DNA of 64,000 bases from NCBI GenBank assembly GCA_024227995.1, contig CP100465.1, positions 496,001-560,000 of the forward strand, written 5' to 3'. This document shows positions 1 to 64,000 of the stretch, piece after piece (the first letter of the stretch is position 1; every line of letters starts with the position of its first letter). The notes below the pieces were generated by a model. The model was not told where the DNA came from, did not search any database, and worked only from the letters and a program-made list of their open reading frames with translations. This stretch comes from Halomicrococcus gelatinilyticus. Its GTDB lineage: Archaea > Halobacteriota > Halobacteria > Halobacteriales > Haladaptataceae. The position numbers and the translations under genes are program-made.

Positions 1-680
1 TTCGACTCGCGGTTGGTGATGCGGACGCGCCCGACATCGCCGAGGCTGTCCACGTGCGTGCCGCCGCAGGGACAGTAGTCGAACCCGTCGATCTCGACCA
101 CCCGGAGCGGGTCGACGTGGTCGGGGATGAGGTCGAGCAGCGACCGTCCCTCGTCGACGCGCTCCTCGACCTCGTCCCGCGGTCGTTCTGCCTTGGTAAC
201 CACGAGATCGCTCTCGATGGCCTCGTTCGCCTTCCGTTCGACGGCGCGGACGTCCTCCCCGGAGAAGTCGGCCGGTTCGAAGTCGATCCGGGAGCGGTCG
301 GCGTGGATCTGGTTGCCCGCCGTCTCCGCGCCGTAGTCGTCCAGTACGACCCGCGAGACGACGTGCTGGGCCGTGTGCATCCGCCGGTGGTCCCGGCGTC
401 GCTCCTCGTCGACGTGGCCCTCGACGGCGTCGCCCGGGTCGGGCAGGTCGCCCTCGCGGTTCTCGACGTAGTGCCGGACGTCGCCGTGGTTCGTCCGGAC
501 CTCGACCACGTCCGCGCGTCCGCCGTCCCACTCCAGGACGCCGTGGTCCGCGGGTTGACCGCCGCCCTCCGGATAGAAGTACGTGCCGTCGAGCACGACG
601 AACGCCTCCGTCGCCTCCTCGACCGTCGCCTCGAACGCCGTCACGTCGTCCGCGTCGGGGAGATAGCGTTGTTCGGTCAC
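1..680 (-). CDS. alaX: AlaX-type alanyl-tRNA editing protein (3' end outside window)
   Basis: Stand-alone trans-editing protein expected to hydrolyse mischarged Ser/Gly-tRNA(Ala). The reading frame runs from a GTG at 680 to the window edge, so the C-terminus is missing. It shows the alanyl-tRNA synthetase editing-domain pattern: a YFYPEGGGQPAD-like glycine segment near residue 37, an HTAQH zinc-binding pair in mid-protein, and a CPCGGTH motif near the visible end, which supplies the remaining zinc ligands. The long C-Ala domain of full AlaRS is not visible, but the truncation prevents exclusion of a longer protein. The GTG start is chosen because an A/T box (ATTAAG, 705-710, minus strand) lies 25 nt upstream, fitting a leaderless transcript. 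Family assignment is confident; amino-acid specificity is inferred. Confidence 0.88.
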   Translation of the reverse strand, partial: MTEQRYLPDADDVTAFEATVEEATEAFVVLDGTYFYPEGGGQPADHGVLEWDGGRADVVEVRTNHGDVRHYVENREGDLPDPGDAVEGHVDEERRRDHRRMHTAQHVVSRVVLDDYGAETAGNQIHADRSRIDFEPADFSGEDVRAVERKANEAIESDLVVTKAERPRDEVEERVDEGRSLLDLIPDHVDPLRVVEIDGFDYCPCGGTHVDSLGDVGRVRITNRES

Positions 681-704
681 GGTCGGTGGGAGGTGCGCGA
701 GCGT

Positions 705-710
705 CTTAAT
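705..710 (-). promoter_or_regulatory. TATA-like box for alaX
   Basis: ATTAAG on the minus strand, 25 nt before the GTG start at 680, the spacing typical of leaderless haloarchaeal promoters. Confidence 0.5.
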
Positions 711-797
711 CCATCGGCTGGCGGTAAGTCCATCGGCTGGTGGGAAGCCGGACAGTCCACTGCTGAAGGGTCGCGTACCGTTCGTCGGACGGTCCTG

Positions 798-1853
798 TCA
801 GCGCCGCCGGGAAGCGCGCTCGTCGACGAGCGGCAGGGTCGAAAGCCGAGCGTGTACGAGGTCAGCAACCATGCCGCTGCGCTCGGAGTCCGCCTGGGCG
901 TGCATGTAGGCCTCCTCGACGGCGGCCTGTCCGCCGACCGGAACGTACCGCACCGTGGTCCCGTCCGGGCCGACCTCCAGCAGGAGGGCGGCCTGCGGGA
1001 ACGACGACAGCGCCGGCGCGACCACCTGTCGGACGTCGCCGGCGCACGACACCGCGGGCAGGTGGAGGTGTCCCGAGACGACCAGCGGCGCTCCGTGCCC
1101 CGTCAGCGTCTCGACCAGCGCGTCGGCGTTCCGGAGCGGATACGACGACCGCCAGGACCGGAGGTCGCCGCAGGCGAGGCCGGGGAGATTGTGGTGCATC
1201 ACGACGACCGGCGCGTCGGCCCCCGGGAGCGTCTCGTCGAGCCAGGAAAGCTGGTCGTCCGAAACCGCCCCGTCGTGCGTGTCGTCGAGCGCGCCGTCGG
1301 GCGTCGACGCGCTGTTGAGACCGATGACGTCCACGCCGCCGACGCGTGCGTGGAACGGGAGCCCGGAGGGGGACGAACCGCCAGCAGCGCCCGTCGCACC
1401 CGCCGAGGCGTAGTTCGCGGTGAACGCCGACAGCGGACGGCCGTCGTGGGCGTCGAAGGCCTTCCGCACGTCGTGGTTCCCGGGGACGGCGAACGTCGGA
1501 ACCTCGGCGTCCGCGAGCGTGGCGTCGACTGCTTCGAAGTCGATCCGCGCCCCGTCCTCGGTCAGGTCGCCCGCCAGCACGACCGCGTCGACGTCGCGGG
1601 CCATCGCGTCAGCGAGCACTGTCCGGAGGCGCTCTCGCGTTCGGTGGAACACCTTCCACGTCCCCTCGCGCTCGGTCGAGACGTGCGGGTCGGAGACCAC
1701 GGCGACGGTCGTCGCCGTCGCGGTCCGCGGCCGGTCGAACCGGGCAAGCACCGGCCCCGCGTCGGCGTGGCCGGCCGCTCGTCCGTCGTTCTCGCTGCCA
1801 CGCTCCGGTTCGGTAACGGTCGCGCGCTCGCGTTTCGTCAGGTGTTCGGTCAT
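798..1853 (-). CDS. Calcineurin-like metallophosphoesterase (Icc/CpdA-like)
   Basis: Predicted cytoplasmic dinuclear-metal phosphoesterase. The family's metal-binding motifs occur in order: DPH after a VAVVS strand near residue 55, GDLTEDG, GNHD, MHHN and GHLHLP. The protein is 351 aa from the ATG at 1853. An in-frame ATG further upstream (1916) would add 21 residues, but the region between them carries a TTTATG box about 26 nt before 1853, so 1853 is preferred. The substrate is unknown: Icc/CpdA relatives include cyclic-nucleotide phosphodiesterases, but haloarchaeal members are uncharacterised. It is read leftward towards alaX with a 117-nt gap and a separate promoter for alaX, so co-transcription is unlikely. 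An Ala/Gly/Ser-rich insertion separates the GNHD and HH motifs. Confidence 0.85.
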   Translation of the reverse strand: MTEHLTKRERATVTEPERGSENDGRAAGHADAGPVLARFDRPRTATATTVAVVSDPHVSTEREGTWKVFHRTRERLRTVLADAMARDVDAVVLAGDLTEDGARIDFEAVDATLADAEVPTFAVPGNHDVRKAFDAHDGRPLSAFTANYASAGATGAAGGSSPSGLPFHARVGGVDVIGLNSASTPDGALDDTHDGAVSDDQLSWLDETLPGADAPVVVMHHNLPGLACGDLRSWRSSYPLRNADALVETLTGHGAPLVVSGHLHLPAVSCAGDVRQVVAPALSSFPQAALLLEVGPDGTTVRYVPVGGQAAVEEAYMHAQADSERSGMVADLVHARLSTLPLVDERASRRR

Positions 1854-2029
1854 CCGTTCGGACGAACGAGGGTAGACAGCATAAACCTGCCCCGTAGAAT
1901 ATATAGTTACCACCATAATCTAAATATCTCGGGTCGTTTCGCGGAACTGTTCCTGCAGACGACTGGTCCAGGGAGATAGACGTGTCTGACTGAATTTCAA
2001 TACGGGGGGAAGCGAAGACGACGACGTCG

Positions 2030-2491
2030 ATGAGTACCAGAAACTCGGGTGGGCTCGACGGACCCGTCGCCGACTCCGCCCCAGAGCATCTGAACCGGGG
2101 GCTACAGCTCGCAGGACTGTTCTTCTTCGTGAACGGGATCTATCTCGCGTTCTTCTCGGAGACGCTGGCCACGACGCTGGGCTACTACCTCGTCGTCGTC
2201 GCCGCGAGCGCCGCCGTGGTATCGCGGGTTCGTGAAGTCGGAACGCGACGTCCATCGCACGCAGGTCCGGGGCGGAACTGGACGCTTCCGTCCATCGGAG
2301 ACGCGTCGATGCCGTCGCTGACCAGCGGAACGCTCCGTCGGCGGAGTTCGGGACGCTCGCGGGCAGGGGCCGAACCCCGTCTCGACGGCGGGACCGTCCT
2401 CCGTCGTTGCAGCCGTCTCGCCCACGGGACCGTCGAGCGGATCGTGGCGCTGGTTCCCGCCGTCGACCGCAGCGGTCGCGACCGTCTCTGA
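2030..2491 (+). CDS. Small membrane protein, probably frameshifted after its second TM helix
   Basis: The first ~66 residues look like a genuine haloarchaeal two-helix membrane protein: a short acidic N-terminus, then LQLAGLFFFVNGIYLAFF and a second helix around YYLVVVAASAAVV. A TTTCAATA box sits about 30 nt before the ATG. From about 2215 the frame turns into an Arg/Ser-rich sequence unlike haloarchaeal proteins, whereas the neighbouring + frame reads WYRGFVKSERDVHRT there, a natural-looking extension that stops near 2322. This suggests a single-base indel (real or a sequencing error). No family is recognised. The remainder up to 2600 shows no convincing gene on either strand. Confidence 0.4.
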   Translation: MSTRNSGGLDGPVADSAPEHLNRGLQLAGLFFFVNGIYLAFFSETLATTLGYYLVVVAASAAVVSRVREVGTRRPSHAGPGRNWTLPSIGDASMPSLTSGTLRRRSSGRSRAGAEPRLDGGTVLRRCSRLAHGTVERIVALVPAVDRSGRDRL

Positions 2492-2650
2492 CCTGCCTCA
2501 CGACTTCCTCCACCTCCACGTTCGACACGTTCTCCGACTCCGAACGCGCGTTCTGGCCACGACCATTCCGCCAGTAGGACGTGTTAGAAGACCGTTATCC
2601 GGAGGTTGACCAATCCTAAGGGTTACGTTGCTCACGGTCAACCTACTGTT

Positions 2651-3250
2651 GTGAGCCGCCAACGAGTCATTACCGTACTGCTCGTCGTCGCCGTGCTGCT
2701 GGCTGGCTGCAGCGGGTTCGTCGGCTCGGACGACCCGACGACAGACGCGACCACCACCGCACCGACATCGGCCGATGTCTCGGCGTCGACAGGTACCGCG
2801 ACCACCGGTTCGACGTCCGGTTCGACGACCACCGCCGCACAGACGACCGAGATATGGGTCCGGCCGTCGCCGCCGCGGACGCCGATGCAGGAGAAGCCCT
2901 CCGACCGCATCAGTAACGTCCGTTTCGTCGACAAGACGGCGGTCAACGGCGGCGGATACAGTGACTTCGACGTCGAGGTTACCGCCGACACGCGATTCCC
3001 CAACGCCGACCCCAACAGCGAGGGCGAACCGTACTTCATGGTGAAGATCGAGGACACGTGGGTCACGCGCTACAACGCCGAGTGGGAGCAGCAGGCCAAC
3101 GGCACGTACACGCTCGAAGTACTCCCCGACGCGCTGGACGAGTTCGACGAAGGCACACTGACCGTGAAGGTGTTCCTGCTGGAGGAGGACAAGCAGTACG
3201 CCGACCTCTTCGACACCTGGGAGGGCACTATCGAGTACCGGTCCGGGTAG
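2651..3250 (+). CDS. Secreted lipoprotein, haloarchaeal, unknown function
   Basis: The product is 199 aa. The N-terminus has a short positive segment, a hydrophobic stretch (VITVLLVVAVLLAG) and a lipobox LLAGC, so it is predicted to be exported and lipid-anchored at the Cys. A Thr/Ser/Asp-rich linker of about 45 residues follows, typical of haloarchaeal surface lipoproteins, then a folded acidic domain of roughly 110 residues with no motif I recognise. The GTG at 2651 is preferred to an upstream TTG (2606) because it places the signal peptide directly at the N-terminus. The stop codon abuts the stop of the convergent gene with no base between them. Function unknown. Confidence 0.75.
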   Translation: MSRQRVITVLLVVAVLLAGCSGFVGSDDPTTDATTTAPTSADVSASTGTATTGSTSGSTTTAAQTTEIWVRPSPPRTPMQEKPSDRISNVRFVDKTAVNGGGYSDFDVEVTADTRFPNADPNSEGEPYFMVKIEDTWVTRYNAEWEQQANGTYTLEVLPDALDEFDEGTLTVKVFLLEEDKQYADLFDTWEGTIEYRSG

Positions 3251-4171
3251 TCAGATGAGGTAGTTTCGCACTGCCTCCGAGACGCTGGAGGCACTGAGCT
3301 GGCCGCCGCCGGTGTTGTCGACCAACCCATGTCGTACTTCCCCTTCTGGTGGTACGAACACGCAGTAGGGTTTCTCTGATTCCGGTTCGGGTTCTTCGTA
3401 CCCCCGGATGCGGACCGTCCCCGGTGCTTCGAAGTCCGCGAAGTTCACCCCCAGCAGGAGCGACGCCGCGACGAACCCCTTCACCGGGACCGCGGTCGCG
3501 GTGGCCGACCTGACCGCATCGGTCGTCTGCAGCGTCGACGGGTCCGTTCCCGGAGTCAGGACCACCTCGTCCCGCTTGTGCATCTCCATGACGTCGCTGA
3601 CGACTGTCGCCTCCTGCATGGCTCCAGCGTCGAACCCGTGCTCGTGGGCACCTCCCCGCCAGCACTGCTGGTAGGTGGAGTGATACGCCTCCACCCAGTC
3701 GGTCGCCGGAGCGTGGTACAGCGGTACGAACACGCCCGCTCTCCCCATGGAGACCGACGTTCCGAAGGCGGTGTAGAACCGCACGATCCGTAGATCGTCG
3801 ATTGTTAGGCCGGACGGGTCGAACTCGTCTATGGCTTCGCCGAACAGTCGCGCGAGTCCACCGTCGGCGTCTCGATGCCGCTCGACGGTCTCCTCGGCGT
3901 CGTCCACCGTGAGCGACACCGCGAGCAGATCCCTGATTGCAGACCAGCGATATCCGCTCGGGACGGCGTCGAGGGTCGCGTCCGAACAGACCAGTTCCGC
4001 GACCGTTTCGACGGACGTGTCGCGGCCGTAGTACGATTCTGGTCGCTCGTCCGGAGCGGCGTACTTCTCCGCCGTCGAAGCACTGACCCCTGTGATAGCG
4101 GTCACCAGGTCGTCCGGTTCGATCGACACGCTGGAGCGGAAATCCTCGATCCGATCACGGAGCGCGTTCAT
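3251..4171 (-). CDS. Hypothetical protein, 306 aa, unrecognised
   Basis: An uninterrupted acidic 306-aa frame from an ATG at 4171. Codon use and the lack of low-complexity sequence support a real protein, but I recognise no domain, transmembrane helix or signal peptide. Visible features are a helix-rich N-terminal half (repeated Asp/Glu/Arg segments), a hydrophobic segment VKGFVAASLLLGVNFADF around residue 230, and a C-terminal region with EPEPESEKPYCVFVPPEG. It lies between a convergent lipoprotein gene and tRNA-Gln, a location where accessory genes often sit. The segment is somewhat less GC-rich than its surroundings. It could be part of a small acquired block; no function is proposed. Confidence 0.6.
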   Translation of the reverse strand: MNALRDRIEDFRSSVSIEPDDLVTAITGVSASTAEKYAAPDERPESYYGRDTSVETVAELVCSDATLDAVPSGYRWSAIRDLLAVSLTVDDAEETVERHRDADGGLARLFGEAIDEFDPSGLTIDDLRIVRFYTAFGTSVSMGRAGVFVPLYHAPATDWVEAYHSTYQQCWRGGAHEHGFDAGAMQEATVVSDVMEMHKRDEVVLTPGTDPSTLQTTDAVRSATATAVPVKGFVAASLLLGVNFADFEAPGTVRIRGYEEPEPESEKPYCVFVPPEGEVRHGLVDNTGGGQLSASSVSEAVRNYLI

Positions 4172-4275
4172 GGACAGTACGAGAATCAGAATGACGAGAT
4201 ACCTTCGCCAGGCAAGGAGGAAGTGAAATATTGCGCTTCCGCCCTTCTACTGACGAGCTCATGTCAGAATACTAT

Positions 4276-4347
4276 AGTCCCGGGCGGATTCGAACCGCCG
4301 TCAATGGCTCCAAAGGCCATTATGATTGGCCACTACACCACGGGACT
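4276..4347 (-). tRNA. trnQ: tRNA-Gln (anticodon TTG)
   Basis: Reading the minus strand from 4347, a 7-bp acceptor stem (AGTCCCG with CGGGACT) encloses a D arm, an anticodon stem ATGGC/GCCAT with loop CTTTGGA (anticodon TTG, Gln) and a T arm containing GGTTCGAATCC. It is 72 nt with no encoded CCA and no intron. In archaea this tRNA is charged through Glu-tRNA(Gln) and GatDE/GatCAB. It lies alone between the 306-aa orphan gene and the end of the suf operon. Confidence 0.95.
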
Positions 4348-4469
4348 GCGTCGCAACGAACCGCCCTACGCTGTCGGGGACGCCACCGCGTCGCTAATCC
4401 GCGGACGAACTTGAACGTACCGCAACGCCCGTAGCGAACGAGGATGGCGGTAGCGCGGGGTGAACGGCG

Positions 4470-4898
4470 TCAGTCGGCGCCGCCGCAGTCGCGCAGGAGC
4501 GTGCACATGTCCGCGTCGGCGTCGAAGCAGTCCGGACACTCCGGCTCCCGGTCGATGATGGTGTCGAGTCGCTCGGCGACGGTCTCGTCGACGACGCCCT
4601 CGAGTTGGCGAGCCTCGGCGCGGAACTCCTCGACGTCGAGGACGTTCGCGAGGAAGCGCTCGAGGATGCAGTAGGTCTGGAGCGCGTCGCGGGCGCGGGT
4701 CCGACCCTCGTCCGTGAGCGTCGCGCCCTTGTACTTCTCGTGCTCGACCAGCCCGCGGTCCTGGAGCTTGCCGATCATCTCGTTGACGCTGGCCGGACTG
4801 ACCTCGAGTCGGTCGGCGAGCTGACCGGTAGCGGCCGGTCCGTCGTCGATCCGCTGGACGAGGAAGATTGCCTTCAGGTACTGGTCTGCCGTGTTCAT
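4470..4898 (-). CDS. sirR: DtxR/MntR-family metal-dependent repressor (SirR)
   Basis: The 142-aa protein has an N-terminal winged helix (TADQYLKAIFLVQRI, then VSPASVNEMIGKLQDRGLVEHEKYKGATLTDEG) followed by the DtxR dimerisation/metal-binding helices and a Cys-rich tail (CPDCFDADADMC). There is no SH3-like third domain, as in MntR and archaeal SirR/Idr proteins. It is the last gene of the suf operon; its ATG overlaps the stop of the ferritin-like gene by 4 nt. By family it should bind Fe(II) or Mn(II) and repress its targets when metal is plentiful. A DtxR-box-like palindrome at the start of this operon (8946-8959) suggests autoregulation together with the iron-sulfur genes; this is inference. 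Confidence 0.9.
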   Translation of the reverse strand: MNTADQYLKAIFLVQRIDDGPAATGQLADRLEVSPASVNEMIGKLQDRGLVEHEKYKGATLTDEGRTRARDALQTYCILERFLANVLDVEEFRAEARQLEGVVDETVAERLDTIIDREPECPDCFDADADMCTLLRDCGGAD

Positions 4899-5395
4899 GC
4901 GCTCTCCTCCATTATCTCGGTTACCTCCTCGACGCCCTCCGCCTCCTCCTCGCGGATGGATTCGAGGGTGGACAGGAGACGCTGCCGGTCGAGGTCGAAC
5001 GAAGCGTCACTGGCTTCGACGGCCCGGATGAGGTCGTCGTAGAACTTGTACGCCGTCTCCTCGCCGTGCAACTGGTCGTAGAGGATGCTGTCGAAGTCGT
5101 CCGGGCCGGTCCCGGCGAACTGTTCGCCGACCAGCGCCTCGACGTCCTCGAACGGCACGGTGTCGGCGTCGAGTTCGTCGATGAGCGACTCCAGGCGCTC
5201 GCGGTGCTCGGCGGACTCCTCGCGCGCCTCGGAGAGGAGGTCGCGGACGTCGTCGTGGAGTTCGTCGCGCTCCTCCGAGGAGAGCGACTCGTAGTGGCGG
5301 GCGGCGCGCGCCTCGACCACCTCTTCGAGCACCACGCCGATCTGGAGCAGGCGAGCGAGTTGGTGATCGGTCGAGACGCGTTGGCCGACCGACAT
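4895..5395 (-). CDS. Ferritin-like/rubrerythrin-type protein in the suf operon
   Basis: This 166-aa, almost wholly helical and acidic protein has Glu- and His-bearing helices spaced as in ferritin-like four-helix bundles (LEEVVEARAARHYE; SAEHRERLESLI; LHGEETAYKFYDDL). It probably binds a di-iron centre, but the ligands cannot be assigned with certainty. The ATG at 5395 starts 2 nt after the sufD stop and the gene overlaps sirR by 4 nt, so it is clearly a member of the operon. The context (iron-sulfur assembly plus iron-type repressor) argues for iron handling or storage during cluster assembly. An alternative is a generic helical stress protein. Confidence 0.8.
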   Translation of the reverse strand: MSVGQRVSTDHQLARLLQIGVVLEEVVEARAARHYESLSSEERDELHDDVRDLLSEAREESAEHRERLESLIDELDADTVPFEDVEALVGEQFAGTGPDDFDSILYDQLHGEETAYKFYDDLIRAVEASDASFDLDRQRLLSTLESIREEEAEGVEEVTEIMEESA

Positions 5396-5397
5396 CC

Positions 5398-6609
5398 TTA
5401 CGCTCGGAGACGCTCGCTGATCTTCGTCTCCAGGTCCTCGCGGAGTTCCTCGACCTCGACCTCCTCGAGGACGGGAACGAAGAACCCTTCGACGAGCATG
5501 TTCTTCGCGCTCTCGTCGTCGACGCCGCGGGAGGTCATGTAGAACAGGTCCTCCCTGTCGATCTGGCCGACCGTCGCGGAGTGGCTGGCCTCGGTGTCGT
5601 GGTTGTTGATGATGAGCTTCGGCGAGGCGTCGGCCTCGCTGTCGTCCGAGAGCATCAGCGTGTTCTCGCGCTGGTAGGAGTTGGTGTCCCACGCCTCGGT
5701 GCCGACGTCCTGGACGCCCTCGTACACCGAGCGAGCGGTGTCGGAGAGGACGCCGCGGGTGACGAGGTCGGCCGTCGTGTGGGCCGCCTGGTGCCAGACG
5801 CGCGCCGCGATGTCGAAGTGCTGGTCGTCGTGGCCGAAGAACGCACCGACGGTCTTGGTCTCCGAGCCCTCGCCGTCGAGGTCGGTCTCGACGCTGGACT
5901 TGGTGAGCCGCGAGCCGAGGTTGCCCTCGACCCAGTTGACCGTCGCGTAGTCGGCGGTCGACCCGCGCTTGAGCGTGTAGTTGTACGTGTCCTCGTCGAG
6001 TTCCTGCAGCGAGCCGTACTGGACGTGGCTGTTCTCGCCGGCGGCGACCTCGACGAGGCCGCTGTAGTAGCGCTCGCCCTCGACGTCCTCACCAGAGGAC
6101 TGCCGTTCGAGGATGGTGACCGACGAGGACTGCTCGGTGACGACGAGCGTGTAGTTGAACAGCGACTGGCTGTTCATCGTCGTCCGGATGGTGACGTCCT
6201 CGGCGTCGACGCCCTCGGGGACGTAGACGAGCGTCCCCGTGCTGAACAGCGCCGTCGAGAGCGCGGTGAGGTAGTTCTCCTGCGGGTCGAGGACGGTACC
6301 GAACTGCTCGCGGACGACGTCCTCGTACTCGTCGAGGGCGTCTGCGATGGGCAGCACCTCGACCTCGTCGGGACCGACCTGGTCCTTCTCCTCGGCCGCG
6401 TTCAGCGGGTCGACGAAGTCCTCGTAGTCGAGTGCGTCGAGGTTCGTCCAGTCGCGGCCGGGCGTCCGGATGACCTCGGGCATGTCGAGGTCGTCGAGCG
6501 CGTCGAGCGCGTCGAGACGCGCCTCCAGTAGCCACTCCGGTTCGTCCAGTTCGTCCGAGATCTGGCGGACGGTCTCCTCCGAGATGGTTCGGTGTACCTG
6601 CGTGCTCAT
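5398..6609 (-). CDS. sufD: SufD, iron-sulfur scaffold subunit
   Basis: The 403-aa SufB/SufD-family protein partners SufB and SufC in the SufBC2D scaffold that builds Fe-S clusters in the cytoplasm. The C-terminal half carries the right-handed beta-helix core typical of the family, with conserved pieces such as FFGHDDQHFDI, NNHDTEASHSATVGQI and LFYMTSRGVDDESAKNMLVEGF. It is the SufD-type paralogue: shorter than the neighbouring SufB and with a divergent N-terminus. Its ATG overlaps the sufB stop by 4 nt, and it is followed 2 nt later by the ferritin-like gene, so translational coupling is likely. Confidence 0.93.
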   Translation of the reverse strand: MSTQVHRTISEETVRQISDELDEPEWLLEARLDALDALDDLDMPEVIRTPGRDWTNLDALDYEDFVDPLNAAEEKDQVGPDEVEVLPIADALDEYEDVVREQFGTVLDPQENYLTALSTALFSTGTLVYVPEGVDAEDVTIRTTMNSQSLFNYTLVVTEQSSSVTILERQSSGEDVEGERYYSGLVEVAAGENSHVQYGSLQELDEDTYNYTLKRGSTADYATVNWVEGNLGSRLTKSSVETDLDGEGSETKTVGAFFGHDDQHFDIAARVWHQAAHTTADLVTRGVLSDTARSVYEGVQDVGTEAWDTNSYQRENTLMLSDDSEADASPKLIINNHDTEASHSATVGQIDREDLFYMTSRGVDDESAKNMLVEGFFVPVLEEVEVEELREDLETKISERLRA

Positions 6610-8036
6610 CCGAGGCTTCCCTCCATTTCGAGTTCGATGAGGCGGTTGAGTTCGACCGCGTACTCGATAGGCAGTTCCTCCGTGATGGGTTCGATGAACC
6701 CGGAGACGATCATCTGCTTCGCGTCGTCGTCGTCGAGACCGCGCGACTGGAGGTAGAACACGTCCTCGTCGCCGATCTTGCCGACGGTCGCCTCGTGAGC
6801 GACGTCGACGCGGTCCTCGTTGATCTCCATGTACGGCATCGTGTCCGAGGTGGACTCGTTGTCGAACATGAGCGCGTCACACTCGACCGACGTCGAGGAG
6901 TCCACCGCGCCGTCGCTGATGTGGACGAGGCCGCGGTAGTTGGTGCGGCCGCCGTCCTTGCTGATGGACTTCGACTCGATTGTCGAGTTCGTCTTCGGCG
7001 CGTTGTGGTACACCTTCGCGCCGGTGTCGATGTTCTGGCCCTCGCCGGCGAAGGCGATGGAGATCTGGTTGGCGCTGGCGCCGCGGCCCTTCAGCACCGA
7101 GCAGGGGTACAGCATCGTCGCCTTCGACCCCATGCTGCCGGAGACCCACTCCATGCGGCCGCCAGCCTCGACGAGCGCGCGCTTCGTGTTGAGGTTGTAG
7201 GTGTTCTTCGACCAGTTCTGCACCGTCGAGTACTGGACGTGGGCGTCCTCGCCGACGAACACCTCGACGCCGCCGGAGTGGAGGTTGTGGCTGCCGTACT
7301 TCGGCGCGGAACAGCCCTCGATGTAGTGAACCTCGCTGCCGGGTTCGGCGATGATGAGGGTGTGCTCGAACTGGCCCATGCCCTCGGAGTTCATGCGGAA
7401 GTACGCCTGCACCGGCATCTCGACCGTGACGTCCTCGGGGACGTACACGAACGAGCCACCGGACCAGACCGCGCCGTGTAGCGCCGCGAACTTGTTGTCC
7501 GACGGCGGCACGCAGGAGGTCATGAAGTACTCCTTCACGAGGTCGGGGTGCTCCTGGACGGCCTCGTCCATGTTCATGAAGACGACCCCTTTCTCCTCCC
7601 ACTGCTCCTGCATGTTCTGGTAGACGACCTCGGACTCGTACTGGGCACCGACGCCGGAGAGCGCCTTGCGCTCGGCCTCCGGGATGCCGAGCTTCTCGAA
7701 GGTGTCCTGGATGTCCTCGGGGAGGTCGTCCCAGCTGTCGGCCCCTTCGCGCTTGTCGACGTCGGGGCGGATGTATGGGACGATCTCCTCGATGTCGAGT
7801 TCGGTGAGGTCGGGCTGGCCGGGCCAGTCCGTCGGCAGCGGCATGTTCTGGTAGTGCTCGAGCGCGCGGAGGCGCCGGTCGAGCATCCACTCGGGTTCGT
7901 CCTTGTCCTCGCTGATGAGGCGAACGACCTCCTCGGTCAGGCCCTTGCCGGACCGGACCGCTGCCTGCTCCTCTTTCTTGAACTCGAACCGTTCCTCGGT
8001 GTCTGTCTCTTTGAGATGGTCCTGATCTGAACTCAT
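6606..8036 (-). CDS. sufB: SufB, iron-sulfur scaffold subunit
   Basis: The 476-aa protein has strong SufB features: YQNMQEQWEEKGVVFMNMDE, TSCVPPSDNKFAALHGAVWSGGSFVYVP, an ECDALMF segment and a C-terminal HEATVGKIGDEDVFYLQSRG. SufB is the cluster-assembling subunit and receives sulfur; no SufE/SufS-type sulfur donor gene is present nearby. It lies 4 nt after sufC and overlaps sufD by 4 nt. Length and all conserved blocks are normal for archaeal SufB. Confidence 0.96.
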   Translation of the reverse strand: MSSDQDHLKETDTEERFEFKKEEQAAVRSGKGLTEEVVRLISEDKDEPEWMLDRRLRALEHYQNMPLPTDWPGQPDLTELDIEEIVPYIRPDVDKREGADSWDDLPEDIQDTFEKLGIPEAERKALSGVGAQYESEVVYQNMQEQWEEKGVVFMNMDEAVQEHPDLVKEYFMTSCVPPSDNKFAALHGAVWSGGSFVYVPEDVTVEMPVQAYFRMNSEGMGQFEHTLIIAEPGSEVHYIEGCSAPKYGSHNLHSGGVEVFVGEDAHVQYSTVQNWSKNTYNLNTKRALVEAGGRMEWVSGSMGSKATMLYPCSVLKGRGASANQISIAFAGEGQNIDTGAKVYHNAPKTNSTIESKSISKDGGRTNYRGLVHISDGAVDSSTSVECDALMFDNESTSDTMPYMEINEDRVDVAHEATVGKIGDEDVFYLQSRGLDDDDAKQMIVSGFIEPITEELPIEYAVELNRLIELEMEGSLG

Positions 8037-8040
8037 GGTT

Positions 8041-8943
8041 TTATGCTGTCTGGTAAACTTCGTCGCGCACCCAGTCGTACCCCTTGTCCTCGAGCTTCTC
8101 GGCGAGTTCCGCGCCGCCGCTCATGGCGATCTCGCCGTCGAGCATGATGTGGACGTGGTCGGGTTCGACGTAGTCGAGGATGCGCTGGTAGTGCGTGATC
8201 TGGAGGATGCCGGTGCCTTGCTCGTCGCGCAGGGCGTTGATGCCCTTCGAGACGTCCTGTAGCCGGTCGATGTCCAGACCAGAGTCGATCTCGTCGAGCA
8301 CCGCAACGCTCGGTTCGAGGATGGCGGCCTGCAGCACCTCGTTCTGCTTCTTCTCGCCGCCGGAGAAGCCGGCGTTGAGGTAGCGCTGGGCGAACTTCTC
8401 GTCCATGTCCAGCTGCTCCATCTTCTCCTGGAGGATCCCCTGGAACTCGGCGACGCCGACCTCGCCCTCGTCGGCGGGTCCCTCCATCGGGCTCGTGTCG
8501 TAACCGGCTTCCTCCGCTTCCTCCTCGTCGCCCTCCTCGCCCTCGAAGAGCTCCTCGCGCTCCTCGAGCTTCGCGTTGAGCGCGGTCCGGAGGAAGTTCG
8601 CCATCGTGACGCCCTCGATCTCCGCCGGGTACTGGAAACCGAGGAAGACGCCGAGCGCCGCGCGCTCGTTCGGCTCCATCTCCAGCAGGTTCCAGGTTCG
8701 TTGCTCCGGTTCGACGTCGTCTTCGAGGTCCTTGTCGTCGAGGTGGACGAGAATCTCGCCGTCGGTCACCTCGTAGGCTGGGTGGCCGGCGACGACCTTC
8801 GCCGTCGTCGACTTCCCGCTCCCGTTCGGTCCCATCAGGGCGTGAATCTCCCCCGAGGAGACCTCGAGGTCGACCCCGTTGAGAATCTTCTCGTCTTCCT
8901 CTACGACCTCTGCGTGGACGTTTTTGAGTTCGAGTGTTGCCAT
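8041..8943 (-). CDS. sufC: SufC, Fe-S assembly ABC ATPase
   Basis: The 300-aa ABC ATPase has Walker A GPNGSGKST, a SufC-type signature FSGGEKKQNE and Walker B VAVLDEIDSGLD. It energises the SufBCD scaffold and is a soluble ATPase, not a transporter. An acidic Glu-rich insertion (about residues 130-165) lies before the signature, a haloarchaeal addition lengthening the usual ~250 aa. The ATG at 8943 (MATLELKN) is chosen over an ATG 12 nt upstream because the latter lies inside the operator-like palindrome. It is the first gene of sufC-sufB-sufD-ferritin-like-sirR. Confidence 0.95.
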   Translation of the reverse strand: MATLELKNVHAEVVEEDEKILNGVDLEVSSGEIHALMGPNGSGKSTTAKVVAGHPAYEVTDGEILVHLDDKDLEDDVEPEQRTWNLLEMEPNERAALGVFLGFQYPAEIEGVTMANFLRTALNAKLEEREELFEGEEGDEEEAEEAGYDTSPMEGPADEGEVGVAEFQGILQEKMEQLDMDEKFAQRYLNAGFSGGEKKQNEVLQAAILEPSVAVLDEIDSGLDIDRLQDVSKGINALRDEQGTGILQITHYQRILDYVEPDHVHIMLDGEIAMSGGAELAEKLEDKGYDWVRDEVYQTA

Positions 8944-8945
8944 CG

Positions 8946-8959
8946 TTAGGTTCACCTAA
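8946..8959. promoter_or_regulatory. DtxR/IdeR-like operator palindrome before sufC
   Basis: The 14-bp sequence TTAGGTTCACCTAA is a perfect inverted repeat with 6-bp arms (TTAGGT/ACCTAA) around a 2-nt centre. It ends 3 nt before the sufC ATG and begins about 25 nt downstream of a TATA-like box (minus strand, 8986-8992), placing it at the expected transcription start. The arms match the half-sites of DtxR/IdeR iron boxes, and the operon encodes a DtxR-family protein. Binding is inferred. Confidence 0.6.
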
Positions 8960-8985
8960 GTCGTTCGAATGATGGGGCGGTCGTC

Positions 8986-8992
8986 CCATAAC
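8986..8992 (-). promoter_or_regulatory. TATA-like box for the suf operon
   Basis: GTTATGG on the minus strand, about 45 nt before the sufC ATG. It would give a start site close to 8960 and a short leader containing the palindrome. Confidence 0.4.
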
Positions 8993-9037
8993 AGTTTCGC
9001 AAGCGTCTGCAAACGGTTTCCGCTACGTGAAACTTTG

Positions 9038-9051
9038 TTCCCGAAAGGGAA
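9038..9051 (-). terminator. Hairpin downstream of polB
   Basis: The 14-nt palindrome has arms TTCCC/GGGAA and a 4-nt loop. It lies about 40 nt past the polB stop in the polB reading direction and is followed by a short CAAAGTTTC. It may end polB transcripts ahead of the suf promoter; the weak T-run limits confidence. Confidence 0.35.
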
Positions 9052-9091
9052 AATCCCGTGGGTCCGGACGGACGCTTCGCGCGTCCGGGTG

Positions 9092-11797
9092 CTACATGAA
9101 ACTGCCGAGGCCGGTCTGCTCCTGCCCGCTCTTCACTTCCTCCCAGGAGACGTCGAGCGCCGCCAGCACGCGCTCGATGGGACCCTTCAGCGTCCGGTCG
9201 AGCATCTTGTCCCAGTTCACCTCGAACTCTTCGGGCACCTGGTCGGCGTACTCGAAGCAGATGACGTCCTGTCCCTCCTTGAACTCGCGGTACAGCGGGT
9301 CCGCCTGGGGGTCGAGCCCCTGCTCGCGCTCCACGCGCTCGAAGAACGCGGGGTGGACCTTCTCCAGGTAGAGGCGCTTGGGCTTGCTCCCGCGCTGGAA
9401 GTTGGTGCCGAGCAGGAGGTTGGCGTACTTCGCCCCCCGGACCTGCGCGGTGTCGGTGTCGTAGTTGTCGAGGCGCTTCCCGATGCCGCCGGGGACGGCG
9501 ACGTCCTCCAGGTCGACCTCGCCGGCCTGGAACCGCTCGATGATGTCGTGGACGTACTCCTCGACGTCGTCGAGGTCCTCCCCGGTGACGATCATCTCGA
9601 TGACCTCGCGCTGGACCTCCTTCGTGATGGGCGCGATGTCGCTGCGCTTGGACTCGAAGCCGGTGATGTCGATGTCGTCGACGTCCTTGCCCTCCTTCCA
9701 GACGATGTGGCCGGCGTAGCGCTTCTTCTTGCCTGCCTGGAAGAACCGGCGGTAGAGCTTCTCGAACTCGATCTGGAAGCGGTGGTCGTCCGCGTTCAGT
9801 TCCTCGCTCGCGAACTCGTCGTACCGGGCGTTGATGTGGTCCTCGATCTCGAACGACTGCTCGATGGCATCCTCCGTCGAGAACTCGGGGCCGAGTTCGA
9901 GCATGACGGAGTCGGTGTCGCCGTAGGCGACGTTGTACCCGAGTTCGCTGGCCGCCGTCTCGGTGAACTCGATGACCTCGCGGCCCGTCGCGGTGATTGC
10001 CGCGCCCATCGTCTTGTCGTAGAGGCGGAACCGCTCCCAGCCCAGCACGCCGTACAGGCTGTTCATGATGACCTTCACCGCGGACTGCTGGCGGTCGTAG
10101 GTCTCGTACTCGGGCGTGCCGGGTTCGTGCTCGTTGCGGAGCGTCTTCTTCTCCTCGCGCTCGGACAGCGTCTCGTTGATGATCTCGCGCACGATGCCGT
10201 CCGGTTCCTTCCGGAAGTGGGTGCCGTTGGGCGCGACGTACGTCTCGCCGTCGTACTCCTCTGGGTCGACCGACGTCTCCGGCGAGAGGTTGATGGTCGC
10301 CATCGACATCGGGTACAGCGACTTCAGGTCGAGCACGGTGACGTTCTCCCTGACGCCGGTGATGGGGTCGAACACCGCGCCGCCCTCGTAGTCCTCGCTC
10401 TCGACCTGGCCCTTCGACGGGAGCGCGAACTGGCCGTGGGCCTTGTGGAGGACGTAGACGTCCACCGCGTCGCCGGGCGTCGTCGCGTCCTCCAGCTTGC
10501 AGCCGACGAACGACGCGACTTCTTTCCAGAACGAGACGATGTCCTGCTTGCGGTCGATCTCGACGCAGAGCTCGACGTCGCGAACGTTGTACTCCAGCAG
10601 TCGCTCGGGGTCGTTCTCCCAGAGGTCGCCGATGTCGCCCGCGTAGCGCTCCTTGCCGACGTCGAGTTCCATCTCGCCGACGGCGTCGAGTCGATAGGAC
10701 TCCAGTTCGGAGAACTGCATCCGCTTGTAGGCGTACAGCAGGTCGAAGACGACCCGTCCTTTCACTGTTGGCCCGCCCCAGTCGCTGCGCCAGACCTCGT
10801 CGACGCGCGAGAGCCGCGAGGAGTCGAGGTCGTGGTCGTGGAACGGCCCGGCGAGTTCGTCGAGGCGGTCGAGGAAGTACGGCGCGTCGAAGTCCTCGAA
10901 GTTCCACCCGGTGAGGACGTCGGGGTCGGTGTCGTCGACGTAGTCGAGGAACGCCGCCAGCATCGCCTCCTCCTCGTCGAAGACGCGCACGTCGACCTCG
11001 GTGTCCTCGCGGTACGGGTCGTAGTCGACGAGGTCCTCGGGCGCACCGGTCGTCGCGTCGGGGGCGTCGTACAGCCACGCGACGTACTCGTCGCGGTAGG
11101 AGTCGTGGCTGGTGAGACAGACGATGGGCTCCTCGCCGTCCTCGGGGAATCCGGACCGGTCGTCGACCTCGATGTCGAACGTGTTCACCCGCAGATCGGC
11201 GTCGACCTCGGCAGCTTCGACTTCCTCGTGGTGGACGACGACGTCCCCCTCGTCGCGCCGGCGCTCGGGGAGGCGCACGCCGCTCTTGATGTCCTTGTCG
11301 ATGAGGAAGCGGTTGGGGAACAGGATGTCGGCCTCGTAGTGGTCGAACCGGTCGCGGACGTTCCCGACGTCCCGTGGCGTCTTGCCGAATATCCTGGTCA
11401 GCTTCGTCCCGCGGATGCTCTCGTAGCGGTCGCCGTCCTCGTCGGTCTCCTCGAAGCCCGTGATGCGGTCGTCGTCGAGTTTGTCGTCGTCGAGCGTGTT
11501 CGTGGGCGCGTAGAAGTACGGCCGGAACCCGACGACCCGGACGTGTTCGAGTTCGTTGTCGCGCGTGCGGCCGAAGACGTGGATGATGGGCTCCTCGTCC
11601 TCGCCGCTCCCCTCGACGGTGTAGTCGACCTGCGTCACCGCGAGTTCGAGCGTCCCCTGCGGGTCGGGGAGCCAGTCGGTGTCCACGTCGACGTGGGCGT
11701 CCGCCGTCTGTCCGCCCCGGCCGGCGATGGCTCGCGCTTCCGCTTCGGGACGGTCCTCGTCCGCGTCCCCGAAGTCGTCGAGCCCGGATTGAGTCAT
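9092..11797 (-). CDS. polB: Family B replicative DNA polymerase (PolB), intein-free
   Basis: The 901-aa DNA-dependent DNA polymerase has a 3'-5' exonuclease. Exo I is FDIEVDD, Exo II WNFEDFDAPYF and Exo III YNVRDVELC. Polymerase motif A is DLKSLYPMSM, motif B KVIMNSLYGVLGW, motif C YGDTDS, and a KKKRYAG element follows. All catalytic acidic residues are present. The insertion points in motifs A, B and C, where many haloarchaeal PolB genes carry inteins, are uninterrupted. The last eight residues QTGLGSFM form a PIP-like PCNA-binding peptide, and the N-terminus has a second similar element (QSGLDDF). The ATG at 11797 is preferred; longer in-frame extensions give non-protein-like sequence. The gene is divergent from the MinD-like gene. 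Confidence 0.97.
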   Translation of the reverse strand: MTQSGLDDFGDADEDRPEAEARAIAGRGGQTADAHVDVDTDWLPDPQGTLELAVTQVDYTVEGSGEDEEPIIHVFGRTRDNELEHVRVVGFRPYFYAPTNTLDDDKLDDDRITGFEETDEDGDRYESIRGTKLTRIFGKTPRDVGNVRDRFDHYEADILFPNRFLIDKDIKSGVRLPERRRDEGDVVVHHEEVEAAEVDADLRVNTFDIEVDDRSGFPEDGEEPIVCLTSHDSYRDEYVAWLYDAPDATTGAPEDLVDYDPYREDTEVDVRVFDEEEAMLAAFLDYVDDTDPDVLTGWNFEDFDAPYFLDRLDELAGPFHDHDLDSSRLSRVDEVWRSDWGGPTVKGRVVFDLLYAYKRMQFSELESYRLDAVGEMELDVGKERYAGDIGDLWENDPERLLEYNVRDVELCVEIDRKQDIVSFWKEVASFVGCKLEDATTPGDAVDVYVLHKAHGQFALPSKGQVESEDYEGGAVFDPITGVRENVTVLDLKSLYPMSMATINLSPETSVDPEEYDGETYVAPNGTHFRKEPDGIVREIINETLSEREEKKTLRNEHEPGTPEYETYDRQQSAVKVIMNSLYGVLGWERFRLYDKTMGAAITATGREVIEFTETAASELGYNVAYGDTDSVMLELGPEFSTEDAIEQSFEIEDHINARYDEFASEELNADDHRFQIEFEKLYRRFFQAGKKKRYAGHIVWKEGKDVDDIDITGFESKRSDIAPITKEVQREVIEMIVTGEDLDDVEEYVHDIIERFQAGEVDLEDVAVPGGIGKRLDNYDTDTAQVRGAKYANLLLGTNFQRGSKPKRLYLEKVHPAFFERVEREQGLDPQADPLYREFKEGQDVICFEYADQVPEEFEVNWDKMLDRTLKGPIERVLAALDVSWEEVKSGQEQTGLGSFM

Positions 11798-11937
11798 GTC
11801 GGGGATTTTGGCGCTTCCCGGTAAAAACCCTCCCGTTCGCGCCGGTCCCCCAGGCCGCGAGCCTCGTCCGTGACGGGCGGACGTGCCCGCCTGACCCACC
11901 CGAGCGTTCAAATACCGGGACGCGACCACGCCACCAC

Positions 11938-12606
11938 ATGCTCGCCGTCGCCGGAGGCAAAGGGGGTTGTGGCAAGACGACGACGACGCTGGGGCTGGCG
12001 ACCGCCCTCGCCGCGACCGGCCGCTCCGTGCTCGCGGTCGACGCCGACCGCGAGATGCCGGACCTGCACGTCCTCGCCGACGTCGCCCAGGAGCCGAACC
12101 TCGCGGACCTCGCGCCGGAGAGCGGCGACCCGCTCCCCGCGAGCGAGGTCGCGCACCCGCTGCCGGACCGACCGGGCGTCCGGGTCGTCCCGGCCGCCCC
12201 GTCGGCGGGGTCGGGGGCGACGCTCCCGACCGCCTGCGCGCGATTCGACGCCGCCGCGGACCGCGTGCTGCTCGACTGCCCCGCGGGCGGTGGCGAGGCC
12301 GCGGCGGCAGCGCTACGGGTCGCCGACCGCGCGTTGCTCGTCTCGACGCCGACGCTGGCGTGTCTCCGGGACGCCGCGACGACGGCGGCGATGGCCCGGG
12401 CGCTCGGCGCGACGGTGGTCGGGGCGGTGCTCACTCGCGCCGAACGCGTGCCGGACGGCGTCGAGCGACTGCTCGGCTGTCCGGTGCTGGCGACGGTCCC
12501 AGCAGTCGACCGCTCGGCCGGCACGGCGACGCCCGTACTCGGCGACGACGCCGTCTCGGCGGCGTACGACCGCGTCGCTGCGACGCTACTGTCCAAACAT
12601 TTATGA
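11938..12606 (+). CDS. ParA/MinD-family ATPase
   Basis: The 222-aa P-loop ATPase has a deviant Walker A motif (GGKGGCGKTTT, residues 6-16) typical of MinD/ParA/SIMIBI proteins, the switch segment VLAVDADREMPDLH, and a DCPAGG Walker B region. It is short, and I see no C-terminal amphipathic membrane-targeting helix, so its partner is unclear. Haloarchaea have several MinD paralogues with roles in placing archaella, chemosensory arrays and other polar structures. The stop codon overlaps the TATA-like box of the next gene (12600-12605), a tight arrangement that suggests a linked but separately initiated gene. Confidence 0.8.
   Translation: MLAVAGGKGGCGKTTTTLGLATALAATGRSVLAVDADREMPDLHVLADVAQEPNLADLAPESGDPLPASEVAHPLPDRPGVRVVPAAPSAGSGATLPTACARFDAAADRVLLDCPAGGGEAAAAALRVADRALLVSTPTLACLRDAATTAAMARALGATVVGAVLTRAERVPDGVERLLGCPVLATVPAVDRSAGTATPVLGDDAVSAAYDRVAATLLSKHL
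12600..12605 (+). promoter_or_regulatory. TATA-like box overlapping the minD-like stop codon
   Basis: TTTATG, 30 nt before the ATG at 12630. It fixes the downstream gene's start as a leaderless one. Confidence 0.45.
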
Positions 12607-12629
12607 ACTCGTTCCGACTCGTGAAACGT

Positions 12630-13256
12630 ATGGCGAACAGACTCACGACTGGCATCCCCGTCCTTGACAGAAAGTTGAACGGTGGGGTGCCGCCCGGGAG
12701 CACCGTCGCGCTCTCGGCCCCGCCGGCCAGCCAGTCGGAGCTGTTGCTGTACGAACTGAGCGCCGCCCGGCCGACGCTGTACGTGACGACCGACCGCGAC
12801 GAGGCGGCGGTCCGGTCCGCCTTCGAGCGCGCGCCCGGTCGGCCCGGGATGCCGGAGGTGCGCTACGTCCCCACCGACGCCCCGCTGGAGCACGCGCGCC
12901 AACTGTTCCAGCGCCTCCCGGACGACTCGACGTTCGTCGTCGACCCGGTGGACCTGCTGGAACGCCAGGACGAGACCCGCTACCGCAACTTCCTCCACGA
13001 CCTCCAGCACCACGTCCAGTCGACCGACAGCCTGGCCGTGCTGCACTGCCTCGACGGCCGGAGCGTCCCCGACCTGCGGGACCTGACCGAGCACGTCGCC
13101 GACGTCGTGTTCCAGTTGCACACCGAGGTCACCGGCGACACGGTGGAGAACCGCCTCGCGGTGCCGAAGTTCCGCGGCGGGCGCGCGCTCCCCGAGACCA
13201 TCAAGCTGGAACTCGCCGAGAGCGTCACCATCGACACCAGCCGGGACATCGCCTGA
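12630..13256 (+). CDS. RecA/KaiC-like fold protein with degenerate P-loop
   Basis: The 208-aa protein opens with LTTGIPVLDRKLNGGVPPGS, the classical entry to RAD55/KaiC/GvpD-type ATPase domains. The Walker A that should follow (GxxxxGK[ST]) is replaced by SAPPASQSE, with no catalytic Lys. A Walker-B-like hydrophobic strand ending in Asp remains (STFVVDPVDLL). It is therefore probably a nucleotide-sensing or purely structural relative rather than an active ATPase. An ATG 27 nt upstream is in frame, but the TTTATG box favours 12630. The last 11 codons and stop are copied in a 67-bp tandem duplication. Its neighbour is a MinD-like ATPase; a shared role cannot be shown. Confidence 0.75.
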   Translation: MANRLTTGIPVLDRKLNGGVPPGSTVALSAPPASQSELLLYELSAARPTLYVTTDRDEAAVRSAFERAPGRPGMPEVRYVPTDAPLEHARQLFQRLPDDSTFVVDPVDLLERQDETRYRNFLHDLQHHVQSTDSLAVLHCLDGRSVPDLRDLTEHVADVVFQLHTEVTGDTVENRLAVPKFRGGRALPETIKLELAESVTIDTSRDIA

Positions 13257-13353
13257 CCCGACCACCGTTCTCGCCGTCGCCGCCGCGAGCGTCACCATCG
13301 ACACCAGCCGGGACATCGCCTGACCCGACCACCGTTCTCGCCGTCGCCGCCGC
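13220..13353. repeat. Exact 67-bp tandem duplication spanning a gene's 3' end
   Basis: Positions 13220-13286 and 13287-13353 are identical, and a third GAGC follows at 13354-13357. The unit contains the last 11 codons and stop of the KaiC-like gene plus downstream sequence. The second copy lies beyond the stop, so the protein is unaffected. The GAGC at each boundary is compatible with slippage or unequal exchange. An assembly artefact is possible. Confidence 0.95.
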
Positions 13354-13431
13354 GAGCCACCGACGCGAAGGTCGACGCCCGTCCGAGAGCGCAAGCGCCA
13401 AGTCGGAACGACCGGAATCGAGAGACGAGAC

Positions 13432-14136
13432 ATGTACGAGGCCGTCCACGCTACCCCCGACGGGGACAGCACCGTCGCCCGACAGGCGGCCACGGCGGCC
13501 GAGTACGGCTTCGACGGCGTCGTCGTCAGGAACCACAGCGACGCGCGCGCCGACTACGACGCAGACCGAATCGCTGACGAGTCCGGCATCGACGTCGTCG
13601 CGGGCGTCGAGATCCGGGCCGACGACCGCTCGCGCGCCAGCGGCCACGTCGGCAACTTCCGCCCGAAGACGACCGTCCTGCTGCTGCACGGCGGGGCGAA
13701 CGACCTGAACCGGTTCGCCGTCGAGTCCGACCGCGTGGACGTGCTCGCCCACCCGATGCGCGGGCAGGGCGACTTCAACCACGTCCTCGCGAAGGCAGCG
13801 GCGGACAACGGCGTCCGCGTCGAGTTCGACCTCTCGCGGGTGCTGCGGAAGGACGGCGGGCCGCGCGTGCAGGCGCTCCAGGACCTCCGCAAGCTCCGCG
13901 AGCTCGTCGAGAAGTACGACGCCCCGTACGTCGTCAGCGCCCGACCGAACTCCCACCTCCAGTTGCGCGCGCCGCGCGAACTGCTCGCCGTCGGGGAGAC
14001 GGTCGGCTTCTCGCGAGACCAGGTCGAGACGGGGCTCCGGGAGTGGGGACGGCTCGCCGAACGCAACCGGGAACGGCAGTCCGACGCGTTCATTGGCCCG
14101 GGCGTGAAACGGGGCCGGTATGAAGAGGACGATTGA
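13432..14136 (+). CDS. rnp3: RNase P protein component 3 (Rpp30)
   Basis: The 234-aa TIM-barrel-like subunit of archaeal RNase P processes tRNA 5' leaders with the RNase P RNA and Pop5. Family blocks seen are MYEAVHATPDG, GFDGVVVRNHSD, VDVLAHPMR, RVEFDLSRVLR and YVVSARPNSHLQLRAPREL. Length is normal. It is followed with a 17-nt overlap by a methyltransferase gene and then by the Pop5 gene, so translation of the three is probably coupled. The A-rich purine stretch just before the ATG may serve as a weak ribosome-binding site. Confidence 0.93.
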   Translation: MYEAVHATPDGDSTVARQAATAAEYGFDGVVVRNHSDARADYDADRIADESGIDVVAGVEIRADDRSRASGHVGNFRPKTTVLLLHGGANDLNRFAVESDRVDVLAHPMRGQGDFNHVLAKAAADNGVRVEFDLSRVLRKDGGPRVQALQDLRKLRELVEKYDAPYVVSARPNSHLQLRAPRELLAVGETVGFSRDQVETGLREWGRLAERNRERQSDAFIGPGVKRGRYEEDD

Positions 14137-14728
14137 GGAGCACGCCGCACGGTTCGACGAAGTCGCCGGCGAGTACGACGACAGCCAGAACGACACGGAC
14201 GAGTATCGCGCCTGCGTGAGCCTCGTCGTCGAGCACGCCGACCCGGAGAGCGACGACGTGGTCGCCGACCTCGGTACCGGGACCGGCGCCATCGCGCTGT
14301 CGCTCGCCGACGACGCCGGACGGGTCGTCGGTCGCGACATCAGCGAGGGGATGATGGAGCAGGCTCGCGAGAAGGCAGCGGCGCAGGGCATCGGCAACGT
14401 CGAGTTCGGCGAGGGTCGCTTCCGCGAACCGAACGTCGACGAGGCGGACGTCGTCGTCTCGAACTTCGCGATGCACCACCTCAGCGACCAGGAGAAGCGC
14501 GAGGCCATCGAGGCCATCGCCGACCTCGATCCGCGGCGGTTCGTCCTCGGCGACGTGATGTTCTTCGGGACGCCCGACCCCGACGAGCCGTTCTACAGCC
14601 CGGAGGTCGACGACCCCTCCACCGTGGGCCACCTCGCCGACGCCCTCACAGACGCGGGGTTTGCGCTGACGGCCGTCGAGCGCGTCCACGACCAGGTCGG
14701 CGTGCTGGTCGCCGAGCAAGTTCGATAG
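14120..14728 (+). CDS. Class I SAM-dependent methyltransferase
   Basis: The 202-aa protein has motif I VADLGTGTGAIAL, motif II-like GRDISEGMMEQAREK and a VVSNFAMHHLSDQEK post-motif typical of UbiE-type small methyltransferases. The substrate is unknown. Its position between the RNase P genes rnp3 (17-nt overlap) and rnp2 is a recurrent haloarchaeal arrangement as far as I recall, which makes an RNA or translation-related substrate attractive but unproven. Confidence 0.85.
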   Translation: MKRTIEEHAARFDEVAGEYDDSQNDTDEYRACVSLVVEHADPESDDVVADLGTGTGAIALSLADDAGRVVGRDISEGMMEQAREKAAAQGIGNVEFGEGRFREPNVDEADVVVSNFAMHHLSDQEKREAIEAIADLDPRRFVLGDVMFFGTPDPDEPFYSPEVDDPSTVGHLADALTDAGFALTAVERVHDQVGVLVAEQVR

Positions 14729-14768
14729 CGCATCATTCAAGCCAGTACCCGACGAACGACTCCCGAGG

Positions 14769-15248
14769 ATGAGACACCTCCCGAAGCACCTGCGGCCGCG
14801 CTGGCGCTACCTCGCGGTCGGCCTCGAAGCCTGGCCCGACGCCGACCTGAACCGCCGCGCGTTCCAGCGCAGCATCTGGTTCGCGGCACAGAACCTGCTC
14901 GGCGACGCCGGGAGCGCCGACGCCGACCTCTCCGTCCTCGATTTCACCTTCGCCGACGGCGAGGGCGAGGCCGTCGTTCGCGCCCGTCACGGGCACGTCG
15001 AGGCGGCTCGCGCCGCGCTGGCCTGCGTCGACGAGGTGGCCGGTGACCCCGTGGGCCTGCACGTCCGGGGCATAAGCGGTACGATACGGGGTTGTGAAGA
15101 AAAGTATTTAGGTCGCCGCAGGGAACTTTCGGGGGAGAGAAGCGTCGTGTTTGCGGACGCCGAACGTGTCGCAGTCGAGCGCGACGGTCTCATCGACGTG
15201 CGGCACGATGGGGCGTTCGCGGGCGCGACGGAACTCGATTTCGAGTGA
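14769..15248 (+). CDS. rnp2: RNase P protein component 2 (Pop5)
   Basis: The 159-aa protein partners Rpp30 in the catalytic core of archaeal RNase P. Identifying features are the N-terminal MRHLPKHLRPRWRYLAVGLE, the RRAFQRSIWFAAQNLLGDAG helix and GISGTIRGCEEKYLG. A C-terminal extension of about 40 acidic residues exceeds the usual ~110-140 aa. The stop is 4 nt before the psmA ATG, so rnp3, the methyltransferase, rnp2 and psmA probably form one transcription unit. Confidence 0.92.
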   Translation: MRHLPKHLRPRWRYLAVGLEAWPDADLNRRAFQRSIWFAAQNLLGDAGSADADLSVLDFTFADGEGEAVVRARHGHVEAARAALACVDEVAGDPVGLHVRGISGTIRGCEEKYLGRRRELSGERSVVFADAERVAVERDGLIDVRHDGAFAGATELDFE

Positions 15249-15252
15249 TACT

Positions 15253-15996
15253 ATGCAGGGACAAGCCCAACAGCAAGCGTACGACCGCGGGATCACGATC
15301 TTTTCGCCTGACGGGCGACTCTATCAGGTCGAATACGCCCGCGAGGCGGTAAAGCGAGGCACGCCGTGCATCGGCGTTCGGACCAGCGACGGCGTGGTCC
15401 TCACGGTGGACAAGTACATCCGGTCGGAGCTGATGGAGCGCGAGAGCATCGAAAAGCTCCACAAGGTCGACGACCACATCGGCATCGCGAGCGCCGGCCA
15501 CGTGGCCGACGCCCGCCAGCTGATCGACTTCGCGCGCCAGCAGGCCCAGGTCAACCGCCTGCGCTACGGCGAGCCGGTTGGCGTCGAGACGCTGACCAAG
15601 CAGGTCACCGACCACATGCAACAGTACACGCAGGTCGGCGGCGCACGGCCGTTCGGCGCGGCGCTGCTCATCGGCGGTATCGACGACGGCGAACCCCGTC
15701 TCTACGAGACGGACCCGAGCGGCACCCCCAACGAGTGGAAGGCCAACGCCATCGGCGCCGACCGCAGCGACATCCAGGACTACCTCGAAGAGAACTACAC
15801 CGAGGACCTGGACCTCGAAGCCGGCATCACGCTCTCGCTCGAAGCGCTGGCCCAGACGAAGGAGGACGGCCTCGACCCCGAGGGCGTCTCGATGTCGACC
15901 ATCGACGTCGAGACCGAGCGCTACGAGCGTCTCGAGACCGACGAGCTCGCCTCGTACGTAGAGGAGCTCGACCTGCTCCCGGACGAGGAAGAATAG
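15253..15996 (+). CDS. psmA: Proteasome alpha subunit
   Basis: The 247-aa 20S proteasome alpha subunit forms the outer rings and entry gate. The N-terminal YDRGITIFSPDGRLYQVEYA is the alpha-ring signature, including the Tyr/Asp gating residues, followed by IASAGHVADARQLI and PFGAALLIGG. The ATG at 15253 gives the canonical N-terminus. The acidic tail (LDLLPDEEE) is haloarchaeal. No beta subunit gene is in the window; PAN, the likely regulatory partner, is at 29156-30370. Confidence 0.97.
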   Translation: MQGQAQQQAYDRGITIFSPDGRLYQVEYAREAVKRGTPCIGVRTSDGVVLTVDKYIRSELMERESIEKLHKVDDHIGIASAGHVADARQLIDFARQQAQVNRLRYGEPVGVETLTKQVTDHMQQYTQVGGARPFGAALLIGGIDDGEPRLYETDPSGTPNEWKANAIGADRSDIQDYLEENYTEDLDLEAGITLSLEALAQTKEDGLDPEGVSMSTIDVETERYERLETDELASYVEELDLLPDEEE

Positions 15997-16118
15997 GGCG
16001 TCCCTCTTTTCGCCTGCGGTTTCGACGACCACGGCGAGCAGCGGCGGTACCGTCGCGATCCGCTGTCCGTCTCAGTTTCGACGCAGCTACGACAGGCCGA
16101 CCGGCGATTCCGACGCCG

Positions 16119-16328
16119 TCAGTTGGTCCTGATGCCGAGCGCCGAGTAGAGGCCGCACGTGCCGGTCGCGCCCGTCGCCAGCAGCACGAGGGAGGCGATG
16201 CCGAGGATGGGCGAGAGTATCTCGTTGGCCGACACGTAGTCGCCGAGGATGGCGAGCGAGGCGATGCCCAGCAGGGCGCCGACAGCGATGCGAGCGAGCT
16301 TGTCAGTCTGGCCGACGTTCTGTTCCAT
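16119..16328 (-). CDS. DUF2892-type small membrane protein (YgaP-like)
   Basis: The 69-aa protein has two predicted helices (IAVGALLGIASLAILG and ILSPILGIASLVLLATGATG) and the family ending CGLYSALGIRTN. The N-terminal MEQNVGQTDKLAR is typical of DUF2892. The function is unknown; in bacteria the domain can be fused to rhodanese. It lies alone and convergent with psmA. Confidence 0.85.
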   Translation of the reverse strand: MEQNVGQTDKLARIAVGALLGIASLAILGDYVSANEILSPILGIASLVLLATGATGTCGLYSALGIRTN

Positions 16329-16550
16329 ACGACGGACTTCGTCGCGACCGCACAAGAATCTTCGCCCGTCGTCGTTTGGGCCGCAGGAAGGCCCAGTCCG
16401 CGATCGTCCGTCCGACTTCACAGTGTCGTCGTTCCGAGAGGTTCCGCGTGATGTAAGCGACCGTCGACACCAGAGCGGCGGTGTCGAACGACTCACCGCG
16501 ACCGACCGGGAACGACTGTATTGATAGCCCTGGACGACCACGTCTCTAGC

Positions 16551-17225
16551 ATGTACGAATCGGTGGTGTTCGACGTCGACGGCGTGTTGCTGCGGCCGCA
16601 CGCCGACCACCCGGACGTGTACCGCGACGCGGTCGTGACGGCGTTCCAGTCGTTCGACGTCACCCCGCCCGCGTCCGACGTCGAGGCGTTCTTCGGCGGG
16701 GCGAGCAAGTCGCTCGACTCGATGCGACAGGTGTGCGAGCGCCACGGCGTCGACTTCGAGTCGTTCTGGCCGAAGCGCGAGCGCGAATCCGCGAACCTCC
16801 AGCGGCGGATGATGGAGCGCCGCGAGCGCGACCTCTACGACGACTGCGCGGTCGTCGCGACGCTCGCGGAGACGCACGACCTCGGCCTGGTCTCCAACAA
16901 CCAGCACGCGACCGTCGAGTTCATGGTCGACCACTTCGGCCTCGACGACCACTTCGAGACGGCGTACGGCCGAAGCCCGACCATCGAGGGCTACCGGCGG
17001 ACGAAGCCGGACACCCACTACATCGAGCGGGCGCTCGAGGACCTCGGCACCCGGTCCGCGCTCTACGTCGGCGACAGCGCGAGCGACGTCGTCGCGGCCC
17101 ACCGGGCGGGCCTCGACTCGGCGTTCGTCTGGCGCGACCACCGCAACGACTACGAACTGTCCGAAGAGCCGACGCACGAGATCGACCGCCTGACCCAACT
17201 CGCGGATCTGGTCGCGGACGGATAG
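16551..17225 (+). CDS. HAD-superfamily hydrolase (phosphatase-like)
   Basis: The 224-aa protein has motif I VFDVDGVLL (nucleophile and acid/base Asp), a helical cap, motif II LVSNN, a Lys in RRTKPDT and motif III YVGDSASDVVAAHRAG. This layout fits subfamily I phosphatases such as phosphoglycolate phosphatase or beta-phosphoglucomutase; the substrate cannot be told. The ATG at 16551 is selected because a TATTGATA box lies about 30 nt upstream; ten additional codons would be possible from 16521. Confidence 0.85.
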   Translation: MYESVVFDVDGVLLRPHADHPDVYRDAVVTAFQSFDVTPPASDVEAFFGGASKSLDSMRQVCERHGVDFESFWPKRERESANLQRRMMERRERDLYDDCAVVATLAETHDLGLVSNNQHATVEFMVDHFGLDDHFETAYGRSPTIEGYRRTKPDTHYIERALEDLGTRSALYVGDSASDVVAAHRAGLDSAFVWRDHRNDYELSEEPTHEIDRLTQLADLVADG

Positions 17226-17405
17226 GGAGCTACCGACGAGCGAACCCGTCGAACGGCCTGGCTGTCGGTGCGGCCACGCACCGATTCGATACAGAGATCG
17301 TCGGTACGAGGAGTTCGATGACCCGAGAACGCCGGTTCTGAACGTGTCAGGTTCCTTCGACCAGTTCGGGAAACACCTTTTAGGCGTGCGGAACTATCCC
17401 CCGGT

Positions 17406-18131
17406 ATGATTTCACTTGAGGACGCGGTCACCGCCCGCCTCGAATCTCACGGCGAGCGATTCGAGGTGCTCGTCGACCCGGACGCGGCGCTCGCCATCAA
17501 GCGCGGCGAGTTCGACGGCGAACTGGAGGACGTCATCGCCGCGGAGGACGTGTTCGAGAACGCCAGCCGCGGTGACCGACCGGCCGAGACCGCACTCGAA
17601 GAGGTGTTCGAGACGACCGAACCGCTGGAGATCATCCCCGAGGTCATCCGGGAGGGAGAGATCCAGATCACGGCCGAGCAGCGCAAGGAGATGCAGGAGC
17701 AGAAACACCGGAAGCTCGTCGACCGCATCACGCGCAACGCGGTCAATCCGCAGATGGACAACGCGCCACACCCGCCGGAACGCATCGAGAGCGCGCTGGA
17801 GGAGGCCGACTTCAGCGTCGACCCCATGGAACCCGTCAGCCAGCAGGTCGACGAGGCCCTCGAAGCCCTGCGGCCCGTCATCCCCATCCGCTTCGAGGAG
17901 GTCACCATCGCGGTGCAGGTACCGCCGGACTACGCCGGTAGCGCGCAGTCGAAGATCCGCCAGTTCGGCGACCTCGAACGCGAGGAGTGGCAGAACGACG
18001 GCTCCTGGGTCGGCGTGCTGACGTTCCCCGCGGGGATGCAGAACGAGTTCTACGACACGGTGAACGAACTCTCCAGCGGCGAGGCCGAGACGCGCATCAT
18101 CAAGGACGAGGACGACCTGAAGACGCGGTAG
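17406..18131 (+). CDS. SBDS/Sdo1 ribosome maturation factor
   Basis: The 241-aa archaeal SBDS homologue acts in late 50S maturation, releasing the anti-association factor aIF6 with an EF-2-like GTPase. It has the N-terminal FYSH domain (MISLEDAVTARLESHGERFE; VFENASRGD), the central helical domain (ITAEQRKEMQEQKHRKLVDRI) and the C-terminal ferredoxin-like domain (PIRFEEVTIAVQVPPDYAG). A TTTTTAGG box lies ~30 nt before the ATG. In many archaea it starts a superoperon with exosome genes; here the next gene is unrelated and in the opposite direction. Confidence 0.93.
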   Translation: MISLEDAVTARLESHGERFEVLVDPDAALAIKRGEFDGELEDVIAAEDVFENASRGDRPAETALEEVFETTEPLEIIPEVIREGEIQITAEQRKEMQEQKHRKLVDRITRNAVNPQMDNAPHPPERIESALEEADFSVDPMEPVSQQVDEALEALRPVIPIRFEEVTIAVQVPPDYAGSAQSKIRQFGDLEREEWQNDGSWVGVLTFPAGMQNEFYDTVNELSSGEAETRIIKDEDDLKTR

Positions 18132-18276
18132 TCGGCGGACCATCCTGCGGAAGCGGTCCGCGGGCTGGTAATCGCCGTCGTGGTCGATTCTTCCCGGCTT
18201 CTCGACGGGCGCGACGTCGAGACCCTGGTCCACGGTCTCGGCGTTCGGTTACGGGAGGCGAAAACGTGAGTGGCAA

Positions 18277-18564
18277 TCAGTGCGAGTGGCCGGTCGCCTG
18301 CTCGAAGCTGATGCCCAGTCGCTCCTCGAACTGCTCGCGGGCCCGCTCCTCGATGCTCTCCAGTTCGGGGTCGACCTCGCCCTGCGCGTGGTGGACCGCG
18401 CCGTGGACCTGCTGGACGAGGGAGATGAGCGCCATGTCGCCGACGACCGTCGGCCTGGTGTCGTCCTCCTCCTGGAGCAACTCGACGAGGCCGGACGGGA
18501 GTTCGAGGTCGTCGCTGTCGCCGTCGGGGCCTTCGATGGTGTACGTGACAGTATCGTCTGTCAT
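18277..18564 (-). CDS. Conserved haloarchaeal protein, 95 aa, unknown function
   Basis: An acidic soluble protein with no TM segment: a beta-rich start (TVTYTIEGPDGD), then helical segments (GDMALISLVQQVHGAVHHAQGE) and a His-ended tail (EQATGHSH). The start at 18564 is supported by a CTTAAG box about 25 nt upstream. The style is that of conserved small haloarchaeal proteins without assigned function. Its neighbours do not indicate a role. Confidence 0.7.
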   Translation of the reverse strand: MTDDTVTYTIEGPDGDSDDLELPSGLVELLQEEDDTRPTVVGDMALISLVQQVHGAVHHAQGEVDPELESIEERAREQFEERLGISFEQATGHSH

Positions 18565-18678
18565 GGCGTCGACTTCGGCGGCCGTACTTAAGGGTCTGTG
18601 GGAACCGAACGAGCGGGTCGTCGTCGAGGAGTGAAGACCGAACCGCAAAAAGCGAAGCCCGCGAGCGGGAGTCCGCCG

Positions 18679-20004
18679 TCAGTCGTCGGAGGCGGCCGCG
18701 CCTTCCTGGGCGGCGGCTGTCTCGCCCTGTTCGGCCGATTCGAGGTAGTCGTCGGCGTCGATCGCCGCCTTGGCACCCATGCCGGCGGCGGTGACGGCCT
18801 GCTGGTAGTGGTAGTCGACGACGTCGCCGGCGCCGAAGATGCCGGGGACGTCGGTCTCCGTCTGGCCGCCGCCCTTGCCGCCGTGGGTGACGACGTAGCC
18901 GTCCTCGTCGAGGTCGACGCCCGTGTCCTGGAGGTAGCCCGTGTTCGGCGTGTGGCCGATGGCGATGAACACCGCGCCCACGTCGAAGTCGAACTCCTCG
19001 GTCTCGGGGTCGTCGCGCTTCTCGGAGGGGTGGCCCTCGGGATTGCGGACCATGGTGACGTCGTCGACGCCGTCCTCGGGCGTGCCGTTGATCTCGACGA
19101 CCTCTGTGTTCTTCATGATCTCGACCTCGTCCTCCTCGACCTTCTGCTGGATGCGGTCCTGCCAGTAGTCCTCCGCGCGGAACTCCTCGCGGCGGTGGAC
19201 GATGTACACCTTCTCCGCGAACTTCGTCAGGAAGTTGGCCTCCTCGAATGCGGCGTCGCCGCCGCCGACGACGATCATCTCCTCGCCGCGGAAGAACGCG
19301 CCGTCGCAGGTGGCGCAGGTGGACACGCCGTAGCCCATCAGTTCGTCCTCGCCGGGGATGGAGAGCGTGCGCGCGCTCGCGCCGCTGGCGGCGATGAGCG
19401 CGTCGGTGGTGTAGACGTCGCCGTTCGAGAGTTCGACGCGGAACGGTCGCGAGGAGTCGTCGACGTCCTCGATGATGCCGTTCTGGACCTCGGCACCGAA
19501 CCGTTCGGCCTGCTCCTGCATGTTGTTGATGAGGTCCGGTCCGCTGATGCCGTCCGGGAAGCCGGGGTAGTTCTCGACGTCGGTGGTGAGCGTGAGCTGG
19601 CCGCCGGGCTCGTCGCCCTGGAGCACCAGCGGCTCGTTGTTCGCGCGGGCGGCGTAGATGGCGGCCGTCAGCCCCGCGATACCGCTGCCGGAGACGATGA
19701 GCCGCCGGTGCTCGGGCTCGGTACCGCCGTCGGCCGCGAGGCGGCCGAGCTTCTGGTCGAGTTCGCCGGTCTCGTCCATCGCGCAGGTGTGCTCCCAGCC
19801 GCCGATGAACTCGTCGTTCACGAACACCTCCGGCGCGGTCGTGCGACCGTTCGCGCGCTCGACCATCTCCTCGAACAGTTCCTCGTCGCCCGTCACGTTG
19901 TGGGTCTCGTACTCGACGCCCTTCTCGTCGAAGAGGTCCTTCGCCTTCTCACAGTACGGACACACATCTTTGGTGTATATCTCGACGCGCGGCTGTTCGC
20001 TCAT
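18679..20004 (-). CDS. Glutaredoxin-thioredoxin reductase fusion
   Basis: The 441-aa, two-part protein begins with a glutaredoxin-like domain (residues ~5-90) with CPYC at 15-18, the cis-Pro region TTAPEVFV and a GG turn (FIGGW). A thioredoxin reductase-type flavoprotein follows: FAD site SGSGIAGLTAAIYAAR (~105-120), the redox-active CATC at 230-233, an NADPH site VVGGGDAAFEEA, an HRREEFRAE segment characteristic of TrxR, and GIFGAGDV near the C-terminus. It probably delivers electrons from the flavin disulfide to its own glutaredoxin module, acting as a self-contained thiol-disulfide reductase. The Ala/Glu-rich C-terminal tail is low complexity. It is monocistronic. Confidence 0.92.
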   Translation of the reverse strand: MSEQPRVEIYTKDVCPYCEKAKDLFDEKGVEYETHNVTGDEELFEEMVERANGRTTAPEVFVNDEFIGGWEHTCAMDETGELDQKLGRLAADGGTEPEHRRLIVSGSGIAGLTAAIYAARANNEPLVLQGDEPGGQLTLTTDVENYPGFPDGISGPDLINNMQEQAERFGAEVQNGIIEDVDDSSRPFRVELSNGDVYTTDALIAASGASARTLSIPGEDELMGYGVSTCATCDGAFFRGEEMIVVGGGDAAFEEANFLTKFAEKVYIVHRREEFRAEDYWQDRIQQKVEEDEVEIMKNTEVVEINGTPEDGVDDVTMVRNPEGHPSEKRDDPETEEFDFDVGAVFIAIGHTPNTGYLQDTGVDLDEDGYVVTHGGKGGGQTETDVPGIFGAGDVVDYHYQQAVTAAGMGAKAAIDADDYLESAEQGETAAAQEGAAASDD

Positions 20005-20232
20005 GCTACAATATCATTCGTGGCGAGGTATTTACCTTGCGTTGTCCCGGCAGGTTTCAGGGATTTCTGTGCCACGTCGAACCACTGCAGAGTGCCGTTC
20101 CAGCATTTCTCTCCGGGTCTGGCGTGGTATCGAGTCACGGGGTTACCGGGGCGAAACGGCACGGGGCGTCGACCGTCGACGGCCGACGTCCGCTCTCGAA
20201 GCGCTTAGGGCCGTGGTCGTTCTCGACCCGGT

Positions 20233-20517
20233 ATGGGCGCCGACCTCGAGGAGAAGACCGACCGGTACGAGCGACTGCTCGCCGAAGCGCTGGACGCCGC
20301 GACCGTCGCGCCACCCGCGGACACCCCGATGGGCGAGGCGGCAGCCGACTGCCGCGAGATGGCCGAATCGTACCTCGACGACGGCCGTCACTTCCGCGAC
20401 GAGGACGACCTCGTGAACGCGCTGGCCTCGTTCTCCTACGGTCACGCCTGGCTCGACGCCGGTGCGCGCGTCGGGCTGTTCGAGGTCCCCACCGATGGCC
20501 ACCTGTTCACCGTCTGA
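20233..20517 (+). CDS. DUF357 family protein
   Basis: The 94-aa helical protein shows the archaeal DUF357 pattern: an N-terminal EEKTDRYERLLAEAL, MAESYLDDGRHFRDEDDLVNALASFSYGHAWLDAG, and a C-terminal GLF. The fold resembles a TPR-like helical hairpin; function unknown. It lies upstream of, but separated from, an HTH-membrane protein pair. Confidence 0.85.
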   Translation: MGADLEEKTDRYERLLAEALDAATVAPPADTPMGEAAADCREMAESYLDDGRHFRDEDDLVNALASFSYGHAWLDAGARVGLFEVPTDGHLFTV

Positions 20518-20600
20518 CCGCGACGGCAGCGTCGCTACACGCCAGCGGTTCGCTCACGGGGCGATGCGCTTACGGTCCAAGGCGATGTGGATGGGAACCG

Positions 20601-20876
20601 ATGGAGGCGGTCCTGTGGTACGTGCTCACCGGCACCCGTGGCGGTGCCAACCGCCTGCGGCTGCTCCGCGCACTGGACGAACGGCCACGGAACGCCAATC
20701 AGATCGCGAACGACCTGGACCTCGACTACAAGACGGTTCGTCACCACCTCGACGTCCTGGTGGAGAACGGAATCGTCGAGAGCAGCGGCGACGAGTACGG
20801 CGCGGTGTACTTCCTCACCGACGAGACCCGGGACCACTGGGAGACGGTGGCGGAGATAACGGCGGAGGTGGACTGA
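20601..20876 (+). CDS. ArsR-like winged-helix regulator
   Basis: The 91-aa protein is essentially one winged helix: GGANRLRLLRALDERPRNANQIANDLDLDYKTVRHHLDVLVENGIVE, then a beta wing EYGAVYFLTDETRDHWE. No metal-binding Cys cluster is seen, so the signal is unknown. The stop is followed one base later by the GTG start of a membrane protein, so the two are co-expressed; such pairs are common in haloarchaea and may sense a membrane or redox cue. That role is inference. Confidence 0.85.
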   Translation: MEAVLWYVLTGTRGGANRLRLLRALDERPRNANQIANDLDLDYKTVRHHLDVLVENGIVESSGDEYGAVYFLTDETRDHWETVAEITAEVD

Positions 20877-20877
20877 C

Positions 20878-21180
20878 GTGCTCTGGCTAGACATCGCACG
20901 CGTCGCCACGACGGTGAACGTCCTCCTGCTGGTCGGACTGACCTACGTCTGGCTGAACAACTACCGCCAGTTCCGCTCGAAGCACACGCTGGGTCTCTCG
21001 GTGTTCGCGCTCCTCCTGCTCGCCGAGAACGCACTGGCGCTGTACGTCTACCTCCTGCACGCCAGGCTCGTACACTGGTTCGCCACGGGAGTCCCGCCGC
21101 TGGCGTGGCGGGCGATGGTCGCGTTGCACCTGCTCGAACTCGGCGCGCTCCTGTTCCTCGCCTGGGTCACGTGGGACTGA
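20878..21180 (+). CDS. Three-helix membrane protein paired with HTH regulator
   Basis: The 100-aa protein starts at GTG 20878 and has three predicted helices (VNVLLLVGLTYVWL; LGLSVFALLLLAENALALYVYLL; ALHLLELGALLFLAWVTW). No known domain is named with confidence. It sits 1 nt after the winged-helix gene, which suggests it controls or is controlled by that regulator. Confidence 0.75.
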   Translation: MLWLDIARVATTVNVLLLVGLTYVWLNNYRQFRSKHTLGLSVFALLLLAENALALYVYLLHARLVHWFATGVPPLAWRAMVALHLLELGALLFLAWVTWD

Positions 21181-21304
21181 CGTTGCGGGCGGAAATCGAG
21201 GCGGCCTGACCCGTCGGGAGCGACGTGCTCCGGTGAGGATACTGGAGCGCGTGGTACTGTCAGCCACAATCCTTATCTGCTCCTCACTGCTCTGTACATC
21301 CGCA

Positions 21305-21499
21305 ATGGCGCAAGGTACGGTGACCTTCTTCAACGACACCGGCGGTTACGGTTTCATCGAGACCGACGACGCGGACGAGGACGTCTTCTTCCACATGGAG
21401 GACGTCGGCGGCCCCGACCTCGAGGAGGGCCAGGAGGTCGAGTTCGACATCGAGCAGGCCGACAAGGGACCGCGCGCGACCAACCTCGAACGTCTGTAA
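21305..21499 (+). CDS. Cold-shock protein (CspA family)
   Basis: The 64-aa OB-fold nucleic-acid chaperone has RNP1-like GGYGFIE and RNP2-like DVFFHM, both intact. The ATG at 21305 gives the standard MAQGTVTFFND N-terminus, and a CTTATC box about 30 nt upstream suits a leaderless transcript. Haloarchaea commonly have several paralogues. Confidence 0.93.
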   Translation: MAQGTVTFFNDTGGYGFIETDDADEDVFFHMEDVGGPDLEEGQEVEFDIEQADKGPRATNLERL

Positions 21500-21636
21500 C
21501 CTCGAACGACTGTAATCGTCGACGTCGACCGAACGGCCGAACCCGCTCCCGACGGGGCGACGCAGTTCGACAGCCGCTGCTCCGTCACCTGATGACACCA
21601 GCAAGACTTTTCTCACTTCCCTCCGACACAGCCATC

Positions 21637-21816
21637 ATGGTTGAGACGTACGTCCGACTTCTGTGTCCGGAGTGTGGGAAGAACTGGGAGTCGAATCCCG
21701 ACGACCTCCCGTCCCACGACGAACAGTTCCACTGTCCCAACTGTCACGCGACCCGCCGGACGGCCGAGTTCACGCGTACGGAGCGCGACCTGGAGACGCT
21801 GAAACAGCTAGGCTGA
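21637..21816 (+). CDS. Small zinc-ribbon protein
   Basis: The 59-aa protein has paired CPEC and CPNC knuckles 24 residues apart, in the order expected for a zinc ribbon. The rest is helical and charged. It may bind RNA or DNA or join a larger complex; no partner is evident. Its 3' end overlaps that of the convergent aIF2-beta gene by 9 bp. Confidence 0.8.
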   Translation: MVETYVRLLCPECGKNWESNPDDLPSHDEQFHCPNCHATRRTAEFTRTERDLETLKQLG

Positions 21817-22215
21817 CGTCGACGACTTCGCCCCGCAGGCCTCGCATCGAAGCAACAGCGCACCCTGTTCTCGCTCGAGACGCGTGTCGGGGAGACCGCA
21901 CTCCGAGCAGAGCACGAACCGGTCGGTGTACTCCTCGACGGCGTCGCCGATGCGGTCCTGACCGAACTCACCGGTCAGTCGCGCGCGCCCGCTCTCGTCG
22001 ATGTGCGCGCTCGTGCCGAGCTCGTCCTGCAGGAACTTGAGGACGTGCTCGTCCTCGCGGTCGAGCCGGTCCAGCGTGTCCTGGAAGTTCTCGTAGACCG
22101 TGACGTTCCCCTCCTGACGGACCTCGGGGGTCGGAACGTCGAACCGCTCGCTCCCCTCTTGGATGTCCGGCGTCTGTTCCAGCGCACGGTCGAGTTGTTC
22201 GTCGTAGCCTGGCAT
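21808..22215 (-). CDS. aif2b: Translation initiation factor aIF2 subunit beta
   Basis: The 135-aa protein matches archaeal aIF2-beta: an N-terminal helix that binds the gamma subunit (YDEQLDRALEQTP), the alpha-beta core around NVTVYENFQDTLDRLDRE, and a C-terminal zinc ribbon (CSECG ... CEACG). With alpha and gamma it delivers initiator Met-tRNA to the ribosome. It is close to the usual ~135-140 aa. Its stop overlaps that of the zinc-ribbon gene by 9 bp on the other strand. Confidence 0.94.
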   Translation of the reverse strand: MPGYDEQLDRALEQTPDIQEGSERFDVPTPEVRQEGNVTVYENFQDTLDRLDREDEHVLKFLQDELGTSAHIDESGRARLTGEFGQDRIGDAVEEYTDRFVLCSECGLPDTRLEREQGALLLRCEACGAKSSTSA

Positions 22216-22362
22216 GGGTGACCCAAAGGCCCTGGTCGTTAAAAACGTTTCAAACTGACTGGAAACGTCGCTGGCGGGACGCTACGACGCCAATACTACC
22301 AAGCCGTGTTAACGGTACTCAAGATAATAATATAACCCTGCAACTGTTACTCCAGCTTGCTT

Positions 22363-22599
22363 ATGAAGAAGCAGGAGCTCATCCATCTTCACGGCCTGCT
22401 TGCGGAGGTCGGGAACCATTACGAGGAGACGAACGACGAATCGATTACACTCGACGAGTACAACTCCCTCGGCGTACGACCAACGTCCATCCACAAATCG
22501 AAGACCGATCACAAAGCCGCTGTTTTTGCACTGTCGAAGGCGATCACTTCTTCCATGGAAGCGACCGAGCAGGAGACGGTCGCTCCCACGGCCGACTGA
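22363..22599 (+). CDS. UPF0058 family protein
   Basis: The 78-aa protein starts at the second in-frame start (MKKQELIHLHGLLAEV), which gives the standard UPF0058 N-terminus. An AATATA box lies roughly 30 nt upstream. The conserved part is the helix-turn-helix-like first 60 residues, ending DHKAAVFALSKAI; the Thr/Glu tail is variable. Function unknown. It is a common haloarchaeal family, often with several copies per genome. Confidence 0.88.
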   Translation: MKKQELIHLHGLLAEVGNHYEETNDESITLDEYNSLGVRPTSIHKSKTDHKAAVFALSKAITSSMEATEQETVAPTAD

Positions 22600-22809
22600 G
22601 CGAGAGCGCGACGGTCCCCTGGACGTCCCGATAACCAACCAGTGACGACGCCGGCCGAGCTCGTTGCTCCCGTTACCGTCCCCACCGACCGACAGGTATG
22701 CCAGCGTATGTGTCTATTATCAGATGAGATAACCGTCTGTGGGATTTAACACCTGTGTCCGAGAAAACAAATTCAGAGAGCAAACGCTCGCGGACACAAA
22801 CGGAGAAAC

Positions 22810-23409
22810 ATGACTGACAACGACAACGACAGCCGTCTTCCCGACCGCGGTCAGGTCGGTATCGGGACGCTCATCGTGTTCATCGCGATGGTACTGGTCG
22901 CCGCGATCGCGGCGGGCGTCCTCCTCAACACGGCAGGATTCCTGCAGAGCAAGGCCGAACAGACGGGCGAGGAGAGCACGAAACGGGTGACCGACCGCGT
23001 CTCCGTCATCAGCGCGATGGGCAACGTCACCTACGACAGCACAGATGACCGATACGAGGTGACCCACGTCAACCTCACGGTGATGAAGAGCCCGGGATCG
23101 GGCGACGTCAACCTCTCGACCGCCACCGTCCAGTGGCTCGGTCCGCGGACCGGGACCATCCTCACGAACGGGAGCACCGCCGACGCCGACCACTTCGCCT
23201 GGGAGACCATCCGCGACACCGACGGCTCGGCCCCCGTCCTGGACGAAAAGGACGACCGCGTCCGCATCGTGCTGAACGCCACCGCCCTCTCCGACAACCT
23301 GAAACAGCGTGAGGAGTTCTCGCTGAAGATCATCACCTCCACCGGAGCAGTGACCCACCATTACGGGCTTCCGCAGTCGATGCACGACGGCCACGACCTC
23401 GACCTCTAG
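22810..23409 (+). CDS. Archaellin (archaeal flagellin), away from any archaellum cluster
   Basis: The 199-aa class III signal peptide protein has a short charged leader ending in DRG, then [20 protein letters not shown], the nearly invariant archaellin N-terminal helix, continuing to [15 protein letters not shown]. PibD/FlaK should cut just before the hydrophobic helix. The C-terminal beta domain has five N-X-S/T sequons. No fla genes, chemotaxis genes or second archaellin are adjacent. A GGAG four bases before the ATG and a GATTTAAC box near 22743 suggest a leadered transcript of about 40 nt. An adhesive pilin with an archaellin-like helix is the alternative. Confidence 0.88.
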
Positions 23410-23445
23410 CGGGGTCGCTCGTTCTCTTTTCCGTTCTCTTTCCCG

Positions 23446-24246
23446 TCAGCGCCGCCTGTCGTGCCAGGCCGGGAACTCCTCGCGAACCCGGTTCACCTGG
23501 TCGGTGTCGACGTCGGCGACGACGAGGTCCGGTTCGTCGCCCGTGCTGGCGAGCGGTGTCCCCCACGGGTCGTAGACGGTCGACCTGCCGAGCAGCGTGG
23601 CGTCCTCGAAGGAGCCTGCGCCGTTGACGGTGACGACGAACGACTGGTTCTCGATCGCTCGCGCCCTCGGGAGCACCTGCCAGTGCTCGACGCGGGGGTA
23701 CGGCCACGCGCTCGGCACGAAGACGACCGTCGCGCCGGCCTCCGCGATGTCCCGGTACAGTTCCGGGAACCGGAGGTCGTAACAGGTCGTCATCCCGATG
23801 GTGGTCCCCTCGAACTCCGCGAGGCCGAGCGACTCGCCGGGGACGAGCAGGTCGGCCTCCGCGGACTCGTACCCGAACAGGTGGTGCTTGCGGTAGACCG
23901 CCCGCCGGTGGCCGTCGCGGTCGAAGAAGACGGACGTGTTCGCCAGCCCCTCCTCGGCCGGCGTCTCCGAGTCGGTGGCGGCGAGGTCTTCGACGATGCT
24001 GCCGGCGAGTATCCCCACGCCGTGCTCGGCCGCCAGGTCGCTCATCCGCGACAGGGTGGGTCCAGAGAGCGACTCGGCGTGCCGCTGGTACGTGTCGAAG
24101 GCGAAGTAGCCGACGTTGAAGATCTCGGGGAGCGCGACCACGTCCGCGCCGCGGTCGGCCGCGGTCTCGACGGCGTCCTCGGCGCGCTGACGGTTGGCTT
24201 TCACGTGGCCCCCTTCGATCTCGAGCTGGGCGAGTGCGACTCTCAT
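23446..24246 (-). CDS. Carbon-nitrogen hydrolase (nitrilase superfamily)
   Basis: The 266-aa amidase has the catalytic triad of the family: Glu in VALPEIFNVGY, Lys in YRKHHLFG and Cys in MTTCYDLRFPEL. It resembles omega-amidase/Nit-type or N-carbamoyl amidase branches; the substrate cannot be fixed. The ATG overlaps the stop of the upstream SRPBCC gene by 4 nt, indicating an operon. Confidence 0.9.
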   Translation of the reverse strand: MRVALAQLEIEGGHVKANRQRAEDAVETAADRGADVVALPEIFNVGYFAFDTYQRHAESLSGPTLSRMSDLAAEHGVGILAGSIVEDLAATDSETPAEEGLANTSVFFDRDGHRRAVYRKHHLFGYESAEADLLVPGESLGLAEFEGTTIGMTTCYDLRFPELYRDIAEAGATVVFVPSAWPYPRVEHWQVLPRARAIENQSFVVTVNGAGSFEDATLLGRSTVYDPWGTPLASTGDEPDLVVADVDTDQVNRVREEFPAWHDRRR

Positions 24247-24668
24247 GACGCGACGCCGACCTCCTCACGGAGTTCGTTCTCCAGGTTCGTCAGTTCGTCG
24301 TCGAGATGGCGCTTGAAGTAGCGCTCGATCCCCGGGAGCCGCCCCTCGACGAGGAAGCGGTTGACGAGGCGACAGCCGTCGTCGGTCGGTTCGATCTCGT
24401 GCTCGCCGACGACGCGCATGGCCGACGCACGACCGACGAACTTCACGTACCGCGGCTCGTCCCGCTCGACGTCCTCCGTCTCGACGGGTATCGTCCGGTT
24501 GACGAGCGGAATCGGAAGTTCGATGTACCACGTCGCTCTGTCGGTGTCGACGTCGTAGTCTGCGACGACGCTGATGGCGCTCGCGCGGCGTTCTGGGTCG
24601 GCGATGAACTCCCAGACCTCCTCGGGTGGAACCGCGAGGTCGAACGTTCGCTCTACCCGGACGGTCAT
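24243..24668 (-). CDS. SRPBCC (START-like) ligand-binding protein
   Basis: The 141-aa protein has the START-like pattern: TVRVERTFDLAVPPEEVWEFIADPE, internal beta strands (ATWYIELPIPLVNRTIPV) and a long C-terminal helix. Relatives include polyketide cyclases and CoxG-like proteins that bind lipophilic ligands. It overlaps the nitrilase gene by 4 nt, so the two are co-expressed; a joint pathway cannot be named. Confidence 0.82.
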   Translation of the reverse strand: MTVRVERTFDLAVPPEEVWEFIADPERRASAISVVADYDVDTDRATWYIELPIPLVNRTIPVETEDVERDEPRYVKFVGRASAMRVVGEHEIEPTDDGCRLVNRFLVEGRLPGIERYFKRHLDDELTNLENELREEVGVAS

Positions 24669-24705
24669 ACGTCTACGTACGTGGGGAGCGGTAAAAACTC
24701 GTCCC

Positions 24706-24930
24706 TTAGCTCGGTTCGACCTTCCAGGTGGTCGACCGGGCCCGCCCCCACTTCTCTATCTCCATCTCGTCGGCTTTCTCGGCCAGTCTCGGAAGCCGTA
24801 CCCCCACCTGCTTCGAGGAAAGACCGAGGTGCTCCGCGATGTTCTTGGCGCGGAAGTATCGCTCGCCTGCCGCGACGCTTTCGCTCAGGAACTCGAGGAT
24901 GCGCCGTTCCTCGTCGGTGAAGTCAGTCAT
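24706..24930 (-). CDS. Winged-helix DNA-binding protein, 74 aa
   Basis: Single winged-helix domain: EERRILEFLSESVAAGERYFRAKNIAEHLGLSSKQVGVRLPRLAEK, followed by a short beta wing (ARSTTWKVEPS). The style matches a conserved haloarchaeal family (I believe DUF7123). It is probably a transcription regulator or chromatin-associated factor; no ligand domain is present. Confidence 0.8.
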   Translation of the reverse strand: MTDFTDEERRILEFLSESVAAGERYFRAKNIAEHLGLSSKQVGVRLPRLAEKADEMEIEKWGRARSTTWKVEPS

Positions 24931-24999
24931 CCTCGTGCGGGAGTAGGCGCTTCACCGTATTAACCTCTGTCGCCGTTCCCGGCAAGTGACGATTTACTG

Positions 25000-25188
25000 T
25001 CAGTCCCAGTAGAGGTGGGTCGCCGCGACCGCGAGCACGCCGGCGACGACGGCACCGGCGAAGCCCCACGCCGCCATTTCACTGCCCGGTGTGACGAACG
25101 TCACCGCGCTCGCGCCGATGGCCACGAGCGTGAACAGCACGGTGAGACCGACCCCTTTGTCCGACCCGACTGTCTGATTTCCTGCCAT
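25000..25188 (-). CDS. Small two-helix membrane protein
   Basis: A 62-aa protein with two predicted transmembrane helices (VGLTVLFTLVAIGASAVTFV and AAWGFAGAVVAGVLAVAATHLYW). No domain is recognised with certainty; it resembles a conserved haloarchaeal short membrane family. Confidence 0.7.
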   Translation of the reverse strand: MAGNQTVGSDKGVGLTVLFTLVAIGASAVTFVTPGSEMAAWGFAGAVVAGVLAVAATHLYWD

Positions 25189-25296
25189 ACCCGGCCGTTC
25201 TGCCAGGCGGAACTTAGTTCATTCTACTCGCGAGTACCGACGCGGACGGCATCCCGATGTCGAGAGGTTTTTTGTTCGGTCGGTGAACTGGCACAC

Positions 25297-26541
25297 ATGG
25301 TAAGCGACGGCATCAAGGCGGCGTTTCCGTCCGGCAAGCGAGCGTTGCTCGTTCCGGTCGGACTGCTCGCGGTCCTGATAGCGGGCGGGTTCATCACCGG
25401 CGTGCTCGGTGCGCCACACGTCGTCGGCGTCGACAACGAGTTCGGCGAGACGAGTCAGAACACGACGAACGTCACAACAGCGCTCGTGGTCGGGAACCCG
25501 AACCCGGTCGGCGTGAGACTGGGGTCGACCTCGGTGGACTACACCGTCGCGATGAACGGCGTCACGCTCGCGTCCGGCGGGACGGACGACGTCGCGCTCG
25601 AGCAGGGGAACACCACGCTCCGGTTCGCCACGGCGATGCAGAACGAGAAGATTCCGGCGTGGTGGGTCACCCACGTCCGCAACGACGAGACCTCGACGCT
25701 CCAGCTCGACGCGACGGTCCGCTCGTCGCTGGTCGACCGGTCGGTGAGCGTCCCCTACCAGAAGAGCGTCGAGACCGACGTCATCGGCCAGTTCAACTCG
25801 ACGGAACCGCGTCCGGTGAACGCCGACGCGCCGCTCGTCTCCGACCCGGTGCTGTACGTCAACGAGACGAGCGCCAACTGGGGCCGGGTGACCCGGTCCG
25901 AGACGCCGATCCGGACGCGGATGCGCGTCTACAATCCAAAGCCCGTCCCCTACACCGTGACGGAGGTCGGGTACGAGATGACGATGAACGACGTGACGGT
26001 CGGCGAGGGGACGACCGACCGGGCGCACGTCGTCGCGCCGAAGTCGTCCGAGACGGTCGAGATGCGGACCGTCATCCGCAACGAGCGACTCGACGAGTGG
26101 TGGGTCAGCCACGTCGAGAACGACCAGGTGACGGACCTCCGCATCGAGTTCTACGCCAGGCTCGAACTCCCGACCGGCGAAACGATCCGCGTCCCCCTCC
26201 GCGGCGTCGACTACACGAAGCGCGTCGAGACGCACCTCTTCGAGAACGACTCCGCCGAGGGGACGCTGGAGGAGACGGCGGGAACCGGCGACGGCGCAGG
26301 GACGGGTGACGACGCCGGGGCGAGCGGCGATGCAGGAGCGACCGACGGCACCACGTCGGACGGTAGCGACGGGACCCGGACGAGCGGTACGACTGACGGC
26401 ACCGTGACGACGGACGACGACGGAACGACCGCCAGTAGCACGACGACGGAGGGCGGTGAGACGACCACCGACGACGGCGGCCTCCTCGGCGCGACGACGG
26501 ACGACGGATTCCTGGCGCGACCGTCCGACACCGGTCGCTGA
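25297..26541 (+). CDS. Membrane-anchored tandem WHy/LEA-2 domain protein
   Basis: The 414-aa protein has an N-terminal signal anchor (ALLVPVGLLAVLIAGGFITGVLG) followed by two similar domains (about residues 45-165 and 180-310). Each has a VYNPNPV/NPKPVPYTV-type strand and a matching WWV(T/S)HV(R/E)NDE/Q segment, the pattern of WHy (water stress and hypersensitive response) domains. A ~100-residue Asp/Gly/Thr tail forms the C-terminus. The outward domains probably lie between membrane and S-layer; archaeal WHy proteins are linked to desiccation tolerance, though this role is inferred. The ATG at 25297 is chosen so that the signal anchor is terminal. Confidence 0.82.
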   Translation: MVSDGIKAAFPSGKRALLVPVGLLAVLIAGGFITGVLGAPHVVGVDNEFGETSQNTTNVTTALVVGNPNPVGVRLGSTSVDYTVAMNGVTLASGGTDDVALEQGNTTLRFATAMQNEKIPAWWVTHVRNDETSTLQLDATVRSSLVDRSVSVPYQKSVETDVIGQFNSTEPRPVNADAPLVSDPVLYVNETSANWGRVTRSETPIRTRMRVYNPKPVPYTVTEVGYEMTMNDVTVGEGTTDRAHVVAPKSSETVEMRTVIRNERLDEWWVSHVENDQVTDLRIEFYARLELPTGETIRVPLRGVDYTKRVETHLFENDSAEGTLEETAGTGDGAGTGDDAGASGDAGATDGTTSDGSDGTRTSGTTDGTVTTDDDGTTASSTTTEGGETTTDDGGLLGATTDDGFLARPSDTGR

Positions 26542-26686
26542 CTGGGGTTCGCACGCTGAACGGTACCGTACCCGGCACGTCGCGGCGGACCTCCGCCGCT
26601 GCTTTCCTTCGGACGCGATGGACGGCTTCCGGCACGACTGTCCGCCGACCCGCACGCATTTAGCCCGGGGTGTCCAACGCATCCCC

Positions 26687-27751
26687 ATGCGAATCGGCGT
26701 GGTCGTCAACCCCATCGCTGGCATGGGTGGGCGCGTCGGCCTGAAGGGCACGGACGGCAAGGTCGAGGAGGCGCGCGAACGCGGCGCAGAACCGCGCGCA
26801 CCGGACCGGGCGGTCGCCGCGCTGGAGGCCCTCCGGGACCGGGCTCCGGACACCGAGGTCCTGACGTACGGCGGTGCGATGGGAGAGTCGGCGGCACGGA
26901 GCGCGGGGTTCGACCCGGCGGTCGTGGGCGAACCGGCGAGCGAGGAGACGACCGCCGCGGACACGCGCGCGGCGGTCCGGTCGCTGGTCGACGAAGGGGT
27001 CGACCTCGTGCTGTTCGTGGGCGGCGACGGGACGGCCGTCGACGTTGCCGAGGTGCTGGACGACCTCGGGACGGACGTCCCGATGCTCGGCGTGCCGGCC
27101 GGAGTGAAGGTCTACTCGGCGGTGTTCGCGGTGACCCCGGAGACCGCGGGCCGCGTCGCGGCCGAGTTCACGCGGGTCGAGCGGCGCGAGGTGAACGACA
27201 TCGACGAGGACGCCTACCGCGAGGGAGAGGTCCGCTCGGAACTCGAGGCCGTGGCGCGCGTACCGGTCGCCGACGGCCTCCAGTCGAGCAAGCAACTCGG
27301 TGGCGGGACCGTCGAGAGCCTGGCGGCGGGGGTCGCCGAGGAGACGACGGCCGGCGTCACCTACGTGTTCGGGCCGGGAGGGACGGTCGGTGCCATCGAG
27401 GCGGAACTCGGAGTCGAGGGAACCCCGCTCGGGGTCGACGTGTGGCGCGACGGCGAGGTGCTCGTCCACGACGCGAGCGAGGCGGAGATACTGGACCACC
27501 TCGGCGAGCGGAACGTGGTCGTAGTCTCGCCGATCGGCGGCCAGGGGTTCGTCTTCGGGCGCGGCAACGACCAGATATCGCCCGCCGTGCTCCGCCGGTC
27601 GGAGGTGGAGATCGTGGCCACGAAGTCGAAGCTCGACGGCGTGGGCGTGCTCCGGGTCGACACCGGCGACGCCGAGGTCGACGAGTCGCTGCGCGGCTGG
27701 CAGAAGGTCCGCGTCGGCCGGTTCGAGCGGCGGATGATGAAGGTCGAGTAG
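26687..27751 (+). CDS. ATP-NAD kinase-like (AcoX-type) protein
   Basis: The 354-aa protein shows the NAD kinase/diacylglycerol kinase fold: VVVNPIAGMGGRVGLKG at the start, a GGDGT motif (LVLFVGGDGTAVD), GVPAGVKVYSAVFAVTP, and a C-terminal SPIGGQGFVFGRGNDQISP. It belongs to the AcoX/PpnK-like group, distinct from the classic archaeal NAD kinase, so the true substrate is uncertain. A TTTAG box 29 nt before the ATG favours a leaderless start at 26687. Confidence 0.85.
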   Translation: MRIGVVVNPIAGMGGRVGLKGTDGKVEEARERGAEPRAPDRAVAALEALRDRAPDTEVLTYGGAMGESAARSAGFDPAVVGEPASEETTAADTRAAVRSLVDEGVDLVLFVGGDGTAVDVAEVLDDLGTDVPMLGVPAGVKVYSAVFAVTPETAGRVAAEFTRVERREVNDIDEDAYREGEVRSELEAVARVPVADGLQSSKQLGGGTVESLAAGVAEETTAGVTYVFGPGGTVGAIEAELGVEGTPLGVDVWRDGEVLVHDASEAEILDHLGERNVVVVSPIGGQGFVFGRGNDQISPAVLRRSEVEIVATKSKLDGVGVLRVDTGDAEVDESLRGWQKVRVGRFERRMMKVE

Positions 27752-27845
27752 CGGCGATGCGTGGCGTCTCGAACCCCCGTACGACGGTCTGGTGACATTT
27801 AGTGGCATAGGGAGACATTTAATGCTGGGCGCGTGAACTAAGGGT

Positions 27846-28874
27846 ATGGAAACGCGAAAGGTGCAGCGGCTCGGTCCGTCGACGCTGGCGATGACCCTCC
27901 CAGCCGAGTGGGCCTCGGAACACGACGTCGAGAAGGGAGACGAGGTCTCGTTGCGGGTCAGCGGCAAGGGTTCGCTGACGGTGCTCCCGGAGTCGGCACA
28001 CGGCGAAGAGACGGAGGCGAAGATCCACACCGAACAACTGGACGCGGCCGCGGTCGAGCGTGCGATCGTCGCCCAGTACGTGCTCGGACGCCGGGTCATC
28101 CACGTCGAGAGCGACGACGCACTCGACAGCAGCCACATCAACGCCGTCTACAACGCGGAGACGCAGCTGATGGGGCTCGGCGTCATCGAGGAGACCCCCG
28201 AGAGCATCGCCATCCGGTGTTCGGTCGACCCGGAGGACTTCGACCTGGACAACCTGCTCGAACGACTGGAGAACACCGGCAGCACCATGCGGAGCGAGGC
28301 CGTCAAGGCGCTCGCGCACGGCAATCCCGACCTCGCCCAGCGGGCCCTGAACCGCGAGCGGCAGGCGAACAAGATTTTCGTCCTGCTCCTGCGACTCATC
28401 TTCACCGCACACGAGAACCCGACGCTGGCCCGGGCCGTCGGTCTGGACAGCGGCTTCCCGCTCATCGGCTACCGCTCCATCGCGAAGAACCTCGAACTCA
28501 CCGCCGACAACGCGGAGGACATCGCGGACATCGTCCTCGAGGCCGACGGACACACCCTCGACGTCGACCAGGCGACGATGCGCCGCATCCGGGAGTTCAC
28601 GGACCAGGTCGACGAGATGACGGCACAGGCCGTCGAAGCGGCCGTCGAGCGGGACTACGACAAGACGCTGGCGGTCCGCCGGCAGTTCCACGAACTCGGC
28701 GACCGCGAGAGCGACATCCTGAGCGACCTGCCGGAGATGGACAACGAAGACCTCCTCCGCGTCCGGGACGTGCTCGTCAGCCTCCAGCAGACGGCCCAGT
28801 ACGCCATGCGGAACGCGGAGATCGCGGCGAACCTGGCGCTCAACGAGGAGAGCGTCCACACGACGATCAACTGA
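27846..28874 (+). CDS. PhoU-like phosphate regulator with AbrB-type N-terminus
   Basis: The 342-aa protein has a SpoVT/AbrB-like DNA-binding domain at residues ~1-50 (RKVQRLGPSTLAMTLPAEWA; VEKGDEVSL), a middle domain, and two PhoU-like three-helix bundles (e.g. MRRIREFTDQVDEMTAQA; VRDVLVSLQQTAQYAMRNAE). Haloarchaeal PhoU proteins of this form are thought to regulate phosphate uptake (pst) genes. No pst transporter gene is adjacent here, so the target is elsewhere. Confidence 0.88.
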   Translation: METRKVQRLGPSTLAMTLPAEWASEHDVEKGDEVSLRVSGKGSLTVLPESAHGEETEAKIHTEQLDAAAVERAIVAQYVLGRRVIHVESDDALDSSHINAVYNAETQLMGLGVIEETPESIAIRCSVDPEDFDLDNLLERLENTGSTMRSEAVKALAHGNPDLAQRALNRERQANKIFVLLLRLIFTAHENPTLARAVGLDSGFPLIGYRSIAKNLELTADNAEDIADIVLEADGHTLDVDQATMRRIREFTDQVDEMTAQAVEAAVERDYDKTLAVRRQFHELGDRESDILSDLPEMDNEDLLRVRDVLVSLQQTAQYAMRNAEIAANLALNEESVHTTIN

Positions 28875-29155
28875 TTCTCCTGCGGTCGCCGCCGCCACGG
28901 TCGGTCGCTCTCACCGTTTTCCGCCGGGTACCGTCGCCCGTTCGGCGATATCGCCACGCTGGCGACGACAGCAGTCGCCCGGTCCAGAGCGGCGGCGGTG
29001 ACACCCGGTCGTCGGACCGGACGAGTCACGAACGGTGCCTACGGAGCCGGAGGCGACGCTACGGAGCAAGAGTGGCTACAGTCGAAAATCGAACGAACCG
29101 CCAGTTTCGACGTCGAATCCCAGCAGGTGGTCCGGGGACCGCTCGTGGTGGACGG

Positions 29156-30370
29156 TCAGGCGAACGTCTTCGAGACGTCCTCGTCCTCGTCCTCGTTCTC
29201 GATCTTCTCCTTGGCGTCGAGGAAGTCCTGCATCCGGATCTCGGTGCGGTCGTCGCGGATGGCGAACATGCCCGCCTCGGTGCAGATGGCCTTGACGTCG
29301 GCACCGCTGGCCTCCTCGCTTTCGCGTGCGAGCTGCTCGTAGTCGACGTCGTCGGCGACGTTCATGTCGCGGGTGTGGATGCGGTAGATCTGCTCGCGGC
29401 CCTCGACGTCGGGCGTCGGGACCTCGATGAGGCGGTCGAAGCGCCCGGGGCGGAGGATGGCGCGGTCGAGCATGTCGAAGCGGTTGGTGGCGGCGATGAT
29501 GCGGATCTCGCCGCGGTCCTCGAAGCCGTCCATCTCCGAGAGCAACTGCATCATCGTCCGCTGGACCTCCGCGTCGCCCGAGGTCTTCGAGTCCGTCCGC
29601 TTGCTCGCGATGGCGTCGATCTCGTCGATGAAGATCACGGCGGGTTCGTGCTCGCGGGCGACCTGGAACAGGTCGCGCACGAGCTTCGCGCCCTCGCCGA
29701 TGAACTTGTGGACGAGTTCGGAGCCGGCCATCTTGATGAAGGTGGCGTCGGTCTGGTTGGCGACGGCCTTGGCCAACATCGTCTTGCCCGTCCCCGGCGG
29801 GCCGTACAGCAGCACCCCGCTCGGCGGCTCGATGCCGACCTCGCCGAACATGTCGGGGTTCTCCAGGGGCATCTCGACGGTCTCGCGGACTTCCTGCATC
29901 TGGTCCTCGAGACCGCCGATGTCCTCGTAGGTGACCTCGGGACTCCGGGTCACCTGCATCACGCGGGCACGGACGTCGGTCTCGTCTTCGAGAGTCTTGA
30001 CGATGGAGAGGGAGTTGTTCACCGCGACCCGGTCGTCGGGCTCTATCTCCGACCGCATCTCGTCGGTCACCTCGGTGACCGCCTCCTGGTTGTTTCCGTG
30101 CTGCTTGATGATGACGCCTTCGTCGGTGAGCTCCTGGACGGTGGCGACGAACAGCGGCGACTGCTTGAGCTTCTTGTTCTCGTGGGTGAGCCGCTCCAGC
30201 TTCTGCTGGTACTTGTTGTTCTCCGCGTTCGCGTCGAGGAGCTTGTCGCGCATCTCCTCGTTCTGGGATTCGAGGACCTCGAGGCGCTCCTGAAGTGCCT
30301 CGATCTTCTCCTGCTGGGACGCGCTCTCCTCGTCGTACGGGAGATCGACGTCATCCACAGTATCAGTCAT
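29156..30370 (-). CDS. pan: Proteasome-activating nucleotidase (PAN)
   Basis: The 404-aa AAA+ unfoldase feeds substrates into the 20S proteasome. It has an N-terminal coiled coil (residues ~15-70), an OB domain, Walker A GPPGTGKT, pore loop KFIGEG, Walker [11 protein letters not shown] and second region of homology RPGRFDR. The C-terminal residues are KTFA rather than a clear hydrophobic-Tyr-X (HbYX) tail. A perfect TCTTAAGA box (30393-30400) sits 23 nt before the ATG. Proteasome alpha is encoded 13 kb away at 15253-15996. Confidence 0.97.
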
Positions 30371-30392
30371 CAGTTCCGGGTAAGTGCCTGTC

Positions 30393-30400
30393 TCTTAAGA
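30393..30400 (-). promoter_or_regulatory. TATA-like box for pan
   Basis: The palindromic TCTTAAGA lies 23 nt upstream of the pan ATG at 30370. Because it is symmetric it could also support rightward transcription, but the next + gene has its own A/T box near 30485. Confidence 0.5.
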
Positions 30401-30515
30401 GGCTTCGGGTGGTGTAAGCCTCGCGTCATACGCCGACCGACCGGGCTGATAGATGTTTGCCAGTAATAAATTCGAACAGGAAATATTATTACGCTGTATC
30501 CAAAAGCTGGACGTG

Positions 30516-30806
30516 ATGAGCGCTACCGAGCTTTCCGGGACGGAGGAAACGAGCCTGACGGACGACGACGTGGTAGAGACGATACGGGAACTGCCCCCGA
30601 GTGCGAAACTCGTCGCCAAGGTGCTGGAGTACGACGGGACGCTGACCCAGACTGAACTCGCCGAGGAGACCCTGCTTCCGCCGCGCACCGTCCGCTACGC
30701 ACTGAACCGCCTCGAGGACCGTGACCTGGTCGACTCGCGGTTCTCGTTCGCCGACGCCCGCAAGCGCATCTACGCTCTCGATCTCGACGACCGCCAGGCG
30801 GAATAG
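30516..30806 (+). CDS. MarR/TrmB-like winged-helix regulator
   Basis: The 96-aa protein has an acidic N-terminus, then a winged helix: PPSAKLVAKVLEYDGTLTQTELAEETLLPPRTVRYALNRLEDRDLV, and a beta wing DARKRIYAL. No ligand domain is present. The ATG at 30516 is supported by an AATATTATTA box about 30 nt upstream; a further ATG at 30453 is in frame but lies in the promoter region. Divergent from pan. Confidence 0.82.
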   Translation: MSATELSGTEETSLTDDDVVETIRELPPSAKLVAKVLEYDGTLTQTELAEETLLPPRTVRYALNRLEDRDLVDSRFSFADARKRIYALDLDDRQAE

Positions 30807-30821
30807 CTCGCGACCGAACAC

Positions 30822-30899
30822 GGGGGCAGCCAATGGGCGGTCAGAGGGCAGTCAGGGGGCAGCCAATGGGCGGTCAGAGGGCAGTCAGGGGGCAGCCAG
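30822..30899. repeat. 33-bp tandem repeat (about 2.3 units)
   Basis: A 33-bp unit beginning GGGGGCAGCCAATGGGCGG recurs at 30822, 30855 and (partial) 30888, with identical sequence in the first two. It starts 15 nt after the stop of the winged-helix gene and occupies an otherwise gene-free interval (30807-31040). Confidence 0.9.
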
Positions 30900-31040
30900 G
30901 AGACTGTCACGCACGAACGACGGCAATTCTCCGACCTGGATTCGTGGACATGTCACCGGCGACTGTTACCGTTCCGAATGGTGCCGCGAGCGAAAGGGAT
31001 TTAATGTGTTAACGCATAGCAAGCGGCTGAGGCCAAGTCA

Positions 31041-31226
31041 ATGTCCGACAACGCCACCGAAGACGGAGAGTTGGACCGTGTCGACAGCGAGCTGCCGGCG
31101 TCCACCGAGCCGGCGAGCTCCGTCGAAACGTACGAGACGGAAGACGGCGTCGTATTCTACGACGCAGAGAATCCGCTTGGGTGGCTCAAGGCGTCCGCGA
31201 CGGTGACCCTGAAAGAGCACGTCTGA
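31041..31226 (+). CDS. Conserved small haloarchaeal protein, 61 aa
   Basis: A short acidic protein ending in ETEDGVVFYDAENPLGWLKASATVTLKEHV, a pattern I recognise from a conserved haloarchaeal family (possibly DUF7331). No TM helix, signal or catalytic motif. A GATTTAATG box lies about 45 nt upstream. Confidence 0.8.
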   Translation: MSDNATEDGELDRVDSELPASTEPASSVETYETEDGVVFYDAENPLGWLKASATVTLKEHV

Positions 31227-31271
31227 TAAGACACAGAACGTTTTTCCCTTCTCCGGCGGTTTCTCGAACCA

Positions 31272-31634
31272 GTGCTCGATAGATTCGACCCCGATGACGA
31301 GGGGTCGTCCGAACTTGCGGGCGGCCCGGAGGCCGACATGGTTCCGACCGTCGACGACCCCGCCGAAGGGCTCGAACCGTCTGCCCCGACAGTCGACGAC
31401 TACAGCGAGAAGGACGTTCCCCGGGAGCTGAAACACGAGTTCTGGTCCCAGGTCCTGCTGTTCAACGTCGCCCTGTTCGCGCTCAGCCTCGGGCTGATGT
31501 TCATCGGGTTCGAGAGCCGGTGGAGGGTCGGCGGTGGCCTCGTCGCGGTCGGCCTGTTCGCACTCGTCCGTGGGCTGAAACGCTATCGTGCCGTCAAGCG
31601 TGACCCCGACTGGGTCGACGACGGAGACGACTGA
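31272..31634 (+). CDS. Two-helix membrane protein with acidic N-terminus
   Basis: The 120-aa protein begins at GTG 31272. An acidic ~65-residue N-terminus is followed by two predicted helices (LLFNVALFALSLGLMFIG; VGGGLVAVGLFALVRGL) and a short acidic tail. The style matches a conserved haloarchaeal family (possibly DUF7322). It lies 45 nt after the preceding small gene, so they may share a transcript. Confidence 0.75.
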   Translation: MLDRFDPDDEGSSELAGGPEADMVPTVDDPAEGLEPSAPTVDDYSEKDVPRELKHEFWSQVLLFNVALFALSLGLMFIGFESRWRVGGGLVAVGLFALVRGLKRYRAVKRDPDWVDDGDD

Positions 31635-31674
31635 CTCCGGAAGGCCTAATCGCCTCTCGCCGTAACGTCGAGGT

Positions 31675-32103
31675 ATGCGAACCCTCCGGGACGAGTCGGG
31701 CCGGACGTACCTGCTTCTCAAGCGGTCCGACGAGTCGAGTCTCGTCCGCGACCCGCGAACCGGCGAGGAACGATACCTCGACAACGACCGTCTCGAACCA
31801 GCCGAGGGAACGTCCCCCCTGGAGACCGAGGCACTCGCCGTCCCCCCGGCGGTGCGACGGCTGCTGACTGCCTCGCGCGACGAGCGGTCGCTTGGCCTGT
31901 TGCTCCTCCTCGACGACCGCGGGCCGCTCCCGGTCCGTACCTTGCTCGACGCGGGCGACTACTGCGAGAGCGACCTCCACGGCCTGCTCGCGGAGTTCCG
32001 CGCGGCCGGCCTGGTCGAGGAGCGCCAGGTCGCCGGCGAACGCGGCTACGGCACGACCGAGGACGCGACCGCGGCGCTCGCCACGCTCACCGGTGGGGAC
32101 TGA
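31675..32103 (+). CDS. Conserved haloarchaeal protein with C-terminal winged-helix-like region
   Basis: A 142-aa soluble protein. The N-terminal part MRTLRDESGRTYLLLKRSDE and VRDPRTGEERYL form a beta-rich module; the C-terminal half (RSLGLLLLLDDRGPLPVRTLLDAGDYCESDLHGLLAEFRAAGLVEE) has a winged-helix look. Probably a DNA-binding or regulatory protein; the family is not named with certainty. Confidence 0.75.
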   Translation: MRTLRDESGRTYLLLKRSDESSLVRDPRTGEERYLDNDRLEPAEGTSPLETEALAVPPAVRRLLTASRDERSLGLLLLLDDRGPLPVRTLLDAGDYCESDLHGLLAEFRAAGLVEERQVAGERGYGTTEDATAALATLTGGD

Positions 32104-32142
32104 ATCCCGCCCCTTTTCCGATGCACCCCTGAAGTGACGTCC

Positions 32143-32652
32143 ATGCTGGAGCGAACGCGGTCGAGCCTCCACGCGGCGCTTCTCGTCGCGGTTCTCGGAG
32201 CCGCCGCGTGGCTCGCCGGACGCCCACTCCTGTTCCCCAGCCTCGGCCCGTCGGCGTTCGTCCTCGCCACCCGGCCCGACGGCGAGGAGAGCGACCCGGA
32301 GCGGGTCGTCCTCTCGCACGTCCTCGGCGTCGTCGCCGGCCTGTTCGCCTACCACCTGCTCGCACACGGCCACGTCGTGACGGAGGCGGTCCGACCCCTG
32401 TCTCCCCAGGGGTTCTGGCTCGCGGCGAGCAGCGTCGCCGCGATCGCGCTGACGGTCGAGGGCATGGAGTTCTTCGACGCCCGCCATCCGCCGGCCTGCG
32501 CGACCACGCTCATCGTCTCGCTCGGCCTGCTCTCCTCGGTCGTCGAGGGCCTGTTCGTCGTGGTCGCAGTCGTCGGGCTCGTCGCGGTCCAGGCCGTCGT
32601 CACTGCGTCGCCCGGACGGACGGGCGAGAAGGTAGTCGACCGGACGCGGTGA
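32143..32652 (+). CDS. HPP family integral membrane protein
   Basis: The 169-aa protein has four predicted helices and the diagnostic HPP motif in ARHPPACATTLIVSLG, preceded by FPSLGPSAFVLA. HPP proteins are implicated in nitrite transport in plants and cyanobacteria, but archaeal members lack tested function. The ATG at 32143 is preferred to a GTG three codons earlier. Confidence 0.85.
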   Translation: MLERTRSSLHAALLVAVLGAAAWLAGRPLLFPSLGPSAFVLATRPDGEESDPERVVLSHVLGVVAGLFAYHLLAHGHVVTEAVRPLSPQGFWLAASSVAAIALTVEGMEFFDARHPPACATTLIVSLGLLSSVVEGLFVVVAVVGLVAVQAVVTASPGRTGEKVVDRTR

Positions 32653-32684
32653 GGCGTCGACGACGGCAGTCGTGTCGAGACGGC

Positions 32685-35369
32685 TCAGTCGTCGGCACCG
32701 AGCTCGGCCTCGAGCGTCGCCATCTCGCTCTCGCGTTCGACGTGCGACCGGTTCGTGGTGGCGTCCTTCTCCACGCGGACCAGGTCGTCGGCCGCCCCGA
32801 CCAGTTCCTCGTCGTGGCTCACGACGATTATCTGTTCGACGCCGAGCTCGCGCATCGACTCGACCAGTTCGACCAGCTGGGAGACGTGGCCCGAGTCGAG
32901 GAACACCGTCGGCTCGTCGAGGATGAGCGGTGGCATCGGCGCCGTCCCCTCGATGCCCTCCGAGAGCAGGCGGTAGATGGCACAGCGCAGGCTGAGGTTG
33001 AACAGCGCGCGCTCGCCGCCGGACAGCTGTTCGGGGTCCAGCGGTTCGCCGTCCTTCTGGTAGACGGTGAGCCGGTACTCGCCGTCGAGTGCGATCTTCG
33101 AGTAGGAGTCGTTCTTGTAGACGAGGTCGAACACCTCGTTGAGCATCCGTTCCAGGCTCTCGACGTTCTGCTGGCGGAGCTGCGCCCGGAGGTCGCCGTA
33201 CATCGCTTCGAGGTCGGCCGCCTCCTCGCGCAGCGATTCGAGCGCCTCGACGCGCTCGCGCACCTCGTCGCGGCGCTCGCGTAGCTCCTCCAGCTCCTCT
33301 ATCTCGCCGCGGACGTTGCCGATGCGGCCCTGGAGGTCGTCGCGCTGCTCCCGCAGCTCCTCCAGCGTCTCGGTGACCTGTTCGATGTACTCTTCGGCCC
33401 GTTCGCGGTCCTCGCGGGCCTGTTCGACGCGGTCCTCGTCGTAGGCGTCGCGCAGCTCGGACCGACGGTCGCGCTTCTCCGCCAGGCGCTCCCGGCGTTC
33501 GTCGTTGACGGCCTCGAGGTGGTCGCGCTTCTCGGCCAGGCGCTCGCGCTCGTCTTCGGCCTCCGCCACCGACTCCCGGAGCGAGTCGACGCGCTCGACC
33601 CGCTCGCGCATCTCCTCGATGGTCTCCCGTTCGGCCTCGAGCTCCTCGACGGTCTCCCGGTGGTCGTCGGCCTCGGCCTCCTTCTCCGCGGCCACCTCGC
33701 GCTTCTCGGCCGCCTCCTCGGCGAGGTCGGCGGCTTCCTCGCGGAGCGTCGCCGCCTGCTCGCGCTTCTCCTCGATGGCGGTCTCGCGGTCCTCGACCAG
33801 CTGCTCGACGTTCTCGCGGTTGCTCCGCAGGTCCGCGACGCGACTCTCGGCCTCGACGAGCGCCTCCGCCGCCTCGACGTCGTCGACCACCGACTCGCGT
33901 TCCTCGCGGAGCTCCTCGAGACGCGTCTCGAGTTCGGCGACGCGTTCGCGGTCCTCCGACAGCGAGTCGACGTGCGGCGACGCCTCGACCGGCTGACCGC
34001 ACTCCGGACACTTGCCGGCGTCGAGCAGTTCCTCGGCTTCGGCGACGCGCTCGCGGGCAGACTGCAGGTCGGCCCTGACCTCGGTGAGCTGCTCGCGGAG
34101 CTCCTCGCGCTCCGTTTCGAGCGATTCGAGGTGGGCCTCGGCCTCGCCGAACGTCACGGGGGCGTCCTCGAACGTCGCCCGACAGGACTCGATCTCCGCG
34201 TCGAGGTCGTCGAGCTTCTCTCGGCGCTCGGCGAGGTCGTCCTCGTCCTCCTCGGCCTCGGCTTCGAGTTCGGCGGCGCGCTCGCGCTTGTCCTCGACGC
34301 GAGTCTCGAGGTCGTCGGCGCGGTCGGTGAGGTTCGTCGCCTGGTTGTCGAACATCTTCGCGTTCGTCCGCGCCTCCTCCAGGCGCTCGTCGACGTCGGC
34401 GCGCTCCTCGTCGAGGTCGTCCAGTCGCGCCTCGATGGCGTCCTCGCCCGCTGCGTCGAGGTCGGTGTCGGCGAGCAACTGGTCGAGTCGCTCGCGGCGC
34501 TGTTCGACCGTGTCGCGGAGTTCGACCATCCGCTCGCGCAGGTCGTCGCGTTCCCTCTCGGCGTCCGCTATCGTCGACTGCAGCTCCTCGACGTCCTCGG
34601 CGAGTTCGGCCAGCTCCTCCCGCTTCTCCTCGTAGCTCTCCAGCACCGACGCCGCCTCGTCGCGGGTCTCGCGGGCGTTTTCCTTCTGTTCCGCGTACCG
34701 CTCTATCTTCTCCGTGAGCTCGTTGCGCCTCGATTCGAGGTCGTTGAGCAGGCCGTGGAGCTCCTTCGCCTCCTTCGTCTCGATCTGGGATTCGAGCTCC
34801 GCCAGGCTACCTCGGCGGTCGTCGAGGACGCTCTTGACGCCGAGGCGGGCGTCGCTCGCGCGTTCGCGGTACTCCTCCAGTTTGCCGAGCTGGAGGAGGT
34901 CGTCGATCATGTCCTGGCGCTGGGACGGCGTCGCGTTGATGAGTTTGTTCACCTCGCCCTGGCGGACGTACGCGCAGTTGACGAACGCCTCCGCGTCCAT
35001 CCGGAACAGGTCGACGACGTGCTCGCGCACGCCCTGCGCGCCGTCGACGCTCCCGTCGGGCGTCTCGAGGACGCACTTCGCGGTCCGGGCGCGTTCCCCC
35101 GTCGCCCGGATGCGGCGGTGGACGTGGTAGTCGCCGCCTTCGTGTGTGAACCAGAGCTCGACCTCGGCGTCCTCGGCACCGATCGTCACCACGTCGTCAA
35201 GCGTCCGGTCGAGGGCGTTCGCGCCGTACAGCGCGAAGAAACAGGCCTCCAGCAGCGACGACTTCCCGCTACCGTTGAGGCCGTGGATGACCGTCACGCC
35301 CCGGTCGAGCTGGAGGTCGGCGTCGGCGTAGCACTTGAAGTTCGAGAGGCGGACGCGGTCGAACTTCAC
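32685..35369 (-). CDS. rad50: DNA repair ATPase Rad50
   Basis: An 894-aa SMC-like ATPase. Walker [10 protein letters not shown] is near residue 30, and a long Glu/Arg-rich coiled coil carries a CPEC zinc hook at residues 454-457. The signature [14 protein letters not shown] starts at about 782 and Walker [12 protein letters not shown] at about 815, followed by a VVSHDEE His switch. All functional elements are intact. Together with Mre11 it tethers and processes broken DNA ends; haloarchaeal Mre11-Rad50 also restrains homologous recombination. The ATG overlaps the mre11 stop by 4 nt, so translation is coupled. Confidence 0.97.
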
Positions 35370-36763
35370 AGGAAGTCCTCCATGGAGACCTGGTCGTCGG
35401 GCTCGTTCGCGTCACCGGACTCCCCCGGGTCCGGGGCCGTGGCCGTCTCGGGCGGGTCGTCGGGACTCGCCGGTTCGTCCGCGTCGGCCGCGGTCGCCGG
35501 TTCTGTCGGTGCGGCCGGCTCCGGCGATTCGTCGCTCCCCTCCATCCCGGCGTCGTCGTCGGTCACCTCGTCGTCCGGGGACGCGTCCGGACTGGCGACT
35601 TCGTCCTCCGACCCCTCGGACGTCCCGACGTCGGCAGCGTCGTCCTCCGGCGCGGGTTCGAACGCGTCGACGCCCTCCTCGACCAGTTCCGCCACGCGGT
35701 CCTCGACGGCGCTGCGGACGTTCGAGTCGGCGAGCTTGCTCGCGCGGACCGTCTCGTCGAGTTCGCGGGCGGCGTCGCTCAGCCCCATCTCGCGGACCCG
35801 TTCGCGGACGGCGTCGTCCGGATCTGCGAAGGAGACGCCGCGCTCCTCGTCCTCCGGCGTCACGTCGCGGCGGTCGTTCACCCGGGCGACGAGCGCGCCC
35901 TGTTCGAGTGCGAACTCCTCGACGCGGGCGGGCGTCACCTCGCCGCCCTCGCCCTCGATGGTGACGAGCGCGACGGCGTCCTCCAGCGCGTGCTCGCGGA
36001 TCGTCTCCCGGACGCGGTCGATGCCCTCGTCCTCGCCGAGGTCGACCGTGACGAACGCGAAGTCGCGGGTCGGGATGCCGCGTCGCGTGATGGACACGCC
36101 GTCGTCGAACCGGACGATGTTGTAGCCGCGGTCCTCGCGCTCGTCCGCGCTCGCGCGCTCGGTCGACCCGCAGTAGGTGACCCAGGCGTCGGCGACGCGC
36201 TTCTTGCCCGGCCTGTGGTTGTCGCCCAGCAGCATCGCGTCGAACTCCACCGTCGCTTCGGTCAGCACCGCCTCGGCGTCCCAGTTGCCGAACTCGAAGG
36301 GCTGGAAGAGGCCGTGAGCGACGAGCGTCGCGTACTCGGCGTCGTGGTCGGCGAACTCGTACTCCAGGTCGTCGCGTTTCGACAGCGGGACGTGGTCGAG
36401 GCCGTAGAACGCCGCGTCGTCGACGACGACGGGCTCGTCGCCGAGTCGGGTCGCCAGCCCCAGCGTCTCCAGCAGGTCGAGCCACTGGTCGCCGCGCGTG
36501 CTTTCGTGGTTGCCGACGACGGCGAGGAATGGCACGTCCGCGCGGTCGAGCTTCCGCAGGACGCCGATGGTGCCGTGCAGGTCGGCGAGGTCGGGCCGGC
36601 GGTCGTGGAACAGGTCGCCGGCGTGGACGACGGCGTCGACGTCCTCCTCGACGGCGTCGTCGACCACCCGCTCGAAGGCCGCGAGGAAGTCGTCGCGTCG
36701 CTCGGGCGAGTGGTACTGCCGATACCCGACGTGGGTGTCGCCCGTGTGGATCACCCGTGTCAT
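35366..36763 (-). CDS. mre11: DNA double-strand break repair nuclease Mre11
   Basis: A 465-aa metallophosphoesterase nuclease. Phosphodiesterase motifs in order: [24 protein letters not shown], and an AHGLF/GDNHRP pair. A capping domain follows, then a ~110-residue acidic Pro/Asp/Glu-rich disordered tail that ends in QVSMEDFL, a PIP-like PCNA-binding peptide. The ATG at 36763 is favoured because a TTTAAGA box lies 25 nt upstream; an in-frame ATG 21 nt earlier would place the start too near that box. First gene of mre11-rad50. Confidence 0.95.
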
Positions 36764-36787
36764 TGATTCGTGAGATGGCCTCACCGC

Positions 36788-36795
36788 TCTTAAAT
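36788..36795. promoter_or_regulatory. Shared divergent TATA-like box (mre11 / aldehyde dehydrogenase)
   Basis: TCTTAAAT on the plus strand (ATTTAAGA on the minus) lies 25 nt from the mre11 start and 31 nt from the dehydrogenase start, both plausible spacings for leaderless transcripts. Confidence 0.5.
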
Positions 36796-36825
36796 CATTT
36801 CAGTGACGGGGTCGTTGTTCGATAC

Positions 36826-38445
36826 ATGACACTCTGGACCGACCGCGTCGGACCGCGGACGCTCGACCGACTCGCCGGCGAGGTCGCCCCGGTCGACGCA
36901 CCGGGAGTCGGAGCCGCGGCCGCGACCGGCGCGGGGACGTCGAAGGCGACCGACGAACGGACGTCGCTGACCGTCGAGGCGCCGTTCACGGGCGAGGAAA
37001 TCGGCGCCGTCCCCGCCTGCGACCCGGCGGACGTCGAGGACGCGGTGCGGCGGGCGCGCGACGCACAGCACGAGTGGGCGTCGCTGCCGCTCGACCGTCG
37101 GACCGACGTCCTCTCGCGGTTCCACGACCTCGTCCTCGACGAGCGCGAGGAACTGCTCGACCTCGTCGCCATCGAGAGCGGGAAGGTCCGCCGCGACGCC
37201 TTCGAGGAGATACTCGACGTCGCGACCAACGCCCGCTACTACGGGAGTCGCGCGAAAGAGTTCCTCGCCTCGCGGCGACGGGACGGTGCCATGCCGCTGC
37301 TCACGCACACCGTAGAGCACCGGCGGCCCGTCGGCGTGGTGGGCGTCATCGCGCCGTGGAACTACCCCCTCACGCTGGCCGTCTCGGACGCGATTCCGGC
37401 CCTCGTCGCAGGGAACGCGGTCGTCCTGAAGCCCGCCGAGGAGACGCCGTTCACCGCACTGCGTGTCGCCGAACTCCTGCGCGAGGCCGGCCTCCCCGAC
37501 GACGTCTTCCAGGTCGTGCCGGGGCGAGGCAGCGAGGTGGGGCCGGCGCTGATCGACCGCGTCGACCACGTCTCGTTCACCGGCAGCACCGAGACGGGCC
37601 GCTCGGTCGCGCGCCGGGCCGGCGAGAACCTCGTGGACTGCTCGCTGGAACTCGGCGGCAAGAACCCGATGGTCGTGCTCGCCGACGCCGACCTCGACGA
37701 CGCCGTCGAGGGCGCGGTCCACGGTGCCTTCACGAACGCCGGGCAACTCTGCATCTCCTTCGAGCGCCTGTACGTCGAGGACGGAATCTACGACGCGTTC
37801 CTCGACCGGTTCGCCGAGCGGACGCGGTCGCTTCGCCTCGACGCCGCGCTCGACTACGACGTCGAGGTGGGGTCGCTCGCGTCCGCCGACCAGCTGGAGA
37901 AGGTGCAGGCCCACCTCGCCGACGCCGTCGAGAAGGGCGCGACGGTCGTCGCCGGCGGCGAGGCCAGGCCGGACGTCGGCCCCTACTTCTTCGAACCGAC
38001 GATACTGACCGGCGTGGCCCCCGAGATGGACCTGGCGAGCGAGGAGACGTTCGGCCCGGTGGTCGCCGTCCACCGCGTCGCCGACGCCGAGGAAGCCGTC
38101 GAGCGCGCGAACGACTCCGACTACGGCCTGAACGCCAGCGTCTGGACCGGGGACGGCGAGCGGGGGCGCGAACTCGCGACGCGCATCGACTGTGGCACCG
38201 TCGGCGTCAACGACCCCTACCCCGCGACGTGGGCGTCCGTGGACGCGCCGATGGGCGGGATGGGCGACTCGGGGCTCGGCCGTCGCCACGGCCGCCAGGG
38301 CCTGCTGAAGTACACCGAGTCCCAGACGGTCGCCGAGCAGCGCGGCCCACCCATCGCCGTCCCGCGTGGCGTTCCCGGGAAGTGGTACGCGCGTGCGATG
38401 ACGGCAATGATGCGGGTCTTCAAGCGCGTCGCGGAGGTGCGGTGA
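36826..38445 (+). CDS. NAD(P)-dependent aldehyde dehydrogenase
   Basis: A 539-aa ALDH-superfamily enzyme that oxidises an aldehyde to a carboxylate. APWNYPL and FTGSTETGRSVA are the cofactor-site motifs; LELGGKNP (~275) carries the catalytic Glu and GQLC the nucleophilic Cys (~309). An N-terminal extension of about 40 residues and a basic C-terminal tail lengthen the usual ~460-500 aa. The substrate is unknown; the sequence is closest in style to succinate-semialdehyde-type enzymes. It is followed 3 nt later by an acyl-reductase-like SDR gene, suggesting linked aldehyde metabolism. Confidence 0.9.
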   Translation: MTLWTDRVGPRTLDRLAGEVAPVDAPGVGAAAATGAGTSKATDERTSLTVEAPFTGEEIGAVPACDPADVEDAVRRARDAQHEWASLPLDRRTDVLSRFHDLVLDEREELLDLVAIESGKVRRDAFEEILDVATNARYYGSRAKEFLASRRRDGAMPLLTHTVEHRRPVGVVGVIAPWNYPLTLAVSDAIPALVAGNAVVLKPAEETPFTALRVAELLREAGLPDDVFQVVPGRGSEVGPALIDRVDHVSFTGSTETGRSVARRAGENLVDCSLELGGKNPMVVLADADLDDAVEGAVHGAFTNAGQLCISFERLYVEDGIYDAFLDRFAERTRSLRLDAALDYDVEVGSLASADQLEKVQAHLADAVEKGATVVAGGEARPDVGPYFFEPTILTGVAPEMDLASEETFGPVVAVHRVADAEEAVERANDSDYGLNASVWTGDGERGRELATRIDCGTVGVNDPYPATWASVDAPMGGMGDSGLGRRHGRQGLLKYTESQTVAEQRGPPIAVPRGVPGKWYARAMTAMMRVFKRVAEVR

Positions 38446-38448
38446 GCG

Positions 38449-39513
38449 ATGGCGGTCTTCTTCACCGGCTTCCCGGGGTTCCTCGGCTCCGCGGTGGTCG
38501 AACGCCTCGTCGGCCGCGGCGAGGAGGTGACCTGCCTCGTCCAGTCGAAGTACCGCCGCAAAGCGGAGGCGCGCGCCGACCGCATCGACGGCCCGGGGAG
38601 CGTCGAACTGGTCGAGGGCGACGTCACCGAGGACGACCTCGGACTCGGTGTGGCCTACGAGCGACTGCAGGCGGAGACGGACGAGCTGTTCCACCTCGCG
38701 GCCGTCTACGACCTGGCCGTCGACCGAGAGGTCGGCATGGCCGTCAACGTCGAGGGGACGCGCAACGTCCTCGACTTCGCCGAGGGCTGCGACCTCGACC
38801 GGTTCCACTACGTCAGCACCTGCTACGTGAGCGGCCGGTACGAGGGTCGGTTCGGCGCGGACGACCTCGTCGAGGGCCAGCGGTTCAACAACCACTACGA
38901 GACGACGAAGCACCTCGCGGAGGTCGCCGTCCAGGACCGGATGGACGCGGGGTTGCCGGCGACCGTCTACCGGCCGGCCATCGTCGTCGGCGACAGCGAC
39001 ACCGGTGCGACCCAGAAGTACGACGGGCCGTACTACCTGCTCCGGTGGCTGCTCCGCCAGCCGTCCGTGGCGACCGTGAACACTGTCGCCGGCGCTGGCG
39101 ACTGCGGGATCAACGTCGTCCCGCGGGACTTCGTCGTCGACGCCATCGAGGCACTGAGCGAGCGCGAGGAGGCGGTCGGCGAGGTGTACCAGCTCTGCGA
39201 CCCGGACCCGCTGACCGTCTCGGAGATGGTCGACGTGCTCGCCGAGGCCACGGACCGCCGGGTCGTCCAGGTGCCGCTGCCGAAGTGTCTCGCGAAGGGC
39301 GCGCTCGAACGCCTCCCGGGCGCACAGCGACTGACGGGCATCGAACCCGCGACCATCGATTACTTCGACCATCCGACGCGGTACGACTGCGAGCGGACGC
39401 AGGAAGCGCTGGCGGACGCCGACGTCGCGTGCCCGCCGTTCGCGTCGTACGTCGACGCCATGGTCTCGTTCGTGCGCGAACATCCGGAGGTCACTCCCGA
39501 CGCGATGACGTAG
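38449..39513 (+). CDS. Extended SDR, fatty-acyl reductase-like (NAD-binding 4)
   Basis: The 354-aa Rossmann protein has TGFPGFLGSAV (dinucleotide site), an FHLAAVYDL segment, an STCYV active-site region and the catalytic pair in YETTK. The FLGSAVVERL / LVQSKYRRKAE / VEGDVTEDDLGL order resembles the male-sterility/thioester reductase branch, whose members reduce acyl thioesters to aldehydes, though simple epimerase chemistry is not excluded. It starts 3 nt after the aldehyde dehydrogenase stop, so one transcript is expected. Its 3' end overlaps the next, convergent gene by 23 nt. Confidence 0.85.
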   Translation: MAVFFTGFPGFLGSAVVERLVGRGEEVTCLVQSKYRRKAEARADRIDGPGSVELVEGDVTEDDLGLGVAYERLQAETDELFHLAAVYDLAVDREVGMAVNVEGTRNVLDFAEGCDLDRFHYVSTCYVSGRYEGRFGADDLVEGQRFNNHYETTKHLAEVAVQDRMDAGLPATVYRPAIVVGDSDTGATQKYDGPYYLLRWLLRQPSVATVNTVAGAGDCGINVVPRDFVVDAIEALSEREEAVGEVYQLCDPDPLTVSEMVDVLAEATDRRVVQVPLPKCLAKGALERLPGAQRLTGIEPATIDYFDHPTRYDCERTQEALADADVACPPFASYVDAMVSFVREHPEVTPDAMT

Positions 39514-39757
39514 CCGCCTCGCGGAACCGACGGAACGCGGTCAGCGCTCGTTCACCTCGGCGTGCGAGGCCGGGGTCGCGTCGCTCGGCCGCGGCGACCG
39601 CCGTCTCCAGGCGGTCGACGCCGACGCGGTCGACGAAGTCGGCGGCGTCTGTCACGTCCCCGGTCGACTTCGCGGCCTCCTCGATGACGGGACGCGCTCG
39701 CTGCGGCGCGTCGCGGGCGAGTCTGGCGAGCGCGCGCTTGACTGCCTCGGGTGACAC
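39491..39757 (-). CDS. Hypothetical helical protein, 88 aa
   Basis: A basic-acidic helical protein (VKRALARLARDAPQRARPVIEEAA; VDRLETAVAAAERRDPGLARRGERALTAFRRF) with no recognised domain. The GTG start at 39757 is backed by a TTCAAGTA box about 28 nt upstream. It overlaps the end of the SDR gene by 23 nt. Confidence 0.6.
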   Translation of the reverse strand: MSPEAVKRALARLARDAPQRARPVIEEAAKSTGDVTDAADFVDRVGVDRLETAVAAAERRDPGLARRGERALTAFRRFREAATSSRRE

Positions 39758-39846
39758 GGGCCTGCCTGGCCCCGGCCCGGTACTTGAACCTTCGGACCGT
39801 CGAGGGTCACCGTCTGCAGTTCCAGGGCGTCGGTGACGGATGTGGT

Positions 39847-40572
39847 CTATCCGCGAATCGACGCGGTCGACCCGTTGCCGCGCTGGACGTCGCCCGCCGA
39901 CCAGTTACCGGCGGTTGCGTTGCGCACCGTCGCCGTCTGGACGGTGGCGTTGCGGATCTCGACGTCCGGTCTCGGGTCCGTCGAGGCGTTCGCAACCTGC
40001 GCGTCGACGACCGGACCTGACGACTGCGACGGCACGCTCGCGTTCCGGACGGTCATGTTCTGCAGGACGAGGCGGTCGAGCGTCGCGCCGTCGACGGTCA
40101 CGTCGGCGAGGACGTGGCGGTCGACGACGCGGTTCTCAACGCCGGGGTCGAACAGGTCGCCGCCCGGCACGTTCCAGATGGACCGGTTGCGGACGACCAG
40201 CGTCGTCGCGGTCACGTTCCGGAGCCGACCGTCGTCGATCTCCAGTTCGTCGATGGTGACGTTGCTGAGGGTGACGTTCCGGCGCATCTGGCCGTCGACG
40301 CGGAGGTTGCGGACGACCACCTCGTCGACGGACGCGTTCTCCACCGTCGTGTTGCGGAGCACCCACGTCCGGACGGTCACGTTCTCCAGCGACACCTTGT
40401 ACTGCAGGCCACGGCGCTCGATTCCGTCGACTACTCGCTGTTGATTCCGTGTGTCGAGTGCGTCGTGCCGTGCGTCGGCCTGCGTCGGCCCGGCTGCAAC
40501 GGGGGCGGCCCCCGAGAGCAAGACGAGGACCGACAGGGCGACGACGGCGCGTTCTCCAGTCGCGTCGCTCAT
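39847..40572 (-). CDS. Secreted, sequon-rich parallel-beta-helix-like protein
   Basis: The 241-aa protein has a hydrophobic signal peptide (VVALSVLVLLSGAAPVAA) and a mature part made almost entirely of short strands spaced 5-9 residues apart, each with Val/Leu and Asn (e.g. ENVTVRTWVLRNTTVENASV), suggesting a right-handed beta-helix or solenoid. It holds 14 N-X-S/T sequons (X not Pro) in about 200 residues, an unusually dense field for AglB glycosylation. No Cys and no lipobox. Probably a surface or secreted protein; function unknown. Confidence 0.75.
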   Translation of the reverse strand: MSDATGERAVVALSVLVLLSGAAPVAAGPTQADARHDALDTRNQQRVVDGIERRGLQYKVSLENVTVRTWVLRNTTVENASVDEVVVRNLRVDGQMRRNVTLSNVTIDELEIDDGRLRNVTATTLVVRNRSIWNVPGGDLFDPGVENRVVDRHVLADVTVDGATLDRLVLQNMTVRNASVPSQSSGPVVDAQVANASTDPRPDVEIRNATVQTATVRNATAGNWSAGDVQRGNGSTASIRG

Positions 40573-40652
40573 GTCCGGCGACGTACCACAAGGGGGCGTA
40601 AAAACCGAGGCGACCGTTTCGGCGGCTTCACCCGGGTTAGGCCGGTGTTTCC

Positions 40653-41114
40653 CTACTCGACGCTGATGTGTGCCGCGATGTCGTCACGGACGATGGTGTC
40701 GCAGTACTCGCACCGCACGCCGTCGGGCAGCACGGCGAACTTCGAGTCGACGGGTTCGTCCTCGGTCGAGATGCAGTTGCGGTTCGGACAGGAGAGGACG
40801 CCGACGACCTCGTCCGGACGCTCCAGTCGGTGCTTCTCGACCACCTCGTAGTCGCGCACGATGTTGATGGTCGCGTCGGGCGCGATCAGCGACAGCACGT
40901 CCACCTCGTCCTGGCTCAGTTCGCGGCCCTCGACCTTGACGATGTCTTTCTGCCCCATCCGGTCGCTCGGGACGTTCATGCCGACGCTGACGGCCTCGCC
41001 GTCGCTGCCGTCGATGCCGAGGATGGCGAGGACGTTCAGCGCCTGCCCGGCGCGGACGTGGTCGATGACGGTACCGTTGCGGATCTTGCTGACTCGGAGT
41101 TCGTGTTCACTCAT
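40653..41114 (-). CDS. pyrI: Aspartate carbamoyltransferase regulatory subunit
   Basis: The 153-aa allosteric subunit binds nucleotides and the catalytic subunit. The N-terminal allosteric domain ([22 protein letters not shown]) and the C-terminal zinc domain with CPNRNC and CEYC ligands are complete. The gene follows pyrB with an 8-nt overlap. Confidence 0.96.
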
Positions 41115-42021
41115 CGTTCTCGAGGAGCTGGTCGAGCAGGGCCATCCTGACCGGGACGCCGTTGTGGGCCTGTTCGAAGTACTTCGCGTGCTCGGTGTCG
41201 TCGACCTCGGGTGCGATCTCGTCCACGCGCGGGAGCGGGTGCATGATGGTCAGGTCGTCCGGCGCGTCCGCGAGCGTCTCCATGTCGATCTGGTACTCGC
41301 CCGCGATCTCGAAGTACTCGTTCTCGTCGGGGAACCGCTCGCGCTGGATGCGGGTGACGTACAGCACGTCGAGGCTCTCCAGGATGGCGTGGAGGTCGGT
41401 GTGCTCGCGGACGTTCGCGCCCGCCTCGTGGAGGTCGTAGCGGACGCTGCGTGGGAGCTTGAGACTCTCGGGGCTGACGAAGTGCTGGCGAACGTCGAAG
41501 TTCGTCAGCGCGTGCGCGAGCGAGTGGACCGTCCGCCCGTACTTCAGGTCGCCCATGATGCCGATGGTGAGGTCGTCCAGACCCGCGTTCTCACGGATCG
41601 TGTACAGGTCGAGCAGCGTCTGGGTTGGGTGGTGTCCCGCGCCGTCGCCCGCGTTCAGCAGCGGAACGTCGACGAACTCGCTCACGAGCTGTGCCGACCC
41701 CTGGCTGGGGTGGCGCAGGACGAGCGCGTCGGCGTAGCCCTCGATGACCCGCGCGGTGTCGGCGAGGCTCTCGCCCTTCTTCACGCTGGACGACTCGACG
41801 GACCCCATGTCGATCACGTCCCCGCCGAGGCGCTTGATGGCCGTCTCGAAGCTCATCTTCGTCCGCGTGCTCGGTTCGTAGAACATCAGGCCGAGCAGCG
41901 CGGACGGATGTCGGTCCCCGAACGCCGACGGGTCCGCGTCGAACTCGGCCGCGCGGTCGAGGACTGCCTCGATGTCCTCCCGCGACAGCTGTTTTGTGTC
42001 GATGAGATGGTCGTGCCGCAT
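41107..42021 (-). CDS. pyrB: Aspartate carbamoyltransferase catalytic subunit
   Basis: The 304-aa enzyme catalyses carbamoyl phosphate + aspartate to N-carbamoyl-aspartate in pyrimidine synthesis. It has [13 protein letters not shown] (carbamoyl-phosphate site), [17 protein letters not shown], and [11 protein letters not shown] near the C-terminus. First gene of pyrB-pyrI. Length and catalytic residues are normal. Confidence 0.97.
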
Positions 42022-42217
42022 TGATTGATACCGGGACGGCCCGCGCCTTGAATGTCACTGTCCGCGGTCGCGAGGAGGGCCGCCACGGTCGCGAGAAGGG
42101 TCGTCGCGTGCGCCGACATCCGACGGCCCCACCGTTACGTCGCTGCTACGCCGGAGACCGGGTCGCTGGAAACGACTGCTTTCCGGGCGTAATCAGGGGC
42201 AGAAGCGGCCGGAGCTA

Positions 42218-42496
42218 TCAGCTCTCGTAGGGGTATCGCGACTGGTTGCCGCAATCACAGGTAACGACGACGTGGCCGTCCTGGAGCCTGACGCGCGCGT
42301 TCTTTCCGGGGCGGAGGTACGCGTCGCAGGCGTCGCAGCTGAACCGTTCCAGTTTCCGGGGGAGCGAGAGCCGGTTCCGTTCGGCGATGCGGCGCGCTCG
42401 GCGGACGTACTCGCGGGCACGGTCGTCGTAACAGTCCGCGGCGGCGTCGCTGGCGAGTGATGCGAGACGCTCGATTCGCTCTTCGGCTATCGTCAT
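42218..42496 (-). CDS. rnp4: RNase P protein component 4 (Rpr2/Rpp21)
   Basis: The 92-aa zinc-ribbon subunit of archaeal RNase P pairs with Rpp29 on the specificity domain. N-terminal helices (IAEERIERLASLA; YVRRARRIAERNRLSLPRKLERF) are followed by a zinc ribbon with CDAC and CDCG ligands. The ATG at 42496 is preferred; longer in-frame starts add a Pro-rich run uncharacteristic of the family. Confidence 0.92.
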   Translation of the reverse strand: MTIAEERIERLASLASDAAADCYDDRAREYVRRARRIAERNRLSLPRKLERFSCDACDAYLRPGKNARVRLQDGHVVVTCDCGNQSRYPYES

Positions 42497-42599
42497 CGGG
42501 AATGGGGGGGTGGGGGTTTCCGGGGCGAGACAGGACAAGGATAGAAGGTTCCTGTATTGCCCCATGCGGGTCATACTCTCCCGACAACAAATACTTTAT

Positions 42600-42614
42600 G
42601 GTCGTTCAACGACC
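42600..42614. promoter_or_regulatory. Palindrome directly downstream of a TATA-like box
   Basis: GGTCGTTCAACGACC is a 6-bp-arm inverted repeat just after an ACTTTATGG box (42593-42601) upstream of the glycosyltransferase gene. It is placed as an operator or a leader hairpin could be. Two 14-bp direct repeats (ACCGGCCGCCCGAC, 42693 and 42711) follow in the same leader. Confidence 0.35.
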
Positions 42615-42764
42615 GATTTCCGGCGACGTTCCGGCAGGATTAATGACCGGTCGTCCGATTTCCCGACCTGTGCGCGCGTTCAGCCACTGCGGACCGGCCG
42701 CCCGACGCGAACCGGCCGCCCGACCGTCGACGGCCCGGACCGACGCGTCCGGCGGAGGGCAGCG

Positions 42765-43757
42765 ATGAAGGTCAGCCACTACTTCGAGTGGGAGGAGTAC
42801 ATCACGGGCGGCCACGCCCAGTCGGTGACGAACCAGCGGACGATACTCGACCGTGAGGGTATCGACTACACCACGAAACCGACGCTGGACGCCGACGTCC
42901 TCCACCTCAACAACATGGGCCCGCGGTCCATCTACTACGCGCGGAAGGCACAGCGCCGCGACGTGCCCGTGGTCGTCCACACCCACCAGACGGCGGAGGA
43001 CTTCCGGGAGAGCTTCGCGTTCTCGAACGCGCTGTCGCGACCGATGAAGCCGTACCTGAAGTACGCCTACTCGCTGGGCGACCGGCTGGTCTGCCCGTCG
43101 GAGCACAACCGCGAGGTCATCGAGGAGTACTCCTCTGCGCCCAAGACCGTCATCAGCAACGGGTTCGACCCCGGCATGCTGGAGGGCCACGAGGACCTGC
43201 GCGAGGAGTACCTCGACCGCTACGACCTCGAACCGCCGGTCGTGTTCAACGTCGGGCACGTCATCAAGCGGAAGGGGCTGGCGTCGTTCGTCGAGACCGC
43301 CCGCCGGATGCCGGAACTCGACTTCGTCTGGTTCGGCTTCCTCAACCCCACGGGCGGAACCTTCGACCGACTGCTCCGGAGCCGCGAGACCACGGAACTG
43401 GTCGAGAACTCGCCGGACAACTGCACCTTCACCGGTTACATCGACGACGTCCGCGGGGCCTACGCCGCCGGCGACGTCTTCTTCTGGCCCAGCAAGAACG
43501 AGAACGAGGGCATCGCGCTGCTGGAGGCGATGGGCTGCGGGAAGCCGCTGGTCGTCCGCGACATCGACACCTACCGCTGGCTCGAGGACGGTCGGCACTG
43601 CCTGAAGGCCGACGACGACTTCGTCCCGAAGCTGGAGGCGATGAAGGACGAGGACCGCCGGCGCGAACTGGGCCGCAACGCCGAGTGCAAGAGCGAGGAG
43701 TTCACCATCGACAGCATCGGCGACCAGCTCGCGGCGCTGTACCGCGACGTGGCGTGA
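42765..43757 (+). CDS. Glycosyltransferase, GT-B fold (GT4-like)
   Basis: A 330-aa retaining-type glycosyltransferase: N-terminal Rossmann half (MKVSHYFEWEEYITGGHAQSV), central VISNGFDPGML, nucleotide-sugar binding VFNVGHVIKRKG and the GT4 E-x7-E-type motif region ENEGIALLEAMGCGKPLV. No TM helix. A clear Shine-Dalgarno (GGAGG, nine bases before the ATG) follows an unusually long leader from the promoter box at 42593. It is followed by a second GT4 gene, so they may act in sequence, perhaps in glycolipid assembly (inference). Confidence 0.88.
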   Translation: MKVSHYFEWEEYITGGHAQSVTNQRTILDREGIDYTTKPTLDADVLHLNNMGPRSIYYARKAQRRDVPVVVHTHQTAEDFRESFAFSNALSRPMKPYLKYAYSLGDRLVCPSEHNREVIEEYSSAPKTVISNGFDPGMLEGHEDLREEYLDRYDLEPPVVFNVGHVIKRKGLASFVETARRMPELDFVWFGFLNPTGGTFDRLLRSRETTELVENSPDNCTFTGYIDDVRGAYAAGDVFFWPSKNENEGIALLEAMGCGKPLVVRDIDTYRWLEDGRHCLKADDDFVPKLEAMKDEDRRRELGRNAECKSEEFTIDSIGDQLAALYRDVA

Positions 43758-43874
43758 GCGCGGCGTCACCGCGTGCGCAGTGGAACGCACGGACCGTCTC
43801 GCCGCCGTGTCGCCGACTCACACCCCGGTCCGACTTCACAAGTCCTTAAGTACCGGTTCACAAAGGAATCAATA

Positions 43875-44978
43875 ATGTGCCGGGTCGCCGCGTTCACCGA
43901 CAGCTACCTGCCCACCGTCAACGGCGTCACCTACACCATCGAGTCGTGGCGCGAGGGGTGGGAGCGCGACCACGGACGCATGGACGTGGTGTACCCGCGC
44001 GCGGACGGTTACCGACCCGACGACGGTGAACGCCCCATCCGGAGTCTCCCGTTCCCGTTCTACGACGGGTACCACATCGGCGTGCCGCGCATCCCGCGCG
44101 GCATCGGCGACGTGGACGTCGTACACGCCCACACGCCGTTCGGCATCGGCCTCGGCGGCCTGCGCCTGGCCCGCAGGGAGAACTGCCCGTTCGTCACCTC
44201 CTACCACACGCCGACGAGCGAGTACGCCGACTACCTCGTGCCGTACGGTCCAGCGGCGCGCGTCGTCGAGCGCGCGTCCGCGGCGTACGAACGCTGGTTC
44301 TTCGACCGCTCTGACGCCGTGCTCGCCCCGAGCGAGGCGACGCGCGAGCACGTGGTAGAGGAGGTGGGCGTCGAGGCGCCGGTCCACGTCGTCCCGAACG
44401 GGGTCGACGTCGGCCGGTTCCGCCCCGTCGGCACCGACGCGTTCCTGCGACGGTACGACCTCGACGGCGACCGACCGCTCGTGGGGTACACGGGCCGTCA
44501 CGGGTTCGAGAAGCGACTCACGGAGCTCGTCGCGGCCGCCGACGGGATGGACGTGACGGTCGTCTTCGGCGGCGACGGCCCGGCGCGAGAGTCCCTGGAG
44601 GCGCAGGCGCGCGACAGCGACGCCGACGTCCGGTTCCTCGGATTCCTCGACCGGGAGGAACTGCCCGCGTTCTACTCCGCACTCGACGTCTTCGCGTTCC
44701 CGAGTCCGGTCGAGACCCAGGGCCTCGTCGCGCTGGAAGCCAACGCCTGCGGGACGCCCGTCGTGGGCGCGGACGCGGGCGCGCTCTCGAACACCGTCGA
44801 CGACGGCGAGACGGGCTACCACTTCGAAAGCGGCGACATCGGGGCGTTCCGCGCGGCCATCCGCCGCGCGCTCGACGACCGGGCGCGTCTTCGGTCGGCC
44901 TGCCTCGACCGACGCCAGCGGATCAGCGTCGACCACGCCATCGACGAACTGGCGACCATCTACGAGCAGGTTCGCTGA
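43875..44978 (+). CDS. Glycosyltransferase, GT-B fold (GT4-like)
   Basis: A 367-aa GT4-type enzyme. It has FTDSYLPTVNGVTYTIESWREG, DVVHAHTPFGIG, SYHTPTSEYADYLVPYG, VVPNGVDVGRFRP, VVFGGDGPARESLE and the acceptor/donor motif SPVETQGLVALEANACGTPVV. This is the pattern of archaeal glycolipid and diacylglycerol glucosyltransferase-like enzymes; the substrate is unproven. A CTTAAGTA box ~28 nt upstream of the ATG gives it its own promoter. Confidence 0.9.
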   Translation: MCRVAAFTDSYLPTVNGVTYTIESWREGWERDHGRMDVVYPRADGYRPDDGERPIRSLPFPFYDGYHIGVPRIPRGIGDVDVVHAHTPFGIGLGGLRLARRENCPFVTSYHTPTSEYADYLVPYGPAARVVERASAAYERWFFDRSDAVLAPSEATREHVVEEVGVEAPVHVVPNGVDVGRFRPVGTDAFLRRYDLDGDRPLVGYTGRHGFEKRLTELVAAADGMDVTVVFGGDGPARESLEAQARDSDADVRFLGFLDREELPAFYSALDVFAFPSPVETQGLVALEANACGTPVVGADAGALSNTVDDGETGYHFESGDIGAFRAAIRRALDDRARLRSACLDRRQRISVDHAIDELATIYEQVR

Positions 44979-45032
44979 GCGGGGTCGGAGCCCCGCTCCA
45001 GCTGAGAACAGGGGCTTGGAATCTGCCGGCGG

Positions 45033-45851
45033 CTAGAGTTCGACGCGTTCGACCAGCTGGTCGGTGTCGTCCCGGACGTTCAGCGCGACGATTCGGATGT
45101 CGTCCTCCAGCCCCGAGTCGTGGAGCTTGGCCTTCAGGAGGTTGTCCACCTGGTAGACGCCGGCGGCGTTGAGCATCTCGATCTCCACGAGGACCGGCAC
45201 GGTGTCACCCTGGGTGAGGGTCACACGCTGGATGGCCTGGCTGGAGACGGTGTTGATGCCGCGGCCCCCCTTCTTGTAGGGGATGCGCGAGCGGCCGTGC
45301 TCCATGTCGAGGGCGTCCGCGACGCGGATGACGCCCGCCTCCGTCGTGAGCGGGTCCTCCTCGGTGTGGTGACAGAGGATGGCGTGCAGGATCTCGCCTT
45401 TCATCCGGATCTCGTCCTCCTTGTCGTAGAAGCTCGGCAGGACGCGGTCGAGGATGTCGGAGGCCAGCGGGATGGAGTAGTAGGTGTGCTCGTCGCGGTG
45501 GACGACGTGACCGATGTCGTGTAGCGTCGCCGCGAACGCCACGATGACGCTCTCGTCCTCCTCGTCGAGTCCCTGGTCGCTCGCCCCGTTGAACTGGACG
45601 TTGCCACGCTTCAGGAGGTCGTAGAGGATGAGCGAGCGGTTGCGAACGATCTCGATGTGCTTGCGCCCGTGGTCGTTGTACCCCTTCCGGGTGACGGCGT
45701 TGACGTTCTGCGCGTCGAGGTAGGTCTGGATCTCGGTGTCGCTCTCGATGAAGCTGAGCACCTCGTTCAGCTTCTCGTCGGGGAAGGCGTGGTCGCCTTC
45801 GGGGTCGTACCGCCGGCGGTTCTGCGCGTCGTCGGTGTCCGTCGCGTCCAT
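45033..45851 (-). CDS. HD-domain phosphohydrolase
   Basis: The 272-aa protein has the HD metal ligands in order: HGRKHIE, TLHDIGH, a CHHTEED segment and DALDMEHGRS. It is likely a phosphohydrolase acting on nucleotides or a signalling nucleotide, substrate unknown. The ATG at 45851 avoids a non-protein-like N-terminal extension and lies about 30 nt after a CTTTTTGG box. Confidence 0.85.
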   Translation of the reverse strand: MDATDTDDAQNRRRYDPEGDHAFPDEKLNEVLSFIESDTEIQTYLDAQNVNAVTRKGYNDHGRKHIEIVRNRSLILYDLLKRGNVQFNGASDQGLDEEDESVIVAFAATLHDIGHVVHRDEHTYYSIPLASDILDRVLPSFYDKEDEIRMKGEILHAILCHHTEEDPLTTEAGVIRVADALDMEHGRSRIPYKKGGRGINTVSSQAIQRVTLTQGDTVPVLVEIEMLNAAGVYQVDNLLKAKLHDSGLEDDIRIVALNVRDDTDQLVERVEL

Positions 45852-45958
45852 GCACCACCCGTGGAGTGCCGGACCAAAAAGCACTCGGGCGAAATCCATC
45901 CGCTGCCGGTGCGCACGCCCGGCAGGACGCCGGAGCAAATGTTGCGCCACGGGCAAAC

Positions 45959-45965
45959 GTTATTA
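45959..45965 (+). promoter_or_regulatory. TATA-like box for the leader-like ORF
   Basis: GTTATTA, 33 nt upstream of the ATG at 45992, spacing consistent with a leaderless transcript. Confidence 0.45.
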
Positions 45966-45991
45966 CGCTGCAGGTGTTGAGAACTGGTAAC

Positions 45992-46072
45992 ATGGAGCAG
46001 CGACGCACGCGCTCGTCGTCGGAAGGCGCGAGCGGTGGTGCTGTCGGCGTCGTGCGTATCGTAGGGGCCTGA
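45992..46072 (+). CDS. 26-codon leader-like ORF
   Basis: Short ORF of 26 residues (beginning MEQRRTRSSSEG, ending VGVVRIVGA) with an A/T box at leaderless spacing. Its TGA stop is exactly the end of the loop of an 8-bp perfect hairpin (46061-46080). It is Arg- and Val-rich but has no run of one amino acid. Seventy nt downstream starts the 86-aa tandem-motif gene. The arrangement recalls leader-peptide attenuators; protein existence is unproven. Confidence 0.4.
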   Translation: MEQRRTRSSSEGASGGAVGVVRIVGA

Positions 46073-46080
46073 GCCCCTAC
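46061..46080 (+). terminator. Perfect hairpin across the leader ORF stop codon
   Basis: GTAGGGGC and GCCCCTAC pair perfectly around the 4-nt loop CTGA, which contains the stop codon. It is followed by CAACCCC, without a T-run, so it may be a regulatory hairpin rather than a simple terminator. Confidence 0.5.
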
Positions 46081-46141
46081 CAACCCCACATCCAGTTCCT
46101 CCGTGCACCGACGTTCGACCGACAGCCACCAGTACCACGAA

Positions 46142-46402
46142 ATGACACGACACCGCCGACAGACGACCGACGACCGACAGACGAACAACCAGACGATGCG
46201 CGACGTCAGCCACTCACATCCCTACGACGACCGCGGCGCGACGAACGACGTCTTCGGCCGCGGCCCCCGGGTGGTCACCGACGGGGGACGCGACCGACGC
46301 GGACGGACGATGGCCGACGTCGACCACACGCCGCCGGCCGGCGCGCCCGGTGCGAACCGGGTGTTCGAGCGCGGCAACGAGGGGCGACGCGACTCGCCGT
46401 AG
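46142..46402 (+). CDS. Small protein with two copies of a DVxH...NxVFxRG motif
   Basis: The 86-aa product is hydrophilic, with no known domain. Two similar segments stand out: residues 19-41 (MRDVSHSHP ... ATNDVFGRG) and 57-78 (MADVDHTPP ... GANRVFERG). In each a DV-x-H precedes A-x-N-x-VF-x-RG by about 9 residues. This internal repetition argues for a real gene in spite of the low-complexity N-terminus. The function is unknown. Confidence 0.55.
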   Translation: MTRHRRQTTDDRQTNNQTMRDVSHSHPYDDRGATNDVFGRGPRVVTDGGRDRRGRTMADVDHTPPAGAPGANRVFERGNEGRRDSP

Positions 46403-46469
46403 ACCCCTATCGAAGCCCCGGACAGCGAGAACCCTCGTTTCTCACGTCGTTCAGAAGAAGTACCGGTAC

Positions 46470-46703
46470 TCAGCGGAGCGGCTCGCGCCCACCGATGAGC
46501 TGTGTCGTGTCAACTTCCTCGGCGCGTGCGCCCCCTTTCTTGACTTCGGTCGCTGTCATGCATTCGAGACAGCCGAACACCTCGTTTTCGTTGTTCCCGA
46601 AGACGCGCGCGAAGTCCCGGGTCACGAAGGACCCACAACTTCGGCAGCGGTTCTCAGCGACTGTGTCGTTTCCGCTCGTCATCCGATCGTTTGATACGGT
46701 CAT
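46470..46703 (-). CDS. Small Cys-rich (zinc-binding) haloarchaeal protein
   Basis: The 77-aa product has CRSCGSFVTRDFARVFGNNE and GCLECMTATEV, i.e. two Cys pairs of a zinc knuckle, matching a conserved haloarchaeal family I believe is DUF7563. Start chosen at 46703 (TTAGTCGTA box ~27 nt upstream); a later ATG (46682) is possible. Function unknown. Confidence 0.75.
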   Translation of the reverse strand: MTVSNDRMTSGNDTVAENRCRSCGSFVTRDFARVFGNNENEVFGCLECMTATEVKKGGARAEEVDTTQLIGGREPLR

Positions 46704-46979
46704 GATGGCTGGCCTCGGCGATACGACTAACGACAGTGTGACCACTTTGTTATCCACCTCATACGGGGTCGAAAGCAACACCTGTCGCCGCGCAAGACGG
46801 GTATACGCACCCGCAAGTATGGTCTATCTGGCGGTAATCACCGGTTACGACCGCGATACCGCCCGAACGAACGGACGCGGGCTCCACCGGGGTCGCCGCG
46901 CGGACGAAACGGTCGAAATCCCCGACGGAGACGTGATTCCCCGCATAGTTTAATGACGCTCGCGGTCCAATCACCGACG

Positions 46980-47123
46980 ATGCCCAAGATAACCCTCGAC
47001 GAAGAGACGGTGTCTCGGCTCGACGGCCTCCGCGTCGAAGACGAGTCCTACGACGAGATCGTCAACGAGCTCATCAACATCTACGAGGCCGAGGAGCTGA
47101 CGCTGTTCCACAGCGGCGACTGA
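46980..47123 (+). CDS. Ribbon-helix-helix-like antitoxin-type protein, 47 aa
   Basis: A very short gene: MPKITLDEETVSRLDGLRVE, then DESYDEIVNELINIYEAEEL. The first strand and following helices look like a CopG/DUF7557-type protein often described as antitoxin-like. No toxin gene (PIN domain or other) follows. A GTTTAAT box about 30 nt upstream supports a leaderless start. Confidence 0.75.
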   Translation: MPKITLDEETVSRLDGLRVEDESYDEIVNELINIYEAEELTLFHSGD

Positions 47124-47205
47124 CGGCGACCGTCGCGGCGAGGGGCAGTGCGTCGACGCCGCCACCTCGACGGCGAACCGCTGCGGCCACGCCGCCACCG
47201 CCGAG

Positions 47206-47805
47206 TCACTCCACCGTCGTCCCGCGCACCACGACCGTCTCGCCCGCGCGCACCCGGTCGCCCGTCTCGACGAGCACGTCGGAGCGGTCGACGGACGGCG
47301 GGAGCAACACGTCCGCGCGACTGCCGAAGGCGATGTGCCCCAGCCGCTCGCCCCGCTCCAGTCGGTCGCCGGCGTCCACGTAGGGGTGGATGCGGCGCGC
47401 GAACGCGCCGGCGATGAGCGTCAGGTCGTGGTCTGCGAAGCGGACGTGGACCTTCTCGTTGCGGTCGGACTCCTTGGTGAACGCCGGCCGGTGAGCGCCG
47501 GGTTCGTGCTCGACCGACGTCACCTCGCCGCCGATCGGCGCGCGGTTGACGTGCACGTCGGTGACGTTCATGAACACGCCGACGCGGACGCGGTCGCCCT
47601 CCTCGCGGACGACGGACACCCGGCCGTCGGCGGGCGCGAGCACGCCCGCCCCGGACGGGGTCCGCTCGGGGTCGCGGAAGAAAGCCAGGACCGCGACCCC
47701 GAGGCCGAGCGCGACCAGGGTCGCCACTGGCGAGAGCAGACCGACGGGACCGGCGAGGAGGAACGGCGGCGCGGCGTACTTCCAGGCGTCCGGTGCGACC
47801 TGCAT
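47206..47805 (-). CDS. Archaetidylserine decarboxylase (PssD/Asd)
   Basis: The 199-aa phosphatidylserine decarboxylase family protein has two N-terminal helices, FFRDPERTP, APADGRVSVV, GVFMNVTDVHVNRAP, GAHRPAFTKES and an FGSRADVLLP segment whose Gly-Ser is the self-cleavage site giving the pyruvoyl cofactor. In haloarchaea PssD makes archaetidylethanolamine, which archaeosortase ArtA uses to lipidate the S-layer glycoprotein. The ATG at 47805 starts 2 nt after the DUF5799 gene stop, so the two are co-transcribed. Confidence 0.9.
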   Translation of the reverse strand: MQVAPDAWKYAAPPFLLAGPVGLLSPVATLVALGLGVAVLAFFRDPERTPSGAGVLAPADGRVSVVREEGDRVRVGVFMNVTDVHVNRAPIGGEVTSVEHEPGAHRPAFTKESDRNEKVHVRFADHDLTLIAGAFARRIHPYVDAGDRLERGERLGHIAFGSRADVLLPPSVDRSDVLVETGDRVRAGETVVVRGTTVE

Positions 47806-47807
47806 CG

Positions 47808-48260
47808 CTACTCGCTGACGGCCGACCGGACGCGCTCCCACTTGCCCTGCGATTCCAGACGCTGCTGGAGTTCGTCGGCGTACTCCTGGGCGAGGCGCTC
47901 GGCCGCTTCGAGGCGGTCCTCGTCGACACCGCTACCGCCGCCACCGCCGCCGAGGCCGAGTGCGTCCTTGACCGACGAGAAGATGCCGCGACTGTCGCCC
48001 TTCGGTTGCCCGCCGCCCATGGCGTTCATCTGGGACTGGATGTTCTCCATCTCCGGCATCACCTGTCGGACCTTGCTCGTGTCCGCGACGAGTCGCGCGC
48101 GCTCGTCGTCGCCGGCGTGCTCGATGTCGAACTCCACGGCGGTCATCACGAGCCCCCACTCCTGTCGGGAGAACTCCGAATCGTTGACCCGTTGTGCGAA
48201 CTCCTGGTCGACGGCCATCCGGTCGCCGACGATCATGTCCGTCCACTCCTGTCTGGCCAT
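47808..48260 (-). CDS. DUF5799 family protein
   Basis: A 150-aa acidic helical haloarchaeal protein with a family-typical N-terminus (MARQEWTDMIVGDRM), a FEFD-like core (EWGLVMTAVEFDIEHAGD) and a Gly-rich linker before a C-terminal helix. I assign DUF5799 from this pattern. No function is known. It is followed 2 nt later by pssD, suggesting a role in the same surface-lipid process. Confidence 0.8.
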   Translation of the reverse strand: MARQEWTDMIVGDRMAVDQEFAQRVNDSEFSRQEWGLVMTAVEFDIEHAGDDERARLVADTSKVRQVMPEMENIQSQMNAMGGGQPKGDSRGIFSSVKDALGLGGGGGGSGVDEDRLEAAERLAQEYADELQQRLESQGKWERVRSAVSE

Positions 48261-48405
48261 GCGTGACACTCGCGTAGCGTCGGACTTGGTGCTTTCGTCT
48301 ACAGGACGTCAGAACGGCGCGGCCCAAGAAAACGACGTGCCGAGAAGTCCGGCGGTGGCTGTGGTTCGAGGTCGGTGCGGAAAGAACAGCGAGGAGAGCG
48401 GCCAG

Positions 48406-48726
48406 TTATCCCTTCTTGAATCCGATCATGAAGCCGCCGGCGAAGCCGCCGGTGATGGACAGCGTGGAGAGGACGGTCGTCATCCACGACGGCGGCGTCC
48501 CACTCTGGCTGGCCTCGCCGGCCTTCAGGATGCCGGCGGTGAGGCGGTCCCAGTCGACCGTCATGATGCCGCGTGATTCGAGGAACTTGAACAGCGCGAG
48601 TTCGAGACCGACGAGCACGGCGATGATCTTCGCCACCTTCTTCGCCGCGAAGCCGACGATGCCACCGATGACGGCTCCGCTACCGAACTCGAGTCCGAGC
48701 TGTTGGGGATCTATCCCGGCCTGCAT
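48406..48726 (-). CDS. FUN14-domain membrane protein
   Basis: The 106-aa protein has a Gly-rich GAVIGGIVGFAAKKVAKIIAV segment, two or three helices and a GGFAGGFMIGFKKG C-terminus, typical of the FUN14 family (mitochondrial and archaeal small membrane proteins). Archaeal function is unknown. Confidence 0.85.
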   Translation of the reverse strand: MQAGIDPQQLGLEFGSGAVIGGIVGFAAKKVAKIIAVLVGLELALFKFLESRGIMTVDWDRLTAGILKAGEASQSGTPPSWMTTVLSTLSITGGFAGGFMIGFKKG

Positions 48727-48886
48727 GGGTCGACGGAACTCACCGACAGGTTAAGTTTCTTGTGGTTTCACGGATAGAATAGCGATTCAAACCGTCTAAC
48801 GGCCGATACGAGGTGACGGCGGGCCGCTGGTTTGCCGTCGTGCCGAATGGTTGGGCTTTTAGCACCCCGACTCCATCGTCCCGACA

Positions 48887-49795
48887 ATGCCGGACCCCGA
48901 GGACGTCTGCGTGCTCGTCCCCACGCTGAACGAGGCCGAGACCATCGGCGAGGTGATCGACGGCTTCGCGGAACGCGGGTACGACAACGTTCTGGTCGTC
49001 GACGGCCGGTCCGACGACGGGACGCGAGAGATCGCTGTCGAACACGGCGCCCGGGTCATCGAACAGACGGGGTCGGGGAAGGGCCAGGCCGTCCGCGAGG
49101 GCCTGGAACACATCGAGGCCGAGTACGTGCTGATGCTCGACGGGGACGGAACGTACCGCCCGGCGGACGCCGAGCGGATGCTCGAACCGCTCGACGACGA
49201 CTACGAGCACGTCATCGGCAACCGGTTCGCGGAGATGGAAGAGGGGTCGATGCCGAAGCTGAACGGCTTCGGCAACCGCGCCATCAACCGCGCGTTCCGG
49301 TTCATCCACGGGCGCGACTTCGAGGACATCCTCAGCGGCTACCGCGCGTTCACCCGCGAGTCGGCCGAGCGGTTCCGACTCGCCGCCGACGGCTTCGGCG
49401 TGGAGACGGAGATGGCCGTCGAGTGCGTGAAACACGACGTCCCGACGAAGGTGGTCCCCATCACCTACGAGGAGCGGCCGGAGGAGTCGGAGACGAACCT
49501 CCATCCGCTCTGGGACGGCGGTAGCATCATCCTGACGCTGTACCAGCTCGCGAAGACGAACAACCCGCTGTTCTACTTCGGGAGCATGGGCATCGCGAGC
49601 AACCTCTTCGGCGTGGCGATCGCCGTCTACGTCGGCGTCGAGTGGGTGACGCGGAACGTCTCCCACGAGGTGCTGGCCGTCGTCTCCGGCGTCGCCATCC
49701 TCTTCGGCGTCCAGTTGCTCATGTTCGGCGTGCTCTCGGACATGATACTGGCACTCCACCGGGAGCAGATCCGCCGCATAGAGGAGCGGCAGTGA
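48887..49795 (+). CDS. aglJ: AglJ-like GT2 glycosyltransferase (N-glycosylation)
   Basis: The 302-aa protein has an N-terminal GT2 domain (LVPTLNEAETIGEVIDGF; VVDGRSDDGTRE; MLDGDGTYRP as the DXD-like metal site; FEDILSGYRAF) and two C-terminal helices (FGVAIAVYVGVEWV; VLAVVSGVAILFGVQLLMFG). In Haloferax AglJ adds the first sugar to dolichol phosphate for the AglB-dependent S-layer glycan. The helices fit membrane attachment near the lipid carrier. A CTTTTAGC box ~30 nt before the ATG gives its promoter. Other agl genes are not in the window. Confidence 0.9.
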   Translation: MPDPEDVCVLVPTLNEAETIGEVIDGFAERGYDNVLVVDGRSDDGTREIAVEHGARVIEQTGSGKGQAVREGLEHIEAEYVLMLDGDGTYRPADAERMLEPLDDDYEHVIGNRFAEMEEGSMPKLNGFGNRAINRAFRFIHGRDFEDILSGYRAFTRESAERFRLAADGFGVETEMAVECVKHDVPTKVVPITYEERPEESETNLHPLWDGGSIILTLYQLAKTNNPLFYFGSMGIASNLFGVAIAVYVGVEWVTRNVSHEVLAVVSGVAILFGVQLLMFGVLSDMILALHREQIRRIEERQ

Positions 49796-49969
49796 GTGTC
49801 GTCCCTGACGTCGCGCGCACGCCACGCCCGGTCGTCGGTCGACTGGACCGTCGCTCCGGTCAGCGCATCGACGGGCCGGTCCACCGCCTCGGCAGTCGAG
49901 CGCGGCGCGCCGGTAGCGTCAGACACTCCCCCATAAGCCTTTTCTCGGGTGATTGAGTGGAATTTTGTA

Positions 49970-50782
49970 ATGGCTGACCTCACCGACCTCTTTGGGAAAA
50001 TAGTCGACGACGTTGACGCCGTGTTTCTCTTCTCCCCCAGCGGGTCGTACTACGAGCGGTTCGCCGACCTCGCCGAACCGGACGTCGTGGTCGTCGCCCC
50101 CGACAACCACGTCGGGGCGGACAACTTCGTCGAGTTGCCGCTGGAGTTCGAGAACGTCAAAGACCGGGTCCGGTTCGGTCTCGAAGGGGCGATCGACGAG
50201 GGCATCGCGGAGGACGGCGACGTCATCGCCTGCGCGACGGACGTCTTCGACGATAGCATCGACACCGTCTCTCGCGTGCGCGTCAGCGAGGAGACCCACA
50301 CGGGTATCTACGACCTGTTCGCCAACTCCCGGGCCGACCCCGGCGTCATCCGCGACGTGTTCGAGGTCGCCATCGAGCTCGGGACGAAGGGCCAGAAGGG
50401 CGAACCGGTCGGCGCGCTGTTCGTCGTCGGCGACGCGGGCAAGGTGATGAACAAGTCGCGCCCGCTGTCGTACAACCCCTTCGAGAAGAGCCACGTCCAC
50501 GTCGGCGACCCCATCGTGAACGTGATGCTGAAGGAGTTCTCCCGCCTCGACGGCGCGTTCGTCATCAGCGACTCCGGGAAGATCGTCTCGGCGTACCGGT
50601 ACCTGGAACCGTCTGCCGAGGGCGTCGACATCCCGAAGGGACTCGGCGCGCGCCACATGGCCGCGGGAGCGGTCACCCGCGACACGAACGCCACGGCCAT
50701 CGTCCTGAGCGAGAGTGATGGCCTCGTCCGGGCGTTCAAGGGCGGTGAACTCATCCTCGAACTCGATCCGGAGGAGTACTGA
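49970..50782 (+). CDS. dacZ: Diadenylate cyclase DacZ (c-di-AMP synthase)
   Basis: The 270-aa protein condenses two ATP into c-di-AMP. The C-terminal DisA_N/DAC-type domain has a DGA motif (RLDGAFVIS) and the RHxxA motif (GLGARHMAAGAV), with flanking GVDIPKGLG. The N-terminal half is the archaeal partner domain with no TM helix. In Haloferax DacZ is reported essential and linked to osmotic control. The TGA overlaps by one base the ATG of a mechanosensitive-channel gene, so the two are coupled. Confidence 0.93.
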   Translation: MADLTDLFGKIVDDVDAVFLFSPSGSYYERFADLAEPDVVVVAPDNHVGADNFVELPLEFENVKDRVRFGLEGAIDEGIAEDGDVIACATDVFDDSIDTVSRVRVSEETHTGIYDLFANSRADPGVIRDVFEVAIELGTKGQKGEPVGALFVVGDAGKVMNKSRPLSYNPFEKSHVHVGDPIVNVMLKEFSRLDGAFVISDSGKIVSAYRYLEPSAEGVDIPKGLGARHMAAGAVTRDTNATAIVLSESDGLVRAFKGGELILELDPEEY

Positions 50783-51555
50783 TGGTAGACTGGCAGGTCC
50801 TGCTCGAAGAGGAGTACCGCATCGTCCTGGCACTCCTCATCCTCCTGGGTGGCGGCATCGCGGGCTACTTGCTCGGGCGACTCAATCGACGCGTTCTCCG
50901 GGCCGCCGGCGTCCCCGAAGTGGTCGAGGGGACGCCGTTCGAACGCACCGCGCGAAGCCTCGGAACGACGACGGTGTCGCTCGTCGCGCGCATCACGTCC
51001 TGGTTCATCTACGGCGTCACCGTTCTGCTGGCGCTCAACACCGCCGAACTCCCGCTCTCGACCCAGCTCTTCTGGGAGATCACGCTGTTCATCCCCGACC
51101 TGTTCGTCGGCGCGCTCGTGTTCATCCTCGGCTTCGTCGTCGCCGACAAGGCGGAACTGCTGGTCAGCGAGCGCCTGCGGAGCGTCAAGCTCCCCGAGGT
51201 CAACGTCATACCGCGCATCGTCAAGTACAGCATCGTCTACGTCGCCCTGCTGGTCGCGCTGAGCCAGATCCGCATCCACACGCTCACGCTCGTCGTCCTG
51301 TTCGCCGCATACGTCGCCGCCGTCATCGTCTTCGGGGTCGTCGCGTTCTGGGACCTGCTCCGGTCGGGCGCCGCCGGCATCTACCTCCTGCTCAACCAGC
51401 CGTACGGCATCGGTGACGAGATCCGCGTCGCCGAGAACCAGGGCATCGTCCAGGAGGTCGACCTGTTCGTCACCAGGGTCGAGAACGACGGCGAGGAGTT
51501 CATCATCCCGAACCACGTCGTCATGCGCAACGGCGCGGTCCGCGTGCGTAACTGA
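50782..51555 (+). CDS. MscS-like mechanosensitive channel
   Basis: A 257-aa protein with about five TM helices and a shortened MscS beta domain after NQPYGIGDEIRV: QGIVQEVDLFVTRVENDGEEFIIPNHVVMRNGAV. The large C-terminal domain of MscS is absent, so it is a compact form. The gene starts on the last base of the dacZ stop codon. c-di-AMP control of this channel is an attractive inference. Confidence 0.88.
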   Translation: MVDWQVLLEEEYRIVLALLILLGGGIAGYLLGRLNRRVLRAAGVPEVVEGTPFERTARSLGTTTVSLVARITSWFIYGVTVLLALNTAELPLSTQLFWEITLFIPDLFVGALVFILGFVVADKAELLVSERLRSVKLPEVNVIPRIVKYSIVYVALLVALSQIRIHTLTLVVLFAAYVAAVIVFGVVAFWDLLRSGAAGIYLLLNQPYGIGDEIRVAENQGIVQEVDLFVTRVENDGEEFIIPNHVVMRNGAVRVRN

Positions 51556-51557
51556 AC

Positions 51558-52082
51558 CTAGTCGCTCGCCACTTCGTCGCTGGACATCTCCCGCGCAGGG
51601 ACACCTGCGACCGTCGCACCCGGCGGCACGTCGCGCGTCACGAGCGAGTTCGCCGCCACGCTGGCGTTCGCGCCGATCTCGACGCCCGGGAGGATGACGG
51701 CGCCCGCGCCGACCATCGCCCGCTCGCCGATTCGCACCTCGCCGGTGCGGTACTCGTCCTGGAGGAACTCGTGACAGAGGATGGTCGCGTCGTAGCCGAT
51801 GATGGCGTGGTCCTCGACGGTGACCAGGTCGGGCCAGAACACGTCCGGCGTCGACTCCAGTCCCCACGAGACGCCGCGGCCGACGGTGACGCCGATGCGG
51901 CGGAGCAGCCAGTTCTTCAGTCGGAGGCTCGGGTTGATGCGCACGAGCCAGATGACGACGTAGTGGAGCGCGACCCGGAGAGGGCTCCTGGCCTGCGTCC
52001 AGTACTGCAGCGAGTTGAGTCCGCCCGGCGTCGGATGGCGCGCGATGCGCTCGTGGCGGCGCGTCGAGTCGTCGTCGGTCAC
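51558..52082 (-). CDS. Hexapeptide-repeat acyltransferase
   Basis: A 174-aa left-handed beta-helix acyltransferase. After an N-terminal helical part, repeats with I/V-G-x4 spacing (GYDATILCHEF; IGERAMVGAGAVILPGVEIGANASVAANSLVTRDVPPG) end in VAGVPAREM. This is the LbH acyltransferase pattern (WcaF/maltose O-acetyltransferase type). Its substrate, perhaps a surface sugar, is unknown. Tail to tail with the MscS-like gene, 2 nt apart. Confidence 0.87.
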   Translation of the reverse strand: MTDDDSTRRHERIARHPTPGGLNSLQYWTQARSPLRVALHYVVIWLVRINPSLRLKNWLLRRIGVTVGRGVSWGLESTPDVFWPDLVTVEDHAIIGYDATILCHEFLQDEYRTGEVRIGERAMVGAGAVILPGVEIGANASVAANSLVTRDVPPGATVAGVPAREMSSDEVASD

Positions 52083-52175
52083 GGCCCGGGGTAGTCGCCG
52101 CGACGGCTTGAAACTACTCCTCCGGCCGGTCGAAACCTGGGTTCCTCGCCGCGGATTTCCGCGACGTTGTCGACG

Positions 52176-53492
52176 TTACTCACCGCGCAGTTCTGCGACG
52201 TGGTCGATGCGGCGCTGGACGAGCGCCTCCGTCCCCACGTCGTGGCGCACGCGAAGACCCTCCTCACCGGCGACGGCGAGGGCGTCCTCGGCGACGCGCT
52301 CGGCCTGGGCGACGTCGTCGCCGATGCCGACGACGGCGAACGAGCGCGACGTGGTGGTGTAGATACCGTCCTCACGCTCGTCGACGCTAGCGTAGAAGAG
52401 GAGAGCGTCACCCTCGCTGTCCTCGGCGGCGTCCGCGGCGCTCTCCTCGTCGATGGCGACCTTCGCGCCCGCGGACGGGTCGGTCGGGTACCCCTCCGGG
52501 ACGGCGTACTTGCAGACGGTCGCCTTCGGGGAAAAGGATAGCTGGGGCAGGTCCTCGCCGTCGCGGGCGGCGACGAGCACGTCGAGGAAGTCGGTGTTGA
52601 GCACCGGGAGCGTGTTCATCGCCTCGGGGTCGCCGAACCGGGCGTTGAACTCGACGACCTTCACGCCGTCGGCGGTGAGCATGAACTGCCCGTAGAGGAC
52701 GCCCTTGTAGTCGTCGAGGGCGTCGACGGTCGCCTCGAGGACGTCCACCGCCTCGCGATAGTCGTCCTCGTCCATGAAGGGAAGTTCGAGGCCGGCGTCG
52801 CTGTAGCTCCCCATCCCACCGGTGTTCGGCCCCTCGTCGCCCTCGTAGGCGCGCTTGTGGTCCTGGACGGCGGGCGTGACCCGCAGCTGGCCGCTGGCGA
52901 CGAACGCCTGGACGGTGAACTCCTCGCCGACCAGGCGCTCCTCCAGGACGACGCGGTCGTACGCCTCCTCGCGGAGGTGCTCTTTGGCTTCCTCCTTCGT
53001 CACCTGGTCGCCGGTGACGCGGACGCCCTTGCCACCGGTCAGGCCCGCGGGCTTCACGGCGAGGTCGCCGTCGTACTCGTCGATGTACTCGCAGGCGGCG
53101 TCGACGTCCTCGAACGTCTCGAAGTCAGGGCAGCCCGGGATGGACTTCTCGCGCATGAACCGCCGCTGGAACGCCTTGTCGGTCTCGATGCGGGCCTCCG
53201 CCTCGCGCGGACCGAAGGCGTAGACGCCGGCGTCGTCGAGCGCGTCGGCGACGCCCGCCGCCAGCGGCCCCTCGGGACCGACGACGGCCAGGGTCGCACC
53301 GACGTCCTCGGCGAACGCGACGACGGCCGTGGGGTTGGTCGTCTCCAGCGTCTCGAAGGAGTCGGCGAGCGCCGCGATGCCGGGATTGCGGTTCCCGGCG
53401 CAGGCGTGCAGTTCGGCCTCGCTGTCGGCCAGCGCGCGGGCGATGGCGTGCTCGCGGCCGCCGCCCCCGACCAGCAGTACGGTTTCGCTCAT
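52176..53492 (-). CDS. purD: Phosphoribosylamine-glycine ligase
   Basis: The 438-aa GAR synthetase catalyses the second step of purine synthesis. An N-terminal VLLVGGGGREHAIA, an ATP-grasp domain (DLAVKPAGLTGGKGVRVT; VLEERLVGEEFTVQAF; NTGGMGSYS), VVEFNARFGDPEAMN and a C-terminal TSRSFAVVGIG segment are all present. The ATG at 53492 gives the standard N-terminus. Monocistronic. Confidence 0.96.
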   Translation of the reverse strand: MSETVLLVGGGGREHAIARALADSEAELHACAGNRNPGIAALADSFETLETTNPTAVVAFAEDVGATLAVVGPEGPLAAGVADALDDAGVYAFGPREAEARIETDKAFQRRFMREKSIPGCPDFETFEDVDAACEYIDEYDGDLAVKPAGLTGGKGVRVTGDQVTKEEAKEHLREEAYDRVVLEERLVGEEFTVQAFVASGQLRVTPAVQDHKRAYEGDEGPNTGGMGSYSDAGLELPFMDEDDYREAVDVLEATVDALDDYKGVLYGQFMLTADGVKVVEFNARFGDPEAMNTLPVLNTDFLDVLVAARDGEDLPQLSFSPKATVCKYAVPEGYPTDPSAGAKVAIDEESAADAAEDSEGDALLFYASVDEREDGIYTTTSRSFAVVGIGDDVAQAERVAEDALAVAGEEGLRVRHDVGTEALVQRRIDHVAELRGE

Positions 53493-53673
53493 GTCGGGAG
53501 AGAATGCACACAGGAGTGTAAAGATTGTTGTGGTTCCCGGAAATAAGTATCCACGAACGTGGCTATCGAGCGGCGACGGCGGCCGACTTCGCCGCATCAG
53601 TCCCGATCTCGAATCTCTCCTTCGAGTGACAGTTCCGCCTGCGGTCGTTCCACGAATCGTGCGCCGGCGGCGT

Positions 53674-54123
53674 TCAGGGTACCTCGTTGTCGACGAGTAG
53701 CGTACGCAGCGACACCGCGAGCTCCTCGAACTCGTTGAGGTACAGCGCGTTCGTCGTCAGCACGACGCCGTGGTCGTCGGTGAGGACGCGGTTGACGAAC
53801 CCGTCGGAGAACACGCGGACGGTGAACTCGTACTCGCCGATGGCGGGTTCGACGTCCTCCGCCCCGGTTTGCACCTTGTACGTCTCCCGCGAGTCGAAGC
53901 CGAGGCGCTCGTTCTCGACGAGCGTCCGCTTCGCCTCCCGTGCGGCTTCGACGTCGCCGTCGTACAGGTCGCTGCGAACGTAGAGCACGTCGTACGCGTC
54001 CGGCGTGTAGTAGATGACGCTCCGGAGCGCGTCGCCGACGGCCGGTCGGGCCGTGTTCACGATCTGGTCGGCGAACTCATCAGAGATGCCTGTCCGTGCC
54101 ATGTCTTCCCGTAAGTGCTCCAT
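53674..54123 (-). CDS. Conserved haloarchaeal protein, 149 aa
   Basis: A soluble alpha/beta protein ([45 protein letters not shown] ...; [12 protein letters not shown]) with no catalytic motif I recognise, in the style of small conserved haloarchaeal proteins. The start is 54123 or, seven codons later, 54102. It is divergent from the YyaL-type gene. Confidence 0.7.
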
Positions 54124-54196
54124 CGTGATGAGCAGTGCGGCGGTCGTTCTCCGTCGAACTCCCGGTTTTACGTGTCGCGGTCGCCTACGCTCACCC

Positions 54197-56302
54197 ATGA
54201 CAGACCCGACGGACCGGAACCGGCTGGACGAGGAGGAGAGCCCGTATCTCCGCCAGCACGCCGACAACCCGGTTCACTGGCAGCCGTGGGACGAGGACGC
54301 GCTCGCGGCCGCGAGCGAGCGGGACGTGCCCATCTTCCTCTCCATCGGCTACTCCGCGTGCCACTGGTGTCACGTGATGGAAGAGGAGAGCTTCGAGGAC
54401 GAGGGCGTCGCCGAACTGCTCAACGAACACTTCGTCCCGATCAAGGTCGACCGCGAGGAGCGCCCCGACCTCGACTCCCTCTACATGTCCATCTGCCAGC
54501 AGGTGACCGGCCGCGGCGGCTGGCCGCTGTCGGCGTGGCTCACGCCGGACGGCCGGCCGTTCCACGTCGGCACCTACTTCCCGAAGGAGGCCCGGCGCGG
54601 CCAGCCCGGGTTCGTCGACCTGCTACAGCGGCTCCACCAGTCCTGGGAGCAGGACCGGTCGGAGATCGAGAACCGGGCCGACCAGTGGGAGGCGGCCATC
54701 GAGGGCGAACTCGAATCCACGCCGGAGGCGGGCGAGCCCCCGGGCAGCGACCTGCTTGAGTCCGCCGCCGACCAGGCCGTCCGGAGCGCCGACCGCGAGC
54801 ACGGCGGCTTCGGGACGAGTGGCCCGAAGTTCCCCCAGGCCGGGCGCGTTCACCTCCTGCTGCGCGCCGCCGACCGGTTCGGCGTGGTCGAGTACCGCGA
54901 CGTCGCCGCAGAGGCGATGACGGCGATGGTCGAGGGCGGCCTCTACGACCACGTCGGCGGCGGCTTCCACCGGTACGTCACCGACCGCGAGTGGGTCGTC
55001 CCGCACTTCGAGAAGATGCTCTACGACAACGCCGAGCTATCGCGGCTGCTTCTCGCCGGCTACCAGGCCACCGGCGCCGAGCGCTACGCCGAGGTGGCGC
55101 GCGAGACGTTCGCGTTCGTCGAACGGGAGATGCGCCACCCGGAGGGTGGATTCTACAGCACGCTCGACGCCAGGAGCGAGGGCGAGGAGGGCACCTTCTA
55201 CGTCTGGACGCCGGAGCAGGTGCACGAAGCGGTCGACGACGAGGCGGCAGCGGACTGCTTCTGCGACCGGTACGGCGTCACCGAGGCAGGCAACTTCGAG
55301 GGCGCGACGGTGCTGACGGTCAGCGAGGGCATCCCGGCGCTGGCCGAAGAGTACGACCGCACGGAGGAGGAAGTGGAGGCACTGCTCGAAGACGCGCGAG
55401 ACCAGGTCTTCGAAACGCGGAGCGAGCGCCCCAGGCCGGCCCGTGACGAGAAGGTGCTCGCGGGCTGGAACGGGCTGATGATATCGGCGCTAGCGGAGGG
55501 CGGTCTCGTGCTCGACGAGGAGTACGCCGACCTCGCCGTCGACGCCCTCGAGTTCGTCCGCGACCACCTCTGGGACGCCGATGCGGGTCGACTCTCCCGC
55601 CGGTTCAAGGACGACACGGTGGGCATCGACGGCTACCTGGAGGACTACGCCTTCCTCGCGCGCGGCGCGCTCGACTGCTACCAGGCGACCGGCGACCGCG
55701 ACCACCTCGCGTTCGCGCTGGACCTCGCACGCGCCGTCGAGTCGGAGTTCTGGGACGACGACGCGGGGACGCTGTACTTCACGCCGGCGAGCGGCGAGCG
55801 CCTCGTCGCCCGCCCGCAAGAGGTGGCCGACCAGTCCACGCCGTCCAGCCTCGGCGTCGCCGTCGACGCGATGCTCGCGCTGTCGCACTTCGCGCCCCAC
55901 GACCGCTTCGAGGACGTGGCCGAGCGCGTCCTCAAGACCCACTCGCGAACCGTGGCGTCGAACCCGCTCCAGCACGCGACGCTGACGATGGCGGCGGACC
56001 GCCGCGCGACGGGGTCGCTGGAGCTCACCGTCGTCGCCGACGACCTGCCCGCGGCGTGGCGCGACCGCATCGCCGGAACGTACCTGCCGACGCGACTCCT
56101 CTCTCGGCGTCCGCCGACGGCGGAGGCGCTGGCGGAGTGGCTCGACGACCTCGGACTCGACGATGCGCCCCCCGTCTGGGCGAACCGAGAGCAGGAGGGT
56201 GGCGAGCCGACCATCTACGTCTGTCGTTCGTTCACCTGCTCGCCGCCCGTGACTGACGTCGACGCCGCCATGGAGTGGGCTGACGACCTCGCGCCGGAGT
56301 AA
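54197..56302 (+). CDS. YyaL/DUF255 thioredoxin-domain protein
   Basis: The 701-aa protein has an N-terminal thioredoxin-like domain ([35 protein letters not shown] with the CHWC pair; [20 protein letters not shown]) and a large alpha/alpha-barrel C-terminal part ([47 protein letters not shown]). This is the widespread YyaL/SSP411 (spermatogenesis-associated 20) family, whose role is not settled; the barrel resembles glycosidase or epimerase folds. Length is normal. Confidence 0.92.
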
Positions 56303-56323
56303 CCACCGGAAGAACTGTCGATT

Positions 56324-56695
56324 TCAGGCCAGACTGTCGGCGTCGAGGAGTTCGCGGGCGACGTGCTCGGCCGCCGGCAGGTTCTCGCTCTCCTCGAAGC
56401 GCGCGAGTTCCTCGTCGCCGTCCTCGACGACGATGGTCGGGATGAGCGTCACGTCGTACTCCTCGACGAGTTCGCCGTCCTTCTGCTGGTCCACCTCGTG
56501 GACCGCGATCTCGCGGTCGGGGATGCCGGCCGCGGCAAGGGCCGCGAAGAAGTCCGGCAGCGCCGACCGGCAGTCGCCACACCAGTCCGCCCCCCACACG
56601 TGGTAGGTGACCTCGCCGACGGCCGACTCCAGCGCCTGCACCGTCTCGCTGTGCGCAGCAGGGTCCCACGTCGGATTCGGTTCTATCGATTCCAT
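56324..56695 (-). CDS. Thioredoxin-like protein
   Basis: A 123-aa thioredoxin-fold protein with active-site pair WGADWCGDCR and the cis-Pro segment LIPTIVVED. No signal peptide. The CGDC dithiol suggests thiol-disulfide exchange, perhaps with the glutaredoxin-thioredoxin reductase at 18679-20004 (inference). Tail to tail with the YyaL gene. Confidence 0.88.
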   Translation of the reverse strand: MESIEPNPTWDPAAHSETVQALESAVGEVTYHVWGADWCGDCRSALPDFFAALAAAGIPDREIAVHEVDQQKDGELVEEYDVTLIPTIVVEDGDEELARFEESENLPAAEHVARELLDADSLA

Positions 56696-56870
56696 GTCCG
56701 GGTTTTGACCCCGACGCAGATAAGTTCGGGCCTCGCGGCACGGGGTGGCGAGAACTCGGACGGCGACGGACCGAAGACGGACGGCGGTCAGCTGCGACGC
56801 ATCGACCGCTTCCGGCACGCCCTGCCGCTGTCCGCTAGGGGTTTACGTTCCCGCCCGCTACCTTCGGACG

Positions 56871-57851
56871 ATGAAAGAGAGCATCCTGGACGCCGTGGGT
56901 ACGCCGCTCGTCTCGGTGCGCTCCCCCGAGGGGGCCACCGTCGCGGCGAAGGTGGAGGCGTTCAACCCGGGCGGGTCGGCGAAGGACCGCCCGGCGCTGG
57001 CCATGGTCGAGGCCGCCGAGGAGGCGGGCGAACTCGAACCCGGCGACCGCATCGTCGAACCGACGAGCGGGAACACCGGTATCGGGCTGGCGGTCGTCGC
57101 GGCCGCACGCGGGTACGACTGCACCATCGTCATGCCGGAGTCGAAGTCACCGGAACGCCGGCGGCTGATGGCGGCCTACGGCGCGGACCTCGAACTCGTC
57201 TCGGGCGAGATGGAGTCGGCGCGAGAGCGCGCCGACCGGCTCACCGAGGCGGACGAGGACGCCGTCCAGCTCGGGCAGTTCGAGAACCCGGCGAACGCCG
57301 AGGCCCACTACCGGACGACGGCCGAGGAGATACTCGACCAGGTCGAGGGCCGCGAGGTGGACGCCCTCGTCGCGGGCGTGGGGACCGGCGGGACCATCAC
57401 CGGCACGGCCTCGCGGCTGCTGGAGGCGTTCCCCGACATGACGGTCGTCGCCGTCGAACCCGAGGAGAACCCCGTACTGTCGACCGGCGAGTCCGGCGAC
57501 GACGACTACCAGGGGATGGGGCCGGGATTCGTCTCCGACCTGCTCGACACCGACCTGCTCGACGAGGTGGAGACGGTCGCGCTGGCGGACGCGGAGGCGG
57601 AGTGCCGGCGTCTCGCCCGCGAGGAGGGCATCCTCGTCGGGCAGTCCGCCGGGGCGGCGAGCGTGGCCTCGTACCGCGTCGCCGAGCGCATCGCCGCGCC
57701 GGACCTCGACTGTCCCGAGGGACCCGAAGACTGGCGGGAGACGGCCGCGACCGACGGCGGGGCTGAGCGCGGTCGCGACGACTGCCCCCTCGTCGTCACG
57801 GTCTTCCCCGACAGCGGCGAGCGATACCTCTCGACGGGACTGTTCGAGTAG
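56871..57851 (+). CDS. Cysteine synthase / PLP-dependent beta-synthase
   Basis: The 326-aa PLP enzyme of the cysteine synthase family has NPGGSAKDRPA (catalytic Lys), EPTSGNTGIGLAVVA (acetylserine-site loop), GVGTGGTITGT (phosphate-binding glycines), EGILVGQSAGAASVA and a short insertion before the C-terminus. It should make cysteine from O-acetyl- or O-phosphoserine; which donor is used cannot be judged. A GTTTACG box ~30 nt upstream fits the ATG at 56871. Confidence 0.92.
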   Translation: MKESILDAVGTPLVSVRSPEGATVAAKVEAFNPGGSAKDRPALAMVEAAEEAGELEPGDRIVEPTSGNTGIGLAVVAAARGYDCTIVMPESKSPERRRLMAAYGADLELVSGEMESARERADRLTEADEDAVQLGQFENPANAEAHYRTTAEEILDQVEGREVDALVAGVGTGGTITGTASRLLEAFPDMTVVAVEPEENPVLSTGESGDDDYQGMGPGFVSDLLDTDLLDEVETVALADAEAECRRLAREEGILVGQSAGAASVASYRVAERIAAPDLDCPEGPEDWRETAATDGGAERGRDDCPLVVTVFPDSGERYLSTGLFE

Positions 57852-57852
57852 C

Positions 57853-58308
57853 TCAGTTCCGGAACTCGTCCTCGGTGACGCGGACGACGACGGTGTCTTC
57901 TACGTCCCGCAGGTCGTACCCCGGCACGCCGTCCTCGGTCCGGGCGACGTACATCGGTTCGACCACTTCCTCGTCCTCGGTGACGCCGTACACTTCGAGG
58001 AGGGCGTCCGTCTCGGCGGGGCGCACCCCGCCGTCGCGGACTTCGGCCGCGAGGTCGCGCGAGAGCCACTCCTCGTCGCTGACGCTCGGCTCCAGGATGA
58101 GCGCGTCGTCGACGAACCGCACGAGATACCAGTTGAGGTCGTTGAGAAGCGAGACGGCGGCACCGAGGCTGATGGTCTCCAGTTCGAGACAGTTGCGGTA
58201 CGGCTCCCGGAGGTCGTAGGTCGCGAGGGCGTCGCGCGCCGTCTCCCGCGACAGGAGTTCGGCGCGCAGGTTCACGTCGTCGGAGCCGACGAGACAGACG
58301 CGAGTCAC
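57853..58308 (-). CDS. DUF5804 family protein
   Basis: A 151-aa acidic haloarchaeal protein. Characteristic pieces: TRVCLVGSDDVNLRAELLSRETARDALATYDLREPY and VSLLNDLNWYLVRFVDDALILEP. I assign DUF5804 from this pattern; the function is unknown. A CTTTACGG box ~25 nt upstream supports the ATG at 58308. Confidence 0.8.
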   Translation of the reverse strand: MTRVCLVGSDDVNLRAELLSRETARDALATYDLREPYRNCLELETISLGAAVSLLNDLNWYLVRFVDDALILEPSVSDEEWLSRDLAAEVRDGGVRPAETDALLEVYGVTEDEEVVEPMYVARTEDGVPGYDLRDVEDTVVVRVTEDEFRN

Positions 58309-58402
58309 TGGTCGGAGGGTGGGAGCGGCCCCGTAAAGCGGTTTCGACTCGCTCAGGGCGACATTGTTCAGATTAGCGCTTCCCCACCGCTGGTGTCGTG
58401 GG

Positions 58403-58594
58403 GGCGGTCAACCGCCCTCCTGGCGGATTGAAAGGGCGAGACCGGCTTGGCGTCTCCGCGAGCGCAGCGAGCGGATGGCCCGGACGACGAGCACAGCGAG
58501 TCGTCCGGCGAACCCCGGCGAAGTAAGCACCGCAGTCGCCGCAGGCGGCGAGGAGCGCAGCGAGCCGCGGGAGTCAAGCCGGTCGAGGGCTTTC
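58403..58594. ncRNA. Multi-hairpin non-coding element with conserved 11-nt loops
   Basis: This fills most of the 331-nt gap between the DUF5804 gene and thiI and contains no convincing ORF. A long-range stem pairs GACCGGCTTG (58440-58449) with CAAGCCGGTC (58575-58584), extended by GAAAG/CTTTC (58430-58434/58590-58594). Inside are three hairpins (58455-58475, 58481-58507, 58545-58568) whose loops are GAGCGCAGCGA, GAGCACAGCGA and GAGGAGCGCAGCGA. The stems differ completely while the loop is kept. Before it, 58403-58416 is a GGCGGT/ACCGCC hairpin that competes with a CCGCC/GGCGG pairing to 58426. Could be a structured RNA, a palindromic repeat element or a mobile remnant. Confidence 0.55.
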
Positions 58595-58639
58595 TGACAG
58601 TCTCCCCCTCTCCCAACTACTTATCTGAACACTCCCCGG

Positions 58640-59809
58640 CTATGGCGAGACGACCTCGGCGTCGGCGATCGCGGCCGCCGCGCGCTCGAAGAGGTCGTCC
58701 GGTTCGGCGTTCTCGACGATCTCCAGCGTCGCGTTCGTCTCCGGGAAGTCGGGCGCGATGCGGTTGCAGCCCGCCGGGATGGTCGAGTCGGTGAACGTGC
58801 CGATCTCGCGGGCGCGGTCGACGATAGCCGTCTTGTCCATCGTCAGCAGCGGCCGGTGGATCGGGAGATCGGTCGCCTGGCTCGTCACCCCGAGGTTGCT
58901 CGCGGTCTGGCTGGACTTCTGGCCGACGGCCTCGCCGGTGACGATGCCCGAGGCGTCGACCTCGCGGGCGACGTGTTCGGCGACGCGGAACATGAACCGT
59001 CGGTACGCGAGCATCCGCGCCGCGCCGACCTCCTCGACGAGCAGGTCCATCACGTCGCCCGTCGGCACCTTCCAGACGCGCATGTCGAAGTTGGGAGCGA
59101 ACGCGGCGAGCGTCCGGACCGTCTCCATCGCGCGGGCCTCGTGGTCGGCCCCGCCGTAGTCGCCCAGGTCGAGATAGACGGGGACGACCGGCGACCCGCG
59201 TTTCATCATCTCCCACGTCGCGACGGGCGAGTCGATGCCGCCGCTGACGAGCGCGACCACCGTCGACTGGCTGCCGAGCGGGAGGCCGCCGGGGCCGTCC
59301 CGCTTCTCGACGAAGACGAACGCATCGGACTCGCGGACCTCGACGTGGAACGTCAGGTCGGGGTCGTCGAGGTCCACCGCGGGTTCGTCGACGACGTTCC
59401 AGACGGCCTCGCCGCCCTGTCGCTCGACGTCCTCGCTCGTGAACGGGAGGTCCTTGTCCGCGCGGCGAGCGCGCACGGCGAACGTCCCGCCGACGTCTAG
59501 TTTGCTGGCGGCGTCGGCGAGCGCGGTCCGGACGGCGTCGAGTTCGGGAGTGACGACCACCGCGGGGCTGGCCGACCGGACGCCGAAGGTGTCGGCCGCC
59601 GCGTCCGTCGCCGCGTCGACGGTCTCCTCGTCGGCGTGGACGAGCAGGCGCGACCACCGGCGTTCGACCTCGGCGTCGACGCCGCGCGCGTCGAGCGCCG
59701 CCGCGAGGTTGTCCCGGAGCCGTCGCTCCATCTCCGACTGCACCTTCCCGCTCTTGATTCCCACGTCCCCGTGCCTGACGAGGACGGTGTCGGCTCCAGG
59801 GGGATGCAC
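58640..59809 (-). CDS. thiI: tRNA sulfurtransferase ThiI (4-thiouridine synthase)
   Basis: The 389-aa protein transfers sulfur to uridine 8 of tRNA and/or for thiamine synthesis. An N-terminal ferredoxin-like/THUMP domain (VLVRHGDVGIKSGKVQSEM; FAVRARRADKDLPFTSEDV) is followed by a PP-loop ATPase (VALVSGGIDSPVATWEMMKRG) and GEAVGQKSSQTASNLGV. The C-terminal rhodanese domain of E. coli ThiI is absent, as usual in archaea. The stop lies about 46 nt from the multi-hairpin element. Confidence 0.95.
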   Translation of the reverse strand: MHPPGADTVLVRHGDVGIKSGKVQSEMERRLRDNLAAALDARGVDAEVERRWSRLLVHADEETVDAATDAAADTFGVRSASPAVVVTPELDAVRTALADAASKLDVGGTFAVRARRADKDLPFTSEDVERQGGEAVWNVVDEPAVDLDDPDLTFHVEVRESDAFVFVEKRDGPGGLPLGSQSTVVALVSGGIDSPVATWEMMKRGSPVVPVYLDLGDYGGADHEARAMETVRTLAAFAPNFDMRVWKVPTGDVMDLLVEEVGAARMLAYRRFMFRVAEHVAREVDASGIVTGEAVGQKSSQTASNLGVTSQATDLPIHRPLLTMDKTAIVDRAREIGTFTDSTIPAGCNRIAPDFPETNATLEIVENAEPDDLFERAAAAIADAEVVSP

Positions 59810-59882
59810 GACGGAAGGTAGTGAGGGTTCGAATAAACGGCCTTCGGTTCGAGAAAAGGAACGAATCGACCGCGTCGGCCGG

Positions 59883-61130
59883 TCAGAACGTCGTGACGTC
59901 GCCCTCGATGGCCCGCTCGGTGATGGACGTCACGTTCGCCAGTTCCTCGTCGACGATGGCGACGACGTCGTCGCGGATGTCGTCGATGGCGACGCCGTCC
60001 TCGGTGACGACCTCGGCGTCGGCGACGTGGGGGCGGTCGATGGGGCGGCCGATCTGGCTGAGCAGGCGGATGCGCAGGTCGCGGATGCCGTCGACCTCGG
60101 CGACGACGGTCTCGGCGATCTCGGTGCTGAGCAGGTTGTAGATCTTCCCGATGTGGTTGACGGGGTTCTTGCCGGAGGTCGCCTCCATCGACATGGAGCG
60201 GTTCGGGGTGATGAGGCCGTTGGCGCGGTTACCGCGACCGACGGAGCCGTCGTCGCCCATCTCGGCGCTCGTCCCGGTCGTCGTGAGGTAGATGTTCTCC
60301 TCGGCGGGACCCTCGGTGTCGGCGGTGTTGACGTGGACGGTGACGTCGCGGTCGGTGTACTCCTCGGCGACGTCGCGGACGTACGCGCGGACGTCCTCGA
60401 CGATGGCGTCGTACTCCGCGCGGTCGTCGACGTACCGGTCGACCATCGCGGCGGCGACGGTCACGTCGATGCTGTCGCGCTCGCGCTTGCCCATGATCTT
60501 CACGTCCGGACCGAGCGCGGGGTTGTCGGCCGCGAACTCGGTGTTGAGGCGGCGCTCGGCGTTCAGGACGATCTGCTCGGTCTCGGTGAGCGGCGCGTGG
60601 CCGACGCCGAAGCTCGTGTCGTTGGACATCGGGACGCCGGCGGTCGCCCGCTGGTCGTCGCTTGCGGACGTCGGTCCGCCGTCACCGCCGAAGACCTCCT
60701 GGAGGTCGCCGCTGCCCTCGCCGAGCTTCACGTCGATGATGACGTCGCTGCCGACGTCGAGTTCGGGGACGTTCTCGTTGAGATAGCTACGGGCGGCGTC
60801 GAGCGCGATGGTCTCGGCGGGGATCTTCGTCCCCTCGTACTCCTTGGTCGCGCGGCCGACGATGAGGACGTAGATGGGTTCGATCATCTCGCCGCCCCCG
60901 AACGCGGGGTTCGCGCTCCCGGCGACGAGCTGCGTCTCGTCCGTGTTGTAGTGGAGGACCTTCCCGACGCGGTCGAGGTAGGCCTGCGAGAGCGCGCGGG
61001 AGACGCTCTCGGCGATGCCGTCGCTGATGGAGTCGGGGTGACCGATACCTTTCCGCTCGACGATCTCGATCTCCTGGTCTTCGACTGCCCGTCGCTGGAT
61101 GGGCTCTACCTGGATGTTCCGATCGGTCAT
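59883..61130 (-). CDS. mat: Archaeal S-adenosylmethionine synthetase
   Basis: The 415-aa archaeal-type MAT makes SAM from Met and ATP. Hallmarks are [18 protein letters not shown] near the N-terminus, [12 protein letters not shown], an [13 protein letters not shown] segment, and [15 protein letters not shown] with [12 protein letters not shown]. Length normal; no divergence in the catalytic segments. Monocistronic. Confidence 0.97.
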
Positions 61131-61189
61131 TGTCGCACCTTTACGGCGGCGGAATCTATAACTTGCGGAAACGGTTTTCGGCCTCGTTA

Positions 61190-61756
61190 TTACTTGCCCG
61201 CATCATCGAGGCACAGCCCCAGGTAGGAGGTCCGGATCTGGTCGGCCGGGTCGAGACCCAGGTCCCGGAGGACGGCGTACGCTCCCTCACGGGCCTCCTC
61301 GACCCCCTCTTCTGCGGCCTCGATTTCGACCTCGACGAACTCGCCGAGTCCGTCGACGGTGTCGAGGGTCACGGTGTACCCGTCCAGTTCGTAGTACTCG
61401 CGTTCCTTCCGGACGGTCGCCGCGGGGTCGAACCCGAGCGCCTCGAAGACGCCGTGAGCGGCGTCGGCGTCCGCGACGGCGGTCTCGACCTCGCGGCGCG
61501 TCTTCGATTCGGCCTCGACCAGCGGGCCCTTGTACGTCACCACCTGCTCGGTGACGGTGTCGCTCTCGCCGTCCCCGGTCTCCCGGTGCTCCTCGCGCAA
61601 CCGAAGCGCCTCGTCGGTGTCGGCGAACTCGCGGTGCGGGGCGTCGAAGTACGTGTCTTCCTGGACGACAGTCGCCACGTGGCGGGCGTCCAGTCCGTCG
61701 AGTCGCTCCCGGACGGCGTCGTGGTCGGCGCGTACCTTCACCTCGACCTCGTACAT
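61190..61756 (-). CDS. CYTH-domain protein (CyaB / class IV adenylate cyclase-like)
   Basis: A 188-aa CYTH-fold protein. The family's ExExK motif is EVEVKV at residues 3-8, followed by QEDTYFDAP, EALRLRE, VVTYKGP, KTRREVE and TVTLDTVDGLGEFVEVEIE. CYTH tunnels bind triphosphates; archaeal members may be cyclases, triphosphatases or thiamine-triphosphate-like enzymes. Here the activity cannot be told. Confidence 0.88.
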   Translation of the reverse strand: MYEVEVKVRADHDAVRERLDGLDARHVATVVQEDTYFDAPHREFADTDEALRLREEHRETGDGESDTVTEQVVTYKGPLVEAESKTRREVETAVADADAAHGVFEALGFDPAATVRKEREYYELDGYTVTLDTVDGLGEFVEVEIEAAEEGVEEAREGAYAVLRDLGLDPADQIRTSYLGLCLDDAGK

Positions 61757-61949
61757 GTCCGAGCGCACGGGTGGGGGAGCAAAAAGCCCTCCGCGATTCG
61801 ACGGTCGCAGGTCGTTGGTTCCGGCTCCGGTGCGACGAGGAACGGTCCGACGGTCACCGGCGACGGTGAGACCGCACCCCGCGAAATCGTCAGACGGGCG
61901 TCTGACGCTCTCGGGAGCTTTATTACGCGCGGCTCGAAGATATACTGTC

Positions 61950-63074
61950 GTGTCGCTCCGCTCCGACCCACTTGACGAACTGTCGATCCCCGACGGGACC
62001 ACCGTCGAAGAGCACGACCTGGTCACCGACAGCGACGTCATCGTCGGTGCCCAGAGCACCGTCGAGTTCGGCGTGCGAGGCAACAACGTCATCGCGGGCG
62101 AGCGGGTTACGTTCGGCGGGCACATCGAGGCCGAAGAGGACTGTCGGCTCGACCTCTGGTCCGACGTGGACGGCGACGTGCTCGTCGGCCAGGACGCGTA
62201 CCTCGGCGAGCGCGTCCACGTCTCGGGACGGCTGATGGTCAGCGGCGACCTCGACATCGGCGACGACGTCGAGATCGACGAGGGGTTCGAGGCCAACGGC
62301 TGGATCGTCATCCGGAACCCGATGCCGACCATCGTCTTCCTGTTCGTCTACCTCTCCCAGCTGCTGCGCATCGGCGAGGAAGAGGCCGCCCGCAGTCTCG
62401 TCGACGAGATGCTCGACGGGAGCGAGGCCGACCCGGCTATCGTCCCCCGGAACGCCCACGTCAGCGACGACGCCTGGCGGGTCTCGACGCCGGCCACCAT
62501 CGGCGACGACTGCCGCCTGCACGGCAACGTCCGCGCCGAGGAGATCGACGTCGGAGCGAACAACGAGGTGTTCGGGAGCCTCCGCGCGCGCGGTGACATC
62601 GTCGTCGGCGAGGGAACGCGCATCCACGGCGACGTCACCACCCGGAACGGGACGGTCGTCCTGGAGGCGGACGCCGAAGTACTCGGCGACGTCTCCTGCG
62701 ACGACCTCCGGTTCCACGAGGACGCGACCGCCGACGGGACGATGCGCGCCAGCGGCGAGATGACGATGGTCCGGGCGGAGACGCGCAGACCGACCGACGA
62801 GGAGGCCGATGACGCCGACGAAGATGCCACTGCCGACGACGAGGACGCACCGGCCGACGACGCAGCGGTCGACGGGTCACCATCGGATGGACCGGACGAG
62901 CCAACCCCGGACGCGGACGGACAGTCGGCCGACGACGGGGCGGACGCCGGTGAGCGCGAGGACGACGCGACCGGTGACGGCGAGCGGACAGAGCCGACGG
63001 CGGACGCGTCGAGCGAGTCGGTCAGGACGGAGCGCAAGCGCAGGGACGGCCCGGGAACGACCTCCGGCGCATAG
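61950..63074 (+). CDS. Bactofilin-like polymer-forming protein with acidic tail
   Basis: The 374-aa protein from a GTG at 61950 is supported by a TTTATTA box 31 nt upstream. Residues ~20-125 and ~185-275 are repetitive beta-helix segments (VIVGAQSTVEFGVRGNNVIAGERV; RLHGNVRAEEIDVGANNEVFGSLRARG) of the bactofilin/polymer-forming type, separated by a hydrophobic stretch (PTIVFLFVYLSQLLRIG) and a helix. A ~100-residue Asp/Glu/Ala-rich tail with a basic end closes the protein. The family forms membrane-associated filaments in bacteria; the role here is inferred. Confidence 0.8.
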   Translation: MSLRSDPLDELSIPDGTTVEEHDLVTDSDVIVGAQSTVEFGVRGNNVIAGERVTFGGHIEAEEDCRLDLWSDVDGDVLVGQDAYLGERVHVSGRLMVSGDLDIGDDVEIDEGFEANGWIVIRNPMPTIVFLFVYLSQLLRIGEEEAARSLVDEMLDGSEADPAIVPRNAHVSDDAWRVSTPATIGDDCRLHGNVRAEEIDVGANNEVFGSLRARGDIVVGEGTRIHGDVTTRNGTVVLEADAEVLGDVSCDDLRFHEDATADGTMRASGEMTMVRAETRRPTDEEADDADEDATADDEDAPADDAAVDGSPSDGPDEPTPDADGQSADDGADAGEREDDATGDGERTEPTADASSESVRTERKRRDGPGTTSGA

Positions 63075-63251
63075 TTCGGGACGCTGACCCTTCTTCGACG
63101 AGCCAGTCCGGGAGCGACGGCTGCCGGTCGGACGCCAGAACGGCCGCAGTATGTCGAGACTCTGTTGATTTCCCGACACTATAATAAACGTTGCCAGCCA
63201 TGATACTCAGTGGCGCATGAAACAGAAACACATACATGGGACGTGGTATCG

Positions 63252-64000
63252 ATGCACTCCGTCGTGTTGACGAAGGGCGTCCCGGACTTCCGGGAGGGAC
63301 AGGTGTCGTTCGACGAGGACGGCCACCTCGAGCGCGGGAAGACGCCGACGGTGATGAACCCGAACGACGAGTTCGCGCTCGACGCGGCGCTGCAGGCGAA
63401 GGTCAAGCACGGCGGGACGGTCAGCGCGATGAGCATGGGGCCGCCCGGGTACGGCGACGTGCTCCGGGAGGCGATGTCGGTGTACGCCGACGACTGCTAT
63501 CTCCTCTCGGACCGGGAGATGGCGGCGGCGGACACGTGGGCGACCGCCATCACGCTCTCGGCCGGCATCGAGAAGCTGGGCGACCCGGACCTCATCTTCG
63601 CCGGCTTCAAGACCGCAGACGGGGAGACCGGCCAGACCGGGCCGCAGGCAGCGTGGTGTCTCGACCGACCCATCATCACGCACGTCATCGCCATGGAGAT
63701 AGACGAGGACGAACGGCGCGTCCGCGCGAAGCGCCTCGTCGAGGGCGACGTCGACGAGATCGAGACGGTCGAGGCACCCCTGCCGGCCTTCATCGTCACC
63801 GACCCGGAGTTCGAACCGTCCTACCGGACGGCCGAACACCGCCTCAAGCGCAAGCGGCTGAAGGCCGAGACCGAAGAGCGCGCCGAGGAGCACGAAGAGT
63901 ACATGACGACGTGGGACCACGAGGACCTGAACCTCGACCCGGACTACATCGGACTGGACGGCTCGCCGACCATCGTCTCCTCGGTCGACCCCATCCCGAA
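63252..64000 (+). CDS. Electron transfer flavoprotein beta subunit (3' end outside window)
   Basis: The first 249 codons of an ETF beta (FixA)-type protein: VLTKGVPDFREGQVSFDEDG, TPTVMNPNDEFALDAALQAK, VSAMSMGPPGYGDVLREAM, AGFKTADGETGQTGPQAAWCLD. It would pair with ETF alpha to pass electrons from acyl-CoA dehydrogenases to the respiratory chain; the alpha gene normally follows just beyond the window. Confidence 0.9.
   Translation, partial: MHSVVLTKGVPDFREGQVSFDEDGHLERGKTPTVMNPNDEFALDAALQAKVKHGGTVSAMSMGPPGYGDVLREAMSVYADDCYLLSDREMAAADTWATAITLSAGIEKLGDPDLIFAGFKTADGETGQTGPQAAWCLDRPIITHVIAMEIDEDERRVRAKRLVEGDVDEIETVEAPLPAFIVTDPEFEPSYRTAEHRLKRKRLKAETEERAEEHEEYMTTWDHEDLNLDPDYIGLDGSPTIVSSVDPIP

Follow-up and report, generated by a model that had tools for sequence, protein, structure and literature searches.

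Location and limits of the element

The window analysed here is a 64,000-bp stretch of the Halomicrococcus gelatinilyticus genome (G000, C1:496001-560000). A 331-bp gap within it (58309-58639), flanked by a DUF5804 gene and thiI, harbors an element whose extent is set by inverted ends at its two limits (Table 1). An earlier note on this DNA, prepared from the sequence alone, had placed the element at 58403-58594, which excludes both ends. The 13-nt ends match their family versions at 11 of 13 positions on the left (58364-58376) and at all 13 on the right (58620-58632), and each is followed outward by four further bases. Two TATA-like motifs close to the element had been proposed as possible promoters on either side; both overlap the inverted ends, and transcription from these motifs is unsupported because they sit in terminal inverted repeats.

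The 10-bp long-range stem and its GAAAG/CTTTC extension described in the earlier note are both present. Of the three hairpins thought to be enclosed by this stem, the first and second are real but belong to a 58-nt insert that is missing from the family consensus. The third is not a feature of that consensus: GAGGAGCGCAGCGAG, previously taken for its loop, forms one strand of the predicted rod and is paired with the AAGCACCGCAG strand. The insert is also present in three further copies of the same genome, in two of which the second loop is reversed. By DNA search, the nearest relatives of the window copy in G000 are two near-full copies and one shorter copy, at 80-90% identity.

Table 1 Features of the element and its surroundings (positions within the window).
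Feature	Position	Strand	Remarks
DUF5804 gene	57853-58308	minus	bounds the gap on the left
Whole element, probable MITE copy, 277 bp	58360-58636	plus	bounded by an inverted end on either side
Left inverted end, GACA + TTGTTCAGATTAG	58360-58376	plus	TTGTTCAGATTAG differs from GTGTTCAGATAAG at 2 of 13 positions; holds AGATTAG
5' flank of core, CCTGGCGGATT, conserved	58419-58429	plus	copy comparison
P0 5' strand, GAAAG	58430-58434	plus	partner 58590-58594; 106 of 109 copies have one of four paired versions
P1 5' strand, GACCGGCTTG	58440-58449	plus	10-bp stem of the earlier note; partner 58575-58584
58-nt insert, loops GAGCGCAGCGA and GAGCACAGCGA	58453-58510	plus	hairpins 58455-58475 and 58481-58507
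P2 5' strand, CCCCGGC	58513-58519	plus	partner 58564-58571
Rod strand AAGTAAGCACCGCAG, conserved	58521-58535	plus	alignment and consensus fold
Tip hairpin P3	58536-58551	plus	sequence and length vary among copies
Rod strand GAGGAGCGCAGCGAG, conserved	58550-58564	plus	third loop of the earlier note; alignment and consensus fold
P2 3' strand, GCCGCGGG	58564-58571	plus	consensus fold
P1 3' strand, CAAGCCGGTC	58575-58584	plus	covariation
GAGGG internal-loop strand, then P0 3' strand CTTTC	58585-58594	plus	P0 3' strand at 58590-58594
Right inverted end, CTTATCTGAACAC (exact) + TCCC	58620-58636	minus	holds the minus-strand GATAAGTA region
thiI	58640-59809	minus	bounds the gap on the right

Copies and distribution

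A DNA search returned matches in 35 of 59 genomes and at 23 places within G000, where a covariance model (R1, E up to 0.01) identified 28 copies of the core. The prediction of a repeat family with many dispersed copies per genome is thereby borne out. All 28 copies lie on C1, which accounts for 2.87 of the 3.72 Mb, and none on the three smaller contigs. Across 294 genomes of the phylum, scanned with stricter filters and with scoring of no more than 12 candidates from each, R1 matched in 48, all within the family or order of the window's host. Within the order, 103 of 293 genomes contain the exact core pattern (92 of 255 if good genomes alone are counted; 40 of 87 genera), compared with two occurrences overall for the reversed control pattern. 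Viral contigs yielded one record with the exact pattern. No phage record matched a 171-bp query, and the 15 plasmid records that did all carry haloarchaeal names. In a copy on a plasmid of halophilic archaeon DL31 the ends are 346 bp apart.

The GAGCRCAGCGA loop emphasized in the earlier note is indeed enriched in the window (three occurrences vs. 0.25 expected), but by itself it fails as a marker of dispersed hairpins in G000: the stretches examined contain 44 matches to GAGYRCAGCGA, of which 10 have five or more flanking pairs, and a family defined by the GAGCGCAGCGA loop alone was rejected. Exact GAGCGCAGCGAG sites number 40 in G000 vs. 21 for the reversed pattern. A short 3' motif tried as a marker proved to be noise (25 and 33 matches vs. 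28 and 31 for its reversal). Two regions of G000 C1, 2081300-2082000 (L245) and 2417150-2417900 (L250), contain a repeated hairpin, GTTCACC-GAGCGCAGCGA-GGTGAAC, among CGCCGACCGGGAATTGAACC blocks that by eye resemble the 3' part of a tRNA.

Element ends and target sites

Comparing copies side by side, we found that some have GTGTTCAGATAAG as their left end and CTTATCTGAACAC as their right end, at constant spacing from the core. With up to three mismatches allowed, the left end was recognised in 35 and the right end in 31 of 195 distinct copies, and both in 22 (a count of rows that includes two cores of one single element, L102); ends in the wrong orientation, used as a control, occurred three times each. 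The window copy, at 277 bp, is transposase-free, and other copies are 185-354 bp long. Identical ends occur 17 times per orientation in genome G031, paired about 677 bp apart, where they bound autonomous elements of about 690 bp encoding an IS6-type transposase (Pfam DDE_Tnp_IS240, 34.3 vs. 27 bits; NCBIfam transpos_IS6, 198.6 vs. 125 bits). The label IS6-type follows NCBIfam; a passage of Harmer and Hall holds that archaeal members ought to be taken out of the IS6 family (PMC6807381). Used as a query, the G031 transposase matches in 23 of 28 genomes of the family. In G000 the full-length protein is absent and three partial matches are found; since only fragments of the searched type occur there, the window copy is, as judged from sequence, probably no longer mobile.

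According to an excerpt of PMC7986276, IS6 elements generate 8-bp target repeats. The 8-bp flanks of the 22 two-ended copies agree at all positions in two (L017 and L057), at seven in two (L072 and L140), at six in two and at no more than five in the remaining sixteen. The window copy is among these sixteen, with agreement at just one of eight positions and hence no target duplication, and both its flanks and the preponderance of such copies (16 of 22) count against the interpretation favored below. An empty site was found for L057, a copy of genome G096. When the element and one repeat are removed, the joined flanks match G153, a congener of the host, unbroken across the 268-bp query at 85%, and match G133 over positions 12-252 at 80% with small gaps; against G096 itself they fall into two pieces overlapping at the repeat. 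G153 thus retains the uninterrupted target site. At the window locus, a core near the DUF5804 gene is missing in 26 of 27 relatives, as scored by gene vicinity and not by junction alignment. From the IS6-type ends together with the 8-bp duplications and the empty site of other copies, we conclude that the elements most likely constitute a MITE family. The exact duplications of L017 (G030) and L057, GCCCGCCC and CGAGCGTG, are unlike each other; each of these elements immediately precedes a transcription factor S gene, and their hosts belong to two genera.

A known mobile-element end had been named in advance as one way in which the copies might be explained away. This applies to the outer ends, which are IS6-type, but not to the conserved centre, which the ends leave unexplained. 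As the recognised left end is missing in 160 of 195 copies, IS6-type ends moreover account for only part of the family.

Predicted fold and covariation of the core

The centre of the element represents a family of approximately 115 nt. An alignment of 46 copies (A1, MAFFT) was obtained from 58 eligible ones after 12 had been dropped by hand with no fixed rule, and its RNAalifold consensus is one unbranched rod of 28 pairs, 17 of them showing double changes. Pairing is seen in 93.9% of the A1 cells vs. 76.6% after shuffling and 28-42% with the partner strand slid. In a larger alignment of 127 copies fitted to the model (A2), and therefore biased toward it, double changes occur in 26 of 28 pairs and 95.2% of cells are paired. 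The outermost helix, P0, illustrates this turnover: among 109 copies, selected with a pattern that permits these very forms, GAAAG/CTTTC occurs in 66, CAAAG/CTTTG in 26, CGAAG/CTTCG in 8 and GGAAG/CTTCC in 6, with 3 mixed. Between the changing helices, the internal loops GGG/GGG or GGCGA/GAGGG, GAA/GA and GCA/GA are largely fixed, as are the strands AAGCACYGCAG and GCGCAGCGAG, both of which are also part of the search pattern used. The structured-RNA prediction, which called for covarying stems, is therefore matched by strong covariation across haloarchaeal genomes that exceeds both the shuffled and the slid controls, the two standards against which it was judged.

Folded as RNA, the plus strand of the window copy reaches a z score of −3.14, with none of 200 shuffles as good; for the minus strand z is −1.50, and 16 of 200 shuffles are as good. 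RNA parameters recover P1, P2 and P3 on the window copy and, if folding starts at 58430, GAAAG/CTTTC as well. The element matches no Rfam 15 family at the gathering score: a search of 58300-58700 gave nothing at E up to 1, the whole window yielded a tRNA at 4275-4347 only, and 11 loci bearing other copies returned only tRNAs. In five orthologous pairs, identity of the core and of the adjacent 100 nt on the right was 97.5 and 81.0%, 100 and 100%, 96.7 and 93.0%, 78.0 and 78.7%, and 87.5 and 67.0%; the core is thus better kept than its flank in three, equal in one and slightly worse in one, three further aligned pairs having been set aside as different insertions. In the orthologous long copies L086 and L105, inspection by eye revealed G-T/A-T and T-A/T-G exchanges in the outer stem, with the stem kept.

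Matched arms do not necessarily imply selection on a fold, as template switching can perfect imperfect palindromes and keep their arms complementary. Such a process would account for arms that are unrelated in sequence and yet match at 94% (2252 of 2385 cells), and the hairpin inserts and loop reversals indicate that events of this kind happen. However, it would wipe out the fixed mismatches GGG/GGG, GAA/GA and GCA/GA that are conserved between the covarying helices, and it would give no preference for G·T over A·C of the sort reported below. Because the internal mismatches persist, a palindrome-perfecting process is disfavored, and we regard it as very improbable that the pairing arose with no selection on the fold.

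Strand preference

Wobble pairs provide information on which strand is folded. In the two outer helices, counted in fixed register, G·T outnumbers A·C by 48 to 13 (p = 8e-6, an optimistic value because the copies are related) in the 159 of 195 copies counted, the other 36 being without anchors. The first copy set gave 28 vs. 8, and a free-offset variant for P1 gave 32 vs. 10; the fixed-offset count is the one relied on. In head-to-head copies the count, three vs. zero, is uninformative. Without selection, equal numbers of the two mismatches are expected, and due to the excess of G·T the plus strand seems to be selected as a single strand, probably as RNA.

By itself the G·T excess fits RNA and single-stranded DNA alike, and the core might instead serve as a hairpin substrate for a nuclease or transposase while DNA is replicated or transferred, much like REP sequences and IS200/IS605 ends. 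Use of one DNA strand would likewise be expected to produce both the G·T excess and the plus-strand bias, both d(GNA) loops and tandem G·A pairs give stable DNA structures, and head-to-head pairs and reversed insert loops are events at the DNA level. On the other hand, the ends and 8-bp duplications are of the DDE type, for which a hairpin is not needed, and DNA parameters applied to the window copy give different inner pairs and a z score of −2.13, in contrast to −3.14 and the recovery of P1, P2 and P3 with RNA parameters. We consider a role as single-stranded DNA unlikely.

Placement relative to genes

The model gave 155 distinct hits. An ORF predicted by our own crude gene caller overlaps 23 of them, a further 19 fall at the edge of a locus, and the other 113 could be classed. 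Among the classed copies there is no orientation bias relative to the upstream gene (53 co-oriented vs. 60 opposite), and their distribution over gap types (71 tandem, 24 divergent, 18 convergent) resembles the background of 258 gaps (153, 60 and 45, respectively). The window core itself, on the plus strand, points against both of its neighbor genes. Due to the near-equal representation of the two orientations, read-through from upstream genes would yield antisense copies of the core as often as sense copies.

These patterns bear on the idea that the core regulates its neighbors in cis, as a terminator, leader switch or insulator. The window copy does lie between two genes on the same strand, and the positions of L017 and L057, each directly preceding a transcription factor S gene, would also suit such a role. 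The absence of orientation bias, gap types that mirror the background, a window core opposing both genes and the lack of any Rfam hit up to E = 1 argue against it, and we give the idea very little credence.

No recurrent neighbor gene emerged, as 397 flanking proteins formed no cluster larger than three, and a partner gene of the kind that would suggest a TnpB guide RNA or similar was rejected on this basis. One plasmid copy has an HNH gene as its neighbor, but this gene was dismissed as a partner since it is not repeated in two other annotated plasmid regions.

G015 is the only one of 27 relatives with a core in the same gap, and this core is of the long form with the tip replaced. In three others, G002 (by pattern) and G003 and G025 (by eye), the DUF5804 gene is preceded by a 5' domain similar to the one in the long form. 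Taken over the 28 family genomes, a core or 5' domain is found upstream of this gene in five (window 58309-58639, L203, L205, L225 and L228).

Forms of the family

Three types of copy can be distinguished: type A with a GGCGA/GAGGG loop, type B with a GGG/GGG loop, and a CAAAG/CTTTG type found mostly in Halorubrum. Head-to-head copies also exist, and three of them (L019, L102 and L169) bear outer IS6-type ends 332-340 bp apart. Among the 35 copies of the third type, 4 are flanked on both sides by a different outer inverted repeat; the wrong-way controls gave about two and two.

In Halorubrum and some other genera the core is preceded by an upstream domain of the form GGTGGCGCG...GCGAGGGA...GGCTGGGGAGGCGTGAGG. 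Its pattern was encountered 44 times in the loci examined, mostly followed by the start of a core. The domain is conserved and apparently structured, consisting of two hairpins plus GGCTGGGGAGGCGTGAGG (e.g., L135:5628-5731, minus strand). It occurs at loci L063-L179, mostly from Halorubrum, and at L003, L044, L053, L059, L127 and L203; at L205, L225 and L228 it is present without a core. A possible likeness between this 5' domain and SRP RNA was abandoned as Rfam gives it no support.

Interpretation

The most plausible interpretation is that the window holds a copy of a MITE with IS6-type ends, likely moved by the transposase of insertion sequences that share them, whose centre of about 115 nt is maintained by compensating changes and is predicted to fold into a single RNA rod. 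We consider this combination likely on the evidence of the ends, the duplications and empty site within the family, the dispersal of the copies, the covariation and the G·T excess on the plus strand. Besides the flank mismatches and the copies lacking a recognised left end, the missing intact transposase in G000, the presence of copies in either gene orientation, the uneven preservation of the core in the five orthologous pairs and the G015 core in the same gap weigh against it. Mechanistically, an IS6-type transposase would act in trans on the element ends, and the core would be transcribed, either through read-through or in another way. A protein could then bind the rod, in which the G·A-rich internal loops are fixed, and thereby protect or process the transcript. 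Recognition of the rod by such a protein may also be the reason why different types of element retain the same core.

A broader proposition, which we put forward tentatively and hold to be somewhat less probable than its negation, is that the core is a structured RNA restricted to the Halobacteriales, where a single genome may have up to dozens of copies, and that it rides on varied transposon ends and is kept functional copy by copy. It would then be a mobile non-coding RNA gene that passes on its fold and not its sequence. Its carriers would comprise the IS6-type MITEs, the head-to-head pairs and the longer form of Halorubrum, which has a 5' domain of its own.

MITE interiors are usually held to be unconstrained, and here one fold outlasts a near-complete turnover of its stems across an archaeal order, with the identical core type found in elements of differing surroundings. 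If the rod is RNA, it would represent a widespread haloarchaeal structured RNA that lacks an Rfam entry and spreads as a transposon, and the sites where it lands may gain protein-binding or processing sites.

Comparison with known systems

No description of the core was found in the open-licence literature searched. ERIC, NEMIS/Correia and similar bacterial MITEs are intergenic, dispersed and palindromic, fold as RNA and are read through into transcripts; their stems are conserved in sequence and are not known to be turned over with covariation. The element described here differs from them in being archaeal and in having stems that are turned over with covariation. REP/BIME sequences are extragenic imperfect palindromes, often arranged as inverted pairs. 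Compared with these, the core at about 115 nt is set apart by a subset of copies with DDE-type ends and 8-bp duplications. REP/BIME sequences and their RAYT transposases are the subject of PMC2817692.

Among haloarchaeal repeats, the MITEs, SMRs and PATEs of Haloquadratum are short, transposase-free and mobile, and the MITEs share transposon ends (PMC3119063, in extract). As portrayed in that extract, they are defined by ends and palindromes, with neither a fold supported by compensatory changes nor a core extending across the order. Another group for comparison is that of the IS6 MITEs, notably MITEHarch3 of ISfinder, named in a section of PMC6807381, and the two of 227 and 336 bp in the accessible portion of PMC7986276. 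The excerpted accounts of these elements mention no conserved internal fold, wider family or other end types. As far as the same excerpts describe them, they resemble the present element in being non-coding, in their IS6-type ends, in their similar length (185-354 bp for the copies described here) and, to judge by the name MITEHarch3, in a haloarchaeal host. MITEHarch3 may be a relative of the element in the window.
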